A model generated the notes under the pieces. That model did no database searches. It was not told where the DNA came from and was given only the letters and a program-made list of their open reading frames with translations. From Candidatus Thorarchaeota archaeon (lineage in GTDB: Archaea; Asgardarchaeota; Thorarchaeia; Thorarchaeales; Thorarchaeaceae), in NCBI GenBank assembly GCA_021498125.1, contig JAIZWL010000001.1, forward strand, positions 1,230,099 to 1,294,098: a DNA stretch of 64,000 nt, in the 5' to 3' direction. The translations under genes were made by a program, and so were the position numbers. The first letter of the stretch is position 1. Each line of letters opens with the position of its first letter. Shown in pieces: positions 1-64,000 of the stretch.

Positions 1-1
1 G

Positions 2-2107
2 ATGACTGTGGACTCGGTGAATCCCGTTGTGTGGTCAGAGCAGTTCACGATTAGGGCGCATCTTCGCGATGTGATCCATGACGAATATGTCTGGACAGAT
101 GCAGAGGTGACTCTGAAGTATGGTTCCTTCAGTGGTCTGTTCACATCACTTGGGAACGGTACCTTTGTGTACACAGGTGACTCTTCACAAGTCTTTCCAT
201 CATCGGCAACACCCCTAGAGTTCACTATTGAGTACACACTGCCCAACTACATTGATGGTTCAGTCACCAGTACGATTGTGGTCAATCCACGACCCGCCTA
301 CATCACAATGATTGATGCGCCTGACTCATCTTACGACTGGCGTGACGATTTCACTGTCCGGCTCCAGATCTATCTTAATGGAACAACCACTCAGGTCAAT
401 ATGACCGCCTATTACTACTGGGTTGAATTTCCGAGTATTAACGGTACCATGACTTACAATGGTGTCTGGTACGAGGCAACTATTGACACTGGTAAAGTTC
501 CTGCCGGAAGCTGGACTCTACGGCTGCACGGCCTTCGTGACAACTACACGGTGACGGCCTATGATGTCCCCATCGTAGTACGTTCTCTAGAGGCAACTCT
601 TGTGTCTACTACTGGCAATTCGATCTCAGCCATCTTTGGTGTAAATCACAGTGCTGAGGTTCGGCTGGTCTTCTCATACGACTCAAATGTGCTTGAGGGC
701 GCAGATGTGACCTTCACTTGGGCAGGCCTCTTGAGAACTGCCTCCTATGCTGATGGTGCTTACGTGTTCCAATTCGATCCATCAGGGGATTCATCTTTGA
801 CAGTGCCTGGCACATACATCTTGAACTTCACAGCCAAGTTGATGAACTACACCACGGTATCAAAGCTTGTGACTCTCAGACTGGCTGCGGCCACCGAGAT
901 TCAGGGCGGCCCATACCGAGTCGAGGCTGAGCAGACACTTCAACTTGTCTTCAAATATTGGGACACGGTCAATGATCGTGCTGTTGCTTCAGCTGCCACT
1001 GCGCAACTGTACTATCAGATCGGTGACGGTGCCAAGATTCCCCTCACAGCGGATCAGTTTGATGGCGAGAAATATACGATTTCGCTTGCTGCATCTGACA
1101 TTGGTGGTGTCTCCCCAGATCCATATCTGATACGGATCTATGCATCAGCACCGGGTTACCAGAATTGGACCGAGTCCAATGCGGCTTACATCCAAGTCTA
1201 TGTTGACTCACCCACAGTTGATGTTCTGGGCTATCGTGTGCAGCGTGATACGCTGTTCTTGGTCCTTCTCATGACCGGAGCATTTGTTGGTCTTGTGGCG
1301 GGCGCGACAGCAATCCGCCGATGGAGAATCCCATACCAGATCAAGCAGATTAACCGTGCTCTCAAGGACATTGAGCGCAGCAAGCATGCATCCGTTGAGA
1401 ACATCAAGTCGATGGGACAAGTGATCTCCGAGCTACTCGCTCCGGGTCTTGCGGAACTCGATATTCCAGCTCCTACGATTGAGATGGTCCATGTCGAGGA
1501 ATACGAAGAGATCCTTGGTGGCGAGACCGAGGACCTCCTTGAGGGACTTGATGCACTTGATGCGATTGGTGCCGAGGAAGAGGCCGAGGTTGTTACAGAG
1601 ACCGATATCGAGTCCGAACTTGCGGCTGAGATAGAATCCGAGATTGCAAAGGATGAAGAGGCCGCACGTGAGACCTCTGTTGAGGAATCTTCTGAGGCAG
1701 CTCCTGTCGAGTCCGAAGTTGAGCCAGAAGCGGAGTCTGATGAGGGTGATCTGTCTGAGGCTGAGGAGCCCGAAGTCGAGTCCGAAGATGAGGCCGAAGC
1801 CGAAATAGACGAGGGCCCCGTTTCTGAAGAGACTGAGGGTGCCGTCGAGGATGTGGACTCTGAATCGACAAGTGCTCCGGACGAGAAAGATGGTGAGATC
1901 TCCGAACCCGAGGAAGATGATGAGGCAGAGGATGCGATCTCCGACGCGGAAGACGTTTCCGAGGCCGAAGATGGCGACTCTGATTCTGATGAGATGGTTG
2001 AGGCTGATGAAACCGACTCTGACGTGGATGAGGAACTTCCACCTGTAGAAGAGTCTGATCTGGAAGATCTCGATTCGTCTTTGGAAGACTCCTCTGACGA
2101 GGACTAA
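2..2107 (+). CDS. Giant cell-surface protein, C-terminal part (cut by window start)
   Basis: The reading frame is open at the window edge, and its first residues align with the middle of the downstream paralogue (VVWSEQF against VNWSESF). The protein therefore starts upstream; the ATG at base 2 is not its real start. About 415 residues of Thr/Ser/Tyr-rich beta-sandwich (Ig-like) repeats with many N-x-S/T sequons form the outside part. One transmembrane helix follows (about residues 416-437, LVLLMTGAFVGLVAGATAI), then a basic stop-transfer motif (RRWRIPYQIK). The roughly 263-residue inside tail begins with a helical module and ends in a very Glu/Asp-rich stretch. The role is unknown; adhesin or surface-layer-associated receptor is an inference. 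A purine-stem hairpin terminator follows the stop. Confidence 0.85.
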   Translation: MTVDSVNPVVWSEQFTIRAHLRDVIHDEYVWTDAEVTLKYGSFSGLFTSLGNGTFVYTGDSSQVFPSSATPLEFTIEYTLPNYIDGSVTSTIVVNPRPAYITMIDAPDSSYDWRDDFTVRLQIYLNGTTTQVNMTAYYYWVEFPSINGTMTYNGVWYEATIDTGKVPAGSWTLRLHGLRDNYTVTAYDVPIVVRSLEATLVSTTGNSISAIFGVNHSAEVRLVFSYDSNVLEGADVTFTWAGLLRTASYADGAYVFQFDPSGDSSLTVPGTYILNFTAKLMNYTTVSKLVTLRLAAATEIQGGPYRVEAEQTLQLVFKYWDTVNDRAVASAATAQLYYQIGDGAKIPLTADQFDGEKYTISLAASDIGGVSPDPYLIRIYASAPGYQNWTESNAAYIQVYVDSPTVDVLGYRVQRDTLFLVLLMTGAFVGLVAGATAIRRWRIPYQIKQINRALKDIERSKHASVENIKSMGQVISELLAPGLAELDIPAPTIEMVHVEEYEEILGGETEDLLEGLDALDAIGAEEEAEVVTETDIESELAAEIESEIAKDEEAARETSVEESSEAAPVESEVEPEAESDEGDLSEAEEPEVESEDEAEAEIDEGPVSEETEGAVEDVDSESTSAPDEKDGEISEPEEDDEAEDAISDAEDVSEAEDGDSDSDEMVEADETDSDVDEELPPVEESDLEDLDSSLEDSSDED
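1315..1578 (+). repeat. Near-identical 264-bp block, copy 1 (cytoplasmic module)
   Basis: This block encodes the start of the cytoplasmic tail, from the RRWRIPYQIK motif to DAIGAEE. It matches positions 9918-10181 without any gap. My hand count gives 8 mismatches in 264 bases, about 97% identity, with only two amino-acid changes. The flanking outside domains and acidic tails have diverged far more. Gene conversion or strong purifying selection would both fit. Confidence 0.9.
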
Positions 2108-2120
2108 TTCCACATTCTTT

Positions 2121-2160
2121 GAGGGAGATTTTCCTCCCTCCCCCTCTATTTTTTCTATGA
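2121..2160 (+). terminator. Hairpin plus T-tract terminator
   Basis: A 7-bp stem GAGGGAG (2121-2127) / CTCCCTC (2134-2140) with a 6-base loop is followed by CCCCTCTATTTTTTCT. It lies just after the stop of the first surface protein gene. It shares its design (purine-rich 5' arm, then CCTCT and a T run) with hairpins at 45126 and 48199. Confidence 0.7.
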
Positions 2161-2405
2161 TCTTGTTCAAGCTCAGCATGTTTGTTGGTCGCGATTACGA
2201 TTTCTGAAACAATATTCGTCCAAGATTGTCTTATTAATCAAAAACACCTAACACGTTACCAGTCTGGCGCAAGGAATCTTCCTGCATGATTCCAGTACGG
2301 TCGATATAGGGACCAACAATTGACTGTATACCTCCTCTATTCATGTATGGTGATTACTCAATCGCCATGCGGGTGGGTGCGACCAAATCAAGGAGACTGA
2401 CAAGT

Positions 2406-3572
2406 ATGCCGTTAGGCCTAGCCGTATTGAAATGGGACGATGAACTGGGGCCGGTGGTGACCGCTAAGACTCCCAAGGGTTTGAACAAAGGACTTGATCC
2501 GACCACATCTATGCGGATCTATGGTATCGCAACTCTTGGAGAGACCGAAGAGTCACAACGCCCGGGATTTAATGCTCTTGCTTTTGATGAGTTCAAACTC
2601 GCCGTGTATTATGGTGGGCTCAACATGCACCTGAAGGGCCTTCCCTCTATGGTGTTTTTAATTCTCGAATCTGATGAAGATCCGGAAGTCTACAAGGATG
2701 CGTTACCTGAGATCGCCACGCAGATCTTTCTGAATGCTGAGGGTGACAAGTACAAGAAGATGGTGCCCAAGCTCTATGGTCAGCTCGCACGCTATACGCA
2801 GATGACCCCTGAGCAGCGACAGGCATCTGTCTTGAGTGACCCTGTCCGTCGGGCGATCCTTGAGACCTTGACTAGGAATGGTACGGTGGAATCAGCCGAT
2901 CTTGAACAGTTGATTTTTGAAGAGGTCGGCAAGAAGATCGATGTGGACATTGTGTTACGGCCTCTGGTCAAGATGGGTGTCATTGCTACAGGTTGGGTTG
3001 AGGGACTCTCCTCCGAAGTGGTCTATCTCACGCGAGCGATTTTTATTCTTAGGACAATTCCGCATGACACGGTGCGGGCAGTACGTGGTGGACAGCTCCC
3101 ATCCGACGTTGCGAATCAATATTTGGATTCAACAAAGAAATATCATAAAGATTACATTGCGCGGCTCAGACGCGACCTCACAGAGGCGATCTGGTCTGAA
3201 GCCGCAGAGCTATCAAAACATCTCCTTGATTTTGATGAATACGACCTGATCTCGATTCTGAGAGAGGGGCCACAACAGACGGAGCATCTTCCCAGTCTTC
3301 TTGACATGACCAAGTCTGAACTCCGTAAGATCTCCAAGAAGTTGGAGAAGGCTCATATCTTGATGAAGGTGAACGATGAGGAGGGTCGTGAGCATCTTCT
3401 TCTCAAGAGCAATCCGCAGGTGGCCACGGTCTATCCCGAGTGGCTGATCGAGCGGACAGTGGAGCAGTATAATGACGAGGCGATTCCAAGCAGGCAGGCT
3501 ATTCACTACTTAGAGGTCTTGAAGCGTTTCCATCCGAGCATGGCCGCCAGCGCAGCATTGGAGGTTGAATAA
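2406..3572 (+). CDS. Longin-like domain protein with winged-helix domains
   Basis: The N-terminal ~135 residues open with PLGLAVLKWDDELGPVV, the first strand pattern of longin/roadblock-type folds in archaeal proteins (the read-out 'my chain is a sensor or scaffold for small GTPases' is family knowledge, not shown here). After it come two helical winged-helix-like segments, around residues 130-225 (VRRAILETLTRNGTVES...) and 265-345 (YDLISILREGPQQTEHLPSL). No transmembrane segment or signal peptide is seen, so it is probably cytosolic. I chose ATG 2406 because AGGAG lies 10 bases upstream; an in-frame ATG at 2343 has no such site. The gene sits between two paralogous surface proteins and its stop is 1 base before the start of the second, so co-translation is likely. 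Confidence 0.8.
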   Translation: MPLGLAVLKWDDELGPVVTAKTPKGLNKGLDPTTSMRIYGIATLGETEESQRPGFNALAFDEFKLAVYYGGLNMHLKGLPSMVFLILESDEDPEVYKDALPEIATQIFLNAEGDKYKKMVPKLYGQLARYTQMTPEQRQASVLSDPVRRAILETLTRNGTVESADLEQLIFEEVGKKIDVDIVLRPLVKMGVIATGWVEGLSSEVVYLTRAIFILRTIPHDTVRAVRGGQLPSDVANQYLDSTKKYHKDYIARLRRDLTEAIWSEAAELSKHLLDFDEYDLISILREGPQQTEHLPSLLDMTKSELRKISKKLEKAHILMKVNDEEGREHLLLKSNPQVATVYPEWLIERTVEQYNDEAIPSRQAIHYLEVLKRFHPSMAASAALEVE

Positions 3573-3573
3573 A

Positions 3574-6500
3574 GTGAAATATAGTCATATTGCAATAATC
3601 GGAGCCTTTGCAATACTCATGCTTCTCCCCTTGAGCGGTAATTCTACTGTACAACCATTGCCAGTGTCAAGTCAGATTACTGATAATAACCTCCTCCTTA
3701 ATGGCGGTGCCGCTCAAGTTGCAGGTTATGGTCAAGATGAGGCCAAATGGTGGAACTCTTCATATGTCTATAGGCAGTACTTGAATATCACGGAGCCAGG
3801 GATCTCAGACCGGACGCTTGTGCCTATTCATCTGTATCTCACCTTTGAGGACGGGCACTGCTACAGAGATTCAATTCGGGTCATGTACTATAATGATCCA
3901 ACATGGTCTGCCCTGCCTTTCCAGATATGGAACACGACATATGATGCCTCAGGGAATTACATTCTCTCGACCCGTGTCAGTTTCAGTGTAAACGTGACGC
4001 AGGGTGCGACAGAACAGAACTACTACATCTACTATGCGAAGAATGATGTTGGTTCGGTCTTCTATCCTGATTACTATCCCTTTGTCTACAAGACCTACAC
4101 CCTCTCTGTTCTGAACCTAGTATCATACTACGACGATAACAACTACACGGTCCAGATGTGGGACGATGCTAATCAGGTCTGGGACGATCCACGAAATGTG
4201 GATTCTCGTTGGGCATCCAGTACTGGTGTCATACAGTCCGGCACAGTCACGAACGTACCTTATGGTCAACTTGACAAGTACGAAGTGATCCGCATCGAAC
4301 CAAATACTGACACCTATGATTATAGTGCCTTTCTGGGTTTCTATGCAGTGCACTCTTACTATCCTCTCGCAGTGACTGCTGGCTCTGGCCACAAGAACTC
4401 TAATCCCGCAGTAAATGACTGGTATCCTGGTGTTGACGAACTCGGTACTGGTGTCGGTACAAAATTCATTATTGGTGGAGTTTCGGGATTCGATAGCGAC
4501 TATGAAGGAAAATATTGGATTCAGGCAATGTCTGATAACACACAGGTCTGGGTCTGGACCTCTTCTGAAGTGCTTGATACTCCCTCCGATTGGATGTTTT
4601 ACAACAAGACAACCGTGTCCTCATGGCCGGTGACTCTCAAGGCTGGTGAATATATCTCAAAGAAAAATGTCAACTACCAGACCGTGTTTATGGTCAATTC
4701 TACAAAACCCATTGCCACCCGTGCAGGTGATGTTGATGCAGCCTATTCTCGTGACATCATGGGTATGTATCCTTCTATAACTGGAGCTCTTGCGGGTTCG
4801 GAGTTTTATACAATTGATATGGGTCACTCTTATGATCGAACGCGGATAACGAATGTTGGTTCCACGAGTGTGTCTGTGACTATCTATAGAAACAGCGGAT
4901 CTGGCTGGTCTACTGTCACCACACAGACAATTTCCGCAAATGGCTATTATGATGTGGGTCAGGGTACAGCAAGTGACACCGACCCAGAAGATGTGTTACA
5001 CATCGTCAGTTCTACTGGTGCAAAATTGACCGTTCAGGGGATCTATAAACCGACCTCCGGATCCGATTGGGGTGATTGGGTCTCGACAACCAGCGGCTAC
5101 CGTTTTGGAACGGACTTCAAGTTGTGGGGCTTTTCTGGGATGAAGTTCTTCATTTACGCGATGGAAAACGCTCAGGTAAATGTGACCGGTTCTAATAGTG
5201 GTACGGTCAATATCCCTGCTGGTGGTGTCGACATCTTTCTCCCACTCTCTTCAAGTCCCTCCCTCTACACAATCTCTTCAAATGTCACGATCAGTGTCGT
5301 GCGAGCCGCTAAATTTTCGACCTCTTCCCCATATGCTCCTTCGGGAGATCAAGGATATGGTTGGATGGTTCCGGCATACATGCCCGAACGTGATGAATAT
5401 GGGGTTTCAGTATCCAAGAGCAGCGAGCGTCATCTCTTCGAGTTTGACATCACCGTGGTTGATCTTGATGGTCTACCTGTTAGTGGTGCGACTGTGACCC
5501 TGTATAATTCATCCACATCGGCCGTGTGGATTGACGATCAAGGTAAAAATCGAACCGGAATTACTGATAGTAATGGTCTGATCATATTCGAGGGTCTCAA
5601 CAATGGAACTTATGAGGTTCATACAGTCATTGATGCTGCTACTTGGTTGGTCACCTCATACACGAATGTGTGGATCACGGACACCTCAAATCATACTATC
5701 ACCGGATCCATTACACCTGTCACAATTACTCTAAAGATGGCGTCGATAGATATACATCTCAATGACCTGAATGGTGACTCGATGAATGACAATGTGGATG
5801 AAGACATCTACATGCGAATCTGCAACGGGTCTGACTATCAATCATACATCCATCAGGCCAAGGCCAATGCAACGGGCTGGTTGCACTTCCCGCGATTGCC
5901 ACAAGATGACTATTCTCTATTTGCAAAGTATGCTGGTGCCAACTCTTACAACAATTATCCATGGGAAGATATTGCACGTTTTGCAAGTTGGAGTATTAGT
6001 TCCTCTGAATTTTCCTCGGGATCATTTGTGCATGATGATTGGGTATTGCCACTTCTAACCCTTCAGGTTCACGTTCAGAGCTGGGATGACAAATCAGTTC
6101 CTGATGCACATGTAGATTTGACTAACAATCAGACTGGACATACGTACAGTATTCAGACAGAAACTACTGACAGCAATGGCAATGTTACCTTCACAAGGAT
6201 TGTGAATGGCACATGGTACATTGATGTCTGGAGAACTGATAGTTTTAATCAGGTTATACATAACAACACAGCTTCTGTGGTTCAAACGAATTTACAAAAA
6301 GGAACACAGGTCAATATTCAGCTTAGACTGACTCGTCTCAATATCCAGGTTCAATCATCTGGTTTCAATGTCGAGGGTGCAACCGTCACTGTATACTTTA
6401 ACAATGAAACGGTTGTTGCTGTTGGGCAAACCAACTCTAGTGGACTCATTACATTCGAATGGATTCGCGGTAATATGTCCAGCCCGTGGAATTACTCGTA

Positions 6501-9500
6501 TACCGTAGATGTTGTAAAGGGCGGTTCGTCAGTTAATCGAACCGTTGTTGTTGCAGATGATCGCTATACCTATGTTAATACCATTGATTTGCCGCCTCCC
6601 ACGTATTCCCAACAGTATACCGAAATCTCATCTCCGTTCAGCTTTGAGCAACAGACATGGTACACAAACTTCACATTTTGGTTTGAATACTACAATAGAA
6701 CCAGTGGTGCGGTCCCTGAAAAAACCAATGTTACATTTGGCAGTTCAACAACTGTGGGCTTTGAGATATATTATAATATGTCTTTGGTTGGCTACGGTAC
6801 GTGGACCACTTCGGCTTCTTCGTATCTCATAAACTCGCCTGCCAACAATCATAATTGGTATTTCAATGCCACAATTGACCTTCAATATTGGCATCTAAAT
6901 GCTAGTCAGAACCCCTACAAAATTATAATATATGCGCACACCACTGGTTACAACGATCCTACCAATTTTACCATATATCTGACCATAACTGAGGCTGATA
7001 CCTCTTTGAATTCGTATGATGGTACGAGCTTCAGCGAATATTATAATATACACTCAGACCACCTGTTCCTATTGCAAGACTTGACAAATACTGGCAATGT
7101 AACCGGTCTTGACACATACAATTATACAATCCGTCAGGGTCTGTTAGTGCTCCGATCCGGATACATGATAAGCAACTCCAATGGCACATACACCGTGCCG
7201 GGAAGTGCCTTTCACGATCTTCCAGTTGGAAACTATATCCTGACTGTTACGATGGATCGTCAGAACTGGGCCTCTGATGAGATACAAATTAGTGTGGAGA
7301 TTAGTGAGGTTCCGATGGATGTCCAGATCACAGGGCATGGAAGCTACGATTGGTCATTGTCAAGTGATACTATCACTTTCACATATCATATCTTATTGAA
7401 CGACAGTAGCCCTGATCTTGCTGGTGTGTCGGTAACGGTCTATTGGATCAATCATGATACTAGTGAGGTCTACAAGTCTATTTCACTAACACTTGATCCT
7501 GTTGGAGGAGTGTATACTTACCACTTTACTGATGATGTTGTACCAATTGGTGATTGGGTCATCAACATTACTTGCTCAAAGGATAACTTTGCTACTGCAC
7601 ATGATTCGTTCTCTTATATCGCAGTGGACCCAGCACCAACCACACTCTCTGCTGTGTCTAGCAGCTCAGTACAAGTTGACTGGGGTGAGGATGCAGAGTT
7701 CGAGATCTCATTTGTGCGTGATAGTGATTCAGTAGGTCTGGAGGGCGCATCTTGGAGTCACAATTGGACTGCACCAATCACTATTAGTGATGCAGGCAGT
7801 GGCCACTATACTATCACCGCAAAGACACTAATTGAGGCCGGAACCTACACGCTGACTATCGAACTCAGTCTTGCAAATCATGTGACCCGAACTATCGAGC
7901 TCACCGTTCAAATTCTTGTGCCGTTACAGATCTCTTCTGACTATAATTCGGCCGAGACTCCACTCGAGACCTATTGGACCCACAATTTCACTATTGATGT
8001 TCTTCTCATGGATATGTCCCGAGTGAATACAACAGTCGATGGAGTGACTGTTACCTATCACTGGTACATGCAGTACGTTGTCGATGACAGCGGATCACTG
8101 ACAGGTACTGGTTCAGGTCATTATAGTGCAGAGCTTGATGCGACAAAGGCATTGCCACTGGATACACTCTATACGGTGACGATAACGGCCAGTAAGGCAG
8201 ACTGCACATCAGCAAGCATTACAGTATTCGTGCGGATCAGTGCAGTTCCAGATGAGGTCGTTCTTCCAGTGAACTACTTTGAGCAGTACTATGCTGATGT
8301 GTTCTACATCAGTTTCTACTGGAACAATACACTGGATAATACGCCGATTACATATGCTGACACAGTGACGATCGAGGTGATTGGTGTTGCTGCAAATGTC
8401 ACGACCTGTGTAGGGTATGGTGATGGCTGGTACAATGTCAGCATTGATACCCGTGCGCTTGGCATGACGACAACGGAGATCGGAAAGGTCTACTTCATCC
8501 TATTCACGATGGAGCGTGCTGGGTTCCAGACCAATGTGCCCGTGACTGCGGCGGTTGTTGTCCGTGAGGCCTCGACCAAGTTGGTCATCGATACTATTTC
8601 ATCGGTCAACTGGAGTGAGTCATTCACTGTGACCGCCCATTTGTGGGATACTGTTCATAACATATTGATTGATTCTGCTGCGGATATCACTCTCATTGTT
8701 CCGGGTTCCGCCTATAATGTGACGGTTTCCAATGATGGTACTGGTATATTCACATGGGTGATCGATTCTGACGCATGGTTCAACGGTACCACGACTTACC
8801 TCTTCGATTTCACATACACCTTAGACAACTATGTTGATGGTACAAATTCAACAAGTGTCTACATTGCACCGATCCCCGCTGTCGTCACAAAGGACATCTC
8901 GCAACTTGAGCAGATTGAACTCATTTGGGGTTCCAACTTCAGTATCCGTGTCAACATCAATCAGCACTACGGTTCGCTGGCAAATCCGATTGATGGACTT
9001 GCTGTCACCTACACTTGGTCTGGCACTTCTGTCACAGGTACTCTTCTTGGAATCGGTAATGGTGGTTATCTCACTACCGTGAATAGCAGTGAGATTGTGG
9101 CTGGAGTCTATACGATCACTGTGACGAGTGTGAACAAGAACTACACGTTCGCTCCTTGGACTCTTGATATCACGGTCAACCCAGTTACAACAGTCCTCGA
9201 GTCCAGCGATACCGAATTGAATGGTATTCATGGTGGTCCAAGCTTTACGGTGTACGTCAGTTACAAGATTGCCACTGGCATGACCTTTGCCGGACGAATC
9301 CTTAGTGGAGCCAATGTCATATCTGACTTTGGTGGTGGTCAAGTCGGGACTTGGGTCGCTTCTGAGCAGGCATATCGGTTCATTATCGATCCCTCGACCG
9401 TTGACCCCTCACAAGTTCCCGGTACGATCACAATCACTTTCACTGCTAATCTGACGAACTACGCTCAGGCAACTGTGGAGATTGTACTTCATGTTTCTGC

Positions 9501-10677
9501 AAAGACCGTTCTTACTGCATCAAGTGTGCAGATCGAGATTGACAAGTCTGGGATTCTATATCTCAACTATACCGATGTGACCAATGGGGCTCCTGTGCCG
9601 TTCAGTGCCGTGACCTCCATAACTATCAAGACTCCTCTGACCGAGTTCACTAAGGAAGATGTCAAGGTGGCTGATGATGGCCGCTACTATATCATACTCT
9701 CTCCTGCCGACATTGGTGCGATAAGCAGCGATCCCTACACGGTAACGGTCAGCATTCAGGCCGATGGTTATGAGGCACAGACTGGGATTACCACTGAGGT
9801 TCGCATCATTGAGACCCAGTACGAGATACTCGGAGTGCGTGTACCTCAATCTCAGCTACAACTATTCTTATTGATGCTGTGTATCTTTGTTGGTATTGCT
9901 GCTCTAAGTGTCGGTGTCCGCCGATGGAGAATCCCATACCAGATCAAGCAGATCAACCGTGCTCTCAAGGACATCGAGCACAACAAGCATGCATCTGTGG
10001 AGAACATCAAGTCGATGGGACAAGTGATCTCCGAGCTACTCGCTCCGGGTCTTGCGGAACTCGATATTCCAGCTCCTACGATCGAGATGGTCCACGTCGA
10101 GGAATACGAAGAGATCCTTGGTGGCGAGACCGAGGACCTCCTTGAGGGACTTGATGCACTTGATGCGATTGGTGCCGAGGAGACAGAGCCGCTAGAGGCT
10201 GTTGACTTTGAGTCGGAGATTGCCGCTGAAGTCGAGAGCGAGATGGCTGAAGCACCTCCTGAAGAAGAGGCTGCTCCTGAGCCCGAGACCGAAGTTGAAG
10301 AAGCTCCTCCAGAAGAGGAGTCTGTACCCGAAGAGCCCTCCGAGGACTTGGAGTCAACATCGGCCGAAGACGAACTGCCCGCTGATGAAGACGCAACCGA
10401 ACTTGCATCTGATGCTGACCTCTCCGAGCCGTCAGATGATCTGTCAGAGGGGTCTGATACCGAGGAGCCCGAGTCCGACAGTCTCGATACAGAATCAGTG
10501 GATGAGAGCGCCCCCGAGTCAGACGATACAGAATCCGAGTTGGATGAGTTAGGTGAATCCGAACTAGAAGACTTGGACGATCTTACGGACGAATCCGAGG
10601 GTGATGAAACAACAGATGCGTCAGATTCTGTAGATGATGAGTCATCCGATGAGTCTGATACCGATGATACGGAGTAA
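3574..10677 (+). CDS. Giant cell-surface protein with DUF2341-like and Ig-like repeats and acidic cytoplasmic tail
   Basis: About 2,367 residues. The N-terminus is a signal peptide (hydrophobic AIIGAFAILMLLPLSG). A DUF2341-like segment follows near residues 60-170 (WWNSSYVYRQYLNIT). A long beta region is next, then carboxypeptidase-regulatory-like/Cna-B-like repeats from about residue 620 (DLDGLPVSGATVTLY), then many Ig-like repeats up to about residue 2090. A single transmembrane helix (about 2095-2117) leads to RRWRIPYQIK and a roughly 250-residue cytoplasmic tail ending in Asp/Glu/Ser repeats. GTG 3574 has GGAGG nine bases upstream and is preferred over TTG 3565. The last outside domains are homologous to the upstream partial gene, so the two arose by duplication. 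N-glycosylation sequons are abundant. An adhesin or S-layer-linked receptor is inferred; the ligand is unknown. Confidence 0.85.
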   Translation: MKYSHIAIIGAFAILMLLPLSGNSTVQPLPVSSQITDNNLLLNGGAAQVAGYGQDEAKWWNSSYVYRQYLNITEPGISDRTLVPIHLYLTFEDGHCYRDSIRVMYYNDPTWSALPFQIWNTTYDASGNYILSTRVSFSVNVTQGATEQNYYIYYAKNDVGSVFYPDYYPFVYKTYTLSVLNLVSYYDDNNYTVQMWDDANQVWDDPRNVDSRWASSTGVIQSGTVTNVPYGQLDKYEVIRIEPNTDTYDYSAFLGFYAVHSYYPLAVTAGSGHKNSNPAVNDWYPGVDELGTGVGTKFIIGGVSGFDSDYEGKYWIQAMSDNTQVWVWTSSEVLDTPSDWMFYNKTTVSSWPVTLKAGEYISKKNVNYQTVFMVNSTKPIATRAGDVDAAYSRDIMGMYPSITGALAGSEFYTIDMGHSYDRTRITNVGSTSVSVTIYRNSGSGWSTVTTQTISANGYYDVGQGTASDTDPEDVLHIVSSTGAKLTVQGIYKPTSGSDWGDWVSTTSGYRFGTDFKLWGFSGMKFFIYAMENAQVNVTGSNSGTVNIPAGGVDIFLPLSSSPSLYTISSNVTISVVRAAKFSTSSPYAPSGDQGYGWMVPAYMPERDEYGVSVSKSSERHLFEFDITVVDLDGLPVSGATVTLYNSSTSAVWIDDQGKNRTGITDSNGLIIFEGLNNGTYEVHTVIDAATWLVTSYTNVWITDTSNHTITGSITPVTITLKMASIDIHLNDLNGDSMNDNVDEDIYMRICNGSDYQSYIHQAKANATGWLHFPRLPQDDYSLFAKYAGANSYNNYPWEDIARFASWSISSSEFSSGSFVHDDWVLPLLTLQVHVQSWDDKSVPDAHVDLTNNQTGHTYSIQTETTDSNGNVTFTRIVNGTWYIDVWRTDSFNQVIHNNTASVVQTNLQKGTQVNIQLRLTRLNIQVQSSGFNVEGATVTVYFNNETVVAVGQTNSSGLITFEWIRGNMSSPWNYSYTVDVVKGGSSVNRTVVVADDRYTYVNTIDLPPPTYSQQYTEISSPFSFEQQTWYTNFTFWFEYYNRTSGAVPEKTNVTFGSSTTVGFEIYYNMSLVGYGTWTTSASSYLINSPANNHNWYFNATIDLQYWHLNASQNPYKIIIYAHTTGYNDPTNFTIYLTITEADTSLNSYDGTSFSEYYNIHSDHLFLLQDLTNTGNVTGLDTYNYTIRQGLLVLRSGYMISNSNGTYTVPGSAFHDLPVGNYILTVTMDRQNWASDEIQISVEISEVPMDVQITGHGSYDWSLSSDTITFTYHILLNDSSPDLAGVSVTVYWINHDTSEVYKSISLTLDPVGGVYTYHFTDDVVPIGDWVINITCSKDNFATAHDSFSYIAVDPAPTTLSAVSSSSVQVDWGEDAEFEISFVRDSDSVGLEGASWSHNWTAPITISDAGSGHYTITAKTLIEAGTYTLTIELSLANHVTRTIELTVQILVPLQISSDYNSAETPLETYWTHNFTIDVLLMDMSRVNTTVDGVTVTYHWYMQYVVDDSGSLTGTGSGHYSAELDATKALPLDTLYTVTITASKADCTSASITVFVRISAVPDEVVLPVNYFEQYYADVFYISFYWNNTLDNTPITYADTVTIEVIGVAANVTTCVGYGDGWYNVSIDTRALGMTTTEIGKVYFILFTMERAGFQTNVPVTAAVVVREASTKLVIDTISSVNWSESFTVTAHLWDTVHNILIDSAADITLIVPGSAYNVTVSNDGTGIFTWVIDSDAWFNGTTTYLFDFTYTLDNYVDGTNSTSVYIAPIPAVVTKDISQLEQIELIWGSNFSIRVNINQHYGSLANPIDGLAVTYTWSGTSVTGTLLGIGNGGYLTTVNSSEIVAGVYTITVTSVNKNYTFAPWTLDITVNPVTTVLESSDTELNGIHGGPSFTVYVSYKIATGMTFAGRILSGANVISDFGGGQVGTWVASEQAYRFIIDPSTVDPSQVPGTITITFTANLTNYAQATVEIVLHVSAKTVLTASSVQIEIDKSGILYLNYTDVTNGAPVPFSAVTSITIKTPLTEFTKEDVKVADDGRYYIILSPADIGAISSDPYTVTVSIQADGYEAQTGITTEVRIIETQYEILGVRVPQSQLQLFLLMLCIFVGIAALSVGVRRWRIPYQIKQINRALKDIEHNKHASVENIKSMGQVISELLAPGLAELDIPAPTIEMVHVEEYEEILGGETEDLLEGLDALDAIGAEETEPLEAVDFESEIAAEVESEMAEAPPEEEAAPEPETEVEEAPPEEESVPEEPSEDLESTSAEDELPADEDATELASDADLSEPSDDLSEGSDTEEPESDSLDTESVDESAPESDDTESELDELGESELEDLDDLTDESEGDETTDASDSVDDESSDESDTDDTE
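9918..10181 (+). repeat. Near-identical 264-bp block, copy 2 (cytoplasmic module)
   Basis: Second copy of the block at 1315-1578, in the same reading frame and at the same place relative to the transmembrane helix. The only protein differences are ERS to EHN (Arg to His and Ser to Asn). Most of the other base changes are at third codon positions, which suggests selection on the protein plus recent homogenisation. Confidence 0.9.
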
Positions 10678-10692
10678 GGGAGTCAATGGGTT

Positions 10693-10725
10693 GGGGTGAT
10701 AACCCCCTTCCCTCTCCCTGTGAGG
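10693..10725 (+). terminator. Possible hairpin terminator after the giant gene
   Basis: Stem GGGGT (10693-10697) / ACCCC (10702-10706) with loop GATA, followed by a pyrimidine-rich CTTCCCTCTCCC stretch. It has no real T run, so it is weaker than the other hairpins in the window. Confidence 0.4.
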
Positions 10726-10884
10726 TGAACATATGTCACGAAAAACGAAATGCACAGGTCGATGGCCTTTGTACAAACAACCCTCAAAAGCAAAACTTGA
10801 CAATGGGATTATGTCAGTGATGTGGTCCGCTCGGCAGCCACTTATCGGTTTCAATAATGCCGTATTAATCTGGGGTGATGATTC

Positions 10885-11766
10885 ATGATCCGTGAGATTC
10901 ATGTGTTTAAGGAAGGTCAAACCCTTTTTGAAGACGTAATTGTACCGAACAAAGACTTGGACACGACTGCTGTAATGATGCTGGTTTCTTCCTCTGCTAA
11001 GAAATTGCAGGAATGGAAGATCGATAGCATGGAGATCGAGCGGTTTCGATATGTGTACATGAACTCGCACGATACCCAATTCATACTGACTATGGATAGG
11101 CAGGCATCTACACAGAAGGCAAATGAAGCATTGATGTCTATGGTTTCAAAGTTCATGACGGCCTTTGAGCATAGTTTGGAAACGGATGAGTGGAAGTCGA
11201 CCGATTTTTCCCCGTTCAAAGACGGTTTCAGACGGATAGTTGGCCGTGTTCCTGTTAAAGTGTGTCTTGCCGGGCATGGTGGTACTGGAAAGACGACCCT
11301 CCTAGAGTTGGCGACCCTGCCATCTCAGGCTCCTCCGCAGGAATATGTTCCTACCTTCTTTGGTGATAAAGCTCTTCTAAAGGCCGACTTTGATCCCTAT
11401 GTCTTCAGCATGTTTGACCTTGGTGGGCAGGACCGTTTTGTTCAGGAGTGGGGTAAGATCATTCGGGCTGGCAGTATTGTTATCATAGTCACCGATTCCA
11501 CAAAAGAGAACCTCTCATGGACCAAACGAGTAGCCTATCCTGTTCTGAAGGCCGAACTGCCTTATGCTCGTGCAATCGCTATTGCGAACAAACAGGATCT
11601 GAAAGGGTCTCTCTCTCCAGAAGAGGTGAGCCGTATTCTTGATGTTCCTGCATATGGAATGCAGGCGAACAGACGTGATTTTCGTGACAGATGGCTAAAA
11701 CTCTTGCGGGCTGTAGCCTTTGAAGAGATTGATTTTAAGATAGTAGGTGAGATCGAGGCGGAGTGA
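10885..11766 (+). CDS. Arf-like small GTPase with N-terminal longin-like domain
   Basis: Residues about 1-115 look like a longin-type domain (FRYVYMNSHDTQFILTMD, then a long helix). Residues about 125-293 form an Arf-family GTPase. Visible motifs: P-loop GHGGTGKTT, switch-I threonine in VPTFFG, DLGGQD (the Arf/SRbeta WDxGGQ type), and NKQDL for guanine recognition. The usual SAK motif is not obvious (GMQANRR is at that place). There is no transmembrane helix or lipidation signal. The start ATG follows GGGGTGAT by five bases. It is the first gene of a five-gene run with three coiled-coil proteins. Fusion of a longin-like domain to an Arf-type GTPase recalls the SRalpha-SRbeta pairing of eukaryotes, but a role in membrane traffic or shape is inference. 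Confidence 0.85.
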   Translation: MIREIHVFKEGQTLFEDVIVPNKDLDTTAVMMLVSSSAKKLQEWKIDSMEIERFRYVYMNSHDTQFILTMDRQASTQKANEALMSMVSKFMTAFEHSLETDEWKSTDFSPFKDGFRRIVGRVPVKVCLAGHGGTGKTTLLELATLPSQAPPQEYVPTFFGDKALLKADFDPYVFSMFDLGGQDRFVQEWGKIIRAGSIVIIVTDSTKENLSWTKRVAYPVLKAELPYARAIAIANKQDLKGSLSPEEVSRILDVPAYGMQANRRDFRDRWLKLLRAVAFEEIDFKIVGEIEAE

Positions 11767-11767
11767 A

Positions 11768-12322
11768 ATGAGTGATTCTGAAAGAAAATCAATAATTGAT
11801 GAGAAGGAGCGCAAGCGACTAATCACTGAGATTGGACAGATCAAGGATGTCCTTGACAGTTTCAAATATGGTCTTAATTTTGAAGACTTTGCTGATGAAC
11901 TCTTCAAGACGATAGACCGTCAGACTCTTGCTATTAAGAAGCTCGATGAGAAGATGAATACTATCATTGAGCGTATGGAGCGATTGGAGGCCCAGCTCAA
12001 GGAAGGCATCCGCGTAAGCGTGTCTGGACTTGGCGCATCAGCAGAAGGTGCCACCGAGTCCACCGTGATCATCGAGGAGGAAACGGAAGAAGCTCCTCTG
12101 GAAGATGAACTTGCAAAGATGACACGCGAGGAACTCGAGCGTGAGGCCAGTGAACTGGATATTAAAATTGCAAAGTACTTTGAGAAAGAAAACGAGTACT
12201 CTGAGATGGTGCTCAACGATCCTGCCAGTGCAGAAGAGTATGAACAGAAGGCCGAAGCAGCACGTCGAATGAGACTCGAGGCCGAAGCACGGCTGAGGGA
12301 GATAAAAGATCAACTAGAATAA
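11768..12322 (+). CDS. Coiled-coil protein, unknown function
   Basis: A 184-residue, highly charged, almost wholly helical protein. One coiled coil spans about residues 10-85 (KKLDEKMNTIIERMERLEAQ). A Ser/Gly/Glu linker follows, then a second helix pair at about 110-184 rich in Glu, Arg and Ala. I see no enzyme motif. ATG 11768 lies two bases after the GTPase gene; an in-frame GTG 21 bases upstream would overlap the GTPase and is less likely. Position and spacing say it is made with the GTPase, so it may be an effector or scaffold. That is inferred from context only. Confidence 0.75.
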   Translation: MSDSERKSIIDEKERKRLITEIGQIKDVLDSFKYGLNFEDFADELFKTIDRQTLAIKKLDEKMNTIIERMERLEAQLKEGIRVSVSGLGASAEGATESTVIIEEETEEAPLEDELAKMTREELEREASELDIKIAKYFEKENEYSEMVLNDPASAEEYEQKAEAARRMRLEAEARLREIKDQLE

Positions 12323-12337
12323 AGGGAGTGATAGATA

Positions 12338-12706
12338 ATGGGATTATTTGACAGTTGGCGAAGACGAAAACGAGGTACTCACGAACGCTCACAGGTCAGG
12401 GCCCGAGAAATTCTCGTATCTGACTCTGTGCCCACAAAGGCACCGGTCGTGGCAGAGCTTCCTCCTGAATCTCAAGAGGAGGTTGTGAAGTTAGTAGCGG
12501 AGTACGAGCGTCTTGTAAGGCGACGGGATGAGTTGCAGACTGAACGTAGTCAATTGACAGTTCGTCTTGATAGTGGTGAATTGACAGCGATTGAGTTCAG
12601 AAAGGAGCTCATGTCAAGGATTCAAGAGGCTGCACAAGTGGCTGAACGACTCAAACAGGTCTCGTCTCGCTTAATTGAGTTGGGTTACCGCGGTATACTT
12701 AGGTGA
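12338..12706 (+). CDS. Small coiled-coil protein with basic N-terminus
   Basis: 122 residues. It starts MGLFDSWRRRKRG, a short hydrophobic patch followed by a basic cluster, which could bind acidic membrane lipids. From about residue 45 on it is a helical hairpin or coiled coil (LVAEYERLVRRRDELQTERS, RIQEAAQVAERLKQVSS). GGGAG precedes the ATG. It has no recognised family. It lies between two other coiled-coil genes of the GTPase operon, and its stop codon overlaps the ribosome binding site of the next gene. Confidence 0.75.
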   Translation: MGLFDSWRRRKRGTHERSQVRAREILVSDSVPTKAPVVAELPPESQEEVVKLVAEYERLVRRRDELQTERSQLTVRLDSGELTAIEFRKELMSRIQEAAQVAERLKQVSSRLIELGYRGILR

Positions 12707-12716
12707 GGTGATTCAC

Positions 12717-14144
12717 TTGCCCAGTCCGGATGAACGGACATCTGAAGAAGATGATTCTTCCAAGGTCGAGGAGGAGACCCGCCGTCTCATGGAGAAGGCT
12801 CTTGAAACTGGTGTGTCTACAATATCCTCCTCTGAACCTGAGGTGGTCACCCGTTCGACTTCAACTGCTCGCATGTTAGAAGAGGCCTTCCAGCGCATCC
12901 GTGTGCGAATGGAAGATCTTCTCTCCATGATTGATGATAGTCTCAAAAACACTGAACCGAATGTGGAGCAGCAAGTCTCTGAGGCAATATCCAATATTGC
13001 AACTAAATTGAAGTCTGCTGGACTAGGTGTGTTTTACACAAAAACGATTGTGACCGTCCGAAACGAGCTATCTAGTTCTCTTGCTCCAAGTGATCTTCTT
13101 GAACCTATTCATGAGGCACTGACCGAGGCACATGATCAAGTCGAAGACATTATCACAAAGGCCAGTCGGGGTGCGATTAAGAATGTAGCACGTTCTACTG
13201 GTTCTCTCCAGGCAAAAGTGATCCAGCTCTATGCCTCGCTTCAAGATCGAGAGCGCCAGATTGAGGTGGCGCGTGTAGAACTGTTCCGACTGCGTAAGCA
13301 GATTGCCGAACTCGAAGCCACGCTTGCCCATCGAGATGAAGAGGTCAGTACGGTCCGTGGTGAGATGAGCCTACTACAAGAGTCTTTGAAGGCTCTCGAG
13401 GCTCAGCTTGAAGAGCGTAATCAGGTCATATCCGACCTAAAGAGCCAGTTGACACAGGCGCAGTCCCAGATCGAGCAGCAGAAGGCCATGATCGAGAAGC
13501 TCGGGTCTGCCGAAGAGATCGTTGCCGACTATGAAGACAAACTAATGCGTCTCTCACAGATGGAAGGAGAATTGGCCCGACTCCGTACCGATCTCGAGCA
13601 GCGTGATGAGACGATAAAATACCTTCGAGAGGAGACTGTCAAGTCCTCGGATTATGCTTCAGCCCTTGAAACCAAAGCGACCGAACTCAATGAACAGCTT
13701 GCCAAGAGTGAAGGTGAGATCCGTTCACTTCGCACCGAGAACGAGTCTTTACAGGCACAGATCGCAGAGCTTACAGCTCGATGGAATACACTCTATCAGG
13801 TCGCGGAAGACGAGCCCGCATTTAAGGCATACTTTCTTGTTGCTGATAAGACTCGTGGCATACCCTTGGCGCACCTTTCGGCTGCAATGGGTATACCTGT
13901 GAGACGGCTAAAAGAGGACCTTGAGAAGTTCATTGAGGTGGGCCTTGTCGAGATCGATGGTGGGATTGTACGTCCCCGTGCTCTCTCTGAGGTGGCACGA
14001 GAGATTCAAGGTCAAGAGGATCAGATGATTGAAGAAGTAAAGGCTGAACTTGGTGATGACTCGGAGATTGTCTTGGAGGCTTTTGATCTATCTGAACCAT
14101 TATTTGATGAGGCCTCTGGCTCCGAGGAAAGTGATATGAAGTAA
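12717..14144 (+). CDS. Long coiled-coil protein with C-terminal winged-helix domain
   Basis: About 475 residues. An acidic N-terminus and a helical region (to about 160) lead into a long heptad-rich coiled coil (about 165-365: repeated ELEA, LEQRD, SLRTENESLQ patterns). A winged-helix-like domain follows at about 375-435 (AFKAYFLVADKTRGIPLAHL, GIPVRRLKEDLEKFIEVG), then an acidic C-tail. TTG 12717 is preferred because GAGGTGAT ends five bases before it; the longer TTG at 12675 would overlap the previous gene by 32 bases. The architecture suggests an oligomeric scaffold or tether joined to a nucleic-acid- or protein-binding head. No known homologue is recognised. Confidence 0.8.
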   Translation: MPSPDERTSEEDDSSKVEEETRRLMEKALETGVSTISSSEPEVVTRSTSTARMLEEAFQRIRVRMEDLLSMIDDSLKNTEPNVEQQVSEAISNIATKLKSAGLGVFYTKTIVTVRNELSSSLAPSDLLEPIHEALTEAHDQVEDIITKASRGAIKNVARSTGSLQAKVIQLYASLQDRERQIEVARVELFRLRKQIAELEATLAHRDEEVSTVRGEMSLLQESLKALEAQLEERNQVISDLKSQLTQAQSQIEQQKAMIEKLGSAEEIVADYEDKLMRLSQMEGELARLRTDLEQRDETIKYLREETVKSSDYASALETKATELNEQLAKSEGEIRSLRTENESLQAQIAELTARWNTLYQVAEDEPAFKAYFLVADKTRGIPLAHLSAAMGIPVRRLKEDLEKFIEVGLVEIDGGIVRPRALSEVAREIQGQEDQMIEEVKAELGDDSEIVLEAFDLSEPLFDEASGSEESDMK

Positions 14145-14177
14145 GAGCATACAAATCACCATGTGGAGGATTTATTG

Positions 14178-14516
14178 ATGGAGCAGAAACGACCCCTAAA
14201 AGATGTAATGAGGCAACTCGAAAATTATACACTGGCATGGCATCATTGGCTGATCATACTTGCGCTGTTGAAACTTGGTGGGTCTGCAACAAAGGCTCAA
14301 ATTTTTCCCGTATTCAAAAAGGAAGGGTTCTCGCCTCATGCTGTTGAGGGGATCTTCAAGAGGGACTTGGTCGAACTGGGCGAGGCTATTGATGTTGATG
14401 GTGACATTGAGAATCTGTCAGGTTCAACAATGATCTATCTTACTGATGACACCAAATTCCGGTCATTTATTAAAAAGCATCTCAAATCTGTGGTTCGCAC
14501 ATTAAAGAGTAAATGA
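14178..14516 (+). CDS. Small winged-helix-like protein
   Basis: 112 residues, basic at both ends. The middle has a helix-turn-helix look (LALLKLGGSATKAQIFPVFK, then SPHAVEGIFKRDLVELGEAI) followed by a two-strand wing (TMIYLTDDTKF). ATG 14178 sits seven bases after GGAGGA; the in-frame GTG upstream overlaps that site. It is the last gene of the GTPase/coiled-coil run, 33 bases after the coiled-coil winged-helix gene. DNA binding or protein-protein contact are both possible. Confidence 0.7.
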   Translation: MEQKRPLKDVMRQLENYTLAWHHWLIILALLKLGGSATKAQIFPVFKKEGFSPHAVEGIFKRDLVELGEAIDVDGDIENLSGSTMIYLTDDTKFRSFIKKHLKSVVRTLKSK

Positions 14517-14594
14517 CCGATCTCGGCTCTCTCGTGGCCACGCACTACTTATCATTGCAAATGCTTTTGAGTAAGTAGATACTATATTATTTGG

Positions 14595-14945
14595 TTGTCA
14601 GAGTTGATTCGTGCATCTTCTTGCAAGAACTGTGGTCGGGTCATTGTCCCTCCACGTGAGATCTGCCCCTATTGTGGTCTAACCGCAGGTCATATGGTAC
14701 CTGTGGAGCTAAAGCCTGAAGGGACTGTGGTGAGTTATTCTGTGCTTGAGATGCCCCCCTCTGGTTTTGACCCCCCTGTTCTTCTTGCGCTTGTCGAACT
14801 CGAACGTGGTGCCACTGTCCTGAGTCTTGGTGAAAAACGCCACATCGGAGCGATCTCTATAGGCTCCCGTGTTTCCCTCTATTATGATGATGATAATAGA
14901 CTATGTTTTATTCCCCTCTCTGAAGAACTTAAGACTGCCAAGTGA
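14595..14945 (+). CDS. DUF35 (zinc ribbon plus OB-fold) acyl-CoA-associated protein
   Basis: 116 residues. An N-terminal rubredoxin-like zinc ribbon (CKNCG ... CPYCG) is followed by an OB-fold (GTVVSYSVLEMPPSGFDPPV, ALVELERGATVLS). DUF35 proteins partner with thiolase-fold enzymes and bind CoA substrates; in archaea one bridges acetoacetyl-CoA thiolase and HMG-CoA synthase. Here no thiolase is adjacent, unlike the two thiolase/DUF35 pairs elsewhere in the window, so it may serve one of those. The start is a TTG with no clear ribosome site; TTG 14604 is the alternative. Confidence 0.85.
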   Translation: MSELIRASSCKNCGRVIVPPREICPYCGLTAGHMVPVELKPEGTVVSYSVLEMPPSGFDPPVLLALVELERGATVLSLGEKRHIGAISIGSRVSLYYDDDNRLCFIPLSEELKTAK

Positions 14946-15024
14946 CTGCCTGAGCCAGTTTCAGTGTTTCTTCTTGCTCAGGCAGCTGTAGGCATGGGAG
15001 CGCAAAAGGCATGAACGCTCCCAT
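14946..15024. repeat. Two consecutive stem-loops
   Basis: First stem: CTGCCTGAGC (14946-14955) with GCTCAGGCAG (14976-14985), ten perfect base pairs and a 20-base loop. Second stem: ATGGGAGCG (14994-15002) with CGCTCCCAT (15016-15024), nine perfect base pairs. No T-tract follows either, so simple termination is not assured. They could end or stabilise the DUF35 transcript. Confidence 0.6.
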
Positions 15025-15064
15025 ATGAATTGGGACCGAATCGAACAGTCTGAATACTGTTCAT

Positions 15065-15114
15065 GTAATACTATTACGTAGAAAGCCACTTAAGAGTTAT
15101 GTGTCTACGTAATA
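15065..15114. promoter_or_regulatory. Palindromic operator candidate upstream of RHH regulator
   Basis: Perfect inverted repeat TATTACGTAG (15072-15081) / CTACGTAATA (15105-15114), with an overlapping 13-base palindrome GTAATA-C-TATTAC (15065-15077). It lies 28 bases before the start of a ribbon-helix-helix protein gene. Such repressors usually bind spaced palindromic half-sites and often control themselves, so autoregulation is inferred. Confidence 0.6.
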
Positions 15115-15142
15115 CACATCTATTTACTAGAAGGTCTATTGA

Positions 15143-15487
15143 ATGACCGATGATGAACTAGTCATGAAAATGAACGAGACTCAACTAAGTCTTAGAGAAG
15201 AACTAATGGGCCGTCTCTCAATTGAGGGGTTTGGGTTAAAGAAACGAGAAGTTTCTGTGATGACACGTATGAGTGCTGACATCGTTGAGATACTAGATGC
15301 TCTTATCGAGTTGGAGATATTCAAGAGCCGTTCTGAGGCGGTGGCTGCACTGGTTGAACAGGTCATCTCGGCACGTCGATCGCTCTTTGATCAGATACGA
15401 CTGCATGCATTGGAGATTCGACAGAAGCGAGATACTGCAAAGAAACTCGCCATACGGGCTATCCAAGCAATTCAAGATGATGAGTGA
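15143..15487 (+). CDS. Ribbon-helix-helix (CopG/NikR-like) transcription regulator
   Basis: 114 residues. The central part is a classic ribbon-helix-helix: a strand (REVSVMTRMS), helix A (ADIVEILDALIELEIF), a turn (KSRSEA) and helix B (VAALVEQVISARR). Basic helices follow at the C-terminus (QIRLHALEIRQKRDTAKK). There is no metal-binding or toxin-partner domain, so it is probably a stand-alone DNA-binding protein that works as a dimer. The ATG has a weak AAGGTC site. The palindromes just upstream are candidate targets. The neighbouring acyl-CoA dehydrogenase gene downstream could also be controlled by it. Confidence 0.8.
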   Translation: MTDDELVMKMNETQLSLREELMGRLSIEGFGLKKREVSVMTRMSADIVEILDALIELEIFKSRSEAVAALVEQVISARRSLFDQIRLHALEIRQKRDTAKKLAIRAIQAIQDDE

Positions 15488-15559
15488 CGTTCAGTTCATC
15501 GTCTACTTTGGCTCGTGAGATTTTGGTATCAACTTGGGAGTATTGATTTAAGGTAGTCT

Positions 15560-15585
15560 GTTATGACCAAACATTAGGTCATGAC
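15560..15585. promoter_or_regulatory. Inverted repeat over the acyl-CoA dehydrogenase start
   Basis: GTTATGACC (15560-15568) and GGTCATGAC (15577-15585) pair at 8 of 9 positions and overlap the ATG at 15581. A TATA-like GATTTAAGG lies about 30 bases before the start, so the site would cover the transcription and translation start. An operator is possible. Confidence 0.4.
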
Positions 15586-16759
15586 GATGACAGCGCATCT
15601 TAGTACAATATTATGGACAGAAGAAGAGCTCGAGTTTCGACGTGAGGTTCGAGAGTGGTGTGAACGAGAGATCGCTCCTATAAGTGACGAACTAGACAAG
15701 GGCCCCTATCCTCGTGAGATGATCCGTAAATTAGGAAAGGTCGGCTATATGGCCGTGCTCCATGAGAAGGATGTTGGTGGTTCTCAAAAAGGAGTCTCTT
15801 ATGAGACCATCGTTGCAGAGGAGATCTCTGCGGTCAATGCGGGTTTAGACATGGCCCGAATGGCATCTACGACGCTCTATGGAAAGCCCGTCAGTAAGTT
15901 TGGAACTGAAGAGCAAAAGAAGAAATATCTCACCCCGATCATCACTGGTGATAAGATCGGATGCATCGGTATCACCGAACCGGATGTTGGTTCAGACACG
16001 GCAGGAATGAAGACCCGTGCAGAGAAAGATGGTGATGAATGGATCATCACTGGAGAGAAACGGTTCATCACTAATGGTAGTCAGGCGGACTACATGTGCT
16101 GCTTTGCGATCACCGATCCGACGGTCAAGTCCAAACAGGGTATGACTGCGTTTATTGTGGACACAAAGAGTGATGGGTTCAGCGTGGTCGAGGACCATGA
16201 TTTAATGGGTATGAAATCTGCAAAGGTCTCCCATCTCAAGCTTGATGGGGTTCGTGTTAAACCAGGAATGATCCTTGGGAAAGAGGGTCAGGGTTTCCAG
16301 ATTCTCATGGACGAGCTTGATAGTGAACGTACTGCAATTGCCGCAGAAGCAATCGGGTATGGTCGTACACCATATGAGATCGCGGTCAAGTATGCTAATG
16401 AGCGTGAACAGTTCCATCGTAAGATTAGGATGTTCGAGGGTGTGAGCTTTAAGATTGCCGACATGGCGATCAAGCTTGAGGCCGCACGTGCGCTCACGCT
16501 GACTGCTGCGCGGATGCTTGATGCTGGCATGACGGCGACAAAACAGGCATCAATTGCCAAGGTCTATGCCACTGAGGTGGCCGTACAGATCACGAATGAG
16601 GCCTTACAGATCTTGGGAGGTATCGGGTACACGACCGAATATCCTATCGAGCGATTCCTTCGTGACGCTCGTCTTATGACAATCGGCGGTGGCACTGTCG
16701 AGGTCTTGAGATTTCTGATTCAGCGAGAGATCTACAAGGAATTCTTCCCCGCAAAATAG
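15581..16759 (+). CDS. Acyl-CoA dehydrogenase family flavoprotein
   Basis: 392 residues, full length for the family. The FAD enzyme oxidises acyl-CoA at C2-C3 and passes electrons on, usually to ETF. Both family signatures are present: ITEPDVGSDTAG (131-142) and ILGGIGYTTEYPIERFLRDA. The base in medium/short-chain enzymes is the Glu of YEGT near the C-terminus; here that place reads GGGT (residues 369-372), so the Glu is missing. Residue 249 is a Glu in DSERTAIA, the place used by isovaleryl- and long-chain acyl-CoA dehydrogenases. A branched- or unusual-acyl substrate is therefore more likely, by inference. It stands alone between an RHH regulator and a longin-like gene. Confidence 0.9.
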   Translation: MTMTAHLSTILWTEEELEFRREVREWCEREIAPISDELDKGPYPREMIRKLGKVGYMAVLHEKDVGGSQKGVSYETIVAEEISAVNAGLDMARMASTTLYGKPVSKFGTEEQKKKYLTPIITGDKIGCIGITEPDVGSDTAGMKTRAEKDGDEWIITGEKRFITNGSQADYMCCFAITDPTVKSKQGMTAFIVDTKSDGFSVVEDHDLMGMKSAKVSHLKLDGVRVKPGMILGKEGQGFQILMDELDSERTAIAAEAIGYGRTPYEIAVKYANEREQFHRKIRMFEGVSFKIADMAIKLEAARALTLTAARMLDAGMTATKQASIAKVYATEVAVQITNEALQILGGIGYTTEYPIERFLRDARLMTIGGGTVEVLRFLIQREIYKEFFPAK

Positions 16760-16764
16760 TCAGG

Positions 16765-16800
16765 TGAGGCACTTGCCTCATCTCTTCTGTTTTGGTTGAA
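16765..16800 (+). terminator. Hairpin terminator
   Basis: Stem TGAGGCA (16765-16771) / TGCCTCA (16774-16780), loop CT, followed by TCTCTTCTGTTTT. It lies six bases after the acyl-CoA dehydrogenase stop. Confidence 0.65.
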
Positions 16801-16863
16801 ACAAAAGATTATAGTGCAAGAGATTCGATTGTCATCTATTCTAAGGAAATAGGTTGTGTAAAG

Positions 16864-17415
16864 ATGACAAAGTTAGAGTACCTGATGGTCTACACGCAAG
16901 CAGGCCTGCCAATCTACAGTAAATGTTTTGGAACCTTTTGTAAATCCGCTTTTGAACAACCCGAGATGTTGGCCGGTCTCTTGTCAGCTATTGAGACCAT
17001 ACCCCCCACTCTCTCAGAAGGCCTCTCGTTGAATGCCATCCACATGGGCTCAACAATTATGCGTTTTTCCAAGATCATGCCGAGTGGGCATTCGGTGGTC
17101 ATAGGACTCTCTGAGGACCAGCCTGAAGTTGCTGAGTCAGTCTATGATGCGGTCCATAAAATACTATCAAACGATAGATTTCGAGATGTGGACTGGGGTC
17201 TCATCAGCAGTGAACTTGTGACGGATTTCACAAATGCATTGATCAATGACTATCTTGTTGATGCAATGCACAAGTATGGAGGCTTCAAGGACGAATGCCC
17301 TCTTGGTGACAAGTGTCCGATGCACGCAGATCCTGTCCTCTCTCGACGCCAGCGCATATGGAGTACTATCAGGTCTCATTATGATGACATGAAGCGTCGG
17401 ATGTCGAAAAAATAG
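16864..17415 (+). CDS. Longin-like domain protein
   Basis: 183 residues. The chain starts LEYLMVYTQAGLPIYSK, a beta-hairpin typical of longin-type folds (strand, G-x-P-I-Y, strand). Then follow GLLSAIETIPPTLSEGLSL (helix and strand) and VVIGLSEDQPEVAESVYDAV (strand and long helix). The C-terminal part is helical, with a CPLGDKCPMHAD motif that might hold a metal, and ends basic. Longin-like proteins regulate small GTPases in eukaryotes and are common in Asgard archaea; a role with the nearby Arf-type GTPase is a guess. I take ATG 16864 because the fold begins right there; the frame is open back to a TTG at 16792. Confidence 0.65.
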   Translation: MTKLEYLMVYTQAGLPIYSKCFGTFCKSAFEQPEMLAGLLSAIETIPPTLSEGLSLNAIHMGSTIMRFSKIMPSGHSVVIGLSEDQPEVAESVYDAVHKILSNDRFRDVDWGLISSELVTDFTNALINDYLVDAMHKYGGFKDECPLGDKCPMHADPVLSRRQRIWSTIRSHYDDMKRRMSKK

Positions 17416-17449
17416 GCCGTTATTATATATATAAAGAAAGAAAAATAAG

Positions 17450-17468
17450 AGAGCGGAAAGCCCGCTCT
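17450..17468. terminator. Bidirectional hairpin between convergent genes
   Basis: Stem AGAGCGG (17450-17456) / CCGCTCT (17462-17468). On the minus strand it is followed by a T-rich CTTATTTTTCTTTC stretch. It lies between the stops of the plus-strand longin-like gene and the minus-strand membrane protein gene. Confidence 0.65.
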
Positions 17469-17470
17469 TT

Positions 17471-17520
17471 AGTTCTTCTTGAAGGAAGTTATCTCTCTAG
17501 TTTTTCTTGAAGGAAGTTAT
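17471..17520. repeat. 28-bp-period direct repeat across a stop codon
   Basis: AGTTCTTCTTGAAGGAAGTTAT (17471-17492) recurs at 17499-17520 with one mismatch. The second copy holds the last codons of the minus-strand gene; the first lies beyond its stop codon and in another frame. It looks like a small tandem duplication at the 3' end of the gene. Confidence 0.8.
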
Positions 17521-19275
17521 TCTAAACTGATTGCCGACCTGCTCGAGGTTTGCTGTGAAGTTATCGCCCACTTTCACAGTCAGGAGTTCATACCAGTCAG
17601 TCAATGACATCCAGTTCTTTGCGCCCTCGATCCATTGGTAGGTTGCGTTGTCGGTCCGAATGACGATGTGAGTGCTTCCTTCATCCACATACGATGTCAC
17701 ATTTAGGACATTGGCTGTGAGGGTGAGTTTACTGGACGGTTCAGGTGCAACACTCAATGCATCCTTGACAGCCTGCACGTATGCCTCTCGTACATTTCGT
17801 ACTAGGGACTCTCCTGATCCGGATGTGGCTATTGCCTTGATCGATTCGAGTTGACCATCGACAATGCCTAATCCATGTAGTCTGATATCTGTCAAAACAG
17901 TCTCTTCACTGTCCGAATCGTATTCGGTGTTGTACCAGTAGATAGGAACATACCATGCCCATCTCCGGTAAGTCGAGTTTATCTGAATTGGATAGATAAG
18001 AGGCATGGCTCCATAGTATGCGCCACTGGTTGGATTGGCAAAGGTCTTCAGGACAACGTTCACAGCGGCCTCGCCGCTCATTAATGACATGTTCCTCATG
18101 TCGTGATAGTATATCCTATCTTTTGTTGCCTGCATGAATCCACTCAGAGTGAGTGATGTGGCATCTGTGGGATGTACTGCAACAAGTGCCTCAACATGAT
18201 CATTGTCGGGGTTGATGATATACCGCGTATCCTCTGTGATAGCGATTCGATCACGAGAGGGCTCAACGATCCACAAGAATCCTCCTGCGAAGAGATCGAA
18301 TCCTTCTCCACGTCGGTAACCTCCCCATCTTGTGATCTGACGTTCAAGCCACTCTTCACCGTATGCTTGGGTGATCCATTCAGGGGTGTCATCCAGAGTC
18401 GGGTATGCAATGACTGTGCCATTATAGTAGTACACCTTAGGACCAAGCGGTCGCTCAACAAAGTCCACACCAAGATTAGTTCGTGTCTGGATGTAGACGA
18501 GCTGGCCATCAGGATCCCATGTTGGGTAGGCGTACTCGTACATATTGGTCATGTCCTCGAGGTAGTTCCCGAACTGGATGTTCTTGTCCCACCAGAGGCC
18601 TTCGCCTACTGGCATGTTCCCTACATCTGTGATGACCTCGACTTGGTTAGGATTGTTCGCATCGACGACGATTAACCCTTGAAGTCGATTTTCTGATAAT
18701 GTATTTGTGGATACGACCACACACACCCATACTAGCCGACCATTGCGCGTGGTGATGTGCGCCGCAGCAATCTCGACATTTGATCCTATGCTATTCATGA
18801 TTCGCCTTGCCTGAAACCTTGCAAGCTGGCTGGTGACTAATCTGACCTTGCTATCTTCAATTGTGGAATTAAATAGGGGCCCGTTTGCAGTCACAATGAA
18901 CTTGTCAACGTATTCAGCGTTTGAGACATCCGAGGTCCAAGTGACCACACCACTGAATATCGGGATCGTGATCAGTAGAATGATTCCAAGGCAGACCACG
19001 GGCATCGTTGAACGCATGTCATCAAGTCTTTTCACGCGCACTGACGAGACTCCATTGAAGACGAGGAAGAGACTGTAGCTCATCGCCAAGGAGATGAGTG
19101 CCCATGGAAGTGCCATCTGCATTATGACACAGATGAATAACCATGCTCCAGCTCCCCAGACCAGTCTCAGTGGGAAATAATGAAAGATTTTTGGTGGCTG
19201 GAAATACTCAACACTTGGTGGGATCGGGATTAGATGTACAATTATCGATAATAATAGGAATAGTGTGACGTTCAC
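17497..19275 (-). CDS. Membrane-anchored extracytoplasmic protein, unknown function
   Basis: 592 residues. About four transmembrane helices lie in the first 120 residues (FLLLSIIVHLIPIP, WGAGAWLFICVIMQMALPWA, LISLAMSYSLFLVF, VVCLGIILLITIPIFSGVV). A large beta-rich domain of about 460 residues follows, with repeated aromatic and N-x-T motifs, and probably faces outside. I see no enzyme motif. The last segment (VIRTDNATYQWIEGAKNWMS) resembles a small beta module. It is read alone. The 3' end carries a short tandem duplication and a hairpin terminator. I do not recognise the family. Confidence 0.75.
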   Translation of the reverse strand: MNVTLFLLLSIIVHLIPIPPSVEYFQPPKIFHYFPLRLVWGAGAWLFICVIMQMALPWALISLAMSYSLFLVFNGVSSVRVKRLDDMRSTMPVVCLGIILLITIPIFSGVVTWTSDVSNAEYVDKFIVTANGPLFNSTIEDSKVRLVTSQLARFQARRIMNSIGSNVEIAAAHITTRNGRLVWVCVVVSTNTLSENRLQGLIVVDANNPNQVEVITDVGNMPVGEGLWWDKNIQFGNYLEDMTNMYEYAYPTWDPDGQLVYIQTRTNLGVDFVERPLGPKVYYYNGTVIAYPTLDDTPEWITQAYGEEWLERQITRWGGYRRGEGFDLFAGGFLWIVEPSRDRIAITEDTRYIINPDNDHVEALVAVHPTDATSLTLSGFMQATKDRIYYHDMRNMSLMSGEAAVNVVLKTFANPTSGAYYGAMPLIYPIQINSTYRRWAWYVPIYWYNTEYDSDSEETVLTDIRLHGLGIVDGQLESIKAIATSGSGESLVRNVREAYVQAVKDALSVAPEPSSKLTLTANVLNVTSYVDEGSTHIVIRTDNATYQWIEGAKNWMSLTDWYELLTVKVGDNFTANLEQVGNQFRITSFKKN

Positions 19276-19619
19276 AGATTATCACCATTTGGTAGAAGCA
19301 TCACGCATCAATGATGATAGTCCCTTTTAGCATTTATCTTGATTTTGTTTTCATATGAAAACTTAGTAAACAAGTGATTGTGAAAAAAGTATGAACACAT
19401 ATTGTGCCCGATTCGAAACTTTTCAGAGTTCCTTTCACATTGATTAATCTATGTCTTTACACGTTTCACACTGTACTTCTATGATATACTATTAATCACA
19501 TGGAACTAAAAAATGCCTCAATCTTTTAATTGTAAAAACAACTTGGCAAAAAAACTATTAACAGTCTAACTGATTTCCTCAAAACAGATTCGAGAGATAA
19601 GTGTGTCCACATTCATCTA
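19276..19619. other. AT-rich intergenic region without a gene
   Basis: This 344-base stretch lies downstream of the LeuD-type gene and upstream of the membrane protein gene, both on the minus strand. It holds no convincing coding frame. A run of seven T on the minus strand (19548-19554) may end the LeuD-type transcript. The promoter of the membrane protein gene is expected near 19310-19340, where the minus strand reads GATAAATGC. Confidence 0.6.
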
Positions 19620-20069
19620 TCAGTGTTCGTTCTTATATTTGGCCACAGCACCCCCCGCCTTTAATAGTGCCATCATAAACGGTGGAATTGGGTCGATCTG
19701 TAGTTGGGCTCCACGGTCGATAACTGTGATTCTCCCCTCTTCTAAATCAATTGCGAGATCTTCTCCATCCCGGATTTGTAAAGTTGCGTCCTTTAGTACA
19801 ATTGCTGGCAGGCCTATGTTGAACGAGTTTCTATAGAATATCCGGGCAAACGACTCTGCAACGACACAGCTGACGCCCAATTGCTTCAGTACTTGAGGCG
19901 CCTCCTCTCGTGACGACCCACTGCCAAAGTTACGTCCTGCCACGATCACGTCTCCTGCCCTCACCTCCTTGGCGAAGTCCGGTCTTGGTATCTCTAGTGC
20001 ATGTTTAGCCATCTCCGCGTAATCGAGGAGTCGAAGGTGTTTACCTGAGATGATCTGATCTGTATCCAC
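19620..20069 (-). CDS. leuD: 3-isopropylmalate/homoaconitate-type dehydratase small subunit
   Basis: The swivel domain of the aconitase superfamily, which pairs with the large subunit just upstream. Visible motifs: DTDQIISGKHL near the N-terminus, GRNFGSGSSREEAPQ (substrate-binding loop) and AESFARIFYRNSFNIGLP. The first canonical start is GTG 20069, but homologues carry a conserved strand GRAWxFxDNVDTD. That strand is encoded in frame just upstream (GRAWLFDDNV). Between the stop of the large-subunit gene and that strand lie only AAA ATA ATA GTC GGT CAG ATT codons, so the true start may be an ATA (20117 or 20114), ten bases or more after AGGAG. Leucine or a related 2-oxoacid chain-elongation pathway is likely; the substrate is not fixed by sequence alone. 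Confidence 0.9.
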   Translation of the reverse strand: MDTDQIISGKHLRLLDYAEMAKHALEIPRPDFAKEVRAGDVIVAGRNFGSGSSREEAPQVLKQLGVSCVVAESFARIFYRNSFNIGLPAIVLKDATLQIRDGEDLAIDLEEGRITVIDRGAQLQIDPIPPFMMALLKAGGAVAKYKNEH

Positions 20070-20120
20070 ATTGTCATCAAAAAGCCATGCGCGTCCTCGA
20101 ATCTGACCGACTATTATTTT

Positions 20121-21395
20121 CTACACGCTCCTTGGGTCCGTGATCTCTCCCATTATGGCACTGGCGGTAACCGTTGCAGGTGATGCCAGATATACCTTTG
20201 ATTCTCTGTGGCCCATACGTCCGGGAAAGTTCCGATTAGTTGATGAGATACAAACTTCTCCCGCCCCAAGAACTCCCAAGTGTCCCCCAACACAGGCACC
20301 GCACGTTGCATTGGTCACAACTGCTCCAGCCTCCATCAAGATTCTTATGATTCCGTTGTCTAAGGCACTCATGTAGACCTCCCGACTTGCAGGGGTTACT
20401 ATCATCCTTGTGCCGTTATGCACATGCCTCCCTTTGAGTATCTTGGCTGCGACTTGAAGGTCTTCAAGGCGTCCATTTGTACAGGATCCAAGAAATGCCT
20501 GATCGATCGGAGTCCCCACGACCTCAGTGACAGGTCGTCCATTTGCTGGGCTGTCAGGAACGGCAACATAGGGTTCTAGCGCTTCTTTATCCAGATCGTA
20601 TTCTAAGGATTCTTGATATTCTGCTGTATTGTCTGGTACAACCGGGGCCCATTTTCGATCTGGGGGTCGCTTGTTCATCCACTCTTGGACACTCTTGTTG
20701 ACCGTCATCAGACCGCTCTTTGCTCCGGCCTCCACGCTCATATTTGTCATTGTCATTCTAGAGTCCACAGACATTTGGTCAATTGTGGGTCCATGAAACT
20801 CCATGGACATGTAATTTGCTCCATCAGCACCAAGATCTGCAATGATCTTTAGAATCAGATCCTTGCTCATCACGTACTCTTTGAACTCTCCACTGACGGT
20901 GATCTTGATTGACTCAGGGACCCGTAACCAAGTCTTGCCAGTGGCGATTATGATCGCGCAATCAGTAGCGGCCAGCCCTGTTGCAAAGGCATTGAATGCA
21001 CCATAGAGTGTTGAGTGGGAGTCCGATCCGATGATGAGGTCTCCGGGTGCCACCAGTCCCAGCTCGGGAAGGACCTGATGACAGATGCCACAGTCCACAT
21101 CACAGAAGTGTTTGATCTTATGCTCACGAACGAACTGTCTATTTCTCTGATGGATCTCTGCGCTCTTTGTATCCGACGCCGGAGCCCAATGATCGTTGAC
21201 TACGAGAATACGGGCCGGGTCCCAGACTCTCTTGACATCCATCTCCTCAAGGATGGGCATGATTCTTGAACCCAATACTTCGTGGGTCATCAACATATCT
21301 ACAGCTACTTCGACGATCTCTCCTGCATCGGCTACGCCAGATTCAGTATGACTTCCGATGAGCTGCTCGGCCAGAGTCTTTCCCACTATGCTCAC
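20121..21395 (-). CDS. leuC: 3-isopropylmalate/homoaconitate-type dehydratase large subunit
   Basis: 424 residues, the usual size of the archaeal-type large subunit. It isomerises a 2-alkylmalate to its 3-alkylmalate through a [4Fe-4S] cluster. Cluster cysteines are visible in GSCTNGRLEDLQ and in TCGACVGGHLGVLG. Other family landmarks are HQVLPELGLVAPGDL, GSDSHSTLYGAFNAFATGL and NRNFPGRMGH. The start ATG is in MSIVGKTLAEQLI, one base after the dehydrogenase gene, so the genes are co-transcribed. Its end (TAG) is in frame with the small subunit and separated from it only by non-start codons. Isopropylmalate, homoaconitate and 2,3-dimethylmalate versions cannot be told apart here. Confidence 0.92.
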   Translation of the reverse strand: MSIVGKTLAEQLIGSHTESGVADAGEIVEVAVDMLMTHEVLGSRIMPILEEMDVKRVWDPARILVVNDHWAPASDTKSAEIHQRNRQFVREHKIKHFCDVDCGICHQVLPELGLVAPGDLIIGSDSHSTLYGAFNAFATGLAATDCAIIIATGKTWLRVPESIKITVSGEFKEYVMSKDLILKIIADLGADGANYMSMEFHGPTIDQMSVDSRMTMTNMSVEAGAKSGLMTVNKSVQEWMNKRPPDRKWAPVVPDNTAEYQESLEYDLDKEALEPYVAVPDSPANGRPVTEVVGTPIDQAFLGSCTNGRLEDLQVAAKILKGRHVHNGTRMIVTPASREVYMSALDNGIIRILMEAGAVVTNATCGACVGGHLGVLGAGEVCISSTNRNFPGRMGHRESKVYLASPATVTASAIMGEITDPRSV

Positions 21396-21396
21396 C

Positions 21397-22548
21397 TTAA
21401 TCTGTTATGTCCGCAATGGTCTTTATCACTGCATTAGTCACCTGTATGGTCGATGAAGGCGTTACCTGTTCCCAGTCGCCCACACAGAGATCGTACGTTC
21501 TAATTGTGCCCTCTCGGAGAACCTGAGCAACAGCATCCACGATCAGTTGTGCGGCCTGCTTGCAATGGTCATCTTTGTTTTGATCGCCCAGCCACTCAAG
21601 CATCATCGAGCCAGCCAATATGGAAGCGATTGGGTTGGCGGTATTCTCTCCATAGTGTTTCGGGGCTGACCCATGAACTGGCTCAAAGACTCCCTTCGAG
21701 TCCCCGATATTTCCTGCTGGTGCCATTCCGAGACCGCCCTGAATCGCCGCTCCAAGATCTGTGATGATATCGCCAAAGGCATTCGGTGCTACAACGACAT
21801 CAAAGCTCTCAGGCCTTCGAATGCACCACTGAGTCCATGCATCAACATATGCGTAGTCTCTGGAGATGTTCGAGTATCTACTTGCTACCTGATCGAAGGT
21901 GTACCTGAAGAGCTGACAACCAGCAAGTAAATTGCTCTTGTCAACACAGGTGACCATTCTCTTTCCGTCGGCCGGTCTACCCTTTCTTGCCTCTGCAATC
22001 TTGAATGCCTGTTCTATGACTCGGGCCGACCCCTTGTGAGTGATGACTCGTGTGTCGATTGCGATCTCGGGTTCACCACCCCTTGCTAAGGTTCCGCGTG
22101 CCGGGGTGTAGAGACCCTCCGTATTCTCTCTCACGATCACCATGTCGATATCTCTATGGGTCTTTCGAGCTAGCGGGGTCGGTACGCCCTCAAGTAATCT
22201 CACAGGTCTCACATTAGCATAGAGGTCCAGATCGAATCTGAGGCCAATGACCACATGATATCCTGCCAAGTTACCATCCGGTAGGCGTACGGTATTACCA
22301 TGTCCATCTATTGCACCGACCGCTCCAAGAAGTATCGCATCAGCCTCTCTCTTGACGAACTGTTCTGCTTCCTCGCTCCACTCACGCTGGGTCTTGAGAT
22401 AATACTCTCCCCCTGCCTCTATGTCCATAAAGTCAAGTTGGAGACCGTTTGTCTCTTCCAAGGCGGCTCTTATGGCCCGTACAGATTGAGGGATCACTTC
22501 TTTGCCGATGCCATCCCCCGGAATTACAGCGATGCGATATTTTCCCAT
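21397..22548 (-). CDS. Isopropylmalate/homoisocitrate-type dehydrogenase
   Basis: About 383 residues of the beta-decarboxylating dehydrogenase family, which oxidises and decarboxylates 3-isopropylmalate or similar acids with NAD(P). Motifs: AVIPGDGIGKEV at the N-terminus, LDLYANVRPVRLL, VIVRENTEGLY, and NAFGDIITDLGAAIQGGLG with APAGNIG near the C-terminus (metal and cofactor site). The wording VIGLRFDLDLYANVRP also occurs in tartrate-dehydrogenase-like members, so the substrate is uncertain. ATG 22548 follows AGGTGA by eight bases; a GTG 12 bases earlier is possible. The gene order (dehydrogenase, large subunit, small subunit) marks a LeuB-C-D-type operon. Confidence 0.9.
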   Translation of the reverse strand: MGKYRIAVIPGDGIGKEVIPQSVRAIRAALEETNGLQLDFMDIEAGGEYYLKTQREWSEEAEQFVKREADAILLGAVGAIDGHGNTVRLPDGNLAGYHVVIGLRFDLDLYANVRPVRLLEGVPTPLARKTHRDIDMVIVRENTEGLYTPARGTLARGGEPEIAIDTRVITHKGSARVIEQAFKIAEARKGRPADGKRMVTCVDKSNLLAGCQLFRYTFDQVASRYSNISRDYAYVDAWTQWCIRRPESFDVVVAPNAFGDIITDLGAAIQGGLGMAPAGNIGDSKGVFEPVHGSAPKHYGENTANPIASILAGSMMLEWLGDQNKDDHCKQAAQLIVDAVAQVLREGTIRTYDLCVGDWEQVTPSSTIQVTNAVIKTIADITD

Positions 22549-22560
22549 CAGTTCAGTCAC

Positions 22561-22890
22561 CTAATAGTTTCCAAGCCAACCCAGATCATTCCCATGGTCA
22601 TCAATGATACTGACCATCGTGTCAACTCTCGTTCCATCAAGATATCGTATCTTACAGCGGATGGTGAATTGTCTGTGGCACTTGGTGCACTCCACACGCC
22701 AGTCCTCAATGACCGGTTCCAGTCCATGGTTGGTGATCTCGTTGGGTTCAGTAGTCACTTCAATAAGTTCCAGTTCATCACCGTCACAGGCATAGGTGCA
22801 CTCTTTGAGGGGGATTCCCTCCATGCCTCGTCTGCCCAGAGGTATGAACACCTCATTCGGTAGCTCATCAAGAGAACGTTCAGCGCTCAT
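22561..22890 (-). CDS. Small cysteine-rich protein, possible zinc binder
   Basis: 109 residues. Two cysteine pairs are seen, C-x3-C (ECTYAC) and C-x2-C (VECTKCHRQF), about 40 residues apart, which would fit one zinc ribbon. The rest is mixed strand and charged residues (DWRVECTKCHRQFTIRCKIR). No family is recognised. It is the first gene of the LeuB/C/D-type operon and its stop touches the start of the dehydrogenase gene, so it may assist or regulate that pathway. Confidence 0.65.
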   Translation of the reverse strand: MSAERSLDELPNEVFIPLGRRGMEGIPLKECTYACDGDELELIEVTTEPNEITNHGLEPVIEDWRVECTKCHRQFTIRCKIRYLDGTRVDTMVSIIDDHGNDLGWLGNY

Positions 22891-23097
22891 TTTTCACCAC
22901 CACTATATTTTGCATTATCACGAATAAATCAATAGGTCTGCCTCTTTTCACGCTCTTCAGGTAGATATCTTCTCCGTCAGAGGAGTCGATTCTTGTCGGC
23001 CGAGAGTGAAGTGGTATGCCTGTTTGTATTATATTTTTCATTTATCACTGTTGAACAAGTGTTACACCAGTATGGATAAATCAGTCCGTGAGATTCG

Positions 23098-24015
23098 ATG
23101 ATTATGCATCTTGTATCGTATGCCCATCTGGGAGACATGTCTATTGGTATTATTCACGAGTCCAATCTCTACGATATTCCTATGTTGGCCTCCCAGTATG
23201 GTCTGGCTGAGGGGAGGTATGGTCGTGATTTTCCACGAACAATGATCGAGCTCTTACGTTGGCCTGATGGTGTATCTGTGGTACAAGACCTTCTTGTTGC
23301 ATTAAGAGATGACACCTCTTCTGAGCGCGTCAACGCTTTAGACCTCTCAGAGGTGAAGATCTTGGCCCCGATCATACGGCCCGGCAAGATCATCGCATTA
23401 GGGTTAAACTACAAGAGCCACATCCAAGAGACTGGCAGAGAGGTTCCTGAGTTCCCCGTCATCTTTGCCAAATTTCCATCAGCTGTCGTTCATCCTGAAG
23501 ACGATATCCCCTATCCTTCCCTGACACGTAGACTTGACTGGGAGGTTGAGTTAGGTGTTGTTATTGGCAAGACCTGCAAACAGGTCTCCTCTAATGACGC
23601 TCTTGACTATGTGGCTGGTTATACGATCATAAACGACTTGAGCGCACGTGATCTTCAGAAGCGGGATGGCCAATGGGTGCGCGCAAAGTCACTTGATGGC
23701 TTCTGCCCAATGGGGCCTGTGATCGTCACAACTGATGAGCTTGGAGACGGCTCTGGGCTGCGGCTCTATTCGAAGATCAATGGTACCATCAAACAGGACT
23801 CCACAACCTCCGACCTGCTATTTGATGTGCCTCATATCATCGAGTATCTATCACAGGCGTTCACATTAGAACCTGGTGATGTCATTGCCACCGGGACACC
23901 ATCCGGCGTAGGTTTCGCACGAGACCCTCCTGAATATCTCCAGCCCGGTGACGAGATGGATCTCTTCATCGAGAAGATCGGTCATCTACGCAACCGCATC
24001 GTCGAGTCTAGATGA
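23098..24015 (+). CDS. Fumarylacetoacetate hydrolase (FAH) family protein
   Basis: 305 residues. An N-terminal cap domain (to about residue 100) precedes the FAH fold. The family uses a divalent metal held by two Glu and one Asp: DWEVELGVVIG and NDLSARDLQ are both present. RAKSLDGFCPMGP and IATGTPSGVGF are the usual substrate-loop motifs. Members act as acylpyruvases, oxaloacetate decarboxylases or 2-hydroxyhepta-diene-dioate isomerases, and sequence alone does not decide. A TATA-like GGATAAATC lies about 25 bases before the ATG, so the message may be leaderless. The gene is divergent from the Leu-type operon. Confidence 0.9.
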   Translation: MIMHLVSYAHLGDMSIGIIHESNLYDIPMLASQYGLAEGRYGRDFPRTMIELLRWPDGVSVVQDLLVALRDDTSSERVNALDLSEVKILAPIIRPGKIIALGLNYKSHIQETGREVPEFPVIFAKFPSAVVHPEDDIPYPSLTRRLDWEVELGVVIGKTCKQVSSNDALDYVAGYTIINDLSARDLQKRDGQWVRAKSLDGFCPMGPVIVTTDELGDGSGLRLYSKINGTIKQDSTTSDLLFDVPHIIEYLSQAFTLEPGDVIATGTPSGVGFARDPPEYLQPGDEMDLFIEKIGHLRNRIVESR

Positions 24016-26319
24016 TTACTCTCTTCTATCAAAGGTGACGGTGATCTCCTGTCCGGCCTTGAACTGGCGTCTTATTGCGATGACTTCTGGAGCAACCTTG
24101 TCAAGTCTGATCGGCTCATCGTTTATTGAACCACGTTTAGGTCTCCAGTGTGGGCCAAAGACAATGAATACCGCTTCTTCGTGTCGTGTATCTGTTGTCA
24201 CGAACACACTCAGTTCGTTCTTTGCGGAATCCCATTTTTGATCCTTCAGCTCGACAGCTCCCTGAGTGAAATGTATGCTCGTGCTGAGAATCATTGGGGT
24301 CTCCATCTCTGGTCGAATCACAAAGAGTCGGCAGGTGTGAGGTCTGAGACCCGTCACCTTCATTGATTCCTCGACGGTTCCCTCATACTGCTGTGTCCAA
24401 AACTCGAACACATGATGGGGGACGGTCTCATGAAGCCCAACTGATGGCAGGTCGAACTGGACAGAGATTTCCTTCTCAGAAAGATTCAAGGTTGCCACGA
24501 CGGCCCATTCACCAAGTGGAGTGGCAATCTTCAGGGCGAAGACACGAGGCTCAGGTTCAACAAAGGCATCGATTGCCACAGCGCCTCTCCGATACGGTGG
24601 AAGTAACTTGTCAACAAGGCTCAATCGTTCTTCAGCCACCTCTTCAAGTCGATCACTCAACAGGATGGCCCCACCGCTTAATGCAACAACTGTCAACCAT
24701 AGACGGATCTCCTCAAGGGAGAGGTCGTTATCATCTTGTCGTACAAGAATGCAATCTGGATCGTTTATCCACCACGTATCGTGCATAAAGGCACGAGTCA
24801 TTGTATTGATGCTGCACTCATAGACTCCACCACCCCAATCTGTTCTCCAAGCAGTGGCAATATCTGTCCCTATCCGCATCATGTTGGTGATCCCTATGCA
24901 CTGTCCAAGAGGTGCCCCACAACCCAATATGAGCGAGTCCCCAACAGCCTCTCTTATTGCGACAAGCCCGTTTCTCAGTGCCTGCGCACGAGTCTGGGAC
25001 TCGTCATGTCGTACTCCTTCTTGAGTTGCATGATATAGAAAATCGATCTTGAAATAGTCGAAGCCGTAGCTCTTGAGACGGATGAAGAGGTTTCTGATGT
25101 GTTGTATCACTGCGGGATTTGTGAAATCGAGTGCGTAATACTCACCGTACCATAGTGGATTGTCCCCGACGGGAATAGGATTGTTGTTGCGGTCGCGAAT
25201 AAACCAGTGTGGTTTGTCCCTATACAGGTTCGAATTTTTAGAGGCGATAAATGGGGCGGTCCAGATTCCTGCCTTGAAGCCTCGGGCCTCTATTTTCTCA
25301 ACAAGGTTTGCAAGTGAATTGCTGAATCGGTCATTCTCGACCCAGTCTCCAACTGCTCGCTGATACCCGTCGTCGAGCTGTACCCACTGCATCTGTGGGA
25401 ACCGTTTCTGAAGGACATCCGCATTTTGAATAATCTCATACTGGTCTGGCATTGTATAATAGAAGTACCAGCTGCACCACCCCGTCGGGATATTGTCCCA
25501 TGTGACAGCCTTCATCTTAGAGGCCGTGATCTGTGCATATTCCCTGATCATCTCAACAGGGTTAGAGCCTACCAGTACAAGCAATTCTTCTGACATCACA
25601 CTATTTTGAGTGTCCACTGGTAGATTGTCTGCTGCGCAACTTGCCAGAACTTGGATCATAGCGGGCGGGTGATCTTCGGAACCAAGCATTGAGATTGTTG
25701 TCAGTTGCTTTTCATTGGTCACAAATCCAAGGGCGATACTATTTCTAGAGCTGATATTATGGATGACCGAGAAGATATGACTTGTATTCTCTCCGGGCTC
25801 GATAGTCTTGGCCTGTGTCAATTCCCACGAGTGAAACCCATTTTTGAAGACTCTTAGATCTGACTCAGAAGTTCCTGTGAATATTTGCAGATCATTTTCG
25901 GTATCAATCACAAATGGCTCTATGGAATGTATGACTTCAGGGTCTTTGCTCTTGTTCTTAAATTGGACTACCGCTGTATAGCCTTTGAGGCCTCTCCACA
26001 GACTCAGACGCACATGGATCTCCGATTTTTTGTCGGCACTCTGGAGTTTGAGGACTACGGCCTTTACTGGGCCCTGTTCTGTCTTAAGATCGATCGAGTC
26101 AAGTCTTCGAAAGATCATGTTGCGTGAACTGTAGACCTGCCTCCCTGTGTGAACAAGAAAATAGGCACGTGAGAAGTATGTGATCTTCTTGTCCAGACTG
26201 GTGAGCGTAAAATGTCCTCGTTGTGTATCATAGGTGAGTGTGATGAGATCGTTACTGAGCTGCACCTTGTCCGAACTCAGTTCCACTTTACATATCTCAC
26301 CAAACTCGGCCATGTTCAC
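24016..26319 (-). CDS. Alpha-galactosidase-like glycoside hydrolase (GH36 type)
   Basis: 767 residues, close to GH36 size. It has an N-terminal beta-sandwich (to about 280), a (beta/alpha)8 barrel from PTGWCSWYFYY on, and a C-terminal beta domain. The clan GH-D nucleophile is Asp426 in YFKIDFLYH; the acid/base is Asp486 in RIGTDIATAWR. WVQLDDGYQ and GIWTAPFIA are further family marks. Members cleave terminal alpha-galactosides or related sugars, with retention. There is no signal peptide, so it acts inside the cell; the substrate is unknown. The gene ends one base from the convergent FAH gene. Confidence 0.9.
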   Translation of the reverse strand: MNMAEFGEICKVELSSDKVQLSNDLITLTYDTQRGHFTLTSLDKKITYFSRAYFLVHTGRQVYSSRNMIFRRLDSIDLKTEQGPVKAVVLKLQSADKKSEIHVRLSLWRGLKGYTAVVQFKNKSKDPEVIHSIEPFVIDTENDLQIFTGTSESDLRVFKNGFHSWELTQAKTIEPGENTSHIFSVIHNISSRNSIALGFVTNEKQLTTISMLGSEDHPPAMIQVLASCAADNLPVDTQNSVMSEELLVLVGSNPVEMIREYAQITASKMKAVTWDNIPTGWCSWYFYYTMPDQYEIIQNADVLQKRFPQMQWVQLDDGYQRAVGDWVENDRFSNSLANLVEKIEARGFKAGIWTAPFIASKNSNLYRDKPHWFIRDRNNNPIPVGDNPLWYGEYYALDFTNPAVIQHIRNLFIRLKSYGFDYFKIDFLYHATQEGVRHDESQTRAQALRNGLVAIREAVGDSLILGCGAPLGQCIGITNMMRIGTDIATAWRTDWGGGVYECSINTMTRAFMHDTWWINDPDCILVRQDDNDLSLEEIRLWLTVVALSGGAILLSDRLEEVAEERLSLVDKLLPPYRRGAVAIDAFVEPEPRVFALKIATPLGEWAVVATLNLSEKEISVQFDLPSVGLHETVPHHVFEFWTQQYEGTVEESMKVTGLRPHTCRLFVIRPEMETPMILSTSIHFTQGAVELKDQKWDSAKNELSVFVTTDTRHEEAVFIVFGPHWRPKRGSINDEPIRLDKVAPEVIAIRRQFKAGQEITVTFDRRE

Positions 26320-26347
26320 TCACTCCGTGATACCTTGGCGTGCCTTC

Positions 26348-26914
26348 TCATTTTCCACGTGGCGGAAGCTTTTCAGCACGTTCCTGAGCAGCCTCTGCCT
26401 CTTCATACTCAAAGAATTTCTTGTGAGCCTTCGCCAATAATTCCCACGCTTCTCGATCTTTTGGTTGTAGTGTCAAGTATCGCTTGATGTACGTCTTGAC
26501 CTCTTCCCACCTCTCGAGGTTCTCACAGCACCGCGCAGCGTAATAGAGCGCTCTCTTATGATCCATCTCAGTGCCCATGAGATCCTTGAATATTGTCAAT
26601 GCCTCCTCCCAGTCCCCAGCTTCATAATACGTCATGGCCTCATTATATTTATTTTCCATCTCTCCGTACTCGGGCATCTTTGATGTGAGTCTTCCAATAA
26701 ACAGGCATGCCGCACCAAGAAAGAGTATTGACAAGACCAGCATGATGAATCCGATGATTCCAAGCGGTTCACCCGGGACGATTCCCCATCCTGCGAGAGC
26801 TGCATAAAAGAGTCCACCAATAATGACGATCGCAGTAATGGCCATCAATAATCGTTGCTGACTGATTCCCTTCTTAGGAGCGGGTTGTTCGGTCTCAAGA
26901 GCCAATAGTTCCAC
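26348..26914 (-). CDS. Membrane protein with TPR-like cytoplasmic domain
   Basis: 188 residues. Two transmembrane helices (about 22-45, LLMAITAIVIIGGLFYAALA, and 52-75, LGIIGFIMLVLSILFLGAA) are followed by two to three TPR-like helix pairs (YYEAGDWEEALTIFKDLMG, YYAARCCENLERWEEVKTYI, AWELLAKAHKKFFEYEEAEA). The start is GTG. It lies just downstream of a soluble TPR protein gene on the same strand, so the two may form a membrane-tethered scaffold. Confidence 0.8.
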   Translation of the reverse strand: MELLALETEQPAPKKGISQQRLLMAITAIVIIGGLFYAALAGWGIVPGEPLGIIGFIMLVLSILFLGAACLFIGRLTSKMPEYGEMENKYNEAMTYYEAGDWEEALTIFKDLMGTEMDHKRALYYAARCCENLERWEEVKTYIKRYLTLQPKDREAWELLAKAHKKFFEYEEAEAAQERAEKLPPRGK

Positions 26915-26957
26915 CGATACATTTTGAGAATCAGTGCCTTTTAGATTCTATGAATTC

Positions 26958-27611
26958 CTAGTTGTCGTTCTCTTCTAGCTCGGCGAGCAGTCTACTTTGT
27001 GAGCCTTTCTTCTCTCTGTATTCTCTATCTTCCTTCTTTGCCTCAAGATGTCTTCGAGCGACATCTATCCATTGACTCACTCGTTCGACAAGACTTGGAT
27101 CAAGCTCGATCGCAAGGTCCGCATAGGCAACGGCCTTGTCAAATTCCTCCTCGATAAAGTGAGCATTGGCCTTGTTATAAAATGCCTCTGCGTAGTCAGG
27201 CTTGGCCGCGACTGCGCGTGTGTATGCCTTGATCGCCTCTTGCCCCTCTCCAAGTCGGGAGTGGCAATTTCCTAGATTGTTCCATGCCTCCGCATCATCC
27301 GGATTGATCTCTAGGGCACGTTCGTAGCACTGTTTCGCTCCCTTAAAATCAGATAAATAATAAAGCGCAGTGGCCTTGTTGAACCAGATCTCAAAGATCT
27401 CGTTATCGATGGCAAGAGCCTCGTCGAATGCCTTTATGGCATCTTCTTCTCTCTCGGCCTCAAGAAGTGCCACACCAAGGTTGTACCACGCCTCGATCCG
27501 ATGTGGGTCTTTTTCGACGATATCCTGAAGAATCTTAATCGCGTCGTCGTAGAGACCCTGTTTGATGAGACGCACCGCCCGGGTCATTTCTTCATCATTG
27601 CTAGTAGACAT
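26958..27611 (-). CDS. TPR-repeat protein
   Basis: 217 residues made of about five 34-residue TPR units, each with the W-x-N-x-G/A ... A pattern (AWYNLGVALLEAEREEDAIK, IWFNKATALYYLSDFKGAKQ, AWNNLGNCHSRLGEGQEAIK, AFYNKANAHFIEEEFDKAVA). The end is charged. TPRs bind peptide tails of partner proteins. It is soluble, with no other domain. It is followed on the same strand, 43 bases on, by a gene for a membrane protein that also has TPR-like helices. Confidence 0.9.
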   Translation of the reverse strand: MSTSNDEEMTRAVRLIKQGLYDDAIKILQDIVEKDPHRIEAWYNLGVALLEAEREEDAIKAFDEALAIDNEIFEIWFNKATALYYLSDFKGAKQCYERALEINPDDAEAWNNLGNCHSRLGEGQEAIKAYTRAVAAKPDYAEAFYNKANAHFIEEEFDKAVAYADLAIELDPSLVERVSQWIDVARRHLEAKKEDREYREKKGSQSRLLAELEENDN

Positions 27612-27656
27612 TGTACTATCAGACGGTGTATTCTCGGATAAGACTTGCGAAGTGTT

Positions 27657-28085
27657 CTATTCTGGTTTCTTTGCTGTTCTCCTGGCAATGATTGTCAAAA
27701 TTATACCGATCCCACCAGTCGATAGAGCAGTGACTCCTATGAAGTCGACTATCCCTTGAACGCCGGATTGGAACAAGACCGTGGTAATCTGGATGATGAG
27801 GCCGATGATTCCCATACCTACGGCTATTCCTACAACAAATTTGCCTGTGCCAAATCTCTGAGTTGTCATGAGATAGCCGCCAATTATGACTCCAATACCT
27901 CCAAGTCCTGCAATGAAAATCAGAATGTAGAGAATAATGTTAACGATTGGTACAAGTGCTTCAAGACTGGAGTTGGTTGAAACATAACTCAGGAATGCAA
28001 AGACTCCAATTCCTCCAACGGCTCCAATAGAGATCAACAGGATTCCTGCGATTAGACACATTATGAATTCTTTCGCGTTACGCAT
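27657..28085 (-). CDS. Four-helix membrane protein, unknown function
   Basis: 142 residues, nearly all hydrophobic: four transmembrane helices (CLIAGILLISIGAVGGIGVF, IVNIILYILIFIAGLGGIGV, VVGIAVGMGIIGLIIQITTV, ALSTGGIGIILTIIA), each with Gly-rich faces. Short basic ends. GGTGA lies six bases before the ATG. No family is recognised. It precedes the TPR gene on the same strand, so the three genes may be one transcript. Confidence 0.75.
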   Translation of the reverse strand: MRNAKEFIMCLIAGILLISIGAVGGIGVFAFLSYVSTNSSLEALVPIVNIILYILIFIAGLGGIGVIIGGYLMTTQRFGTGKFVVGIAVGMGIIGLIIQITTVLFQSGVQGIVDFIGVTALSTGGIGIILTIIARRTAKKPE

Positions 28086-28170
28086 GTTGATTCACCATAA
28101 GGCTCGGAAGGTGCGATCTCATTATTGACTCTTCTGTAGACATACATGATTGAGCAATGAGGTTCCATCA

Positions 28171-28202
28171 AAAAAAAAGACAAGGGGGGATAAAGGCCCC
28201 CC
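28171..28202 (-). terminator. Strong hairpin terminator of the lysine-rich miniprotein gene
   Basis: Read on the minus strand, a GGGGGG (28202-28197) / CCCCCC (28189-28184) stem is followed by a run of T (28178-28171 region). It begins four bases after the stop codon of the small lysine-rich gene. Confidence 0.75.
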
Positions 28203-28205
28203 AAC

Positions 28206-28424
28206 CTACTTTTTAGCTTTCTTAGCTTTCTTAGCTTTGGCCTTTAGCTTTGCCTTTTCTTCAGCTATTGCAGCCTTGAACTGCTCGTCGAAGCGTTTGG
28301 CAAGCTCTGCTTTTTCCTCAGGTGTTATAAATTTAAATCTCGCTACTGCTGCGACACCTGCTTTCCATGCTTTTTGTCCAGCCTTCAATTTATCTACTTT
28401 AGTTGGTTTTGGTGCTTCGGCCAT
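28206..28424 (-). CDS. Lysine/alanine-rich small basic protein
   Basis: 72 residues with a predicted helical centre (ITPEEKAELAKRFDEQFKAA) and a C-terminal tail of Lys and Ala only (KAKLKAKAKKAKKAKK). Such tails are like those of histone H1 and some bacterial nucleoid proteins and bind nucleic acid or acidic partners non-specifically. The gene stands alone with its own strong terminator, which suggests high expression. Function as a chromatin- or RNA-associated protein is inferred from composition only. Confidence 0.75.
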   Translation of the reverse strand: MAEAPKPTKVDKLKAGQKAWKAGVAAVARFKFITPEEKAELAKRFDEQFKAAIAEEKAKLKAKAKKAKKAKK

Positions 28425-28562
28425 TGTTACTCGCCTGTTGGTCTGTGCAGCTCTTACAAGCTGTCACCAACATTTTATGCAGTGCTTAATTCAATAAAAG
28501 AGAATCTTGCTTGTATTCTCTTCGGAGAAGAAATTATCTAGTAAACAATAATATTATACTAT

Positions 28563-29786
28563 TTATATTGGTTCGACTTGAATGTCTTTGACTGTGGAGT
28601 CCTGTTTGTCATGTGGTTGTTCCCTGAGGGTCATGGCAACAATAGCGGCCATTATTGATACAATAACAAGGAAGAGAATTGAGGCTGAGAGTCCATATGT
28701 ATCCCCTATCCATCCAAATGCAATTGGTGACAGAGCCCCTGGAATCGCACCGATGGAAAATATGAGTCCAAAGGCCAATCCTTTTTGATTGCGTGGTGAG
28801 ATCTCAGTCTGATATGCCTGATACGGTGGAACGCCAAAATAATAGACAAATCCAATGGTCATTAATACGAGGACCAAGGGAATCGGTTCCAGTGAGAAGT
28901 TGAGCAACAAGATCGCCGGGGCCATCAGTAATGGTGATAATATAATAAATGGCGTCCGACGTTGCACTCTATCTGATACTGCTCCAGAAATTAACTCGCC
29001 AACAAGCCCTGTGCCCAACATTAGTGTGGTCAATGAACCCGCCCATAGAGGTGCATATCCGTAGCTCATGACGAGATACACAGGCATCAAGAGATTTGTG
29101 CAGCGAAAGGGAATTCCCCTGAGGCCTGAGAGGATCATCGCAAGCACATAATTACGTGTCCATCCCTCTTCGCCATCTGGTTCCTCCTCGATTTCAGGAT
29201 TGTTGCGAGTGTACTCAAATGAAAACCGCATCAGCATCGCGGTCACAACGAAGAGGATCAATCCCAGAATTCCAAGTGCTATGAGTGAAGCCTGCCATGT
29301 TCCAAGAGTGACAAGCAAGACTACCCCAAGGAATGGGATGCTTGCCATTCCCACAAGTCCCCCCATCGCCTGAGTGCCGACCGCCTTGGCCCGTGCTCCT
29401 TTTGGGAACCGATCCGAGATCGCTGGGAATGCTGAGGGATGATATCCTGCTGCTCCAACTCCAAGAAGCGATTGCATGATGACAAGAATGACGAAGGTCG
29501 TGGCGAAGCTTGTGAAGAGTACAACTATTGAAGCTAGGAGAACGCTCAAGGGGATAAAGATGTCACGCCACCCCTTATCCGCAAGATATCCTACTAGCAG
29601 ATGCGTTATTGTCATGGTGACGATTGCTGCACTGGAGATGATCCCTACCTGTGTGAGGTTGAGGGATAGCTCTTCCTTTATGACTGGTAGAAATGGTGAC
29701 AGTGCACCTGTGAAGATGTGATTAAGGAAATGAGCTATTGTGCATGCTGCTAACACTGCATATGAGGCCTTTGTGATAGTCGCCAA
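28563..29786 (-). CDS. Major facilitator superfamily transporter
   Basis: 407 residues, with about 12 transmembrane helices in two halves, typical of MFS carriers. Family marks: GYLADKGWRDIFIPLSVLL (the loop 2-3 G-x-L-aD motif) and GAVSDRVQRRTPFII in the second half (the repeated motif). A charged central loop (EIEEEPDGEEGW) separates the halves. Start TTG with GGCGATT upstream. Substrate cannot be told. It resembles the fosmidomycin-resistance/efflux-like or sugar-acid MFS groups in general layout only. Confidence 0.88.
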   Translation of the reverse strand: MATITKASYAVLAACTIAHFLNHIFTGALSPFLPVIKEELSLNLTQVGIISSAAIVTMTITHLLVGYLADKGWRDIFIPLSVLLASIVVLFTSFATTFVILVIMQSLLGVGAAGYHPSAFPAISDRFPKGARAKAVGTQAMGGLVGMASIPFLGVVLLVTLGTWQASLIALGILGLILFVVTAMLMRFSFEYTRNNPEIEEEPDGEEGWTRNYVLAMILSGLRGIPFRCTNLLMPVYLVMSYGYAPLWAGSLTTLMLGTGLVGELISGAVSDRVQRRTPFIILSPLLMAPAILLLNFSLEPIPLVLVLMTIGFVYYFGVPPYQAYQTEISPRNQKGLAFGLIFSIGAIPGALSPIAFGWIGDTYGLSASILFLVIVSIMAAIVAMTLREQPHDKQDSTVKDIQVEPI

Positions 29787-30062
29787 TTGTCAATCGCCTT
29801 TGCTGGTGTGGAGTGGGGTGTGGCGCCGAGAACTATTTGTTAAATCTGGCGATTGTTACAATATACACCGTCTCTGTTCCAAAATTGTAGTCTCTGAGCT
29901 GCTATTAGTGGTTTACAAAAAAAGGTACGGTAAACTGATGACACGAGAGATCGCATCATCAGCTTATCCGAATTCGACTCAGAGTTTGTACTTTTTATTA
30001 CGTTTCCTGCCTTAAAAGCTTCCGACTCTCAGCAAGGTTCGTGCTCATTGATACACTTGGTT

Positions 30063-32036
30063 TCAGAGCTTGTTCATGAGCCATAGTACAATCTGGAGTG
30101 CTATTGTCTTATCGCCATTCGCCTCGTATTTGCCAGAGAGACCCCAATTATCTATGAAGAAGTTGGTGCCTGTGACGACCAACCGGCCGCCTCCGGATCG
30201 TTCCATGGCCCCGAGTGTGACTACGGACTTGTAGGTTGCTAGGCTCGTGGCATTTTCAGGTAAAGTGAGATTTGCTCCCACAAAATCGAAGCCTGTGACG
30301 CCAGCAGTTATCGAATGTATTGTGAGATTGATCACTTTCACAGCATCTCCCGAGCTTGGAATTCTGTGGGTCCCTAACGCGAACCCGCTCCATGAGAGTA
30401 ATTCATTTACTGCTGAGACGTTTATGCTCTTGTTATCCAGTCCGGCAACAAATATGCCCCCGGAATTATTGAAGTAGCTCTCATATGCTCGTATCTCATC
30501 TTGTGTGTATCTCAAAGAGTACGCTTTGGGATGTAATGGGTCGGTCTCGTTTGTACCCCACGTACAGGGATCGAGGATGAGGACCGCATCATATCGGTTG
30601 AGCAGGTTCTCCGTAATGGTCGTGCCCTGGGCAAACTCTGTGACAGAGATTGAGTTCTTCACCAATAGCTTGTAGAACTCTCTGAACTGCCCATAATGGG
30701 TATCAATTGACCACGCAGAGCGACTGACATCTAGTGCAACGTGAGCACTCGCCTCAGCGGCCGTAAACGAAATCTGAAGATAGTCGGTTGAAACCCCACT
30801 TGCAAATGTGATATTTGCAGCAAAGATTGTTGGGCCCGATGAGGGAACATGGATCTCGAGGGGAATGATGGCTGTCTGATTTACTTCAACGGTTGATGGC
30901 ATATGAAATACGGACGGTGTTGTCGTAGTGATATCGACTGTATACTGCATATGCTTACTATTGATGATCTGGACGCCAAACGAGTAATTATCATTATAAA
31001 ATAGGCGTTCGTAATCAATAGGGAGTTGTTTGGGGTGGACATACGTGAGGGCCGGGACCTCAGATGACTGACTGAAGGAACCGATGATTTGAAGTGCTTT
31101 GGTATAATTGACCTTTCCCGCACCGACCACATATTCCGGATATGCCATCCGGGTAGCCGATTTCATCAGGGCCGCCTTAATGAGCCCGGGAGTATATGCG
31201 ATGCCATGGTCCTTGCAATATTTTATCAAGTCTGCCACTCGTCCTGCAATTCGGGGTGATGAGAAACTTGTTCCGTAATAGATCGCACTACTTGTGCTCA
31301 CGTATCCTGTTGCCATGATATCTGGTTTCATAATGGGTTCTCTTGTTGGCCCCGTGCTGGAATACTGTGCAGGCTTCCCCAGTTCATCTAGAGCTCCAAC
31401 AGCAATCACATTTTCGAACAATGCAGGAGCTCCTACTGACGATCCTGCCGTACCACTGTCGCCCTCATTTCCTGCCGAAGAGACCACTACAACTCCATGG
31501 TTCACTGCGTAATTGATCGCATCACGCATCGGATCTCCAAGAGTTGGTGATGATCCAAGACTAAGGTTAATGACACTGCAATTCTCTTCAATGGCCCAAT
31601 AGATCGCTGCGACAATTGCAGCAGAGGTGGCGCTCCCCTCATCAGATATGGTCTTTGCATTGACAATCACAGCACTTGTGGAACTTGAGAGGATCGTGTT
31701 CGAGACCAGTGTCCCGTGAGGTACTCTCTCCGGTTCGGAGTCGGCAGTACTGGTATCGGCCACATCGTACCCATATTGAGGGAGGATGAAGCTCTTTGAT
31801 GCAACTACCGAACCAAATGGTAGTTCATCGGCGTTCACACCGGTGTCGATCACGGCAACACGTACACCGTCTTTCTGTGACCCGATAATGTTTGGCAATT
31901 CCGGTGCGAGTATTGCCGTCAGAGTCGATGCGAGAATAATTAATACAATTAATATGGCAATTCCCTTAAGGGTGCCAGATTTTTCCGTTTTTCGTGGCAC
32001 GTTTTCAATTTCCCAGGCGTGGATCATGCTAGTCAT
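30063..32036 (-). CDS. Membrane-anchored or secreted subtilisin-like serine protease (S8)
   Basis: 657 residues. An N-terminal hydrophobic helix (about 25-45, GIAILIVLIILASTLTAILA) anchors or exports it. The S8 catalytic triad is complete: Asp in AVIDTGVNAD, His in VPHGTLVSNTI, Ser in GTSFSSPRIAG; the oxyanion Asn is in SSAGNEGDSGT. After the catalytic domain (to about 330) comes a beta domain and then a Rossmann-like segment (AVLILDPCTWGTNE, GGIFVAGLDN). There is no long propeptide. It faces outside, probably trimming or degrading surface proteins. The start may also be the Met four codons later. Confidence 0.9.
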   Translation of the reverse strand: MTSMIHAWEIENVPRKTEKSGTLKGIAILIVLIILASTLTAILAPELPNIIGSQKDGVRVAVIDTGVNADELPFGSVVASKSFILPQYGYDVADTSTADSEPERVPHGTLVSNTILSSSTSAVIVNAKTISDEGSATSAAIVAAIYWAIEENCSVINLSLGSSPTLGDPMRDAINYAVNHGVVVVSSAGNEGDSGTAGSSVGAPALFENVIAVGALDELGKPAQYSSTGPTREPIMKPDIMATGYVSTSSAIYYGTSFSSPRIAGRVADLIKYCKDHGIAYTPGLIKAALMKSATRMAYPEYVVGAGKVNYTKALQIIGSFSQSSEVPALTYVHPKQLPIDYERLFYNDNYSFGVQIINSKHMQYTVDITTTTPSVFHMPSTVEVNQTAIIPLEIHVPSSGPTIFAANITFASGVSTDYLQISFTAAEASAHVALDVSRSAWSIDTHYGQFREFYKLLVKNSISVTEFAQGTTITENLLNRYDAVLILDPCTWGTNETDPLHPKAYSLRYTQDEIRAYESYFNNSGGIFVAGLDNKSINVSAVNELLSWSGFALGTHRIPSSGDAVKVINLTIHSITAGVTGFDFVGANLTLPENATSLATYKSVVTLGAMERSGGGRLVVTGTNFFIDNWGLSGKYEANGDKTIALQIVLWLMNKL

Positions 32037-32216
32037 CTCTGAGATTACCTATCGTCACTCATTGTTCATTTCTTGATGAATTTATAGGCTAGGGATGTTG
32101 TTCGGAAAAGCTTCAAAAGAGATGTTGGTTGTTGTTATTTGTGAACTGAACCATTAATTACAAGTTCATTTATTTAGAGTCACGTCGTCATTGAATCCTA
32201 CGAAGGGGTACTAGCC

Positions 32217-35129
32217 TTGTCGAAGCAAGAAGCCACTACTCATGCATCACCCAGTGTTCACTTTCCCTCTATGCAAATTGATGAAGTCTTGAAGACGCTC
32301 TCTGTTGACCCTGAGCGAGGTCTCTCACATAATGAGGTCAAGTCTCGTCTAGAGCGATACGGCCCTAACACTATCCCAAAGGCGAAAGGCAGTTTTTGGA
32401 AGGTATACCTTGCGCCAATCCTCAACTGGCTGATTACAATCTATCTGATTAGCTCCTTTGCACTGCTCATTATTGCATGGTTGGTTCCTTCGACTGATAA
32501 CCGGATTGGGCAGGCAATGCTCTGGTTGTCAGTTGTGATTGTTAACTGTCTGGTGGCTATCTTCCAGCAATTCAGGGCGCAAAAGAAACTAGAGGCATTA
32601 GAGAAGCTATCTGCTGGGGAGTCTCGTGTCGTACGAGAGGGGTCAGATGTACAAGTCGATCCTGTTGAGATTGTCCCTGGGGATATTATCAAACTTGAGC
32701 AGGGCGATCGAATCCCTGCTGATGCTCGAATACTTGTCAGTACAAATTTTGCTACAAACGAGGCATCTTTGACAGGAGAGAGCGTGCCTGTAGCCAAACA
32801 TGCTGATGCAGTAGTATCGCCTGATGCACCTCTGACCGATATGCGTAACATGGTCTTCTTGGGCACATATGTTGCTACTGGTGTTGCAAGAGCAGTTGTG
32901 ACGACCACTGGGCGTGATACCGAAATTGGTAAGATCCAAGGTTCATTAGAGTCTCTCAATACTGGTGATATTCCCCTCCGTAAAAAGGTCAATCTGTTGG
33001 CCAAATACCTAGGCATTGCTGCGATTATTCTTCTCTTCGTTTCAATCTCTTGGCGAATCTTTGTCACTCCGATTATCGAGCAGTTTCCAATCTCATTTGC
33101 AGTGGACATAATTGCTGCTCATGTCACTGAAGGAATCACTCGTGCAATGACCATTATGCCCATCAATATCCCCTTGCTCACTACCATTGTGCTCCTCACT
33201 GGGGTTCTAGCAATGGCCAAACATGGGGTCATCATCCGCGACCTATCAGCCGTTGAGAGTCTGGGTCGAGTCAGTGTGATCTGTTCTGACAAGACCGGGA
33301 CCATGACACGGAACCAAATGACGGTCAAATATTGCTGGGACACAGAGAATCTCTATGCAGTCACTGGGGACGGATATGAACCGCGCGGAGAGATTTATCG
33401 CGTACGCAATCCGGACATGCCTGACCGATACAATTCGGAGGATAAGGTACTTGTCAGTGATGTATACGGATGGAAAGGACTCTATACCCTTATTGTCTGT
33501 GGCGGGATTAATAATGACTCCGAGATTATTCAGCGACCCGTTTCAAAGGATGAGACCGTGTGGACCCCTGTCGGAGATCCCACTGATGCAGCATTGCTGG
33601 CCCTGTTCAGAAAGAGTGGTCTAGATGAGGCTCAGATTCGTAAACAGTACGAGATCGTCTTGGAGTTCCCGTTCGAATCAGAATTGAAACGGATGTCCAA
33701 AGTGTGTCGTAATAATGGCAACTATACGATCTTTACAAAGGGCGCAACAGAAGTCCTTCTCCCGCTCTGTCGATCAGTACACAGCCCCTCTGGCCCCAAG
33801 CCTCTTACTCCCGCAGAACATGACCGAATCAATCGACTTGCTCAGGGTTTTGCTGAGCAGGGTTATCGTGTCATTTCTCTTGCTTATCGGGAAGCAACCT
33901 CGTTACCTACAGGATCTGATGCTCGATCCGCAACGGAACGCGACCTCATCTATGTTGGTTTCACCTGTATTGTGGACCCACCGCGAGATGGGGTTCGTGA
34001 GGCAGTCGATGCCTGCCACAGTGCAGGAATTGATGTTGTAATGATTACTGGTGATGCTGCAGCCACTGCAAGGACGATTGCGAAAGACCTGAACATCATG
34101 GGTCCGGACTCGCTTGTTGTTGAGGGTAATCAGATAGCTGATCTATCTGACGCAGAGTTTGCCCGTGTCAACGTATTCGCCCGTGTCAATCCCGAGCACA
34201 AGCAGGTGATCGTTGAACGCTATCAGGCGCAAGGCAAAGTTGTTTCGATGACTGGTGATGGTGTCAACGATGCGCTCGCTCTTGCAATGAGTGATGCAGG
34301 TGTTGCAATGGGTATTACTGGCACTGATGTTGCAAAAGAAGCAGCTGACCTTATAATAACCGATGACAGTTTTGCATCAATTGTCACTGGTGTAAAAGAG
34401 GGTCGTGGGCTCTTTACGAAGATCCGCATGATGGTGTACTTCTATATTGCTATCAACCTGTTTGAGAGCATTATCTTTTTTGGGGCGATGTTTTTCTTAC
34501 CGAGTACTGTCCAGATGTTGGCACCTTGGCAAAGCCTTTACTTGATAGTCACAACGCATTCTTTCCCGGGTCTTGCTTTAGTGTTCGATAAGACCTCCCC
34601 ACATGTAATGGACGAAGAGCCTCGTGATAGCGAGGAGATCATCACAGGACCTCTTGCTCGATACATGATCCTAAATGTAATCCTTATGGCCTTTGGAGCA
34701 GCGATGGCCTACTTCCTCACTTATACTGGCTGGCTTGGCATTGTGGACATCTATCCTGAGAATGGGACTGGCTTCTACTCGATAGTCAATCGTCCAATGA
34801 AGGCAACAGTAATGATGCTCACTGTGCTTCTTCTACTGGAGAGCACTATCGTACTGATCATTCGGAGGATTAACATGCCTCTGAGCAAATCACTACGGGA
34901 GCCTGGGACATACAGGTTTGCCATCCTCCTTGGCCTGATCTATATCGCGCACCTTGGCCTGATGTATCTATATCCCGCACAGGAGATTCTTGACTCGGTC
35001 GGTCTCAGATTCTTCTTTGTGCCGTTGACATGGTACGACTGGCTCATCTGCATACTGCTGGCACTGCCTGCAATTGTTGGTATGGAGCTTTACAAACGCA
35101 TGTTGAGACGTAACAATGTAACGCTGTGA
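32217..35129 (+). CDS. P-type cation-transporting ATPase with unusual ion-site motif
   Basis: 970 residues. Cation-ATPase N-domain (RGLSHNEVKSRLERYGPNTI), actuator TGES (ASLTGESVPVA), phosphorylation Asp358 in CSDKTGTMT, nucleotide-domain FTKGATE, hinge MTGDGVNDALAL, and about ten transmembrane helices. The general scaffold is P2-type (Ca2+, Na+/K+), but the transmembrane-4 motif that is normally PEGLP reads PINIP (315-319). The ion-binding Glu is therefore replaced by Ile, which resembles the PIAMP of P3A proton pumps. Start is TTG after GGGG. The last bases overlap the next gene (GTGA), so the pair is translationally coupled. Confidence 0.9.
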   Translation: MSKQEATTHASPSVHFPSMQIDEVLKTLSVDPERGLSHNEVKSRLERYGPNTIPKAKGSFWKVYLAPILNWLITIYLISSFALLIIAWLVPSTDNRIGQAMLWLSVVIVNCLVAIFQQFRAQKKLEALEKLSAGESRVVREGSDVQVDPVEIVPGDIIKLEQGDRIPADARILVSTNFATNEASLTGESVPVAKHADAVVSPDAPLTDMRNMVFLGTYVATGVARAVVTTTGRDTEIGKIQGSLESLNTGDIPLRKKVNLLAKYLGIAAIILLFVSISWRIFVTPIIEQFPISFAVDIIAAHVTEGITRAMTIMPINIPLLTTIVLLTGVLAMAKHGVIIRDLSAVESLGRVSVICSDKTGTMTRNQMTVKYCWDTENLYAVTGDGYEPRGEIYRVRNPDMPDRYNSEDKVLVSDVYGWKGLYTLIVCGGINNDSEIIQRPVSKDETVWTPVGDPTDAALLALFRKSGLDEAQIRKQYEIVLEFPFESELKRMSKVCRNNGNYTIFTKGATEVLLPLCRSVHSPSGPKPLTPAEHDRINRLAQGFAEQGYRVISLAYREATSLPTGSDARSATERDLIYVGFTCIVDPPRDGVREAVDACHSAGIDVVMITGDAAATARTIAKDLNIMGPDSLVVEGNQIADLSDAEFARVNVFARVNPEHKQVIVERYQAQGKVVSMTGDGVNDALALAMSDAGVAMGITGTDVAKEAADLIITDDSFASIVTGVKEGRGLFTKIRMMVYFYIAINLFESIIFFGAMFFLPSTVQMLAPWQSLYLIVTTHSFPGLALVFDKTSPHVMDEEPRDSEEIITGPLARYMILNVILMAFGAAMAYFLTYTGWLGIVDIYPENGTGFYSIVNRPMKATVMMLTVLLLLESTIVLIIRRINMPLSKSLREPGTYRFAILLGLIYIAHLGLMYLYPAQEILDSVGLRFFFVPLTWYDWLICILLALPAIVGMELYKRMLRRNNVTL

Positions 35130-37111
35130 CACACGCTATGACGATACGAACATGCCTGCTTCAATTGGCCGCACTCTCCGACCCGTTCCTTCAGGTCGTT
35201 CTTGGCCTTGCTCTAGCCGGCACGATCATGTTGGCAGTCCTCTTCATGGTCTTGAATGACCGACGAAAAGCGGCTCGAAAGATCGACCTGTTGCTTCTTG
35301 ACCAGATGACTGTATCACTTGCCGATCTGCGTACGCTCCTTCGAAAGCCCCGTCTGGATACTGGCGCTCTCAGAGGGATCATCGGTCTCTGCAATGATGC
35401 CATACTGGGTTTTACCGGTACGACTGTAGTATCTGCTCCTCTTCTACGGGAACGCCTCCGTCGGTTGATACATGACGATTCTATTGTCAGAACTGCTCAA
35501 GAGGCCGATATGTGGAGCCTGTCTGATGCAACTGTGGCAAATCTGATTGAGGCTATCGCGAAGAGTGAGGGGATCGATATCATACGGACGAGGACGGGGG
35601 ATTATGTAGTCGTGTCATACCTCAAGAGTCGCTTTCATGACGATCTTCAATTTCAAGGCCGTATCGATATCAAGAATGAGGCGCAGCGTCTTGGTGCTGA
35701 GCAATCTGATCTGATCGAGATGGTCTATTCTTGGGGCTGGGACATCATTGAGGTCTCTGACGATGTACTCGCCTCGACTGACTGGGTCCGCGTGCTCTTA
35801 GAGCGGATGGTTCTCTCTGAAGGCCGATTGAATCCAGAAGAGGCTGCGACTGCGATTGGTGTGTCAATCGACGATCTCTTTCGGTTACTCAAACGGTTAG
35901 ATTGGAAGACTATTACTGCTACTGATGGTGGTCTCATCCCTCTTCACACGGTGGAAGAATATCTGAGCGACCGCATTGAGCGAAATGGCATTGTTGATCT
36001 TAATGAGGCATCTGAGCATTTTGGCCTCTCGCACGATTCGTTGCTCAAGATTCTACGGAATATTGACCGTCAGATCATAGAGACCACTAGTGGTGAGGCT
36101 GTAACCCTTGATTACATCCGCCGGCAGGTGGATGCAAGCATACGCATGTCTGGCTGGGCCCATCCGGAGGACATTGCAGACCTGTTGGGAATCGATCCGC
36201 GTCTTGTTGTTCAGGTTCTTCGTTCAGAGGAGGAGTACCGCCGTGTCGCCGATGGCCGATACATCTCACTAAGATTCTTCCGTGACTGGCTGCTTGATCT
36301 CATCAACGACCAAGGTATCATTCCACTGGATTTGATTGAGAAGGAGTGGGGTCTCTCCCGTGTGGATGTTCGAGTCCTGATCAAACGTTTCGGCATCAAG
36401 ACGACCACGACCACCTCTGGAGACCTTCTCTCCTTGCAGTGGGCCCGCGATAGAATCAATGCAAAGATCGAGTCGGGGGAGTCGGTCTCTCCAGAATATG
36501 TGGCACGTGAATTCAATGTTGAGATCGGGGTCGCGGTTGCACTTATTGCAAATGTCGAGTCGTCGGCATATCAGACCCATGATGGCCGCTTGGTTCCTGA
36601 GCGTATCTTGCGTGAAGACCTTCGTAAGCGATTCATTGCTAAAGGGGTCATTGATCCCGAGAAGGAGGCCCATCGACTAGGGCTTGATGTGTCCGTGGTT
36701 GAGCGTCTTGTTGATTCACTGGCGGTTGATGCTGTTGAGACCAATCATGGAGCGCGTGTCTCGATTGCAGGAATACTGAAGTACATACGAAAGCGCCTTG
36801 ATGACAACGGGGTTGCCGATCTTGCTAAGGTCGCTGAGAGTTCAGGGATCGATTACAAGACTCTAGTGTCTCTACTTGAACGGAGATTGCTTGATACCGA
36901 AACGCTCGTTGACGCGGCACAGTGTGTTGTACGCACCGACTGGGTCAAGAAGGTCATTGAGCCTTTGGCAAGCACAGGTCAGATCCCTGTCACTGAATTC
37001 GCAAAGAAATACAATATTCGCCGTCGGGCCGCCCTGCACCTTCTTCGAGTCTTTCTAAAGGGTGCCTACATAAAGTCACGTGATCTCTTCATTGCTGTTC
37101 CGTCGGCCTGA
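35126..37111 (+). CDS. Membrane-anchored protein with ~10 winged-helix repeats (UFL1/DDRGK1-like)
   Basis: 661 residues. A transmembrane helix lies at about 14-36, then a basic patch and a helical linker. From about residue 110 to the end come about ten consecutive units of about 55 residues, each with the pattern G-x-[IV]-(x2)-(x)-A-x-x-x-G-[IL] ... hydrophobic ... D-G ... (examples GIVDLNEASEHFGLSHDSLL, GIIPLDLIEKEWGLSRVDVR, GVIDPEKEAHRLGLDVSVVE). These are winged-helix repeats, as in the eukaryotic E3 UFL1 and its membrane partner DDRGK1. Membrane anchor plus repeat array is like a fusion of the two. UFL1-family homologues have been reported in Asgard archaea. There is no cysteine active site or RING. 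It is coupled to the P-type ATPase gene by a 4-base overlap. Confidence 0.7.
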   Translation: MTHAMTIRTCLLQLAALSDPFLQVVLGLALAGTIMLAVLFMVLNDRRKAARKIDLLLLDQMTVSLADLRTLLRKPRLDTGALRGIIGLCNDAILGFTGTTVVSAPLLRERLRRLIHDDSIVRTAQEADMWSLSDATVANLIEAIAKSEGIDIIRTRTGDYVVVSYLKSRFHDDLQFQGRIDIKNEAQRLGAEQSDLIEMVYSWGWDIIEVSDDVLASTDWVRVLLERMVLSEGRLNPEEAATAIGVSIDDLFRLLKRLDWKTITATDGGLIPLHTVEEYLSDRIERNGIVDLNEASEHFGLSHDSLLKILRNIDRQIIETTSGEAVTLDYIRRQVDASIRMSGWAHPEDIADLLGIDPRLVVQVLRSEEEYRRVADGRYISLRFFRDWLLDLINDQGIIPLDLIEKEWGLSRVDVRVLIKRFGIKTTTTTSGDLLSLQWARDRINAKIESGESVSPEYVAREFNVEIGVAVALIANVESSAYQTHDGRLVPERILREDLRKRFIAKGVIDPEKEAHRLGLDVSVVERLVDSLAVDAVETNHGARVSIAGILKYIRKRLDDNGVADLAKVAESSGIDYKTLVSLLERRLLDTETLVDAAQCVVRTDWVKKVIEPLASTGQIPVTEFAKKYNIRRRAALHLLRVFLKGAYIKSRDLFIAVPSA

Positions 37112-37152
37112 ATCCCATTTGTATATACTCTATATATCTATTGAAGGAACTT

Positions 37153-37161
37153 CATATATAG
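37153..37161 (+). promoter_or_regulatory. TATA-like promoter for panB
   Basis: CATATATAG about 30 bases before the panB start, in a region of alternating TA (also TATATACTCTATATATC at 37122-37138). Archaeal TATA boxes lie about 26 bases upstream of the transcription start, which would put the start near 37183. Confidence 0.5.
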
Positions 37162-37192
37162 CCGAACCGCTTCCTATATTGTGGAGATTCCT

Positions 37193-38047
37193 GTGGCTCG
37201 AGTCACGACTTACAAGATCCGCACGATGAAAAAGAAAGGTAAGAAGATCGTCATGCTCACTGCGTATGACGCTCCCACTGCTCAGATCCTAAGTGAGAGT
37301 GGCGTGGATATCATTCTTGTCGGTGATTCTGTAGGTAACTCCCTTCTCGGCTACGAGAGTACGATCCCTGTTACTCTTGATGATGTCATTCATCATTGCG
37401 CTGCTGTCAGACGTGGTAATCCCCGTAGTCTTGTTGTTGGTGATATGCCCTTCATGACTTACAAGGTCAGTGTTGAGCAGGCACTTGAGAACTGTGCAAG
37501 AATGTTGCAGGAGGGTGGTGCAGAGGCCGTGAAGCTTGAAGGCGGTGGTCCCGTTGTTGAGACCGTTCGTGCAGTTGTTGATGCGGGCATTCCCGTCATG
37601 GGCCACATAGGACTTACTCCTCAGTCCGTCTTTGAGTTCGGAGGCTATCGTGTTCAAGGTCGTACTGCGGAGGCAACTCGAAAGCTGGTCGAGGATGCTA
37701 AGAGGCTGGAAGAGGCTGGCGTGTTCTCTCTGGTCATCGAGCTAGTCCCATCTGAGACCGCAAAGATGATCACAGAGTCTGTTGATATCCCCACAATTGG
37801 TATTGGTGCCGGCCCATACTGTGATGGGCAGGTCTTGGTCCTATGGGATTTACTTGGGTTGTTTGAGGACTTCAAGCCGAAGTTTGTCAAGCAATATGCC
37901 AATATTCGTCGTGTCATCACAGAGGCGGTCTCGGCCTATACCGACGATGTTCGGTCTGGCAAGTTCCCTGATAAGGAACATAGTTTTGAGATGTCAGAAG
38001 AAGAGTCGGGTCGGCTCTACGGACGAGCAAAGCCGACCGAGGAATAA
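37193..38047 (+). CDS. panB: 3-methyl-2-oxobutanoate hydroxymethyltransferase (ketopantoate hydroxymethyltransferase)
   Basis: About 284 residues, the usual length. It adds a hydroxymethyl group from methylene-tetrahydrofolate or its archaeal analogue to 2-oxoisovalerate, the first step to pantothenate and CoA. Motifs: MLTAYDAPTAQ, LVGDSVGNSLLGY, GDMPFMTY, AEAVKLEGG, MGHIGLTPQSVFEFGGY, and IGIGAGPYCDGQVLVLWDLLG. Mg2+ is held by Asp residues of the AYDA and GDSVGN motifs. GTG 37193 has GGAG six bases upstream; GTG 37181 is the longer choice. It is a stand-alone unit after the winged-helix-repeat gene. Confidence 0.95.
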   Translation: MARVTTYKIRTMKKKGKKIVMLTAYDAPTAQILSESGVDIILVGDSVGNSLLGYESTIPVTLDDVIHHCAAVRRGNPRSLVVGDMPFMTYKVSVEQALENCARMLQEGGAEAVKLEGGGPVVETVRAVVDAGIPVMGHIGLTPQSVFEFGGYRVQGRTAEATRKLVEDAKRLEEAGVFSLVIELVPSETAKMITESVDIPTIGIGAGPYCDGQVLVLWDLLGLFEDFKPKFVKQYANIRRVITEAVSAYTDDVRSGKFPDKEHSFEMSEEESGRLYGRAKPTEE

Positions 38048-38054
38048 TTGATTA

Positions 38055-38264
38055 TTATTCTGCTTCTACTGTTCTGTTTAGCGCGGTAATGAGATCGTCA
38101 ACGGGAATCCCGTGTACCGCAGCGCCTTGCTCGATATTCTCAAATCGTGCTGCAATACATCCAACACAATGAAGGCCATACTCCATGAATGTACTGACAG
38201 TGTCAGGCCATTTCATTACGACTTCAGTGATGCTCATATCCTTGGTGATCGTCTGTTCGTTCAT
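38055..38264 (-). CDS. DUF1858 domain protein (Cys-pair small protein)
   Basis: 69 residues: ITKDMSITEVVMKWPDTVST, FMEYGLHCVGCIAARFENIE, GIPVDDLITALN. This is the DUF1858 pattern: an N-terminal 'ItkdmtI.evv..yP....vf...Gl.C.gC' and a CxxC. Such proteins are linked to redox chemistry, often with hybrid-cluster or disulfide enzymes. The CVGC pair is present. It is convergent with panB. Its role here is unknown. Confidence 0.85.
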   Translation of the reverse strand: MNEQTITKDMSITEVVMKWPDTVSTFMEYGLHCVGCIAARFENIEQGAAVHGIPVDDLITALNRTVEAE

Positions 38265-38347
38265 TGTTCTCAGCCTATTGAGTTAACTATTGTAAAGTAT
38301 CTGGGATGTGTATTTATGCATTGTGTTATTGGCTCCGCTTCCGAGTG

Positions 38348-39316
38348 TCAGGTACTCTTGTCTGAACGGATGCTCAGTCTTGTCCCAACTGCTGATGGAA
38401 ATAATCTCTTTGGTACGGCATCAGCAAAAGCCTTGAGTGCTCGCCATCCTGTACAGTGGCCCACCAAAAGGATCTCTGGGTCCAATCTGGATAGATCCTG
38501 TATTGTTGCTTCTATCTTGTCGCTGCTGGCCCCTGAGAGGTGAAGTCCACCGACGACGGCTGCTATTCTCTTCTCGCCGGTCAATCGGATTGCATGTCGG
38601 GTCATATTCACGATACCCGCGTGACTACACCCTGAGATGATCACTAGGCCTCGATCACGCACGTTAAGAATTAGGCATCTGTCATCTATGATTTGCTGGT
38701 CGTCCTCCCACTTGCCATCGATAAGTATCTCGTGGCCAGAGTATCCCAGTTCATACGGCGTATTTCGTGGGACTTCTCCACTCACCAAGAACATGTCCTC
38801 TTGTAGAAGTTCGGGGTCTCGACTAAAGATCAATTCGCCTCCGAGATTCTGAATCTCCTGTTCGGACAAAATATCAGGAAGCAATCTTCGCTTTTCTACA
38901 TCGGCTCTTCTAGCTACTGATCGAGAATGAAACATTCGTGGATGTACATGGACAGGGATGTGCCGTGATCCTGTCTGCTCGAGAATCCAGCGGAGGCCAC
39001 CAAAATGATCCCAATGGCCGTGGGACATGACAATCTCATCTATCGTGCTGGTATCCAAATCGAGTGATGCAAAATTATGGGCGATGAGCTCATCTGACGG
39101 TCCGGTATCGTAGAGAACGGTCTTTGTCACCTGATCCACTGTGGCACGGACTAAGACTGATAGACCGTGGCCTGCCCACAGGTACCGGGGATTGCCTCTC
39201 TCACCCACCCAGTCTGTTGGAAAGGTGATCTGCCCTGCTTCGTCCTTTGCTCCGCCTATCATGTTGTCAACAACAATTGTGGTCTCCGCGGTGTCCACTG
39301 TCTTGATGTTCCACAC
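38348..39316 (-). CDS. Metallo-beta-lactamase fold hydrolase
   Basis: 322 residues. The metal motif HxHxDH is present (MSHGHWDHFGGL), with a following HVHPRMFHS and GCSHAGIVNMTRHA, and GLHLSGASS at the C-terminal side. The layout (long insert after the motif, LYDTGPSDELIAHNFASLDL) matches the archaeal group near MJ0301, annotated as dihydropterin ribofuranosyl-aminobenzene 5'-phosphate synthase-like in pterin synthesis. That function is not proven by the sequence. The GTG start has GAGGT eight bases upstream. It follows an SCP2 gene on the same strand with 13 bases between them. Confidence 0.88.
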   Translation of the reverse strand: MWNIKTVDTAETTIVVDNMIGGAKDEAGQITFPTDWVGERGNPRYLWAGHGLSVLVRATVDQVTKTVLYDTGPSDELIAHNFASLDLDTSTIDEIVMSHGHWDHFGGLRWILEQTGSRHIPVHVHPRMFHSRSVARRADVEKRRLLPDILSEQEIQNLGGELIFSRDPELLQEDMFLVSGEVPRNTPYELGYSGHEILIDGKWEDDQQIIDDRCLILNVRDRGLVIISGCSHAGIVNMTRHAIRLTGEKRIAAVVGGLHLSGASSDKIEATIQDLSRLDPEILLVGHCTGWRALKAFADAVPKRLFPSAVGTRLSIRSDKST

Positions 39317-39329
39317 AATGCTGACCTCT

Positions 39330-39752
39330 TCAAAGAACCATGTGTTCGAGTCCGAGTTCCTTTAGAACCTCGGGATAGATCTTGTAGAGCGGCTTGATCT
39401 TCGATAGCAGCCCCAACGCCTTTGCTATCGATCCCTGCATCTTGACTTGGCCTCGTGCCATTGCCACGGTCACGTTCAACTTGCCCTGCCAGAACTTGTT
39501 TGTGGTCTCAGAAGTGCTCCACACAACAATCTCTGGTTCCACGGTCGAGTCAAAGGAGATTGTCCCAAGTTCTCCATCAGGCCCGGGGTTCTTGAAATCA
39601 ATTGTGAGCTGGACATCTGGCTGGACAATATCAAAACGTACAATGAATGGCGACTTCTTCATCTTGGCCATAATCTCTTTATGCTCTTGGGCCTTCTCCC
39701 AAAAGCGCGTGAATACCTCTTTGAACTGTTCTGCACTCTCGTAAAATGGCAT
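39330..39752 (-). CDS. SCP2-family sterol/lipid carrier-like protein
   Basis: 140 residues from ATG 39752, which has GAGG nine bases upstream (the frame stays open 42 codons further back, with no homology there). The SCP2 fold is suggested by IVQPDVQLTIDFKN, TISFDSTVEPEIVVWSTSET and KLNVTVAMARGQVKMQGSIA, then a C-terminal helix (LSKIKPLYKIYPEVLKELG). SCP2 proteins bind acyl chains or CoA esters in a hydrophobic pocket. It lies with the metallo-beta-lactamase gene. It fits the acyl-CoA theme of the window. Confidence 0.85.
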   Translation of the reverse strand: MPFYESAEQFKEVFTRFWEKAQEHKEIMAKMKKSPFIVRFDIVQPDVQLTIDFKNPGPDGELGTISFDSTVEPEIVVWSTSETTNKFWQGKLNVTVAMARGQVKMQGSIAKALGLLSKIKPLYKIYPEVLKELGLEHMVL

Positions 39753-39993
39753 TGCGTTTTCCTCACTGCTACATATACGTGTACGGCCAGATAGAAACGT
39801 TACGTTTTTCGATTCTGGGCCACTTGTCATTCTATTATGACCGTGTATGTGGGTATTTGAACAATCCATGCGATTCAATGTTCACGATTCCGATTAACCG
39901 TTTGTGACCCCTCTCTCATGGGATGTCCCTTCCATATTTGTGCACACAAATGTTATCTTGAATATTAGCTAATAGTTCTAGTGTGGTGGGAAT

Positions 39994-40893
39994 TTGACAG
40001 GAATCAAATCGGTGTTGAACAAGATTCTTGATGTGTATCTTGACCAAGGTGTCGTCGAAATGTTCTTGGCCGGGCCACGAGTTGTCATTCGAGTTGGTAA
40101 CGACCAAATTGTGGTCCCTGGCAAATGGCTGAGTCCAGAAGTGTTGTCTAAGATCACTGAGCGCTTCTACTCGGTTCCAAATCTGACAAGCCAGATCAAA
40201 GTTGTTCACGCGCTGCGTCGGATGCTTGATAGCTTCATGTATCTGGACCTTGTCAATATCGATAAGGAACTTGACAGCCTTGAGTATATACTGAAAAGAA
40301 GGTTTTCTAAAAAGAAAAAGAAAAAATCCGGTTCTCGGCAATTGGTCTTTCGATCAAATCCCCCTGGGATTGTTCATTTCAGATTCATTGAAGACCAGAA
40401 AAAGTACTTGCTAGTTAGTGATTCATCTGCAAATACCGAAACTCTTCATGAGCTCCCCATGGTGTATCAACTAAGGCAGCATTGGCCTTTTGGAACCGTG
40501 TTAAAGAGTTTCAGTCTTCTACACGAGCATCACTATGGTTGGAGACGCATATTCGAGCTTGACGCGATTGCCATTAACAAGAGCGATCTCTTCATTTTCG
40601 AGATGAAGAATAAAACGTACTCCGATCCATCCGGTCTCCTATTACACTTTAGAGATGCAGCTCTGACCATTCGTAAATGGACTCAAAAGATGGGACTGCC
40701 CATTAGTAAACTGGTCCCGATCATTTACTTGCGGCATGAGAGCGACACACTCTCCCCGTTCTTTAATCATCTCTTCTATTCGTCCGTACAACAAGGTATC
40801 TCTGATGAGTTCATACGCTCTCTTCGGGCATTTCCACTCTCTCATAGCACAGACGAATTTCAGAAACATGTGCTTCTCGAACATAGCTCATAG
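39994..40893 (+). CDS. PD-(D/E)XK nuclease-like protein, orphan
   Basis: 299 residues. The N-terminal half (to about 115) is of unknown fold and ends in a Lys cluster (KRRFSKKKKKKSG). The C-terminal half holds a restriction-endonuclease-like core: FELDAIAINKSDLFIFEMKN, with Asp190 and Glu203-x-Lys205 as the D...ExK site, followed by a helix (FRDAALTIRKWTQKMG) and a strand (LVPIIYLRH). The usual acidic residue before it may be the Glu in YGWRRIFE. No methyltransferase or other defence gene is nearby. Start is TTG after GGTGGG. It could act in DNA repair, defence or RNA cleavage. Confidence 0.6.
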   Translation: MTGIKSVLNKILDVYLDQGVVEMFLAGPRVVIRVGNDQIVVPGKWLSPEVLSKITERFYSVPNLTSQIKVVHALRRMLDSFMYLDLVNIDKELDSLEYILKRRFSKKKKKKSGSRQLVFRSNPPGIVHFRFIEDQKKYLLVSDSSANTETLHELPMVYQLRQHWPFGTVLKSFSLLHEHHYGWRRIFELDAIAINKSDLFIFEMKNKTYSDPSGLLLHFRDAALTIRKWTQKMGLPISKLVPIIYLRHESDTLSPFFNHLFYSSVQQGISDEFIRSLRAFPLSHSTDEFQKHVLLEHSS

Positions 40894-40967
40894 ATGATTC
40901 GAGGTACTGATTGCTCTGATTATCGGCTTGATGAATGTATGCGAGCGGCGATCAAGTAGTTGGTCTT

Positions 40968-42260
40968 CTATGCGGCAAGTAGATAGGTCTCAAGCTCCCA
41001 TGAGCTAATGGTAGTTGTTTCACCACTTGCTTCCCTGTTGAATTCGTTCCATGCCTTTCGGCCAAGATTGATGATCTCATCGGCCAGTGATCTTCCAAGG
41101 GCATCACGGACAGTGTTGTCCTGTTTCAGGGCGGCCAGTGCCTCAAGCAAGTTAGTTGGGAGCGCTTCGTATTCATTGCCATGTGTGAATAGGTCTTCGG
41201 TCACTGGTTCCGGAGGTTGTAGTCCTTTATCTATGCCGTCCAGTCCTGCTGCAAGAATTGCTGCGGTTGCAAGATAGGGACTTGCCAATGGATCCGGACA
41301 TCGGATCTCGATTCTCGCAGCGGATTTGGCGGGGCCAAACTGAGGAACTCGGATCATTGCAGTTCTGTTTCGTGGCCCCCATGCTATGAGTGTTGGAGCC
41401 TCGAATCCGGGCCTGAGACGACGAAATGAGTTTATTGTAGATGCGACAATTGCAGTCAATGCAGGGGCATGTTCAAGGATGCCGGCGACATAGTGCTGAG
41501 CGAGTTCGGAGAGATTGCCTGTGCTATCCGTTGCAAATAGGTTTGTGTTCGTCTTTGTATCCCAAAGACTCTGGTGTAGATGCATTCCGTTGCCGGGGGC
41601 ACCACTCATTGGTTTAGGCATGAACGTTGCGACGCACCCCTTGCTCATTGCTAGTTCACTGATGGCCAATCGTGCCATTGTGACCCAGTCTGCTTCCTCC
41701 AGTGCATCAGTATGTTGAATTCCGATCTCGTGTTGGCTCTTCCCGACTTCATGATGATGTGATGTTGTCGCAACACCAAGATAGTCGAGGACCTCGATCG
41801 CCTCTCTTCTGAACGGGAGACCTTGATCCTGTGGTGGTGACGATAGATAGCCTCCGTTGTCTATTGGTCTGATCCCATTATTATCACCGGCTAGGAGATA
41901 GAATTCCAATTCGCTCCCGACAAGAAGTCTCATGTCGCGTTCCAGTGCGGCAGTGGCTCCCTTTTTCAGAACTTGCCTGACATCATGTGGATGTGTTTGT
42001 CTATTGGTATCCACGATCTCGCAGAGAGTAAATGCGGCAGCAGGATCCCACGGTTGAACGATGGGCCGCTCAAAAAGAGGCCGGAGCAGCAGATCGCTCG
42101 TATTCACACTCTCCAGTGCTGGGACTGAAGAGCCATCAAACCATACTCCCTGCGCCCACACGTTCTGTTTTTTTTCATAACCGACCTCAACGGAACGAGT
42201 TGTGCCATGTACTGTAGAAAAGAGCAATCTAAGGAATCGTGGTCTTGTGAACTGAAGCAA
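40968..42260 (-). CDS. Glutamine synthetase-like enzyme (type I family)
   Basis: 430 residues, a little short at the N-terminus compared with GlnA. It starts RFLRLLFSTVHGTTRSVEV (beta-grasp domain), then FDGSSV, the catalytic SELEFYLL (ExE), SHHHEVGKSQHEIG, GAPGNGMHLHQSLWD and APTLIAWGPRNRTAMIRVP, all hallmarks of the family. So the ATP- and metal-binding parts look intact. It may be a true GlnA or one of the gamma-glutamyl-amine/polyamine ligases. The next usual loop reads RPLFERPIVQPW where many have PDxxT. TTG start nine bases after GGAG. It is divergent from an Lrp-type regulator, which likely senses an amino acid. Confidence 0.88.
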   Translation of the reverse strand: MLQFTRPRFLRLLFSTVHGTTRSVEVGYEKKQNVWAQGVWFDGSSVPALESVNTSDLLLRPLFERPIVQPWDPAAAFTLCEIVDTNRQTHPHDVRQVLKKGATAALERDMRLLVGSELEFYLLAGDNNGIRPIDNGGYLSSPPQDQGLPFRREAIEVLDYLGVATTSHHHEVGKSQHEIGIQHTDALEEADWVTMARLAISELAMSKGCVATFMPKPMSGAPGNGMHLHQSLWDTKTNTNLFATDSTGNLSELAQHYVAGILEHAPALTAIVASTINSFRRLRPGFEAPTLIAWGPRNRTAMIRVPQFGPAKSAARIEIRCPDPLASPYLATAAILAAGLDGIDKGLQPPEPVTEDLFTHGNEYEALPTNLLEALAALKQDNTVRDALGRSLADEIINLGRKAWNEFNREASGETTTISSWELETYLLAA

Positions 42261-42361
42261 TCTTTGTATCTCCGGCGCCGATTCGGCAGTTCGGAGGGTT
42301 ACTAAAATATTATCCCGCCAATCACAGAAAGACTTTCATATTATTTCGAAAATAAAGAGTC

Positions 42362-42880
42362 ATGCACGAAAAAAATTCGGTAGCCTTAGATCCAACTGAC
42401 ATCAGGATCCTTGAGATCCTCCAAGAAGATTGCAAAAAACGCATTGCTGATATTGCGAAAGAAGTCGGGCGTGGGATATCAAGTGTGCATGCCCGGATAA
42501 AGGCCCTTGAGGCTAATGGCGTTATCAATGCCTACCGCTGTGTAATCAATCCTGCGGCAGTCAAGAGATCCACCTTGGCGTTCATTTTGATTCGTGTCAG
42601 ATATCGTGCTCCGGGAACTGATGAGGTGCTCTCTCAGCGCGATCTCTGTAAGGAGCTTGCAAAGCATCCCTATGTCCAAGAGGTCCATGTCTTGAGCGGC
42701 GAGTTTGATGTCCTTCTAAAAGTTCGAACTGGCAACGTAGAGGAGATCAACTCATTCATTGTAGACTTTCTCCGTGAGATCCCCGCCGTTGAGCGAACTC
42801 ACACAATGTTCACAATGGACACGTATCTTGAGACCTCAGAGATTCGTGATCTCCAAAATCGAAGTCAGGAATTTCATTGA
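42362..42880 (+). CDS. Lrp/AsnC-family transcription regulator
   Basis: 172 residues. N-terminal winged helix (DPTDIRILEILQEDCKKRIA, EVGRGISSVHARIKALEANG) and a C-terminal RAM ligand domain (SGEFDVLLKVRTGNVEEINS, REIPAVERTHTMFTMDTYLE). Members bind amino acids and control amino-acid metabolism as dimers to octamers. The divergent glutamine synthetase-like gene is the obvious target. The 101-base spacer has a near-palindrome TTATTTCGAAAATAA at 42341-42355, a candidate operator or promoter element. The ATG 42362 is used. Confidence 0.9.
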   Translation: MHEKNSVALDPTDIRILEILQEDCKKRIADIAKEVGRGISSVHARIKALEANGVINAYRCVINPAAVKRSTLAFILIRVRYRAPGTDEVLSQRDLCKELAKHPYVQEVHVLSGEFDVLLKVRTGNVEEINSFIVDFLREIPAVERTHTMFTMDTYLETSEIRDLQNRSQEFH

Positions 42881-42958
42881 GTCGTACTTTTCTGTAGGTG
42901 ATCCCTCCAGAATGAGTTGTCACTTTAGACAATATTACGATTGTTCATACTCTTTGCA

Positions 42959-43108
42959 CAGGTTTCCGGCTCTGTGTGAAAAGTCAGTGAAATAGTGATC
43001 ATGAGTAGCATGAACACCATTTTGCGATCGAATCCAAAACGTTTCGGAATCCATTCTGACTTGAACGATCTATATCTGTGGACTTTTCACACAGCTCCCA
43101 GGTTTCCG
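42959..43108. mobile_element. MITE-like element: terminal inverted repeats with 10-bp flanking repeats
   Basis: CAGGTTTCCG occurs at both ends (42959-42968 and 43099-43108). Just inside them lie inverted repeats: CTGTGTGAAAAGTC (42972-42985) and GACTTTTCACACAG (43081-43094), 14 perfect bases. The enclosed ~130 bases carry no gene. A 10-bp target duplication and inverted ends are the marks of a non-autonomous insertion (MITE). No second copy of the ends was found in this window. The stretch lies between the Lrp regulator and the next operon, so nothing coding is cut. Confidence 0.55.
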
Positions 43109-43191
43109 AAGAGATTAAGTATCACCATGCGTTGAGCATTCCTTACAAAAGGCCTCCCGATGAGGAGGTAAAAGGAAGGACGTTTTGAGAG

Positions 43192-44454
43192 ATGAGTCGT
43201 AAAGTCTGTATCGCAGGCGGTGCGACCACCCCGTTTGGCTATCCGATGCATTTGACGCCTGAGGCGATGATTGCAAATTGCATCGTCGAGACCCAGCAGG
43301 ACATACCCGATTTTCACCTGCGGGATCTCGATCTCATGATCTACTCACATTTTTCGGTACACTTTGGTAAACAATTGTGCCCCGAGTGGGTTGTTCATGA
43401 CCATCTGGGGCTGGTTGGCGTGCCTCACTTCCGAGTTGAGAATGGTGGTAACACAGGAGGCTCTGCCCTCTATGCAGCATTTCTGGCTGTCAAGTCTGGC
43501 CTATTTGATGTAGTAGGTGTTGCGGGCTGGGAGACTATGGATAATGTGACCCAATCGCAGGGATCGGAGTTTATCGCTCTGGCCTCTGACACGAGATATG
43601 AGGCACTGGCTGGTGGTATCTATCCAATCTACTATGCTGCAATGGCTTACAAGTTCATGAAAGAGCACAATCTCACAGAAGAAGACTTTGCTCTTGCCGC
43701 CATTAAGAACCGAAACTATGCCGCAGACAATCCCAAGTCTCAGTGGTATCGTGGTGAGTACAAGAAGTACAACCGTGATCTCACCATTGATGATGTCATG
43801 CAGAGCAGACTGATCAGTTATCCTCTGAAGCGGTATGACTGCTGTCTGATGAGCCGAGGTGGTTCCTTTGCACTGGTCACCAGTGAGGAGTGGGCTAAGA
43901 AACATGCTGATGGCAAATATGTCCTCATTGATGGTGCTGGTCTCTCCAGTTGTACTATCCGTGCAGGAGATCGGCTTAGCTTCCCCGGTTGGACCGAACG
44001 CTATGGGAAGGGCTATCCTGACATGACTGAGTTTGCAGCATGCAGGCATTCTGGTGAAGTTGCCTATGACATGGCTGGTATTGAGTACAAGAAGGCAGTC
44101 AAAGAGGTTGACGTTGCTGAGATACATGATGCATTTAGTTCGTCTGAGACCCAGATCTACAAGGCACTCCACTGGTGTGATAAGGACAACATTCGCGAGT
44201 TTGTCAGGGAGCGAAGAACCTTCATGGATGGTGATGTTCCCGTTAATCCGGGTGGCGGTCTCATGGGCTTTGGGCATCCTGTTGGTGCGACTGGTATCAT
44301 GTCTGCAATTGAGGTCTACTATCAGCTTACTGACATGATCCCCAAGAAACACAGAAGTTCCAAGACCTACGTGCGTGATGCACAGACTGGTCTCGTGAAC
44401 AGTCATGCTGGAACTGGAACGAGTATTTCAAACTTCATTCTAAGGAGGCCGTAA
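43192..44454 (+). CDS. Thiolase-fold protein lacking the nucleophilic cysteine
   Basis: 420 residues of the SCP2-type thiolase family. The His of AEIHDAFSSSE and the GHPVGATG loop are present, and the C-terminus HAGTGTSISNFIL is family-like. However, the active-site cysteine motif, EAACASG in the window's other thiolase (Cys87 there), reads ENGGNTGG here, so Gly86 replaces Cys. A classic thiolase reaction is unlikely. Thiolase-fold aldolases that pair with DUF35 proteins (steroid Ltp2 type) also lack this Cys and do a retro-aldol step on acyl-CoA. The next gene, three bases on, is a DUF35 protein, so an aldolase role is plausible but unproven. Strong GAGGAGG-type site upstream. Confidence 0.85.
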   Translation: MSRKVCIAGGATTPFGYPMHLTPEAMIANCIVETQQDIPDFHLRDLDLMIYSHFSVHFGKQLCPEWVVHDHLGLVGVPHFRVENGGNTGGSALYAAFLAVKSGLFDVVGVAGWETMDNVTQSQGSEFIALASDTRYEALAGGIYPIYYAAMAYKFMKEHNLTEEDFALAAIKNRNYAADNPKSQWYRGEYKKYNRDLTIDDVMQSRLISYPLKRYDCCLMSRGGSFALVTSEEWAKKHADGKYVLIDGAGLSSCTIRAGDRLSFPGWTERYGKGYPDMTEFAACRHSGEVAYDMAGIEYKKAVKEVDVAEIHDAFSSSETQIYKALHWCDKDNIREFVRERRTFMDGDVPVNPGGGLMGFGHPVGATGIMSAIEVYYQLTDMIPKKHRSSKTYVRDAQTGLVNSHAGTGTSISNFILRRP

Positions 44455-44456
44455 AG

Positions 44457-45116
44457 ATGGTGGACGATAAACGAATGCACAAGATTCCGGATGAGGTCGA
44501 GTATACCGACAAGCATTCTGACGACTTTCGTGGCGATGTCCGAGAGCACGGCTTCCAGTTTGTCGGATACGATTGGGCTCCCGAGGAGGAACAGTTCAAG
44601 ATCTATCTTCACTACGACCAGTTGTACTATTGGAAGCTCGCTGAGCTCTCAAAGATGGGAAAGGGCTTTCTCGATGGAGAGCTGTGGGGAACTAAATGTC
44701 CTAAGTGTGGCGACAAGTTCTTCCCACCACGAGTCAACTGTTGGAACCTAGACTGCAATCTGGAGAAGACCGAATGGATTAAACTCAAACCTGAAGGTCA
44801 TGTTCATACCTTCACGATCGCAGGATGGAGTGGCAAGTCCTCGCTCAAGCGATTGCCCTTTGTCTTGGCATATGTTGTCATTGACGGCTGTCAGACCGCT
44901 GTCGCTAATGAACTACGAGGAATTGATCCGTGGGATGCCGAGTTCGGAATGCCCGTCAAGGTCGTCTGGGCGGATCCAAAAGACCGGCGAGGTACCATTA
45001 CTGACTTCTGGTTCGAACCCGCTGATGGTTGGAAACCGTCACCAATGAATCCCGAAAAGGAACGGATCAAAGAACTCTGTCAGCCAGTCTACGAATGGGT
45101 CAAGACCCTCAAGTAA
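44457..45116 (+). CDS. Large DUF35 partner protein of the thiolase-fold enzyme
   Basis: 219 residues. An N-terminal extension of about 75 residues (KIPDEVEYTDKHSDDFRGDV) precedes a helix (YYWKLAELSKMGKGFLDGEL), a zinc ribbon (CPKCGDKFFPP ... CWNLDC) and an OB-fold (GHVHTFTIAGWSGKSS, VVIDGCQTAVANEL). It is much longer than the 116- and 129-residue DUF35 proteins in this window. It lies two bases after the cysteine-less thiolase-fold gene and almost surely forms a complex with it, by analogy to known thiolase/DUF35 pairs. Confidence 0.88.
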   Translation: MVDDKRMHKIPDEVEYTDKHSDDFRGDVREHGFQFVGYDWAPEEEQFKIYLHYDQLYYWKLAELSKMGKGFLDGELWGTKCPKCGDKFFPPRVNCWNLDCNLEKTEWIKLKPEGHVHTFTIAGWSGKSSLKRLPFVLAYVVIDGCQTAVANELRGIDPWDAEFGMPVKVVWADPKDRRGTITDFWFEPADGWKPSPMNPEKERIKELCQPVYEWVKTLK

Positions 45117-45125
45117 ACTTTAGAT

Positions 45126-45165
45126 GGAGGCATCACTGCCTCCCCTCTTATTTTTTATTTTACCT
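45126..45165 (+). terminator. Hairpin plus T-tract terminator
   Basis: Stem GGAGGCA (45126-45132) / TGCCTCC (45137-45143), loop TCAC, followed by CCTCTTATTTTTTATTTT. It ends the thiolase-fold/DUF35 operon. It is one of several purine-stem hairpins followed by CCTCT and T runs in the window. Confidence 0.75.
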
Positions 45166-45378
45166 CTTTCTTGCGCCTTATTCTCAGTCAGTCCGTGCTC
45201 GCTTGTGTGAAATTTCTTGTAAAGATTTGTTATCCCCCTACTCTGTTTTTCCTGTATCCTGACTTTGTGTACTCGTGGTAGTCACCTTCGCTAATTATTC
45301 ACCGATTGGCAGAGGAACTGTAACTGATTTACTCATAAGTGAATGTTGACATAGGTAAATACGTTGTAGTCTTCCCTT

Positions 45379-46467
45379 CTAAAGTGCAACAAACTCTCTA
45401 TCACTGCGCCACATTTTTCTCTCCTCATCAAATGCTTTGTACCATGGCGCATAGACTTGGCTCATGTGATAGTCTATGAGTGTGACGTCAAAGGTCTCTA
45501 TTTGTTCACGAAGCAAGTTCAATAGTGCAGAGAGATGGCTTTGTGGAAGCCTCAAGTACCAAAAGAGGAACCCACCAGAGGTCTTGAAACTTGAGCTGAA
45601 TGGGATGGGTTGGCTCTTTAAGCGCCTTGCGATTCTACTTGTTTTTCTGCTATTGCATTCGGAAGTAATGATCACATTACTGTACAGGTCAAAGGCATCA
45701 GGATCGAGAAACACTTGATACTCTGTAATGAAATGCTCATGGAGAACCTTGAGTCTTCTGGAGAAGTCCTGAGACGTGATGTGGACACCCTCCTCTTGGA
45801 GCGCTCGGATAATCTGTGCTTGCTTCCTCTTTACTCCTCGCGCTAATTGTGCAAGGATTCTGATATCTCTACGTGTTAGGAGATCCAATCGCGTCTTCAT
45901 ACGTGTTTGTCGAGTCTTTCTTCCAGATGGCTTTGTGTTAAACCATGTCAACCAGTCAAAATCCCACGTAAAAGAATTAGGGTCCCATTTAGAAAGACTG
46001 GCATGAGTCCGTATTAGTTGAGATCTACTAGTCGGTAAAATTTCATAAGATGTGCCCTGTGTGTTATCGGTTTTTTTGTTCAAGCATTCTCTTAGTAGAT
46101 CTTGTGTTCCTATTGGTATTCTGAACTGAATGAAGATTCCTCTATGTTTCCCGTAACATCGAGCACGATACTTAGTATAAGGGTGTTTTTCACATAGGTG
46201 TTCAAACACTTTGAGCTGTCTAAGAGTTGGTGCTTCAATAAATACGTCAACAGTTTCAAGACCGAGCGAAGGTTCGTTCAAGACTGGTACGACTCGAAAG
46301 TACTTTTTTCCACCTTCGGCTGTTTCTCCCATCAACCATTTTAAGGTGGACGAGACTCGTCCTCGTGGGATTCCTGTGATCTCAGAAATCTCTTTTGCTG
46401 ATGCCAAGGGCCTTTCCTGAATTGCTAACAATATCGACAGGTGACCCGCACTGAGTTTCCCTCTCAT
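45379..46467 (-). CDS. Two-winged-helix transcription regulator, Lrp-like tandem layout
   Basis: 362 residues. An N-terminal winged helix (GHLSILLAIQERPLASAKEI, EITGIPRGRVSSTLKWLM) is followed by an alpha/beta domain (LETVDVFIEAPTLRQLKVFE), a basic linker (KPSGRKTRQTRMKTR), a second winged helix (RRDIRILAQLARGVKRKQAQ, GVHITSQDFSRRLKVLHEHF) and a second alpha/beta domain (HLSALLNLLREQIETFDVTL). This duplicated layout resembles fused Lrp-like regulators. Targets are unknown; the nearby secreted protein and protease genes are candidates by position only. Confidence 0.65.
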   Translation of the reverse strand: MRGKLSAGHLSILLAIQERPLASAKEISEITGIPRGRVSSTLKWLMGETAEGGKKYFRVVPVLNEPSLGLETVDVFIEAPTLRQLKVFEHLCEKHPYTKYRARCYGKHRGIFIQFRIPIGTQDLLRECLNKKTDNTQGTSYEILPTSRSQLIRTHASLSKWDPNSFTWDFDWLTWFNTKPSGRKTRQTRMKTRLDLLTRRDIRILAQLARGVKRKQAQIIRALQEEGVHITSQDFSRRLKVLHEHFITEYQVFLDPDAFDLYSNVIITSECNSRKTSRIARRLKSQPIPFSSSFKTSGGFLFWYLRLPQSHLSALLNLLREQIETFDVTLIDYHMSQVYAPWYKAFDEERKMWRSDREFVAL

Positions 46468-46495
46468 ATCTTACTGCACACCTACCTTCTGCGGT

Positions 46496-46963
46496 TCACC
46501 ATATCGTGATTGATACGTGGGGATCTCCGGGGCCAGTACCTGTTGGTGGATCGAATCGATAGGCACTGTGGCAGTATCCGTTTTGTGATAGACCGACTAC
46601 AAAGACATGCGCATCAACATCGTACCAACCAGGTTCATTGGCCGTGTCAAACCACAATGATGTCACATGCAATGTTGTAAATTTCCCCACTATCTTTACC
46701 TTTGCTACGTACGTGGTAGATGATGGCAAGGTTAGAACAAGGTAGAGTTCGGTCTTTTTCGGAGGAGTTCCCTGAACATCTGCTGTTAATGTCACATTGA
46801 TTTGAATGTCATCAACATATGTATCCCCATCCAAATCTACGTAGTCTGCATAATCCACAGAAACAATCACAGCAGGGTGAGCCGCGGATGCGGGCTGTAC
46901 GCTACCTAGTGGTATAAGCAGTAAGAGAAGTCCTATGGATAGAGCGATGGGCCTCACTTTTGG
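46496..46963 (-). CDS. Small secreted beta-rich protein
   Basis: 155 residues from ATG 46963. A clear signal peptide (PIALSIGLLLLLIPLGSVQP, ASA-type end) is followed by VIVSVDYADYVDLDGDTYVDD, an acidic strand-loop that may bind calcium (DLDGDTYVDD is EF-like), then alternating strands. I chose ATG 46963 because the signal peptide starts there and the minus-strand TATA-like GTATTTAAG lies about 30 bases upstream. It is divergent from the caspase-like protease, 108 bases apart, and may be its partner, substrate or inhibitor; only gene position supports that. Confidence 0.65.
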   Translation of the reverse strand, partial: PKVRPIALSIGLLLLLIPLGSVQPASAAHPAVIVSVDYADYVDLDGDTYVDDIQINVTLTADVQGTPPKKTELYLVLTLPSSTTYVAKVKIVGKFTTLHVTSLWFDTANEPGWYDVDAHVFVVGLSQNGYCHSAYRFDPPTGTGPGDPHVSITIW

Positions 46964-46988
46964 CATGGCATGGGAGAATGGGCGCCGG

Positions 46989-47046
46989 CTTAAATACATT
47001 TACTCACACTCTCCCTGTGGGAAACTGTCACTATACTTATATATTG
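46989..47046. promoter_or_regulatory. Divergent promoter of the secreted protein and caspase-like genes
   Basis: Plus strand CTTATATATTG (47036-47046) is a TATA box about 26-30 bases before a start near 47070. On the minus strand GTATTTAAG (about 46989-47000) does the same for 46963. Both genes are thus likely nearly leaderless. Confidence 0.5.
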
Positions 47047-47071
47047 CCATTACATTTTCCCATTACCCTCG

Positions 47072-48187
47072 ATGGTGATAATCTTGAGGACGAGAGGTAT
47101 AGCTATTGTGTTTGGGTTGATCATGCTTTTCATGATCACTCTTGTGCCCACAAGCAGCTCGGTTGATGTCATGCCTAATATGGCCAATCGAGTGAAGCCA
47201 ATGGGACGTCCTGCCACTGTGACCTGTACTATTGTGGATCCTATTGATGGAGCCACACTAGCCCAAGGTACACACCGAATACTTGTATCTGCAGATAGTG
47301 CAGATGGTATCTCTAAAGTTGAAGTGTCTGTTGCAGGTGCAACTCATGACATTACTACCAACTTTGATGGCTCCTACTACTTCTATGACTGGACTGTAAA
47401 TACTGATGGTCAGTATACTATTGATGCAACGGCCACCAGCACCCGCAAACGGAAAGCTTCATATTCGATCACTGTTCAAGTGGGTTCCAATCCGCCTCCA
47501 TCGGCGGCTAAATGGGCCGTTATCATTGGTATTGCTGACTATCAGGGTCATGATAATGATCTTTGGAATCCCGATGAGGATGCTAAAGAGATGAAAGAAA
47601 TCCTAGCTGAGAATAACTATCCTGATGCGAATATCAAACTCCTACTTAACAGGAAGGCAACCGCACAGGCCATTCTTGATGCAATTGATTGGCTCATTGC
47701 CAACGAAGGACCCAATGACGAGGTCGTGTTTTTCTATTCAGGTCATGGATTCCGTGCGCCCGATGCTGATGGATGGGACTCCGATCTTGAAGCTGACGGT
47801 AATGATGAAGGGATTGTGAGTTATGATCTCTATGGTCTCCCTGATGGAATGTTGGCCGCACGATTTGCGAACTTGGAATCGACCCATGTGGCAATGATTT
47901 TTGCTTCTTGTCACTCGGGCGGAATGTTCGATGACAATAATGATGTGGGTCTCACCGGAACTGGCCGAGTTCTTGTATCGGCTTGTAAGGCGGATCAATA
48001 TGGTTGGGACTACCTGACTTTGAAGAATACATTGTTCTTCTACTACTGGGGTGATGAAGGACTGTTGCAAGACAATGCCAACTCCGTCGAGTCTGCATAC
48101 ACCTACGCCTATCCAAAGGTCGTGGCAGAACAGCCCGATTCACAACCACAGATCTGGGATCATTATACTGGCGAGTTCTACTTGTAG
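47072..48187 (+). CDS. Secreted caspase-fold protease (C14/metacaspase-like) with Ig-like domain
   Basis: 371 residues. The signal peptide or N-terminal anchor (IAIVFGLIMLFMITLVPTSS) is followed by an Ig-like domain (about 48-137, VDPIDGATLAQGTHRILVSA) and a caspase-haemoglobinase domain from AKWAVIIGIADYQGHDNDLW. The His-Cys dyad is His225 (FYSGHGFRAP) and Cys280 (FASCHSGGM). An acidic loop DGWDSDLEADGNDEGIVSYD could hold calcium. The usual C14 features (EHD-x loop, GHG, DxCHSG) are all seen. The protein acts outside the cell, most likely cleaving after Arg/Lys or Asp; specificity is not visible. Homologues belong to metacaspases and their prokaryotic relatives. It is divergent from a small secreted protein. 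Confidence 0.88.
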   Translation: MVIILRTRGIAIVFGLIMLFMITLVPTSSSVDVMPNMANRVKPMGRPATVTCTIVDPIDGATLAQGTHRILVSADSADGISKVEVSVAGATHDITTNFDGSYYFYDWTVNTDGQYTIDATATSTRKRKASYSITVQVGSNPPPSAAKWAVIIGIADYQGHDNDLWNPDEDAKEMKEILAENNYPDANIKLLLNRKATAQAILDAIDWLIANEGPNDEVVFFYSGHGFRAPDADGWDSDLEADGNDEGIVSYDLYGLPDGMLAARFANLESTHVAMIFASCHSGGMFDDNNDVGLTGTGRVLVSACKADQYGWDYLTLKNTLFFYYWGDEGLLQDNANSVESAYTYAYPKVVAEQPDSQPQIWDHYTGEFYL

Positions 48188-48198
48188 GCACTAATCTT

Positions 48199-48232
48199 TG
48201 GAGGGCGTTGTCCCTCCATCCTCTTTTTCTGT
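48199..48232 (+). terminator. Hairpin plus T-tract terminator
   Basis: Stem TGGAGGG (48199-48205) / CCCTCCA (48212-48218), followed by TCCTCTTTTTCTG. It lies after the caspase-like gene stop. Confidence 0.7.
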
Positions 48233-48350
48233 TGTTTACTAATTTATTGCGTGTTCACTTGAAAACAGCATATCAGTTAATTCGCAGGTATGTGTCTGTC
48301 GCAAAAGCCATTATGTTATAGTGCTACTGAATTACAGGCGTGAAACTCCC

Positions 48351-50018
48351 ATGCGAATTGCACTAGGACAGATCAACCCTACCGTTGGTGACATCCATGG
48401 CAACGTGGAGAAGATTGTTCATTACATTCAGTTAGCTCGTGAGAAAAATGCTGACATTGTTGCGGTTCCTGAGCTTGCTGTGACTGGATATCCCCCACAA
48501 GACTTGTTGTACGAGAGACCGTTCGTTCGTGCAAACAAGAGTGCGTTGCAGGGCATTGCGTCTCATACCAAGGGTATTGTTGCCATTGTAGGTTTTGTGG
48601 ATTACGATGAGGACTTGTCATTGTATAATGCAGCGGCGGTCTTTGAAGATGGAGTTCTCAAGACGATCGTTCACAAGACCCTTCTTCCAACCTATGATGT
48701 CTTTGATGAGGCACGATATTTCAGGCCATCGGCAGCAGAGAGGATTGCACCGGTACGAGTGCAGATCGGAGGGCGAGAGGTTGCATTGGGAATTGAGATA
48801 TGCGAGGATCTCTGGGATGCATCGTATGACACAAAAGTGACAGACATACTCTGCAAACGTGGAGCCGAACTTATCATCAACATATCTTCATCTCCCTTTT
48901 ATGTCGGAAAACGATTAGAACGTGAGCGACTGGTGACCACCAAGGCACGAACAAATAAGGTCCCTGTATTCTTGGTAAATCTGGTAGGGGGCCAAGACGA
49001 GCTTGTCTTTGATGGGCAGAGCATTGGCGCCGATTCACGAGGCGACCTCATATTACTTGGACCACAGTTTGAAGAGGGGCTTCTTACAATTGATCTCACA
49101 TCTAAGGGTCTTGGCACGGCAATCACGCCACCAGAGTATGATCCTATTGCGGAGATGTTCGCTGCCCTTGTACTAGGAGTACGCGACTATTTCAGAAAGA
49201 CCGGTTTTGAGAGGGCGGTTCTTGGTCTGAGTGGGGGGATTGATTCCTCTGTCACCGCGGTCATCGCCGCAGAGGCTCTTGGCCCTGAGAATGTGATCGG
49301 GGTCTCCATGCCCTCAAAGTTCTCGAGTGACCATAGCAAGTCAGATGCTGAGCAGCTCGCGGAAAACCTCGGAATCAAGTTCATCATGTTTCCCATCCAA
49401 GAGATTGTCGATCAATACCATCAGGTCCTGAAGGGTCCTCTGGAGGAGATTCGCCAGGCCTATGGTGTAGACTCGTCTAGGGACGATTCTGTGGCCGATG
49501 AAAACATCCAACCACGTGTAAGAGGTAATTGTCTCATGGACATATCGAATCGTTTTCGAGACCTGCGTATTCTTGTGTTGAACACAGGTAACAAGACAGA
49601 ACTAGCTCTGGGCTATTGTACTCTCTATGGGGACATGAGCGGTGGTGTTGGTGTTATAGGTGACGTGAGTAAACTAGAGGTCTACAAACTTGCCGAATAT
49701 TATAATGCCCGTGCAGGCCGGGATGTGATTCCGCGAAGTTGCATCACTAAACGGCCCTCCGCTGAGTTGAAGGAGGAACAGTTCGACCCCTTCGATTTCG
49801 ATATAGTCAGTCCGCTTGTGGATGAGATTGTAGAAGAGCGTCTTGGTCGTGAAGAGCTGATTGCCAAGGGTTATCCTGTGGATGTTGTTGACGATGTATA
49901 TTCTCGTATCCGGCGTGCCGAATACAAACGCTGGCAAGCTCCCCCCTGTATCAAGATCACACGTAAGGCATTTGGTATCGGGTGGAAGATGCCTATCGTG
50001 AATAGATATCGAGGATAA
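48351..50018 (+). CDS. nadE: Glutamine-dependent NAD(+) synthetase
   Basis: About 555 residues: an N-terminal nitrilase-type glutaminase (about 1-255) and a C-terminal NAD synthetase domain. The Glu-Lys-Cys triad is visible as Glu in VPELAVTGYPPQ, Lys in HKTLLPTYDVFDEA and Cys in IEICEDLWD. The synthetase P-loop is GLSGGIDSSVTAVIAAEALG. It makes NAD+ from deamido-NAD+, ATP and glutamine-derived ammonia. ATG 48351 is used since MRIALGQINPTVGDI is the family's N-terminus; a GTG 30 bases earlier is in frame. A TATA-like element (ATTATGTTATAG) lies about 35 bases upstream. Confidence 0.95.
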   Translation: MRIALGQINPTVGDIHGNVEKIVHYIQLAREKNADIVAVPELAVTGYPPQDLLYERPFVRANKSALQGIASHTKGIVAIVGFVDYDEDLSLYNAAAVFEDGVLKTIVHKTLLPTYDVFDEARYFRPSAAERIAPVRVQIGGREVALGIEICEDLWDASYDTKVTDILCKRGAELIINISSSPFYVGKRLERERLVTTKARTNKVPVFLVNLVGGQDELVFDGQSIGADSRGDLILLGPQFEEGLLTIDLTSKGLGTAITPPEYDPIAEMFAALVLGVRDYFRKTGFERAVLGLSGGIDSSVTAVIAAEALGPENVIGVSMPSKFSSDHSKSDAEQLAENLGIKFIMFPIQEIVDQYHQVLKGPLEEIRQAYGVDSSRDDSVADENIQPRVRGNCLMDISNRFRDLRILVLNTGNKTELALGYCTLYGDMSGGVGVIGDVSKLEVYKLAEYYNARAGRDVIPRSCITKRPSAELKEEQFDPFDFDIVSPLVDEIVEERLGREELIAKGYPVDVVDDVYSRIRRAEYKRWQAPPCIKITRKAFGIGWKMPIVNRYRG

Positions 50019-50105
50019 ACCAATGCTCCTGTCCTAGCTACATTCTTATGGCTATGTTGCAAGTTCACACAATCTGTTTATAGATAGGTTGTAAAGGTGA
50101 AAGAT

Positions 50106-50987
50106 GTGTCTGAGCGATTAGCAAAATTAGATCTTGTATTCATAGTTGATAACACTGGTTCAATGGGACCATATATTCAAGTGACAAAGTCGAAGATACT
50201 GGAGATCATACGGACAATCACAAAGGAAGAGATGTGTCAGCGATTACGTGTTGGTCTTGTCAGCTATCGTGATCATGCTCCTGAGGAGAACACGTTCGTA
50301 ACTCAAACGTTCGAATTGACCGATGATATCTCTGGAATAGAAAAGAGTGTTCTGGCAATGAATGCTTCTGGTGGTGGTGATGGCCCAGAGGCTGTGGCTG
50401 ATGCTCTGTATGCCGCGAACAATATCAATTGGGATCGTGATGCTGCAAAAGTTGCTGTGCTTGTTGCAGATGCTCCCCCACATGGAGTTGAAGAGGGGGA
50501 CAAATGGAAGAAATGTCCCGAAGGGATTCTCTGGGAGGATGAGATCAAAAAGGCCTTTGATGCAGGTATCATTTTTCATACGGTCGGGTGCTATCCTGAG
50601 ATAGAAAATTATGCTGAGGCTGTTAATACCTTCAAGAGAATCGCATCCGAGACTAAGGGCCAATACTTTGCACTGGATCAGGCTCAGGCACTGGTCGAGA
50701 TCATCACAGGTATTGCTGTTGAGGAGATCGACAAACTGGCAATTCAGAAGTCAATTCTGGATGAGATCGGTGTTGATCTCGATAGCGTTGATGAAGCGGC
50801 CCTTGCTCATATCGATGTTAGCACTGTGGTTTCAAGTATGAAGGCAAAGGGTGGAAAACGTCGAGTTGTAGTGGCTGAACGGGCTGCCTCCCCATCTGCT
50901 GTTCAAGAGGTCGAACTGAAGGAAGAAGAGATTTCTGAGGATGATGTCCGTGAGGCTATACGTCAGATCCGCAAGAAGATGAGATAA
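50106..50987 (+). CDS. VWA-domain protein (alpha-kinase-associated VWA-like)
   Basis: About 293 residues. The VWA domain (about 1-205) has the MIDAS metal motif DNTGSMG, the T/G position GGGDGPEA and the Asp of ADAPPHG. It closely follows the pattern of VWA proteins tied to alpha-kinases (LDLVFIVDNTGSMGPYI). The C-terminal part is helical and acidic (AVEEIDKLAIQKSILDEIG, EEEISEDDVREAIRQIRKKM). GTG 50106 follows AGGTGA by five bases; the earlier GTG 50097 overlaps that site. TTTATAGAT at 50078-50086 is 25 bases upstream. No kinase gene lies beside it. Confidence 0.85.
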   Translation: MSERLAKLDLVFIVDNTGSMGPYIQVTKSKILEIIRTITKEEMCQRLRVGLVSYRDHAPEENTFVTQTFELTDDISGIEKSVLAMNASGGGDGPEAVADALYAANNINWDRDAAKVAVLVADAPPHGVEEGDKWKKCPEGILWEDEIKKAFDAGIIFHTVGCYPEIENYAEAVNTFKRIASETKGQYFALDQAQALVEIITGIAVEEIDKLAIQKSILDEIGVDLDSVDEAALAHIDVSTVVSSMKAKGGKRRVVVAERAASPSAVQEVELKEEEISEDDVREAIRQIRKKMR

Positions 50988-51441
50988 CCCCTTAAGCATT
51001 TGCGGTGCTAGATGCATATACATGTAAATGCATTCATATGTAGCATATGGGAGAAGCATTTCTTCATATGCTGCATACCTCTCATGAGAGAGGTGATAAC
51101 AATCTTGGAATCGATATTGACCCTTGTTGCGTTTCTGATAATTATGGTATTTTACCTCCTTGGAGTTATGGTGGCTCTTCCGAATCCGAAATCTGGAGCA
51201 TGATGTGTGCACTTGAGTTGAAGAAATAGTAATGAGGTAAAGTGATCAGCCCTGCAGAACTTGTTTGGTAGGAGGGGGAGTTATGGGGGCATGATGCAAA
51301 AGCAGGTTCCACAGGGGCCTGACCACATATTTACATACCTCATTAGTTCTAAATAAAGCCTCGCATTATGAATAAACTCACGTTGTGGTGGTTGGACCAA
51401 ATTCGGCAAATATCGTTTGAATCTTTGCCATAATGTTCTAA
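50988..51441. other. Intergenic region rich in palindromes
   Basis: Between the VWA gene and the minus-strand zinc protein. It holds AGCATATG (51042-51049) / CATATGCT (51065-51072), and a perfect 12-base palindrome CTCTCATGAGAG (51079-51090). Several CAT/ATG-containing palindromes (ATGCAT, CATATG) are dense here. A short single-helix frame starts inside (51084). The last ~200 bases show no clear signal. Confidence 0.5.
51084..51203 (+). CDS. Putative 39-residue single-pass membrane miniprotein
   Basis: 39 codons: a short basic/hydrophobic start (MREVITILES), one hydrophobic helix (ILTLVAFLIIMVFYLLGVMV) and a polar end (ALPNPKSGA). No good ribosome site; the ATG sits inside the 12-base palindrome. 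Too short for a family assignment. The helix composition is not what random sequence would give, but proof is lacking. Confidence 0.3.
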   Translation: MREVITILESILTLVAFLIIMVFYLLGVMVALPNPKSGA

Positions 51442-51834
51442 TTAATCGGTTGTCTCCTTACGAAGTTGGCGGAGTGGTATCTCTGCGAAGTAGTCATGAC
51501 CGCATGTGCAACTAAGTTTCACAGACCACTTCTTAGGGACCGGGACATTAAACTCCTCAATGTAGTCGGAGATACTATCACGTATACCCTCGATGAGCTT
51601 GACGTAGGCTCCAGAGAGATGATTGATCTCTGTCATGAAGTCAAGATCCGAGAGAAAGAATTTGAAAGTCTGACCGCAGCTTGGGCATGATGTGAGCAAG
51701 ACATGAGTCTTATCCCCACAGTGTTCACATTTTAGTTCCTCTTGGCTCATCACAGGCGCAGGTGGGACATTGAATCTATACTTGTTTTCAGTTCCACAGA
51801 CCGCACAGAAGATACGCAGATCGAACTCCGGCAC
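51442..51834 (-). CDS. Zinc-ribbon (CpXC-like) protein
   Basis: 130 residues with CxxC knuckles: FCAVCGTENKY, KCEHCGDKTH, SCPSCGQTFKF and CTCGHDYF. The N-terminal part looks like the CpXC domain (Cys pairs plus a beta core). The middle helix (HLSGAYVKLIEGIRDSISDY) separates it from the last knuckle. Function unknown; metal binding is likely. It is divergent from a four-helix membrane protein. Confidence 0.75.
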   Translation of the reverse strand: MPEFDLRIFCAVCGTENKYRFNVPPAPVMSQEELKCEHCGDKTHVLLTSCPSCGQTFKFFLSDLDFMTEINHLSGAYVKLIEGIRDSISDYIEEFNVPVPKKWSVKLSCTCGHDYFAEIPLRQLRKETTD

Positions 51835-51937
51835 TGTATCTACCTCTTGTGATGGTCTCGCAGAGCTTTAGATAAATCATATGCCTCTGTCGCCCTTAGT
51901 AGAAACTCTTATTCCCCTTGATACCTGTGGTCTTACT

Positions 51938-52540
51938 ATGACTCAAGAACCACCTGTTGAGACCGAGCTCCTGCAACGCGATCCTATTCGTACCGACAAC
52001 CGTCCGATTCAGTTGACAACGGCTGTGATCTCCCTTGCTATTATGATCACGTGGTCGGTCTTGGCCAATCTTTCACTTGATCTGATTATTACAATGGTAG
52101 TGGTGGCGGTCATACTCATTGGACTTGCAATGAGCCGATACTCGGTCCGTGTGATTCAGGAGTCCAGTGACCATATAACATTCATACGTCCGGGAATCTC
52201 ATGGTCATTGGCCAGCCAATCGATTCTTGGTGGGTCGGTCGTCATAGCTACGATATTCTTCTTTGTCAATACCTCGGTGACGCCGTCAGAACTATTGAAG
52301 ATACTTATCTTATCTTTCGGAGTGATCTTCACATTTCTTATGTGCCCCGGCCTGCTGTTGCTTACAACAGTCCACCCCACTTGGCTCAAGACCATAATCC
52401 GTGCTCAATTGGTATCACCATTCTCGCTTAGTATCGAGCGCGCATGTATGTTTGATAGAAATGCACTGCTTGCTCAGCAGAACCATGCCTTAGTTGAGCC
52501 TATAGAGGACTATCTTCGTTCAAGGTTCGAACTCACCTGA
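51938..52540 (+). CDS. Membrane protein, unknown function
   Basis: About 200 residues. Two pairs of transmembrane helices: AVISLAIMITWSVLANLSLD and LIITMVVVAVILIGLAM, then QSILGGSVVIATIFFFVNTS and LLKILILSFGVIFTFLMCPG. The C-terminus is soluble. ATG 51938 is preferred: the TATA-like TAGATAAAT near 51870 would start transcription near 51896, past the earlier ATG 51881. The last eight bases overlap the stop of the convergent gamma-carbonic anhydrase-like gene. Confidence 0.7.
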   Translation: MTQEPPVETELLQRDPIRTDNRPIQLTTAVISLAIMITWSVLANLSLDLIITMVVVAVILIGLAMSRYSVRVIQESSDHITFIRPGISWSLASQSILGGSVVIATIFFFVNTSVTPSELLKILILSFGVIFTFLMCPGLLLLTTVHPTWLKTIIRAQLVSPFSLSIERACMFDRNALLAQQNHALVEPIEDYLRSRFELT

Positions 52541-53063
52541 TCTCACGGAGCTCTTTAGGATAGTATTTTGTTCTCTCAACATATGACTGCACATATCTGC
52601 GAATTGTGATTCGTGCGGGATCGTCCTCTGGGAAGTCGCGCAGGAATTTGGCAGGGACCCCCGCATAGACCTTGTACGGTTCAGTCACAGTCTTCGGATG
52701 TAATAATGCCGCGTTCGCAATCAATGCGCCCTCGGCGACCTTGCTTCCCACCATGAGAACCGCGCCCATACCGATTGCTGCATGATCCCCGATCCATTCG
52801 CTGTGAACGGACGCATTATGGCCGATATTTACTCGCTTCCCTATATGTGTGATAAATGAGGGATCGGAGTGGATGACGACACCATCCTGTACGTTTGACT
52901 CGTCACAGATCTCAATTGTACCAATGTCCCCTCGAATAGATACTTGTGGCGCAACAAAGACTCTCTCGCCAATTATTACATCACCGATGATCGATGCAAG
53001 AGGATGAATGTATGCAGAGTCTGCGATTTTTGGAACCTTGTCACCAAGAGCATAGATTGGCAT
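52533..53063 (-). CDS. Gamma-carbonic anhydrase-like left-handed beta-helix protein
   Basis: 176 residues of hexapeptide repeats (IIGDVIIGERVFVAPQVSI, VGSKVAEGALIANAALL), the left-handed beta helix of the gamma-CA/YrdA family. Zinc ligands fit: His in VVIHSD and the pair H-x4-H in IGHNASVH. SIRGDIG is the family's RGD turn. Members include active carbonic anhydrases and ones of unknown activity (YrdA, PaaY); Glu residues needed for high activity cannot be confirmed. It is convergent with the membrane protein gene before it. Confidence 0.9.
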   Translation of the reverse strand: MPIYALGDKVPKIADSAYIHPLASIIGDVIIGERVFVAPQVSIRGDIGTIEICDESNVQDGVVIHSDPSFITHIGKRVNIGHNASVHSEWIGDHAAIGMGAVLMVGSKVAEGALIANAALLHPKTVTEPYKVYAGVPAKFLRDFPEDDPARITIRRYVQSYVERTKYYPKELREIR

Positions 53064-53344
53064 AATATCACATTCAGGACATTGTATTCATCAGTCAGAA
53101 AAGGAATTCGGTGATGACATGGTTGAGGACACCTGCACAACGCAGATGATGCTATCTGTTGTGATCCAGACGGACGTATTGGAGGAGCTGAGGCACATAA
53201 TGATAGGGTCTCTTTCGCTCTCTCTCGGGGCTGACATGCGTATATGGTCTTGAAATGCCTAAAACGATGTTAGACTAATATCGGACTTATTTACGAAAAG
53301 ACTTATGAAAATAGAATGGTACTGAGGAGCGGGAGCTGTGACTA

Positions 53345-54106
53345 ATGGATAGCACGCCAAGCTCTGAAAATGCTGAGTCCGATCAACCGATTATGAAGAC
53401 ACAGGTAATCGGTGGTCCCAAAGACAAGATCGTTGAGGATTTCACGCAGTATCTGTCACCTCAGGAGGAACCACGAGTATATCAAACATGGTTCAATATT
53501 CGACTCTTATCGCGATTGGAGAACTTGTTCAAAGATGGTATCGAGAGTGCCGGGGGCCTCTTCGAGATCATCTGTGTGTTTCTGGTGGCACTACTGATTG
53601 TTGGATTTGTTTTTGTCTCCCAATTTGTGATCTTCTCGATTGTGGTGGTTGTGGTTGCTATTTTTAGCGGTGGCGCTTCTCTCAAATTCTTTCGAACAAC
53701 ATACATTGAGATTCCCGAAACGAGTGTTTCCTTTGATGGACTTGAGGATTTTGTGAGAGATCAGATTGACGCCGGTTCTCTGGTCAGTATTGCTTTATCT
53801 GACGTTTCAAAGATCGGCGTTATCACTAAGAGGTCAAATCGTGCAACCAAAGCCTACCTGTCTGGGATCAATACCTGCCAATTCATTGCAATGGTGTTCG
53901 TGTTTGTTGAGTCCTTGCACTACATTCTGTTTCATGGCTGGTTGGTAGATACTTTGATTCTGACGATTTTCGGTCTGATTTTTCTGGTCGGAATTATCGT
54001 CCTAGATGTTGGTGTCCTTTTGAGACACCGCCTTGCCAAAGATCTGTCAACAACCGAAGCAGCAACAATGACAACAACAACGACAACCGCAGCAGCAACG
54101 GAATAG
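53345..54106 (+). CDS. Membrane protein with Thr-rich cytoplasmic tail
   Basis: 253 residues. Helices: LFEIICVFLVALLIVGFVFV, FVIFSIVVVVVAIFSGGASL, then a soluble loop (EIPETSVSFDGLEDFVRDQI), then CQFIAMVFVFVESLHYILF and LILTIFGLIFLVGIIVLDVG. The C-terminal tail is low complexity (AATMTTTTTTAAATE). GGGAGC precedes the ATG. No family seen. It faces the LeuA-type gene, one base apart, in a convergent arrangement. Confidence 0.7.
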   Translation: MDSTPSSENAESDQPIMKTQVIGGPKDKIVEDFTQYLSPQEEPRVYQTWFNIRLLSRLENLFKDGIESAGGLFEIICVFLVALLIVGFVFVSQFVIFSIVVVVVAIFSGGASLKFFRTTYIEIPETSVSFDGLEDFVRDQIDAGSLVSIALSDVSKIGVITKRSNRATKAYLSGINTCQFIAMVFVFVESLHYILFHGWLVDTLILTIFGLIFLVGIIVLDVGVLLRHRLAKDLSTTEAATMTTTTTTAAATE

Positions 54107-54107
54107 G

Positions 54108-55388
54108 TCAGATGACATCGAACACGATTTCCCAGAACTGTTTCTCTGAGACCTCTGTTCGCAGTTGTCGGAGTTCCTCCTTGATGCGATTAAAGGTCTC
54201 AGGGGACTGTTTTTCTTTCATCTCTTCGTGTGTGCGTTTGACTCGTTCGGTGATCTCCTGAATCTGTTCCGGTGTTGCGCTCACCCCGCCCATCTTGAGC
54301 AGGTACTCGATAAATCTGCGACCCACGAACTTGCCGAGATGGAACTCGCGTCTGCGGCCAACTCTACTTGGGCTCATAGGTTCGTATGTCATAGAGTGGG
54401 TCAATTGACCATGAGAATGTATCCCGCTAGAATGTGTGAATGTGTTCTCTCCAGATATTGCCTTGTGAATTGGAAGCGGAATTGCAAAGTTACGCTCGGT
54501 CACCTGACAGACATGATAGATCTTTTCAGTCTGAATTCCCGTGTCCACTTCATATAGCTCTTCAAGAGCCATCACAACCTCTTCTAGTGCTGCATTGCCG
54601 GATCTCTCACCGTATCCATTAACGCAGACCTGTGGATATGTCGCTCCCTCCTCAACGGCTGCAAGGGTGTTTGCAGTGGCAAGTCCAAAATCGTTATGGC
54701 AATGAACGGAGATGGGAACGCGGTACTTGTTTTCTGTCCAGAGGTGCGCCTTGATCTCCTGAATGAGATATCTCATGACAGCGGGTCGTACAAAGCCGAC
54801 AGTATCTGCCACGCATATTTTGTCAGCGCCTGCATCAATAGCCGCTCTATAGGCGGTGCAGAGAAAGTCCATGTCACTACGAGTGGTATCCTCTGCAATG
54901 TATGTCACACTGACTCCGTGGCTCTTAGCATATTCGACCGAATCGACAAGACGTTCAAGAACCTCTTCCCGGGTCATTCGAAGCTGATATTTTAACCTGA
55001 AATCGGTTGTGGGAAGAAAGATAGGGATCTCTTGTACATCCGCTTCGATACAGGCATCAATATCTGATCTGACCGCCCTTGCAGGTGCTCCGACAACTGC
55101 ATGTTGTAGTCCCTCCCGTGCAATAGCTGCAACTGTCTTTTTCTCGTTCTCACTCACAGCCGGATAGCCTACGACCACCACTGCAACACCAAGATCGTCG
55201 AGCAGCTTGGCGATCTCTATCTTCTCGTCCATGGAGAGGACTACACCCGGTGTCTGTTCACCATCACGAAGGGTCTCGTCCCAGATGTACACCTTGGACG
55301 GTAGGGTCTTTGGTCTGGTCGCATCGATCTTGTTGTAATCGACGGCCAGACCTGCCTTTTCTAATGACTCCATTGTTTCAGCCGCCAA
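54108..55388 (-). CDS. Homocitrate/isopropylmalate/citramalate synthase-family enzyme
   Basis: 426 residues: a DRE-TIM barrel plus a C-terminal helical part. DETLRDGEQTPGVVLS carries the catalytic Arg-Asp; metal ligands are in VHCHNDFGLATANTL; GYGERSGNAALEEVVMAL and THSSGIHSHGQLTH follow. The enzyme condenses acetyl-CoA with a 2-oxoacid. It lacks the ~120-residue C-terminal leucine-sensing domain of full LeuA, so it is not feedback-controlled in that way. Homocitrate or another chain-extended product is possible. It may feed the LeuC/D/B-type operon at 19.6-22.5 kb, though the two are 31 kb apart. Confidence 0.88.
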   Translation of the reverse strand: MAAETMESLEKAGLAVDYNKIDATRPKTLPSKVYIWDETLRDGEQTPGVVLSMDEKIEIAKLLDDLGVAVVVVGYPAVSENEKKTVAAIAREGLQHAVVGAPARAVRSDIDACIEADVQEIPIFLPTTDFRLKYQLRMTREEVLERLVDSVEYAKSHGVSVTYIAEDTTRSDMDFLCTAYRAAIDAGADKICVADTVGFVRPAVMRYLIQEIKAHLWTENKYRVPISVHCHNDFGLATANTLAAVEEGATYPQVCVNGYGERSGNAALEEVVMALEELYEVDTGIQTEKIYHVCQVTERNFAIPLPIHKAISGENTFTHSSGIHSHGQLTHSMTYEPMSPSRVGRRREFHLGKFVGRRFIEYLLKMGGVSATPEQIQEITERVKRTHEEMKEKQSPETFNRIKEELRQLRTEVSEKQFWEIVFDVI

Positions 55389-55403
55389 AAGGGGCGGACC
55401 GGA

Positions 55404-55952
55404 TCACTCGAATCCGTAGCGCCCCTCGTCAACTACATGTTCTATTGACTTGTCAAGCATTTCAATTTGTTTCTTGTAGTCATCTTCCGAGATCTTCTTT
55501 GCATCGAGAGCTCTCTTGGCCTTGCTCTTCTTATACTCAACCTTGGCTCGATCGACGTATGCTAATCTCAAGGATGATGTGACAACTGGCTTGGCACCAA
55601 CCTTTTCGCCAATACCCTCAAGGAGTGGCTTCCAACAGATCTTTTCCACATGGAATGCGTACTCGAGGCCACGTTCACGAATGCGTTCCCAAAGGGGACA
55701 CGATTTTACAACGACCTCTTTCCCCTGTGCTTCAGCAGTGAGGCCAAGTGCTGTCATGATTGTTGCAGCTATCTTAGCAGCGTCTGTTGGTCCCTTTCCG
55801 CCAATGGTCTCGGCGATCTCTTTGCCGGCCTGCCTGAAGCCGTTGGCATATCCCTCGTACATCGAGAGTGCGCCGACAGTATCGCGGAGTCCCCACCATA
55901 GCCCATCCATGAAGGCGACGAATCCTTTCTGTAATATACCTAGATCTTCCAT
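55404..55952 (-). CDS. Uncharacterised soluble protein with conserved Cys positions
   Basis: 182 residues, alpha/beta. The middle has VVVKSCPLWERIRERGLEYA and FHVEKICWKPLLEGIGEKVG, with two Cys flanking a helix and a His between them, a layout seen in several small enzymes and V4R-like domains, but I cannot place it. The C-terminus is a Lys/Asp-rich helix pair (DAKKISEDDYKKQIEMLDKS). GGAGTGA lies upstream of the ATG. It sits 15 bases before the LeuA-type gene and six bases after the nitroreductase, on one strand, so these three may be one transcript. Confidence 0.65.
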   Translation of the reverse strand: MEDLGILQKGFVAFMDGLWWGLRDTVGALSMYEGYANGFRQAGKEIAETIGGKGPTDAAKIAATIMTALGLTAEAQGKEVVVKSCPLWERIRERGLEYAFHVEKICWKPLLEGIGEKVGAKPVVTSSLRLAYVDRAKVEYKKSKAKRALDAKKISEDDYKKQIEMLDKSIEHVVDEGRYGFE

Positions 55953-55958
55953 CTCATA

Positions 55959-56711
55959 TCACTCCTTAAGCTTGAACGGTTCTCCCCATTTATTGAGAAA
56001 TGCTATCTCCTCGGGAGGCTGTCTAGGTGGTCCCAGTGTTCGTTCGTACTTGGGATATCCTAAGGTCAGACATAAGATCGGCACCCAGTGAGGGTACGGA
56101 ATTCCTAGTTTCTCACTGATGTCACGCACGTCATCGAAGTGATCGAGCTGAACTGAGGAGACACATGACCCAAGTCCCAGCGAAGTGGCCGCAAGTGCCA
56201 TATTCTGCATCATCATGCCTCCTGCTACTACGGCGTGTCTTGGTGATGACCAGCCATAGACACCTCCAGTACCTCTCAGTGTCGGCTGGGAGTTTCCAAC
56301 GTGTGTCTGGTCAACAGCCATCACAAGTAGTACTGGTGCACCATTGGTTTCAGGTTTACCCTTGATGTACTCAAACCGTCTGCCCGTGACGAGGATATCT
56401 ATGACCCGTTCCAGACTGGCCTTTGATCTGATATAGCTCAGTCGTCGTTCCAGTTCTTGTCGTGGTGTGGCTCGGCCGAAGAGAAGAATAGTACGATCCA
56501 CCGCGCGTTGCCCGATGAACTCTTGCAGTTCTTTATCCCTGACAACTATTATTCGCCAAGGCTGCTGGTTCTCGGCACTCGGGGCGTAGCCTCCAGCCTC
56601 TATGACTTTATAGACGAGTTCGTCAGGAACCTCCTTTTTTGTATCATAGTCCCTGATGGCTCGTCTGGCCTTGATCAACTTTATGAAATCATTGTCTTCC
56701 AATGTGGCCAT
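55959..56711 (-). CDS. Nitroreductase-family FMN oxidoreductase
   Basis: 250 residues. FMN-binding motif IKARRAIRDYDTKKEV, substrate loop GGYAPSAENQQPWR, and GLGSCVSSVQLDHFD near the C-terminus. An insert at about 80-115 with Arg (RATPRQELERRLSYI) is longer than in NfsB-type proteins. The enzymes reduce nitro groups, enones or act on flavin-related substrates; the substrate is unknown. ATG in MATLEDNDFIKL. It precedes the uncharacterised gene by six bases. Confidence 0.85.
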   Translation of the reverse strand: MATLEDNDFIKLIKARRAIRDYDTKKEVPDELVYKVIEAGGYAPSAENQQPWRIIVVRDKELQEFIGQRAVDRTILLFGRATPRQELERRLSYIRSKASLERVIDILVTGRRFEYIKGKPETNGAPVLLVMAVDQTHVGNSQPTLRGTGGVYGWSSPRHAVVAGGMMMQNMALAATSLGLGSCVSSVQLDHFDDVRDISEKLGIPYPHWVPILCLTLGYPKYERTLGPPRQPPEEIAFLNKWGEPFKLKE

Positions 56712-56886
56712 TCTCCATCATTAGATATTCCGGCCATTAACAATTTGCCCTTTAAGTACATACCTCATAATTATTCGAATACAGTATCTGGCTGTTCTAA
56801 TATGGCAGAACAAGTGTTACTGTTCTGCGTTCTGAAAAAAGAAGTGACGGCCGCCCTGATAGGCGACCACATACTATAGATGACCA

Positions 56887-58089
56887 CTAGATGAGAGGCG
56901 GATCACGGCCCTCGTACTTGACATGGAACCCGGTGTCCAGATTGACGGATTCTTTTAGTATGGCCCGACCTGCAACAAGTCGTTGAATCTGATTAGTCCC
57001 CTCATAGATCTGTGTGAGCTTTGCGTCTCGCATGAGCTTCTCTACAGGATATTCCTCAAGGTATCCATATCCTCCCATGATCTGGACAGCATCTGTGGCA
57101 TTTTGCATGGCCGCATCTGAGGCGAATGCCTTTGCAAAGGCTGAGTCCTTGGAGACCGGCATTCCACGATCGGCTAACCAAGCCGCATAACGTGTGAGCA
57201 GTCTAGCAGCTGAGGCTCGTGCGCCCATGTCCGCCAGCATGAAACTAATTCCTTGGAATGCGCCGATCGGCTTCCCGAACTGATGTCTGACATTGGCAAA
57301 GCGGGCAGCCTCATCGACGGCTCGTTGGGCAATACCAGTTGCTATTGCAGCAATACCTGCTCTTGTCTTGTCGAGGGTCTTCATGGCGATCTTGAATCCA
57401 TCTCCCTCTTTTCCTACAAGACAGTCTTTAGGTACACGAACATCCTCAAAGATGACCTCACTCTGAATCGAGTTTCTCTGGCCCATCTTGTTCTCAATAT
57501 GGCCAATCTTGACGCCCTTCGTCTTTGGGACCATGAAGACTGAGAGTCCCTTGTGTCTGAGTTCTGGTTGAGTTGATGCAAAGACCGTGAACAGTGATGC
57601 AACTGGTGCATTAGTCGCATAACACTTCGTTCCTGTGATGACGTATTCGTCCCCATCGCGCACGGCTCGGGTGGTCATGTCTGCTGGATCAGAACCTGCT
57701 CCTCTCTCGGTGAGGCAGAACGATCCGAACTTGGCCTCCTTGCCTGTGATCAGCGGTTGTACATAGGTCTGCAACTGTTCGATGGTCGCTCCGATCACGA
57801 GGGGTGCAAAGGCAAGGTTATTGCACATGATTGAGGTTGCCATGCCTGCACAGCCATATCCTGTTGCCTCGGAGACAAGGGTCTCAGCCAGCAGTGAGAG
57901 CCCGGGACCACCTGCTTCCTTTGGAATGTGCAGGTTCATCAGGCCCGCCTCGTAGGCCTTTTGTACGACCTCTTTTGGGAACTCATTGCGCTTCTCCAGC
58001 TCGATTGCACGTGGAGTTATGTATTCGTAGGTGAACTGCTTTGCGCGTTCCCAGAGTTCCTGCTCTTGTTCTGTCAATTTGAAGTCCAT
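56887..58089 (-). CDS. Acyl-CoA dehydrogenase (canonical catalytic Glu)
   Basis: 400 residues. Signatures LTERGAGSDPADM and QIMGGYGYLEEYPVEKLMRD are present. The catalytic Glu is in IYEGTNQIQR, the medium/short-chain position, and LDKTRAGIAA lacks the alternative Glu, so this one is a standard C2-C3 acyl-CoA dehydrogenase with FAD. This contrasts with the other acyl-CoA dehydrogenase at 15.6 kb. GGAG lies nine bases before the ATG. Divergent from the thiolase/DUF35 pair by a 261-base spacer that likely holds both promoters. Confidence 0.95.
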   Translation of the reverse strand: MDFKLTEQEQELWERAKQFTYEYITPRAIELEKRNEFPKEVVQKAYEAGLMNLHIPKEAGGPGLSLLAETLVSEATGYGCAGMATSIMCNNLAFAPLVIGATIEQLQTYVQPLITGKEAKFGSFCLTERGAGSDPADMTTRAVRDGDEYVITGTKCYATNAPVASLFTVFASTQPELRHKGLSVFMVPKTKGVKIGHIENKMGQRNSIQSEVIFEDVRVPKDCLVGKEGDGFKIAMKTLDKTRAGIAAIATGIAQRAVDEAARFANVRHQFGKPIGAFQGISFMLADMGARASAARLLTRYAAWLADRGMPVSKDSAFAKAFASDAAMQNATDAVQIMGGYGYLEEYPVEKLMRDAKLTQIYEGTNQIQRLVAGRAILKESVNLDTGFHVKYEGRDPPLI

Positions 58090-58350
58090 CTTGATTTCTC
58101 CAAATGTGTATATTTGAGACGATGTTTCACACTCGTCACGCCTTTAAATGCATTCTCAGCTCTCGTTTCCGGAGTATAAATTGGTTTCATTGGCCGGTCT
58201 TCCAGCCTTCAAGCCGTATCTGATACGTATTTGATTCCATTCTTGCGCATTCTGCTGCTGGCATTGAGTAAAGTTCGATTTCCCTAACAGCGGCTTTATA
58301 TCCTGTGATGATGCGTTGAACTGTATCTATTCATTAGGTGGAAATGCACT

Positions 58351-59523
58351 GTGCCGCTTAGAGAGACCAATATTGTGAGTGGTGCTCAGACCAAGTTCGG
58401 CAAGCTAGAGGGACTGACTCTACGAGAGATCTTTGCTGAGGCCGTGGACAAGGCCACAGTAGGTGCTGGTATTCCCAAAGAGGACATCCAGGCCGCATTT
58501 ATCGGGACATTCATACCCGAGATGCTTGTTCATCAGGGTCATACTGCTCCCTTGCTTGCAGACTATGCTGGCCTTCGAGGACTACCCGCTACACGACATG
58601 AGGCCGCCTGCGCCTCAGGAGCTACTGCTTTACGAGCAGGGATCATGGCAATCGAGTCCGGTCTATACGATACGGTTCTCGTTGCAGCAGCAGAGAAGAT
58701 GACTTCAGTATCCACAAATCGTGCGACGGAGGCTCTTGCAGCGGCTGCTGACGACGAGTTCGAATCAAGTATGGGCCTCACCTTCCCCGGAGTGTTTGCT
58801 ATTGCTGCTGTAGCTCACATGCAAGAGTATGGGACCACCGAGGAGGACATGGCTCTTGTGGCTGTGAAGGCGCATCGTAATGCTGCGAAGAATCCTCTTG
58901 CTCAGTTCCAGAAAGAGATCTCTCTCGAGAAGGCAATGACTCCACGATACATTGCGTGGCCATTGAAGCTCTTTGACTGCTCACCAATCTCTGATGGGGC
59001 TGCTGCTATTGTACTAACAAATAACGAGCGTGCAAAGCAGTACACCGATACTCCTGTCAAGATCGTCGGTACTGGTCAGGCATCTGCCTCTATGAACCTC
59101 TGTGACCGCACAAGTCTCACTTCCTTTGAGGCCTCAGTGCGTGCCTCTCGAATCGCCTATGATATGGCCGGGCTGACGCCTAAGGATATGGACTTTGCAG
59201 TCGTTCATGACTGTTTTACGATCGCTGAGATTATAGCCAGTGAGGACATTGGCTTCTTCAAACCCGGTGAGGGTGCAAAGGCTGTTCGTGAGGGTGTGAC
59301 CGCATTGGACGGTAGCAAGCCGATCAATCCCATGGGTGGACTCAAGGCTGTCGGGCATCCTGTCGGGGCGACTGGTGTCAAGCAGGCTGTTGTCCTCTAT
59401 CGTGAGCTGATCGGTGAGGCTGGTGCCAATCAGGTTCCAAATCACAACACTGCGATCATGCATAACTTTGGTGGCACGGGTGCGACCTGTGTCGTGAATA
59501 TCATGAGGAGGGCTGACGCATGA
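58351..59523 (+). CDS. Thiolase (acetyl-CoA acetyltransferase type) with intact Cys
   Basis: 390 residues of the SCP2/archaeal thiolase group. Cys87 in HEAACASGATAL is the acyl-bearing nucleophile. The His motif VVHDCFTIAE, GHPVGATG and the C-terminal NFGGTGATCVV are also present. It joins or cleaves acyl-CoA and acetyl-CoA. With its DUF35 partner overlapping by four bases, it matches archaeal acetoacetyl-CoA thiolase units that pass acetoacetyl-CoA to HMG-CoA synthase for the mevalonate route; no HMG-CoA synthase gene is next to it here. GTG start ten bases after GGTGG. Confidence 0.92.
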   Translation: MPLRETNIVSGAQTKFGKLEGLTLREIFAEAVDKATVGAGIPKEDIQAAFIGTFIPEMLVHQGHTAPLLADYAGLRGLPATRHEAACASGATALRAGIMAIESGLYDTVLVAAAEKMTSVSTNRATEALAAAADDEFESSMGLTFPGVFAIAAVAHMQEYGTTEEDMALVAVKAHRNAAKNPLAQFQKEISLEKAMTPRYIAWPLKLFDCSPISDGAAAIVLTNNERAKQYTDTPVKIVGTGQASASMNLCDRTSLTSFEASVRASRIAYDMAGLTPKDMDFAVVHDCFTIAEIIASEDIGFFKPGEGAKAVREGVTALDGSKPINPMGGLKAVGHPVGATGVKQAVVLYRELIGEAGANQVPNHNTAIMHNFGGTGATCVVNIMRRADA

Positions 59524-59909
59524 GCGAGAGACCTACTATTGAACAGTACCAACAGTACATTCAGGATAATGACTTTCACGCCTTGAAGTGCAAGTCCTGT
59601 GGTGCGGTCATCGCTCCTCCCAAGGGCATGTGCTATTCCTGTGGCGGTACGGATCTTGAATGGACGACCGTCAGTGGGAAGGGCAAGCTCGTATCCTTTA
59701 CCGTGATTCATATTGCTGCAGAGGAGTTCCAAGACGAAACCCCTTACTTCGTTGCTATTGTCGAGCTAGACGAGGGTACACGAATAACAGCCCGTCTTCT
59801 CGGTCTTGATCCCACCCAACCTGAGAAGGTCAAGCTCGGGATGCCTCTCAAGATTGACTATGAGACTGGCAAATCTGGTAAGGTCTACATAGGCTTTCGT
59901 CCTGCCTAA
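59520..59909 (+). CDS. DUF35 OB-fold partner of the thiolase
   Basis: 129 residues. Helical start (MSERPTIEQYQQYIQDNDF), zinc ribbon CKSCGAVIAPP ... CYSCGGTD and OB-fold (GKLVSFTVIHIAAEEFQDET, EGTRITARLLG). The start overlaps the thiolase stop (ATGA), so they are made together. In structural work on archaeal complexes DUF35 bridges thiolase and HMG-CoA synthase; by analogy this protein channels the acyl-CoA. It is close in size to the lone DUF35 at 14.6 kb. Confidence 0.93.
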   Translation: MSERPTIEQYQQYIQDNDFHALKCKSCGAVIAPPKGMCYSCGGTDLEWTTVSGKGKLVSFTVIHIAAEEFQDETPYFVAIVELDEGTRITARLLGLDPTQPEKVKLGMPLKIDYETGKSGKVYIGFRPA

Positions 59910-59925
59910 TTATCACGTACTTGAT

Positions 59926-59965
59926 CGTCTCGTGGAGTCTGTTCCGCGAGACGCCCCTCATTTTT
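59926..59965 (+). terminator. Hairpin terminator after the thiolase/DUF35 pair
   Basis: Stem CGTCTCG (59926-59932) / CGAGACG (59947-59953), followed by CCCCTCATTTTTC. Confidence 0.65.
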
Positions 59966-59976
59966 CAAGAGTCTAA

Positions 59977-60684
59977 TTATTGCAAGATATCCGATTTGAG
60001 AATGATGTAGAATACGACAAGCACTAGGAATAATGAGACCGTTTCAATGGTACGTCCAACTATTCCTCCTGCTGCTGTTCCACTGACAAAAGTATCAAGC
60101 CATGTGAGGCCAAGTCTGCCAGCCCATGCTATGGCTGCAAGAAACATAGCCTTACCTACAAATTGAGGAATGACAACCTTCCACCATGGATACTTTGCTG
60201 CTCCGAGAGGAACTACCAGTACATCATCTGGTAATGGGGTCACTGCTAGAAACCACAAGATTAACGGTGTGATCCGTGGGTATCTATTCGCTAACTTCAG
60301 AAAGGAGCTCCGTTTCTCCTCCTCGATCAGAGTTCCTCCGAGATACCCGGTGACGTACCCCGTCATCTCTCCGATCAATGCTCCTGCTCCTGCAACAATT
60401 CCCACAAGTGTCGGGTCAAAGACGAACGCTGAAGTGTTGGGATCCTGTAATCCTCCAAGAATGAACGGTACCCCTATGTAGGGAAATGGCACTAGGATTG
60501 TTGCGTTTCCAAGAAGGCTGACTATGAATGCTCCAGCATAGCCCATTGTTAGTGATACATTGAGAAGCCATGCATATACCGTTGCTAAGGGACTGATAAT
60601 GTCTGAGACAACAAACGTGATGATCCAATAGAGTACAAGCAATGCCGTCAGCAATATCATAATGCCGTCCGTCTTATCCATCAA
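59977..60684 (-). CDS. VTT/DedA-like membrane protein
   Basis: 235 residues, about five transmembrane helices. The VTT-type core is seen: FIVSLLGNATILVPFPYIGV, IGEMTGYVTGYLGGTLIEEE, a polar helix, then PLILWFLAVTPLPDDVLVVP and GAAKYPWWKVVIPQFVGKAM. VTT/DedA proteins include lipid scramblases and transport-linked proteins in bacteria and eukaryotes (TMEM41/VMP1). The substrate here is unknown. The start is TTG 60684 or ATG 60681. It is convergent with the thiolase/DUF35 pair. Confidence 0.82.
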   Translation of the reverse strand: MMDKTDGIMILLTALLVLYWIITFVVSDIISPLATVYAWLLNVSLTMGYAGAFIVSLLGNATILVPFPYIGVPFILGGLQDPNTSAFVFDPTLVGIVAGAGALIGEMTGYVTGYLGGTLIEEEKRSSFLKLANRYPRITPLILWFLAVTPLPDDVLVVPLGAAKYPWWKVVIPQFVGKAMFLAAIAWAGRLGLTWLDTFVSGTAAGGIVGRTIETVSLFLVLVVFYIILKSDILQ

Positions 60685-60929
60685 GTTGCCGCTCCAATGC
60701 TCACCAAATCCTTGTGAATATGAAGATTCCTCTCTATCTGTGCATTTTAGCAGTGTGTGAAAACTCGTCCGTCTGTGATCAATCCTTCAGACATTTCTAT
60801 GAAGTGATCCGGTATTGAATGCGCTACACTATCGACCCACAGTCGATGTTGCAGTCAGCAATATGTCCTATTCCTTCAAAGTTGATGTTCTCCTGTCATC
60901 GTTGATTGCTAATTTGGCAATGGTGTTGA

Positions 60930-61322
60930 TTATGATGACAAGATTTCTTTGATTATCCGCTCTTCAATTGGTTTAAAGTCGAGATACTCCATTAGCACTC
61001 GCTCTATGAACGTGAACCTGCATTCCTCATCATTACTGATTAAGAGCTCCCCCTTGATGACTCTATATTTGAAACTCATCGGTGTATCGTTGAGTATTTT
61101 CACATCGATTGGTAGTTTTACAATGCTCTCGATTTTTGTAGATAGATCAAGTTCAAGCCTCAGAAAATCTTTGACCTTTTCTACATCAACGTATACTGCA
61201 ATATCGACATCACGAAAGTGTGCCTCATTAAAGCTGCCATGAAGATACGCGAAGACAATTTCATCTCTTTCTGAGAGAATATCTCTAATCTTACTTTTCA
61301 CAACTTTTTTATTTATTGACAT
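60930..61322 (-). CDS. mntA: MntA-like nucleotidyltransferase (antitoxin of HEPN toxin)
   Basis: 130 residues of the minimal nucleotidyltransferase fold: LHGSFNEAHFRDVDIAVYVD holds the G-S motif (29-30) and Asp38-x-Asp40. The third Asp in the fold is likely in the DVKI strand. In HepT/MntA systems this enzyme adds AMP units to a Tyr of the HEPN toxin and so silences it. It overlaps the HEPN gene by 14 bases, downstream of it. The pair is more AT-rich than its neighbours, a sign of possible transfer. Confidence 0.85.
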   Translation of the reverse strand: MSINKKVVKSKIRDILSERDEIVFAYLHGSFNEAHFRDVDIAVYVDVEKVKDFLRLELDLSTKIESIVKLPIDVKILNDTPMSFKYRVIKGELLISNDEECRFTFIERVLMEYLDFKPIEERIIKEILSS

Positions 61323-61734
61323 ATTCTCTCACTTCCTGAACAAATCTCTCTAGAATAATAATGATTTCTTGCGCTATTTCAAAGACTTTCTTGTCGTCAA
61401 CTCTCCAATATACATGCACAACCAAGTTCCTGAATTTGGCCATATTGGCTAGTTCTTTAGCGAGGTCATCGGAAATTATTCTATGTCTGCTCAAATTCGT
61501 AAAACATTCAGAGTAACTACTTGGGATCTCTTTCAGTGCTCTAGCAGCAATATGGTTGCAGACAGAGATAGCTGCTTCAATTGCCACAATGAGTCGGTAT
61601 TTTGTGGCATCTTTAATATATGCATCTGATAAAAAATCATCAATATCTAAATCTGTTACACACTCGATCTCACCAAGTGCCCTCTTAATTTCTGCTAATC
61701 TTCTGGTCACAAGATCGATATCGAGTCCTGACAT
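61309..61734 (-). CDS. hepT: HepT-like HEPN toxin (DUF86)
   Basis: 141 residues, all helical. The RNase motif R-x4-H-x-Y is present as RNLVVHVY (Arg102, His107, Tyr109); the Tyr is the one AMP-modified by MntA in characterised pairs. HEPN toxins of this group cut RNA when active. It begins the operon, with GGGAG ten bases before the ATG, and its end overlaps the nucleotidyltransferase gene. Confidence 0.85.
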   Translation of the reverse strand: MSGLDIDLVTRRLAEIKRALGEIECVTDLDIDDFLSDAYIKDATKYRLIVAIEAAISVCNHIAARALKEIPSSYSECFTNLSRHRIISDDLAKELANMAKFRNLVVHVYWRVDDKKVFEIAQEIIIILERFVQEVREYVNK

Positions 61735-61841
61735 TTAGGCGACTCTCCCTTCAATTCTTGTGACTTTGCTATTAAAGTGTTGCAGCCTTCATTTGCACTC
61801 GTCCTTTTTTGACGAAAACTGGAACTTTTCGATTCTTGTGG

Positions 61842-62210
61842 CTATTTTTTGGATTTTCGAGTTTTAGTCTTGGACTTTCCCTTTTTTGGTTTCTTTTCCT
61901 CTTCTGCGATGAGAGCATCGGTGGCACTAATGGCGTCCTCGATCTCATCTTTGGTGAACTCTTCAAGTTCGCCGGACTTGGCTATTCTGATAGTAATGAG
62001 TGCATCATTCTCCCGTGGCTCAATCTCCCACGACATTTCAAGGCCCGGTTCTTCTTTAACAAATTGACTGAGCATTTCGAACCATGCTTGTTTGACATCA
62101 TCAATATTGACGTATAGAAAGTCCATTAAGGGGACAGTTATCTCTACATTAAGAACACGGCCGTTTAAAATATAATAGTTCTCAATATTCCATGGCAATG
62201 TCAAGTCCAC
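61842..62210 (-). CDS. Small protein with lysine-rich tail
   Basis: 122 residues from GTG 62210: an alpha/beta part (YYILNGRVLNVEITVPLMDF, MSWEIEPRENDALITIRIAK), an acidic helix (DEIEDAISATDALIAEE) and a basic C-tail (KKPKKGKSKTKTRKSKK). The same frame runs further upstream to the TAA of the previous gene without a canonical start codon, and that stretch reads like protein (LWANKTYLQDEQDQIWV), so the real start may be a non-canonical codon (ATT at 62270) or lie elsewhere. Its function is unknown. It resembles the tail of the small lysine-rich protein at 28.2 kb in composition. Confidence 0.55.
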   Translation of the reverse strand: MDLTLPWNIENYYILNGRVLNVEITVPLMDFLYVNIDDVKQAWFEMLSQFVKEEPGLEMSWEIEPRENDALITIRIAKSGELEEFTKDEIEDAISATDALIAEEEKKPKKGKSKTKTRKSKK

Positions 62211-62279
62211 CCATATTTGGTCTTGCTCATCCTGTAGATAAGTCTTGTTTGCCCAGAGCCCACTGCGAATTCTTGTTTT

Positions 62280-62795
62280 TTATGTGTAGTATGATGGGCC
62301 TGTGTCCTCTGGAGCGGGGGTCTTACCTCCAGTCTCTCCTGTCACATCATTAAGGATGTGAATGATCATGTCAACAATTCTGTGGACCTTTCTCATCGTG
62401 CGCCATAGAATGTCATCGCCGAAGGCATCATCGTAGATGCGATCCGACACCACGAATCCGGGGCCGGGTGGTTTGGGTCCTGGTTGTCCGGGTTGAGGCT
62501 GGATGAATCCTACGCTAATGTCCTGAGTGAACGCGAAACGCATGGTCTTGATCTGGAACTGTTTCATCTTCTCGGCAGTAAGGAGTTTGAGGTGCTGCGG
62601 TGAGATCATGACCTGAGATTCTATCTGGACGAACTTTTGATCGTTGGGACGGACGACCGTGAAGAAGAACCTCATGAACTTCACTTTGTAAAGGAATTCC
62701 GCTCGTGGATTTGAGATGCTCTCCACCTTCATGCCTTCTCGGGAGAACCACTCTCGAACGGCTTCTTTGATGCGTTCCGATTCATCGTCTTTCAT
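62280..62795 (-). CDS. DUF2299-like small protein
   Basis: 171 residues. N-terminal helix (SERIKEAVREWFSREGMKVE), then beta strands (AEFLYKVKFMRFFFTVVRPN, KFVQIESQVMISPQHLKLLT), a Pro-rich linker (FIQPQPGQPGPKPPGPGF) and a C-terminal helix (KVHRIVDMIIHILNDV). The order helix, strands and 'PNDQKFVQI' recalls DUF2299/YbjN-like folds, but the match is loose. GGAG nine bases before the ATG. Next gene on the strand is the lysine-tailed protein, whose frame continues from its TAA. Confidence 0.6.
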   Translation of the reverse strand: MKDDESERIKEAVREWFSREGMKVESISNPRAEFLYKVKFMRFFFTVVRPNDQKFVQIESQVMISPQHLKLLTAEKMKQFQIKTMRFAFTQDISVGFIQPQPGQPGPKPPGPGFVVSDRIYDDAFGDDILWRTMRKVHRIVDMIIHILNDVTGETGGKTPAPEDTGPSYYT

Positions 62796-62846
62796 TTATT
62801 GTGTCTCCGTATTTCACGGCGTTATCTTGCTCTTAACGGTTGTGTC

Positions 62847-63653
62847 CTAGACATCTATGTACCATTGAGTCCGCTCATATGCGCTCTGATTTCGGTCCTG
62901 AAAACAGGTTATTTCCTGTCTTACTGAGGCGACCGCAACCGTATTACCTCTCTCACGAATGACTCTCTCTTCTGAGTTTGGTCTGGTGGGTCGCACTCCC
63001 CACGGATCAATGAATTGACTGTGACCAAAGTATGTCTTTCCGTCAAAACCGGATCCTATTCGATTTGTTGCTGCAATATAGACCTGATTCTCAATCGCGC
63101 GACCAAGCAATAATGCATTCCAGTGATGGCTGCGCGGATCCGGGAACGCGGCTGGAATGAGTATCAGCTCGGCTCCCTCCAGAGCGAGACCCCGAGTCAC
63201 TTCTGGAAATCGCAGATCATAACAAATCTCAAGTCCCACTTTGATGCCTCCAGCATCGAGGAGCGCAAGAGTATCCCCCTGTTCGAACACGTCGCGTTCT
63301 TCTTGGAATGGATGGATCTTCCTGTAGGTCGCTACGGTCTTTCCCTTGGGCGAGGTCACAATCAGTGTGTTGAAGTATTTCTCTTCATGACGCTCAATGT
63401 CCGTTGCCACTACATAAGCTCCTTTTTCAGAAGCGAGCTCTTCCATGAACGATTGTGTTGGTCCCGGAATTCCGGCTCCCACATTCTCATAGTCGGCATG
63501 GCGAAATCCAATAGCAAAGAGCTCTGGTAGAACTATGAACTCTCTCTCCGTATTTGGAGTATAGTCTTTGAGAAGCCATCGAACTCGCTTGAAGTTTGTT
63601 TCTCTATCGCTCTCGACACACGGCATCTGAACTAGACATACACCAAAGTCCAT
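62847..63653 (-). CDS. Nitrilase-superfamily carbon-nitrogen hydrolase
   Basis: 268 residues. The Glu-Lys-Cys triad is clear: Glu in VLPELFAIGFRHA, Lys in TYRKIHPFQEERD, Cys in LEICYDLRFPE. AAFPDPRSHHWNALLLGRAI is the conserved helix after the Cys. It may be an omega-amidase or a related amide hydrolase. ATG 63653 follows GGTGATC by five bases; an ATG six codons upstream is possible. It is divergent from the PorD-type gene by about 150 bases. Confidence 0.9.
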   Translation of the reverse strand: MDFGVCLVQMPCVESDRETNFKRVRWLLKDYTPNTEREFIVLPELFAIGFRHADYENVGAGIPGPTQSFMEELASEKGAYVVATDIERHEEKYFNTLIVTSPKGKTVATYRKIHPFQEERDVFEQGDTLALLDAGGIKVGLEICYDLRFPEVTRGLALEGAELILIPAAFPDPRSHHWNALLLGRAIENQVYIAATNRIGSGFDGKTYFGHSQFIDPWGVRPTRPNSEERVIRERGNTVAVASVRQEITCFQDRNQSAYERTQWYIDV

Positions 63654-63806
63654 GGAGATCACCACGAACATACTAAATGCAATGTCAGTTAAGCCTGACT
63701 ATCTTATCTGATTCTTTCCGATAACCGCACTCTTATACAGCGTAATACTTAATATCCGTTCAGTGCTGAAGCGGCTTTGTAATGACCGCAGTCGGAAGTG
63801 TTTCTT

Positions 63807-64000
63807 GTGGTCAATGAGGTTAACACTGAACCAAAATCAAGAGAAGACTTACCCAAGTCTCCTTACTCTAAACCCGTTGTCGGTTCTACCGGTAAGACGG
63901 GAAGTTGGCGGACTTTCGATCCTGTGATCGATTATGATGCCTGCAACAGATGTCGGATCTGCTGGATGTACTGCCCAGAGGCTACCATCGATCTTGATGA
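63807..64000 (+). CDS. porD: 2-oxoacid:ferredoxin oxidoreductase delta subunit (partial, PorD-like)
   Basis: The window ends inside the gene. The protein starts from GTG 63807 (GGAAGTG lies 11-13 bases upstream), contains TGKTGSWRTFDPVIDYDACN and a 4Fe-4S motif CNRCRICWMYCPEATIDLD. The TGSWR-PVID pattern and the ferredoxin motif are those of the delta subunit of pyruvate and related 2-oxoacid:ferredoxin oxidoreductases, which carries electrons between the catalytic subunits and ferredoxin. The other subunits would lie downstream, beyond the window. Confidence 0.8.
   Translation, partial: MVNEVNTEPKSREDLPKSPYSKPVVGSTGKTGSWRTFDPVIDYDACNRCRICWMYCPEATIDLD

Follow-up and report, generated by a model that had tools for sequence, protein, structure and literature searches.

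What does a membrane-anchored array of winged helices related to a eukaryotic E3 ligase do in an archaeon? This question was raised by an open reading frame at positions 35126 to 37111 (+ strand, 661 aa) of the 64,000-nucleotide stretch of Candidatus Thorarchaeota DNA that we analyzed (the window). The sequence-only reading of this locus had described one transmembrane (TM) helix followed by about ten winged-helix (WH) repeats of roughly 55 residues resembling UFL1 and DDRGK1, and it had proposed that the protein might resemble an ancestor of the UFMylation ligase. The open reading frame starts with GTG, and the sequence GTGA overlaps the stop codon of an upstream P-type ATPase gene by 4 nt.

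The anchor and the repeats were both borne out by hydropathy analysis and by an AlphaFold2 model built from an alignment of 14 orthologs. The hydropathy profile had its peak at residue 24 (KD19 of 2.67; second best, 1.36), and the model began with one long N-terminal helix spanning residues 20-56, which together placed a single TM helix at residues ~22-46 (35189..35263, +). An Arg/Lys cluster followed directly after this helix, and the helix and its positive flank were common to all orthologs with a retained N terminus. Because of this cluster, the C-terminal side of the protein, which carries the array, is predicted to be cytoplasmic. After the N-terminal helix, the model showed an uninterrupted run of WH units spaced about 55 residues apart; the array itself was as expected from the earlier reading, and the number of units came to 11. 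The mean pLDDT of the model was 88.4 and the pTM was 0.50, which we read as uncertainty about the curvature of a long solenoid and not as doubt about the domains.

All units of the array are encoded on the + strand. WH1 (residues 50-103, 35273..35434) occupies the position of the DDRGK1 WH1' domain, and WH2 (residues 104-162, 35435..35611) is the counterpart of the composite pWH'-pWH domain, which the array forms within a single unbroken chain. The best-scoring stretch of the match to the Pfam UFL1 model lies at residues 129-187 (35510..35686). WH3 (residues 163-217, 35612..35776) was the most conserved unit, with a mean pairwise identity of 0.49. The model and the register of the repeats delimited WH4 (residues 218-272, 35777..35941), WH5 (residues 273-327, 35942..36106), WH6 (residues 328-381, 36107..36268), WH7 (residues 382-436, 36269..36433), WH8 (residues 437-491, 36434..36598), WH9 (residues 492-546, 36599..36763), and WH10 (residues 547-603, 36764..36934). 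WH11 (residues 604-658, 36935..37099) was well conserved and was the sole clearly basic unit. Mean pairwise identities of 0.37-0.41 were found for WH2, WH4, WH7, WH8, and WH11, and W203, G204, W220, and W260 were invariant in the orthologs covering those positions. The best-conserved stretch of the array included WH2-WH3, the part that matches UFL1.

The relationship to UFL1 was evident in both sequence profiles and predicted fold. The Pfam UFL1 model (PF09743) matched the array protein with 41.6 bits (E = 1.5e-10; cut-off, 23.2), which by profile score is far beyond chance, and it matched 12 of the 14 orthologs (E ≤ 1; fragments counted). The Pfam DDRGK model, the other profile that the sequence-only reading had singled out, was not among the matches of the array protein, nor was it among the ortholog matches shown. 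When a profile of the orthologs was compared with the PDB, the best match was the human DDRGK1-UFL1 chimera 8b9x (E = 1.2e-7; second match, 0.15); the same database searched with the array protein as a single sequence yielded no informative match. In the case of the Foldseek search with the array model, ranks 1 to 5 were all UFL1 or chimera chains (1.1e-12 to 1.5e-9), and the matches beyond UFL1 included SelB (2.5e-5) and ESCRT-II (8e-3). A separate model of residues 45-310 (pLDDT 91.4) was superimposed on the 256-residue chimera 8b9x over 254 columns with a TM-score of ~0.45 and an rmsd of 7.4, values that would fit a similar stack with a different curvature. The resemblance of the array protein to UFL1/DDRGK1 is therefore real, ahead of every other family in profile and predicted fold. 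Absent profile matches combined with an unlike fold, the outcome at odds with the proposed likeness, did not occur.

To define the register, single, double, and triple WH blocks of the array were compared with chain 8b9x. The best combination paired WH2-WH3 with residues 94-165 of the chain (32.2 bits), which is the start of UFL1, and a clear best register against the chimera was obtained for the UFL1 N-terminal core only. WH1 was paired with DDRGK1 by position and fold alone, and its sequence score was not significant. As for E2 binding, UFL1 binds the E2 UFC1 through a free N-terminal helix on a hinge, and an Arg of the DDRGK motif also contributes (PMC10937380). In the array, the chain runs on without a break, and helices that come earlier in the same WH unit take the position of this E2-docking helix; judging from the register, a free UFC1-binding N-terminal helix is probably missing. 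The DDRGK motif was absent from all Thorarchaeal orthologs. A protein encoded elsewhere in the same genome matched the DDRGK model below the cut-off (25.6 bits versus 27.8), and this candidate was rejected; by eye, it looked like a ribosomal protein of the eS25 type whose tail is rich in Lys.

The overall layout parallels that of the human UFL1-DDRGK1 (UFBP1) E3 core (PDB 8b9x, 8c0d, 8ohd, and 8qfc). Both are built from stacked WH units, the composite pWH and WH1 of the human core are matched by the WH2-WH3 block of the array, and in both the TM anchor lies at the DDRGK1 end (PMC9627666). The order of TM helix, WH, composite WH, and WH array is formed jointly by DDRGK1 and UFL1, whereas the Thorarchaeal protein has it in one chain. 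The human core is made of two chains with seven WH units, and the array is one chain with 11. Moreover, the array differs from the human core in having neither the N-terminal E2-binding helix of UFL1, nor the DDRGK motif, nor a C-terminal helical region, and no E2 was found in its lineage. The C-terminal WH array of SelB and ESCRT-II also contain tandem WH units, but they have fewer units, are soluble, and gave weaker fold matches.

A ligase of this type needs ubiquitin-type machinery, from which the whole lineage of the array appears to be free. Profile searches of the host genome (98% complete) gave no match at all to UFC1 and no match to the UQ_con E2 model at E ≤ 1. The modifier search covered UFM1 and ubiquitin models; UFM1 matches in the host genome were all below the cut-off, and ubiquitin had no match in 47 genomes of the Thorarchaeal family in a search that included no Asgard positive control. 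The E2 model does work in this phylum, since it matched 82 of 119 sampled Asgard genomes; the family of the array had no genome among those 82. A literature search on E2 absence in Thorarchaeota returned nothing relevant. ThiF-type E1s are widespread among prokaryotes, so a UBA5-like E1 would say little about such a ligase. Matches to the UFC1 model were confined to other Asgard families and were mostly weak. One Asgard protein, L096 (genome G087), scored 40.5 bits against the UFC1 model (cut-off, 25), although UFC1 has been described as eukaryote-only.

The array gene occupies a constant position in the genomes that carry it. The upstream gene (32217..35129, +) encodes a 970-aa P2-type cation-transporting P-type ATPase with Pfam matches to E1-E2_ATPase, Cation_ATPase, Cation_ATPase_C, and Cation_ATPase_N; its best NCBIfam model was PMR1-type, below the cut-off. 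The downstream gene (37181..38047, +) is panB, encoding 3-methyl-2-oxobutanoate hydroxymethyltransferase (TIGR00222, 364 bits; cut-off, 207.55). Orthologs of the array gene were found in 13 genomes, including the host, from six genera of one Thorarchaeal family. The coupling to a P-type ATPase gene that was noted earlier held throughout, since the ATPase gene was directly upstream of the array gene in 13 of 13 genomes, and panB was directly downstream in the 10 genomes whose contigs reach that far. The likeliest start of the array gene was about -20 to +31 nt from the ATPase stop codon in 12 of the 13 genomes; the gap was longer in the remaining one (G003). Outside the family, array matches were partial and weaker. 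A contig scan with the array protein as a single query found no relative, and a scan with a smaller ortholog alignment found five records (four labeled Thorarchaeota and one labeled Lokiarchaeota).

At least 20 genomes of the family had the ATPase gene followed directly by panB, with no array gene detected. When the presence of the array was placed on a quick ATPase tree, at least five changes were counted, two of which were forced by well-supported branches. Given this constant site, the simplest account is that the gene was present early and was lost repeatedly, and the array gene is probably old at the ATPase-panB site; alternatively, it may have been transferred within the locus. Identities among array orthologs (29-61%) were well below those of the neighboring genes (62-88%). 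Two features of the ATPase and its relatives were seen in nearly all readable family members: a TM4 motif that reads MPINIPLL instead of the usual PEGL, and a TM6 motif that reads THSFPGLALVFD. On the other side, the ATPase gene adjoins a gene for a subtilase-family (Peptidase_S8) protein (30063-32036, - strand).

The TM helix, the WH array, the UFL1-type homology and fold, and the placement after the ATPase gene are all read from sequence or prediction; we infer that the protein is a scaffold, that it is co-translated with the ATPase, and that the two are functionally linked. Specifically, we put the probability at about 0.6 that the protein is a membrane-tethered WH scaffold in which one TM helix would tether a cytoplasmic solenoid of 11 UFL1/DDRGK1-type winged helices. 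The solenoid would serve as a protein-docking surface that recruits cytosolic partners to the membrane independently of UFM1, and the protein would be made together with the adjacent ATPase. Two points speak against this reading: the ATPase gene also occurs without the array gene, and the rapid divergence of the array suggests that its conserved docking surfaces are limited. A more specific task for the scaffold is conceivable since UFL1 also binds the ribosome: its WH1 and WH2 touch 60S proteins (PMC10937380). It is improbable, however, that the array is a UFM1-independent membrane factor that docks ribosomes near translocons, much as UFL1-DDRGK1 docks on the 60S subunit. The most UFL1-like part of the array does fall in the best-conserved stretch, but the GGN loop motif of UFL1 is absent from the protein, and the patchy presence of the gene would be odd for a translation factor. 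The array could also serve the co-encoded ATPase as an accessory or regulatory subunit, with the TM helix packing on the pump and the array sensing or recruiting a cytoplasmic control factor. P-type ATPase accessory subunits with a single TM helix are known in eukaryotes, and the array gene always lies directly downstream of the ATPase gene, usually overlapping it or within ~31 nt. We regard this explanation as somewhat unlikely; the same ATPase clade occurs without the array in the 20 or more genomes mentioned above, which indicates that the array is not an obligate subunit, and the TM4 and TM6 motifs of the ATPase look alike whether or not the array gene is present.

A membrane-bound regulator whose winged helices bind DNA or RNA is still less probable. 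The WH is a common DNA-binding fold, the RNA-binding WH array of SelB is the next fold neighbor, and WH11 has a net charge of about +8 (residues 599-653), but WH2-WH9 are neutral to acidic, which argues against nucleic acid binding, and the matches to HTH-family models were weak and far below those of UFL1-type models. As for the proposal of an E3 ligase, ancestral-like or divergent, that would act with a ubiquitin-like modifier, its appeal lies in the UFL1/DDRGK1 homology and fold and in a TM anchor like that of DDRGK1. We consider it highly unlikely given the search results for UFC1, UQ_con E2, ubiquitin, and UFM1, the missing E2-docking helix and DDRGK motif, and the report that UFM1 and UFC1 are eukaryote-only (EMBO J 2023, PMC10183829). 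In a lineage with no detected ubiquitin-type machinery, a scaffold is the most likely role of the array.

UFL1 and DDRGK1 have been reported to be of Asgard origin, perhaps with UFM1-independent functions (PMC10183829); the sequence-only reading had likewise mentioned reported UFL1 relatives in Asgard archaea. Its remark that such an arrangement is unusual in archaea was too strong, since WH arrays, some of them apparently membrane-anchored, recur in Asgard genomes. Proteins of ~790 aa from other Asgard families matched UFL1 mostly with 50-74 bits, and most also matched DDRGK; scores for this type, of which L036 is an example, reached 74 bits with UFL1 and 56 bits with DDRGK. Because these proteins, which we take to be of a Lokiarchaeal type (L036-L064), match better than the Thorarchaeal array, the latter is not the archaeal protein nearest to the ligase; it belongs to a known homology family, of which it is a divergent and anchored representative. 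The Lokiarchaeal-type proteins are soluble chains for which a single continuous alignment covered the DDRGK1 and UFL1 halves of the chimera (53.4 bits), and by this sequence alignment DDRGK1-like and UFL1-like units are present in one chain. Like the Thorarchaeal protein, they thus have a single-chain UFL1-type WH array colinear with the DDRGK1-UFL1 chimera. In contrast to it, they have a Cys-rich N terminus and a region that by eye resembles a beta-sandwich; their C terminus gave a VPS28-like match, and no TM helix was seen by eye. VPS28 was matched by 13 of 15 of these proteins. The register of the whole array against them was ambiguous because the repeats align at several offsets.

Three things are new here: the layout, with anchor and array in one chain; the locus of the gene; and the occurrence of such a protein in a lineage in which no E2 was detected. 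According to a published view, UFMylation is a mosaic, with UFL1 and DDRGK1 predating UFM1 (PMC10183829), and a UFL1-type array in a lineage without detected E2 or ubiquitin offers a natural case for asking what such arrays did before a modifier came to depend on them. Asgard arrays in which one chain aligns with both subunits also suggest that the composite winged helix of UFL1/DDRGK1 may have originated by gene splitting. We tentatively propose, while regarding it as unlikely, that the eukaryotic two-subunit core arose by the splitting of a one-chain Asgard WH solenoid, which at first docked at the membrane without UFM1, and that the Thorarchaeal protein keeps the anchored one-chain layout.

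Further arrangements were seen by eye in other Asgard proteins. In four of these (L085, L089, L094, and L095), the WH array was preceded by a TM helix and by what looked like extracellular beta domains, Fn3-like or other, and in some of the four further TM or zinc-ribbon segments came after it. In three others (L086, L087, and L092), WH-array segments were fused to what looked like NTPase, WD40, and TPR segments, which suggests that the WH array is a reusable module.
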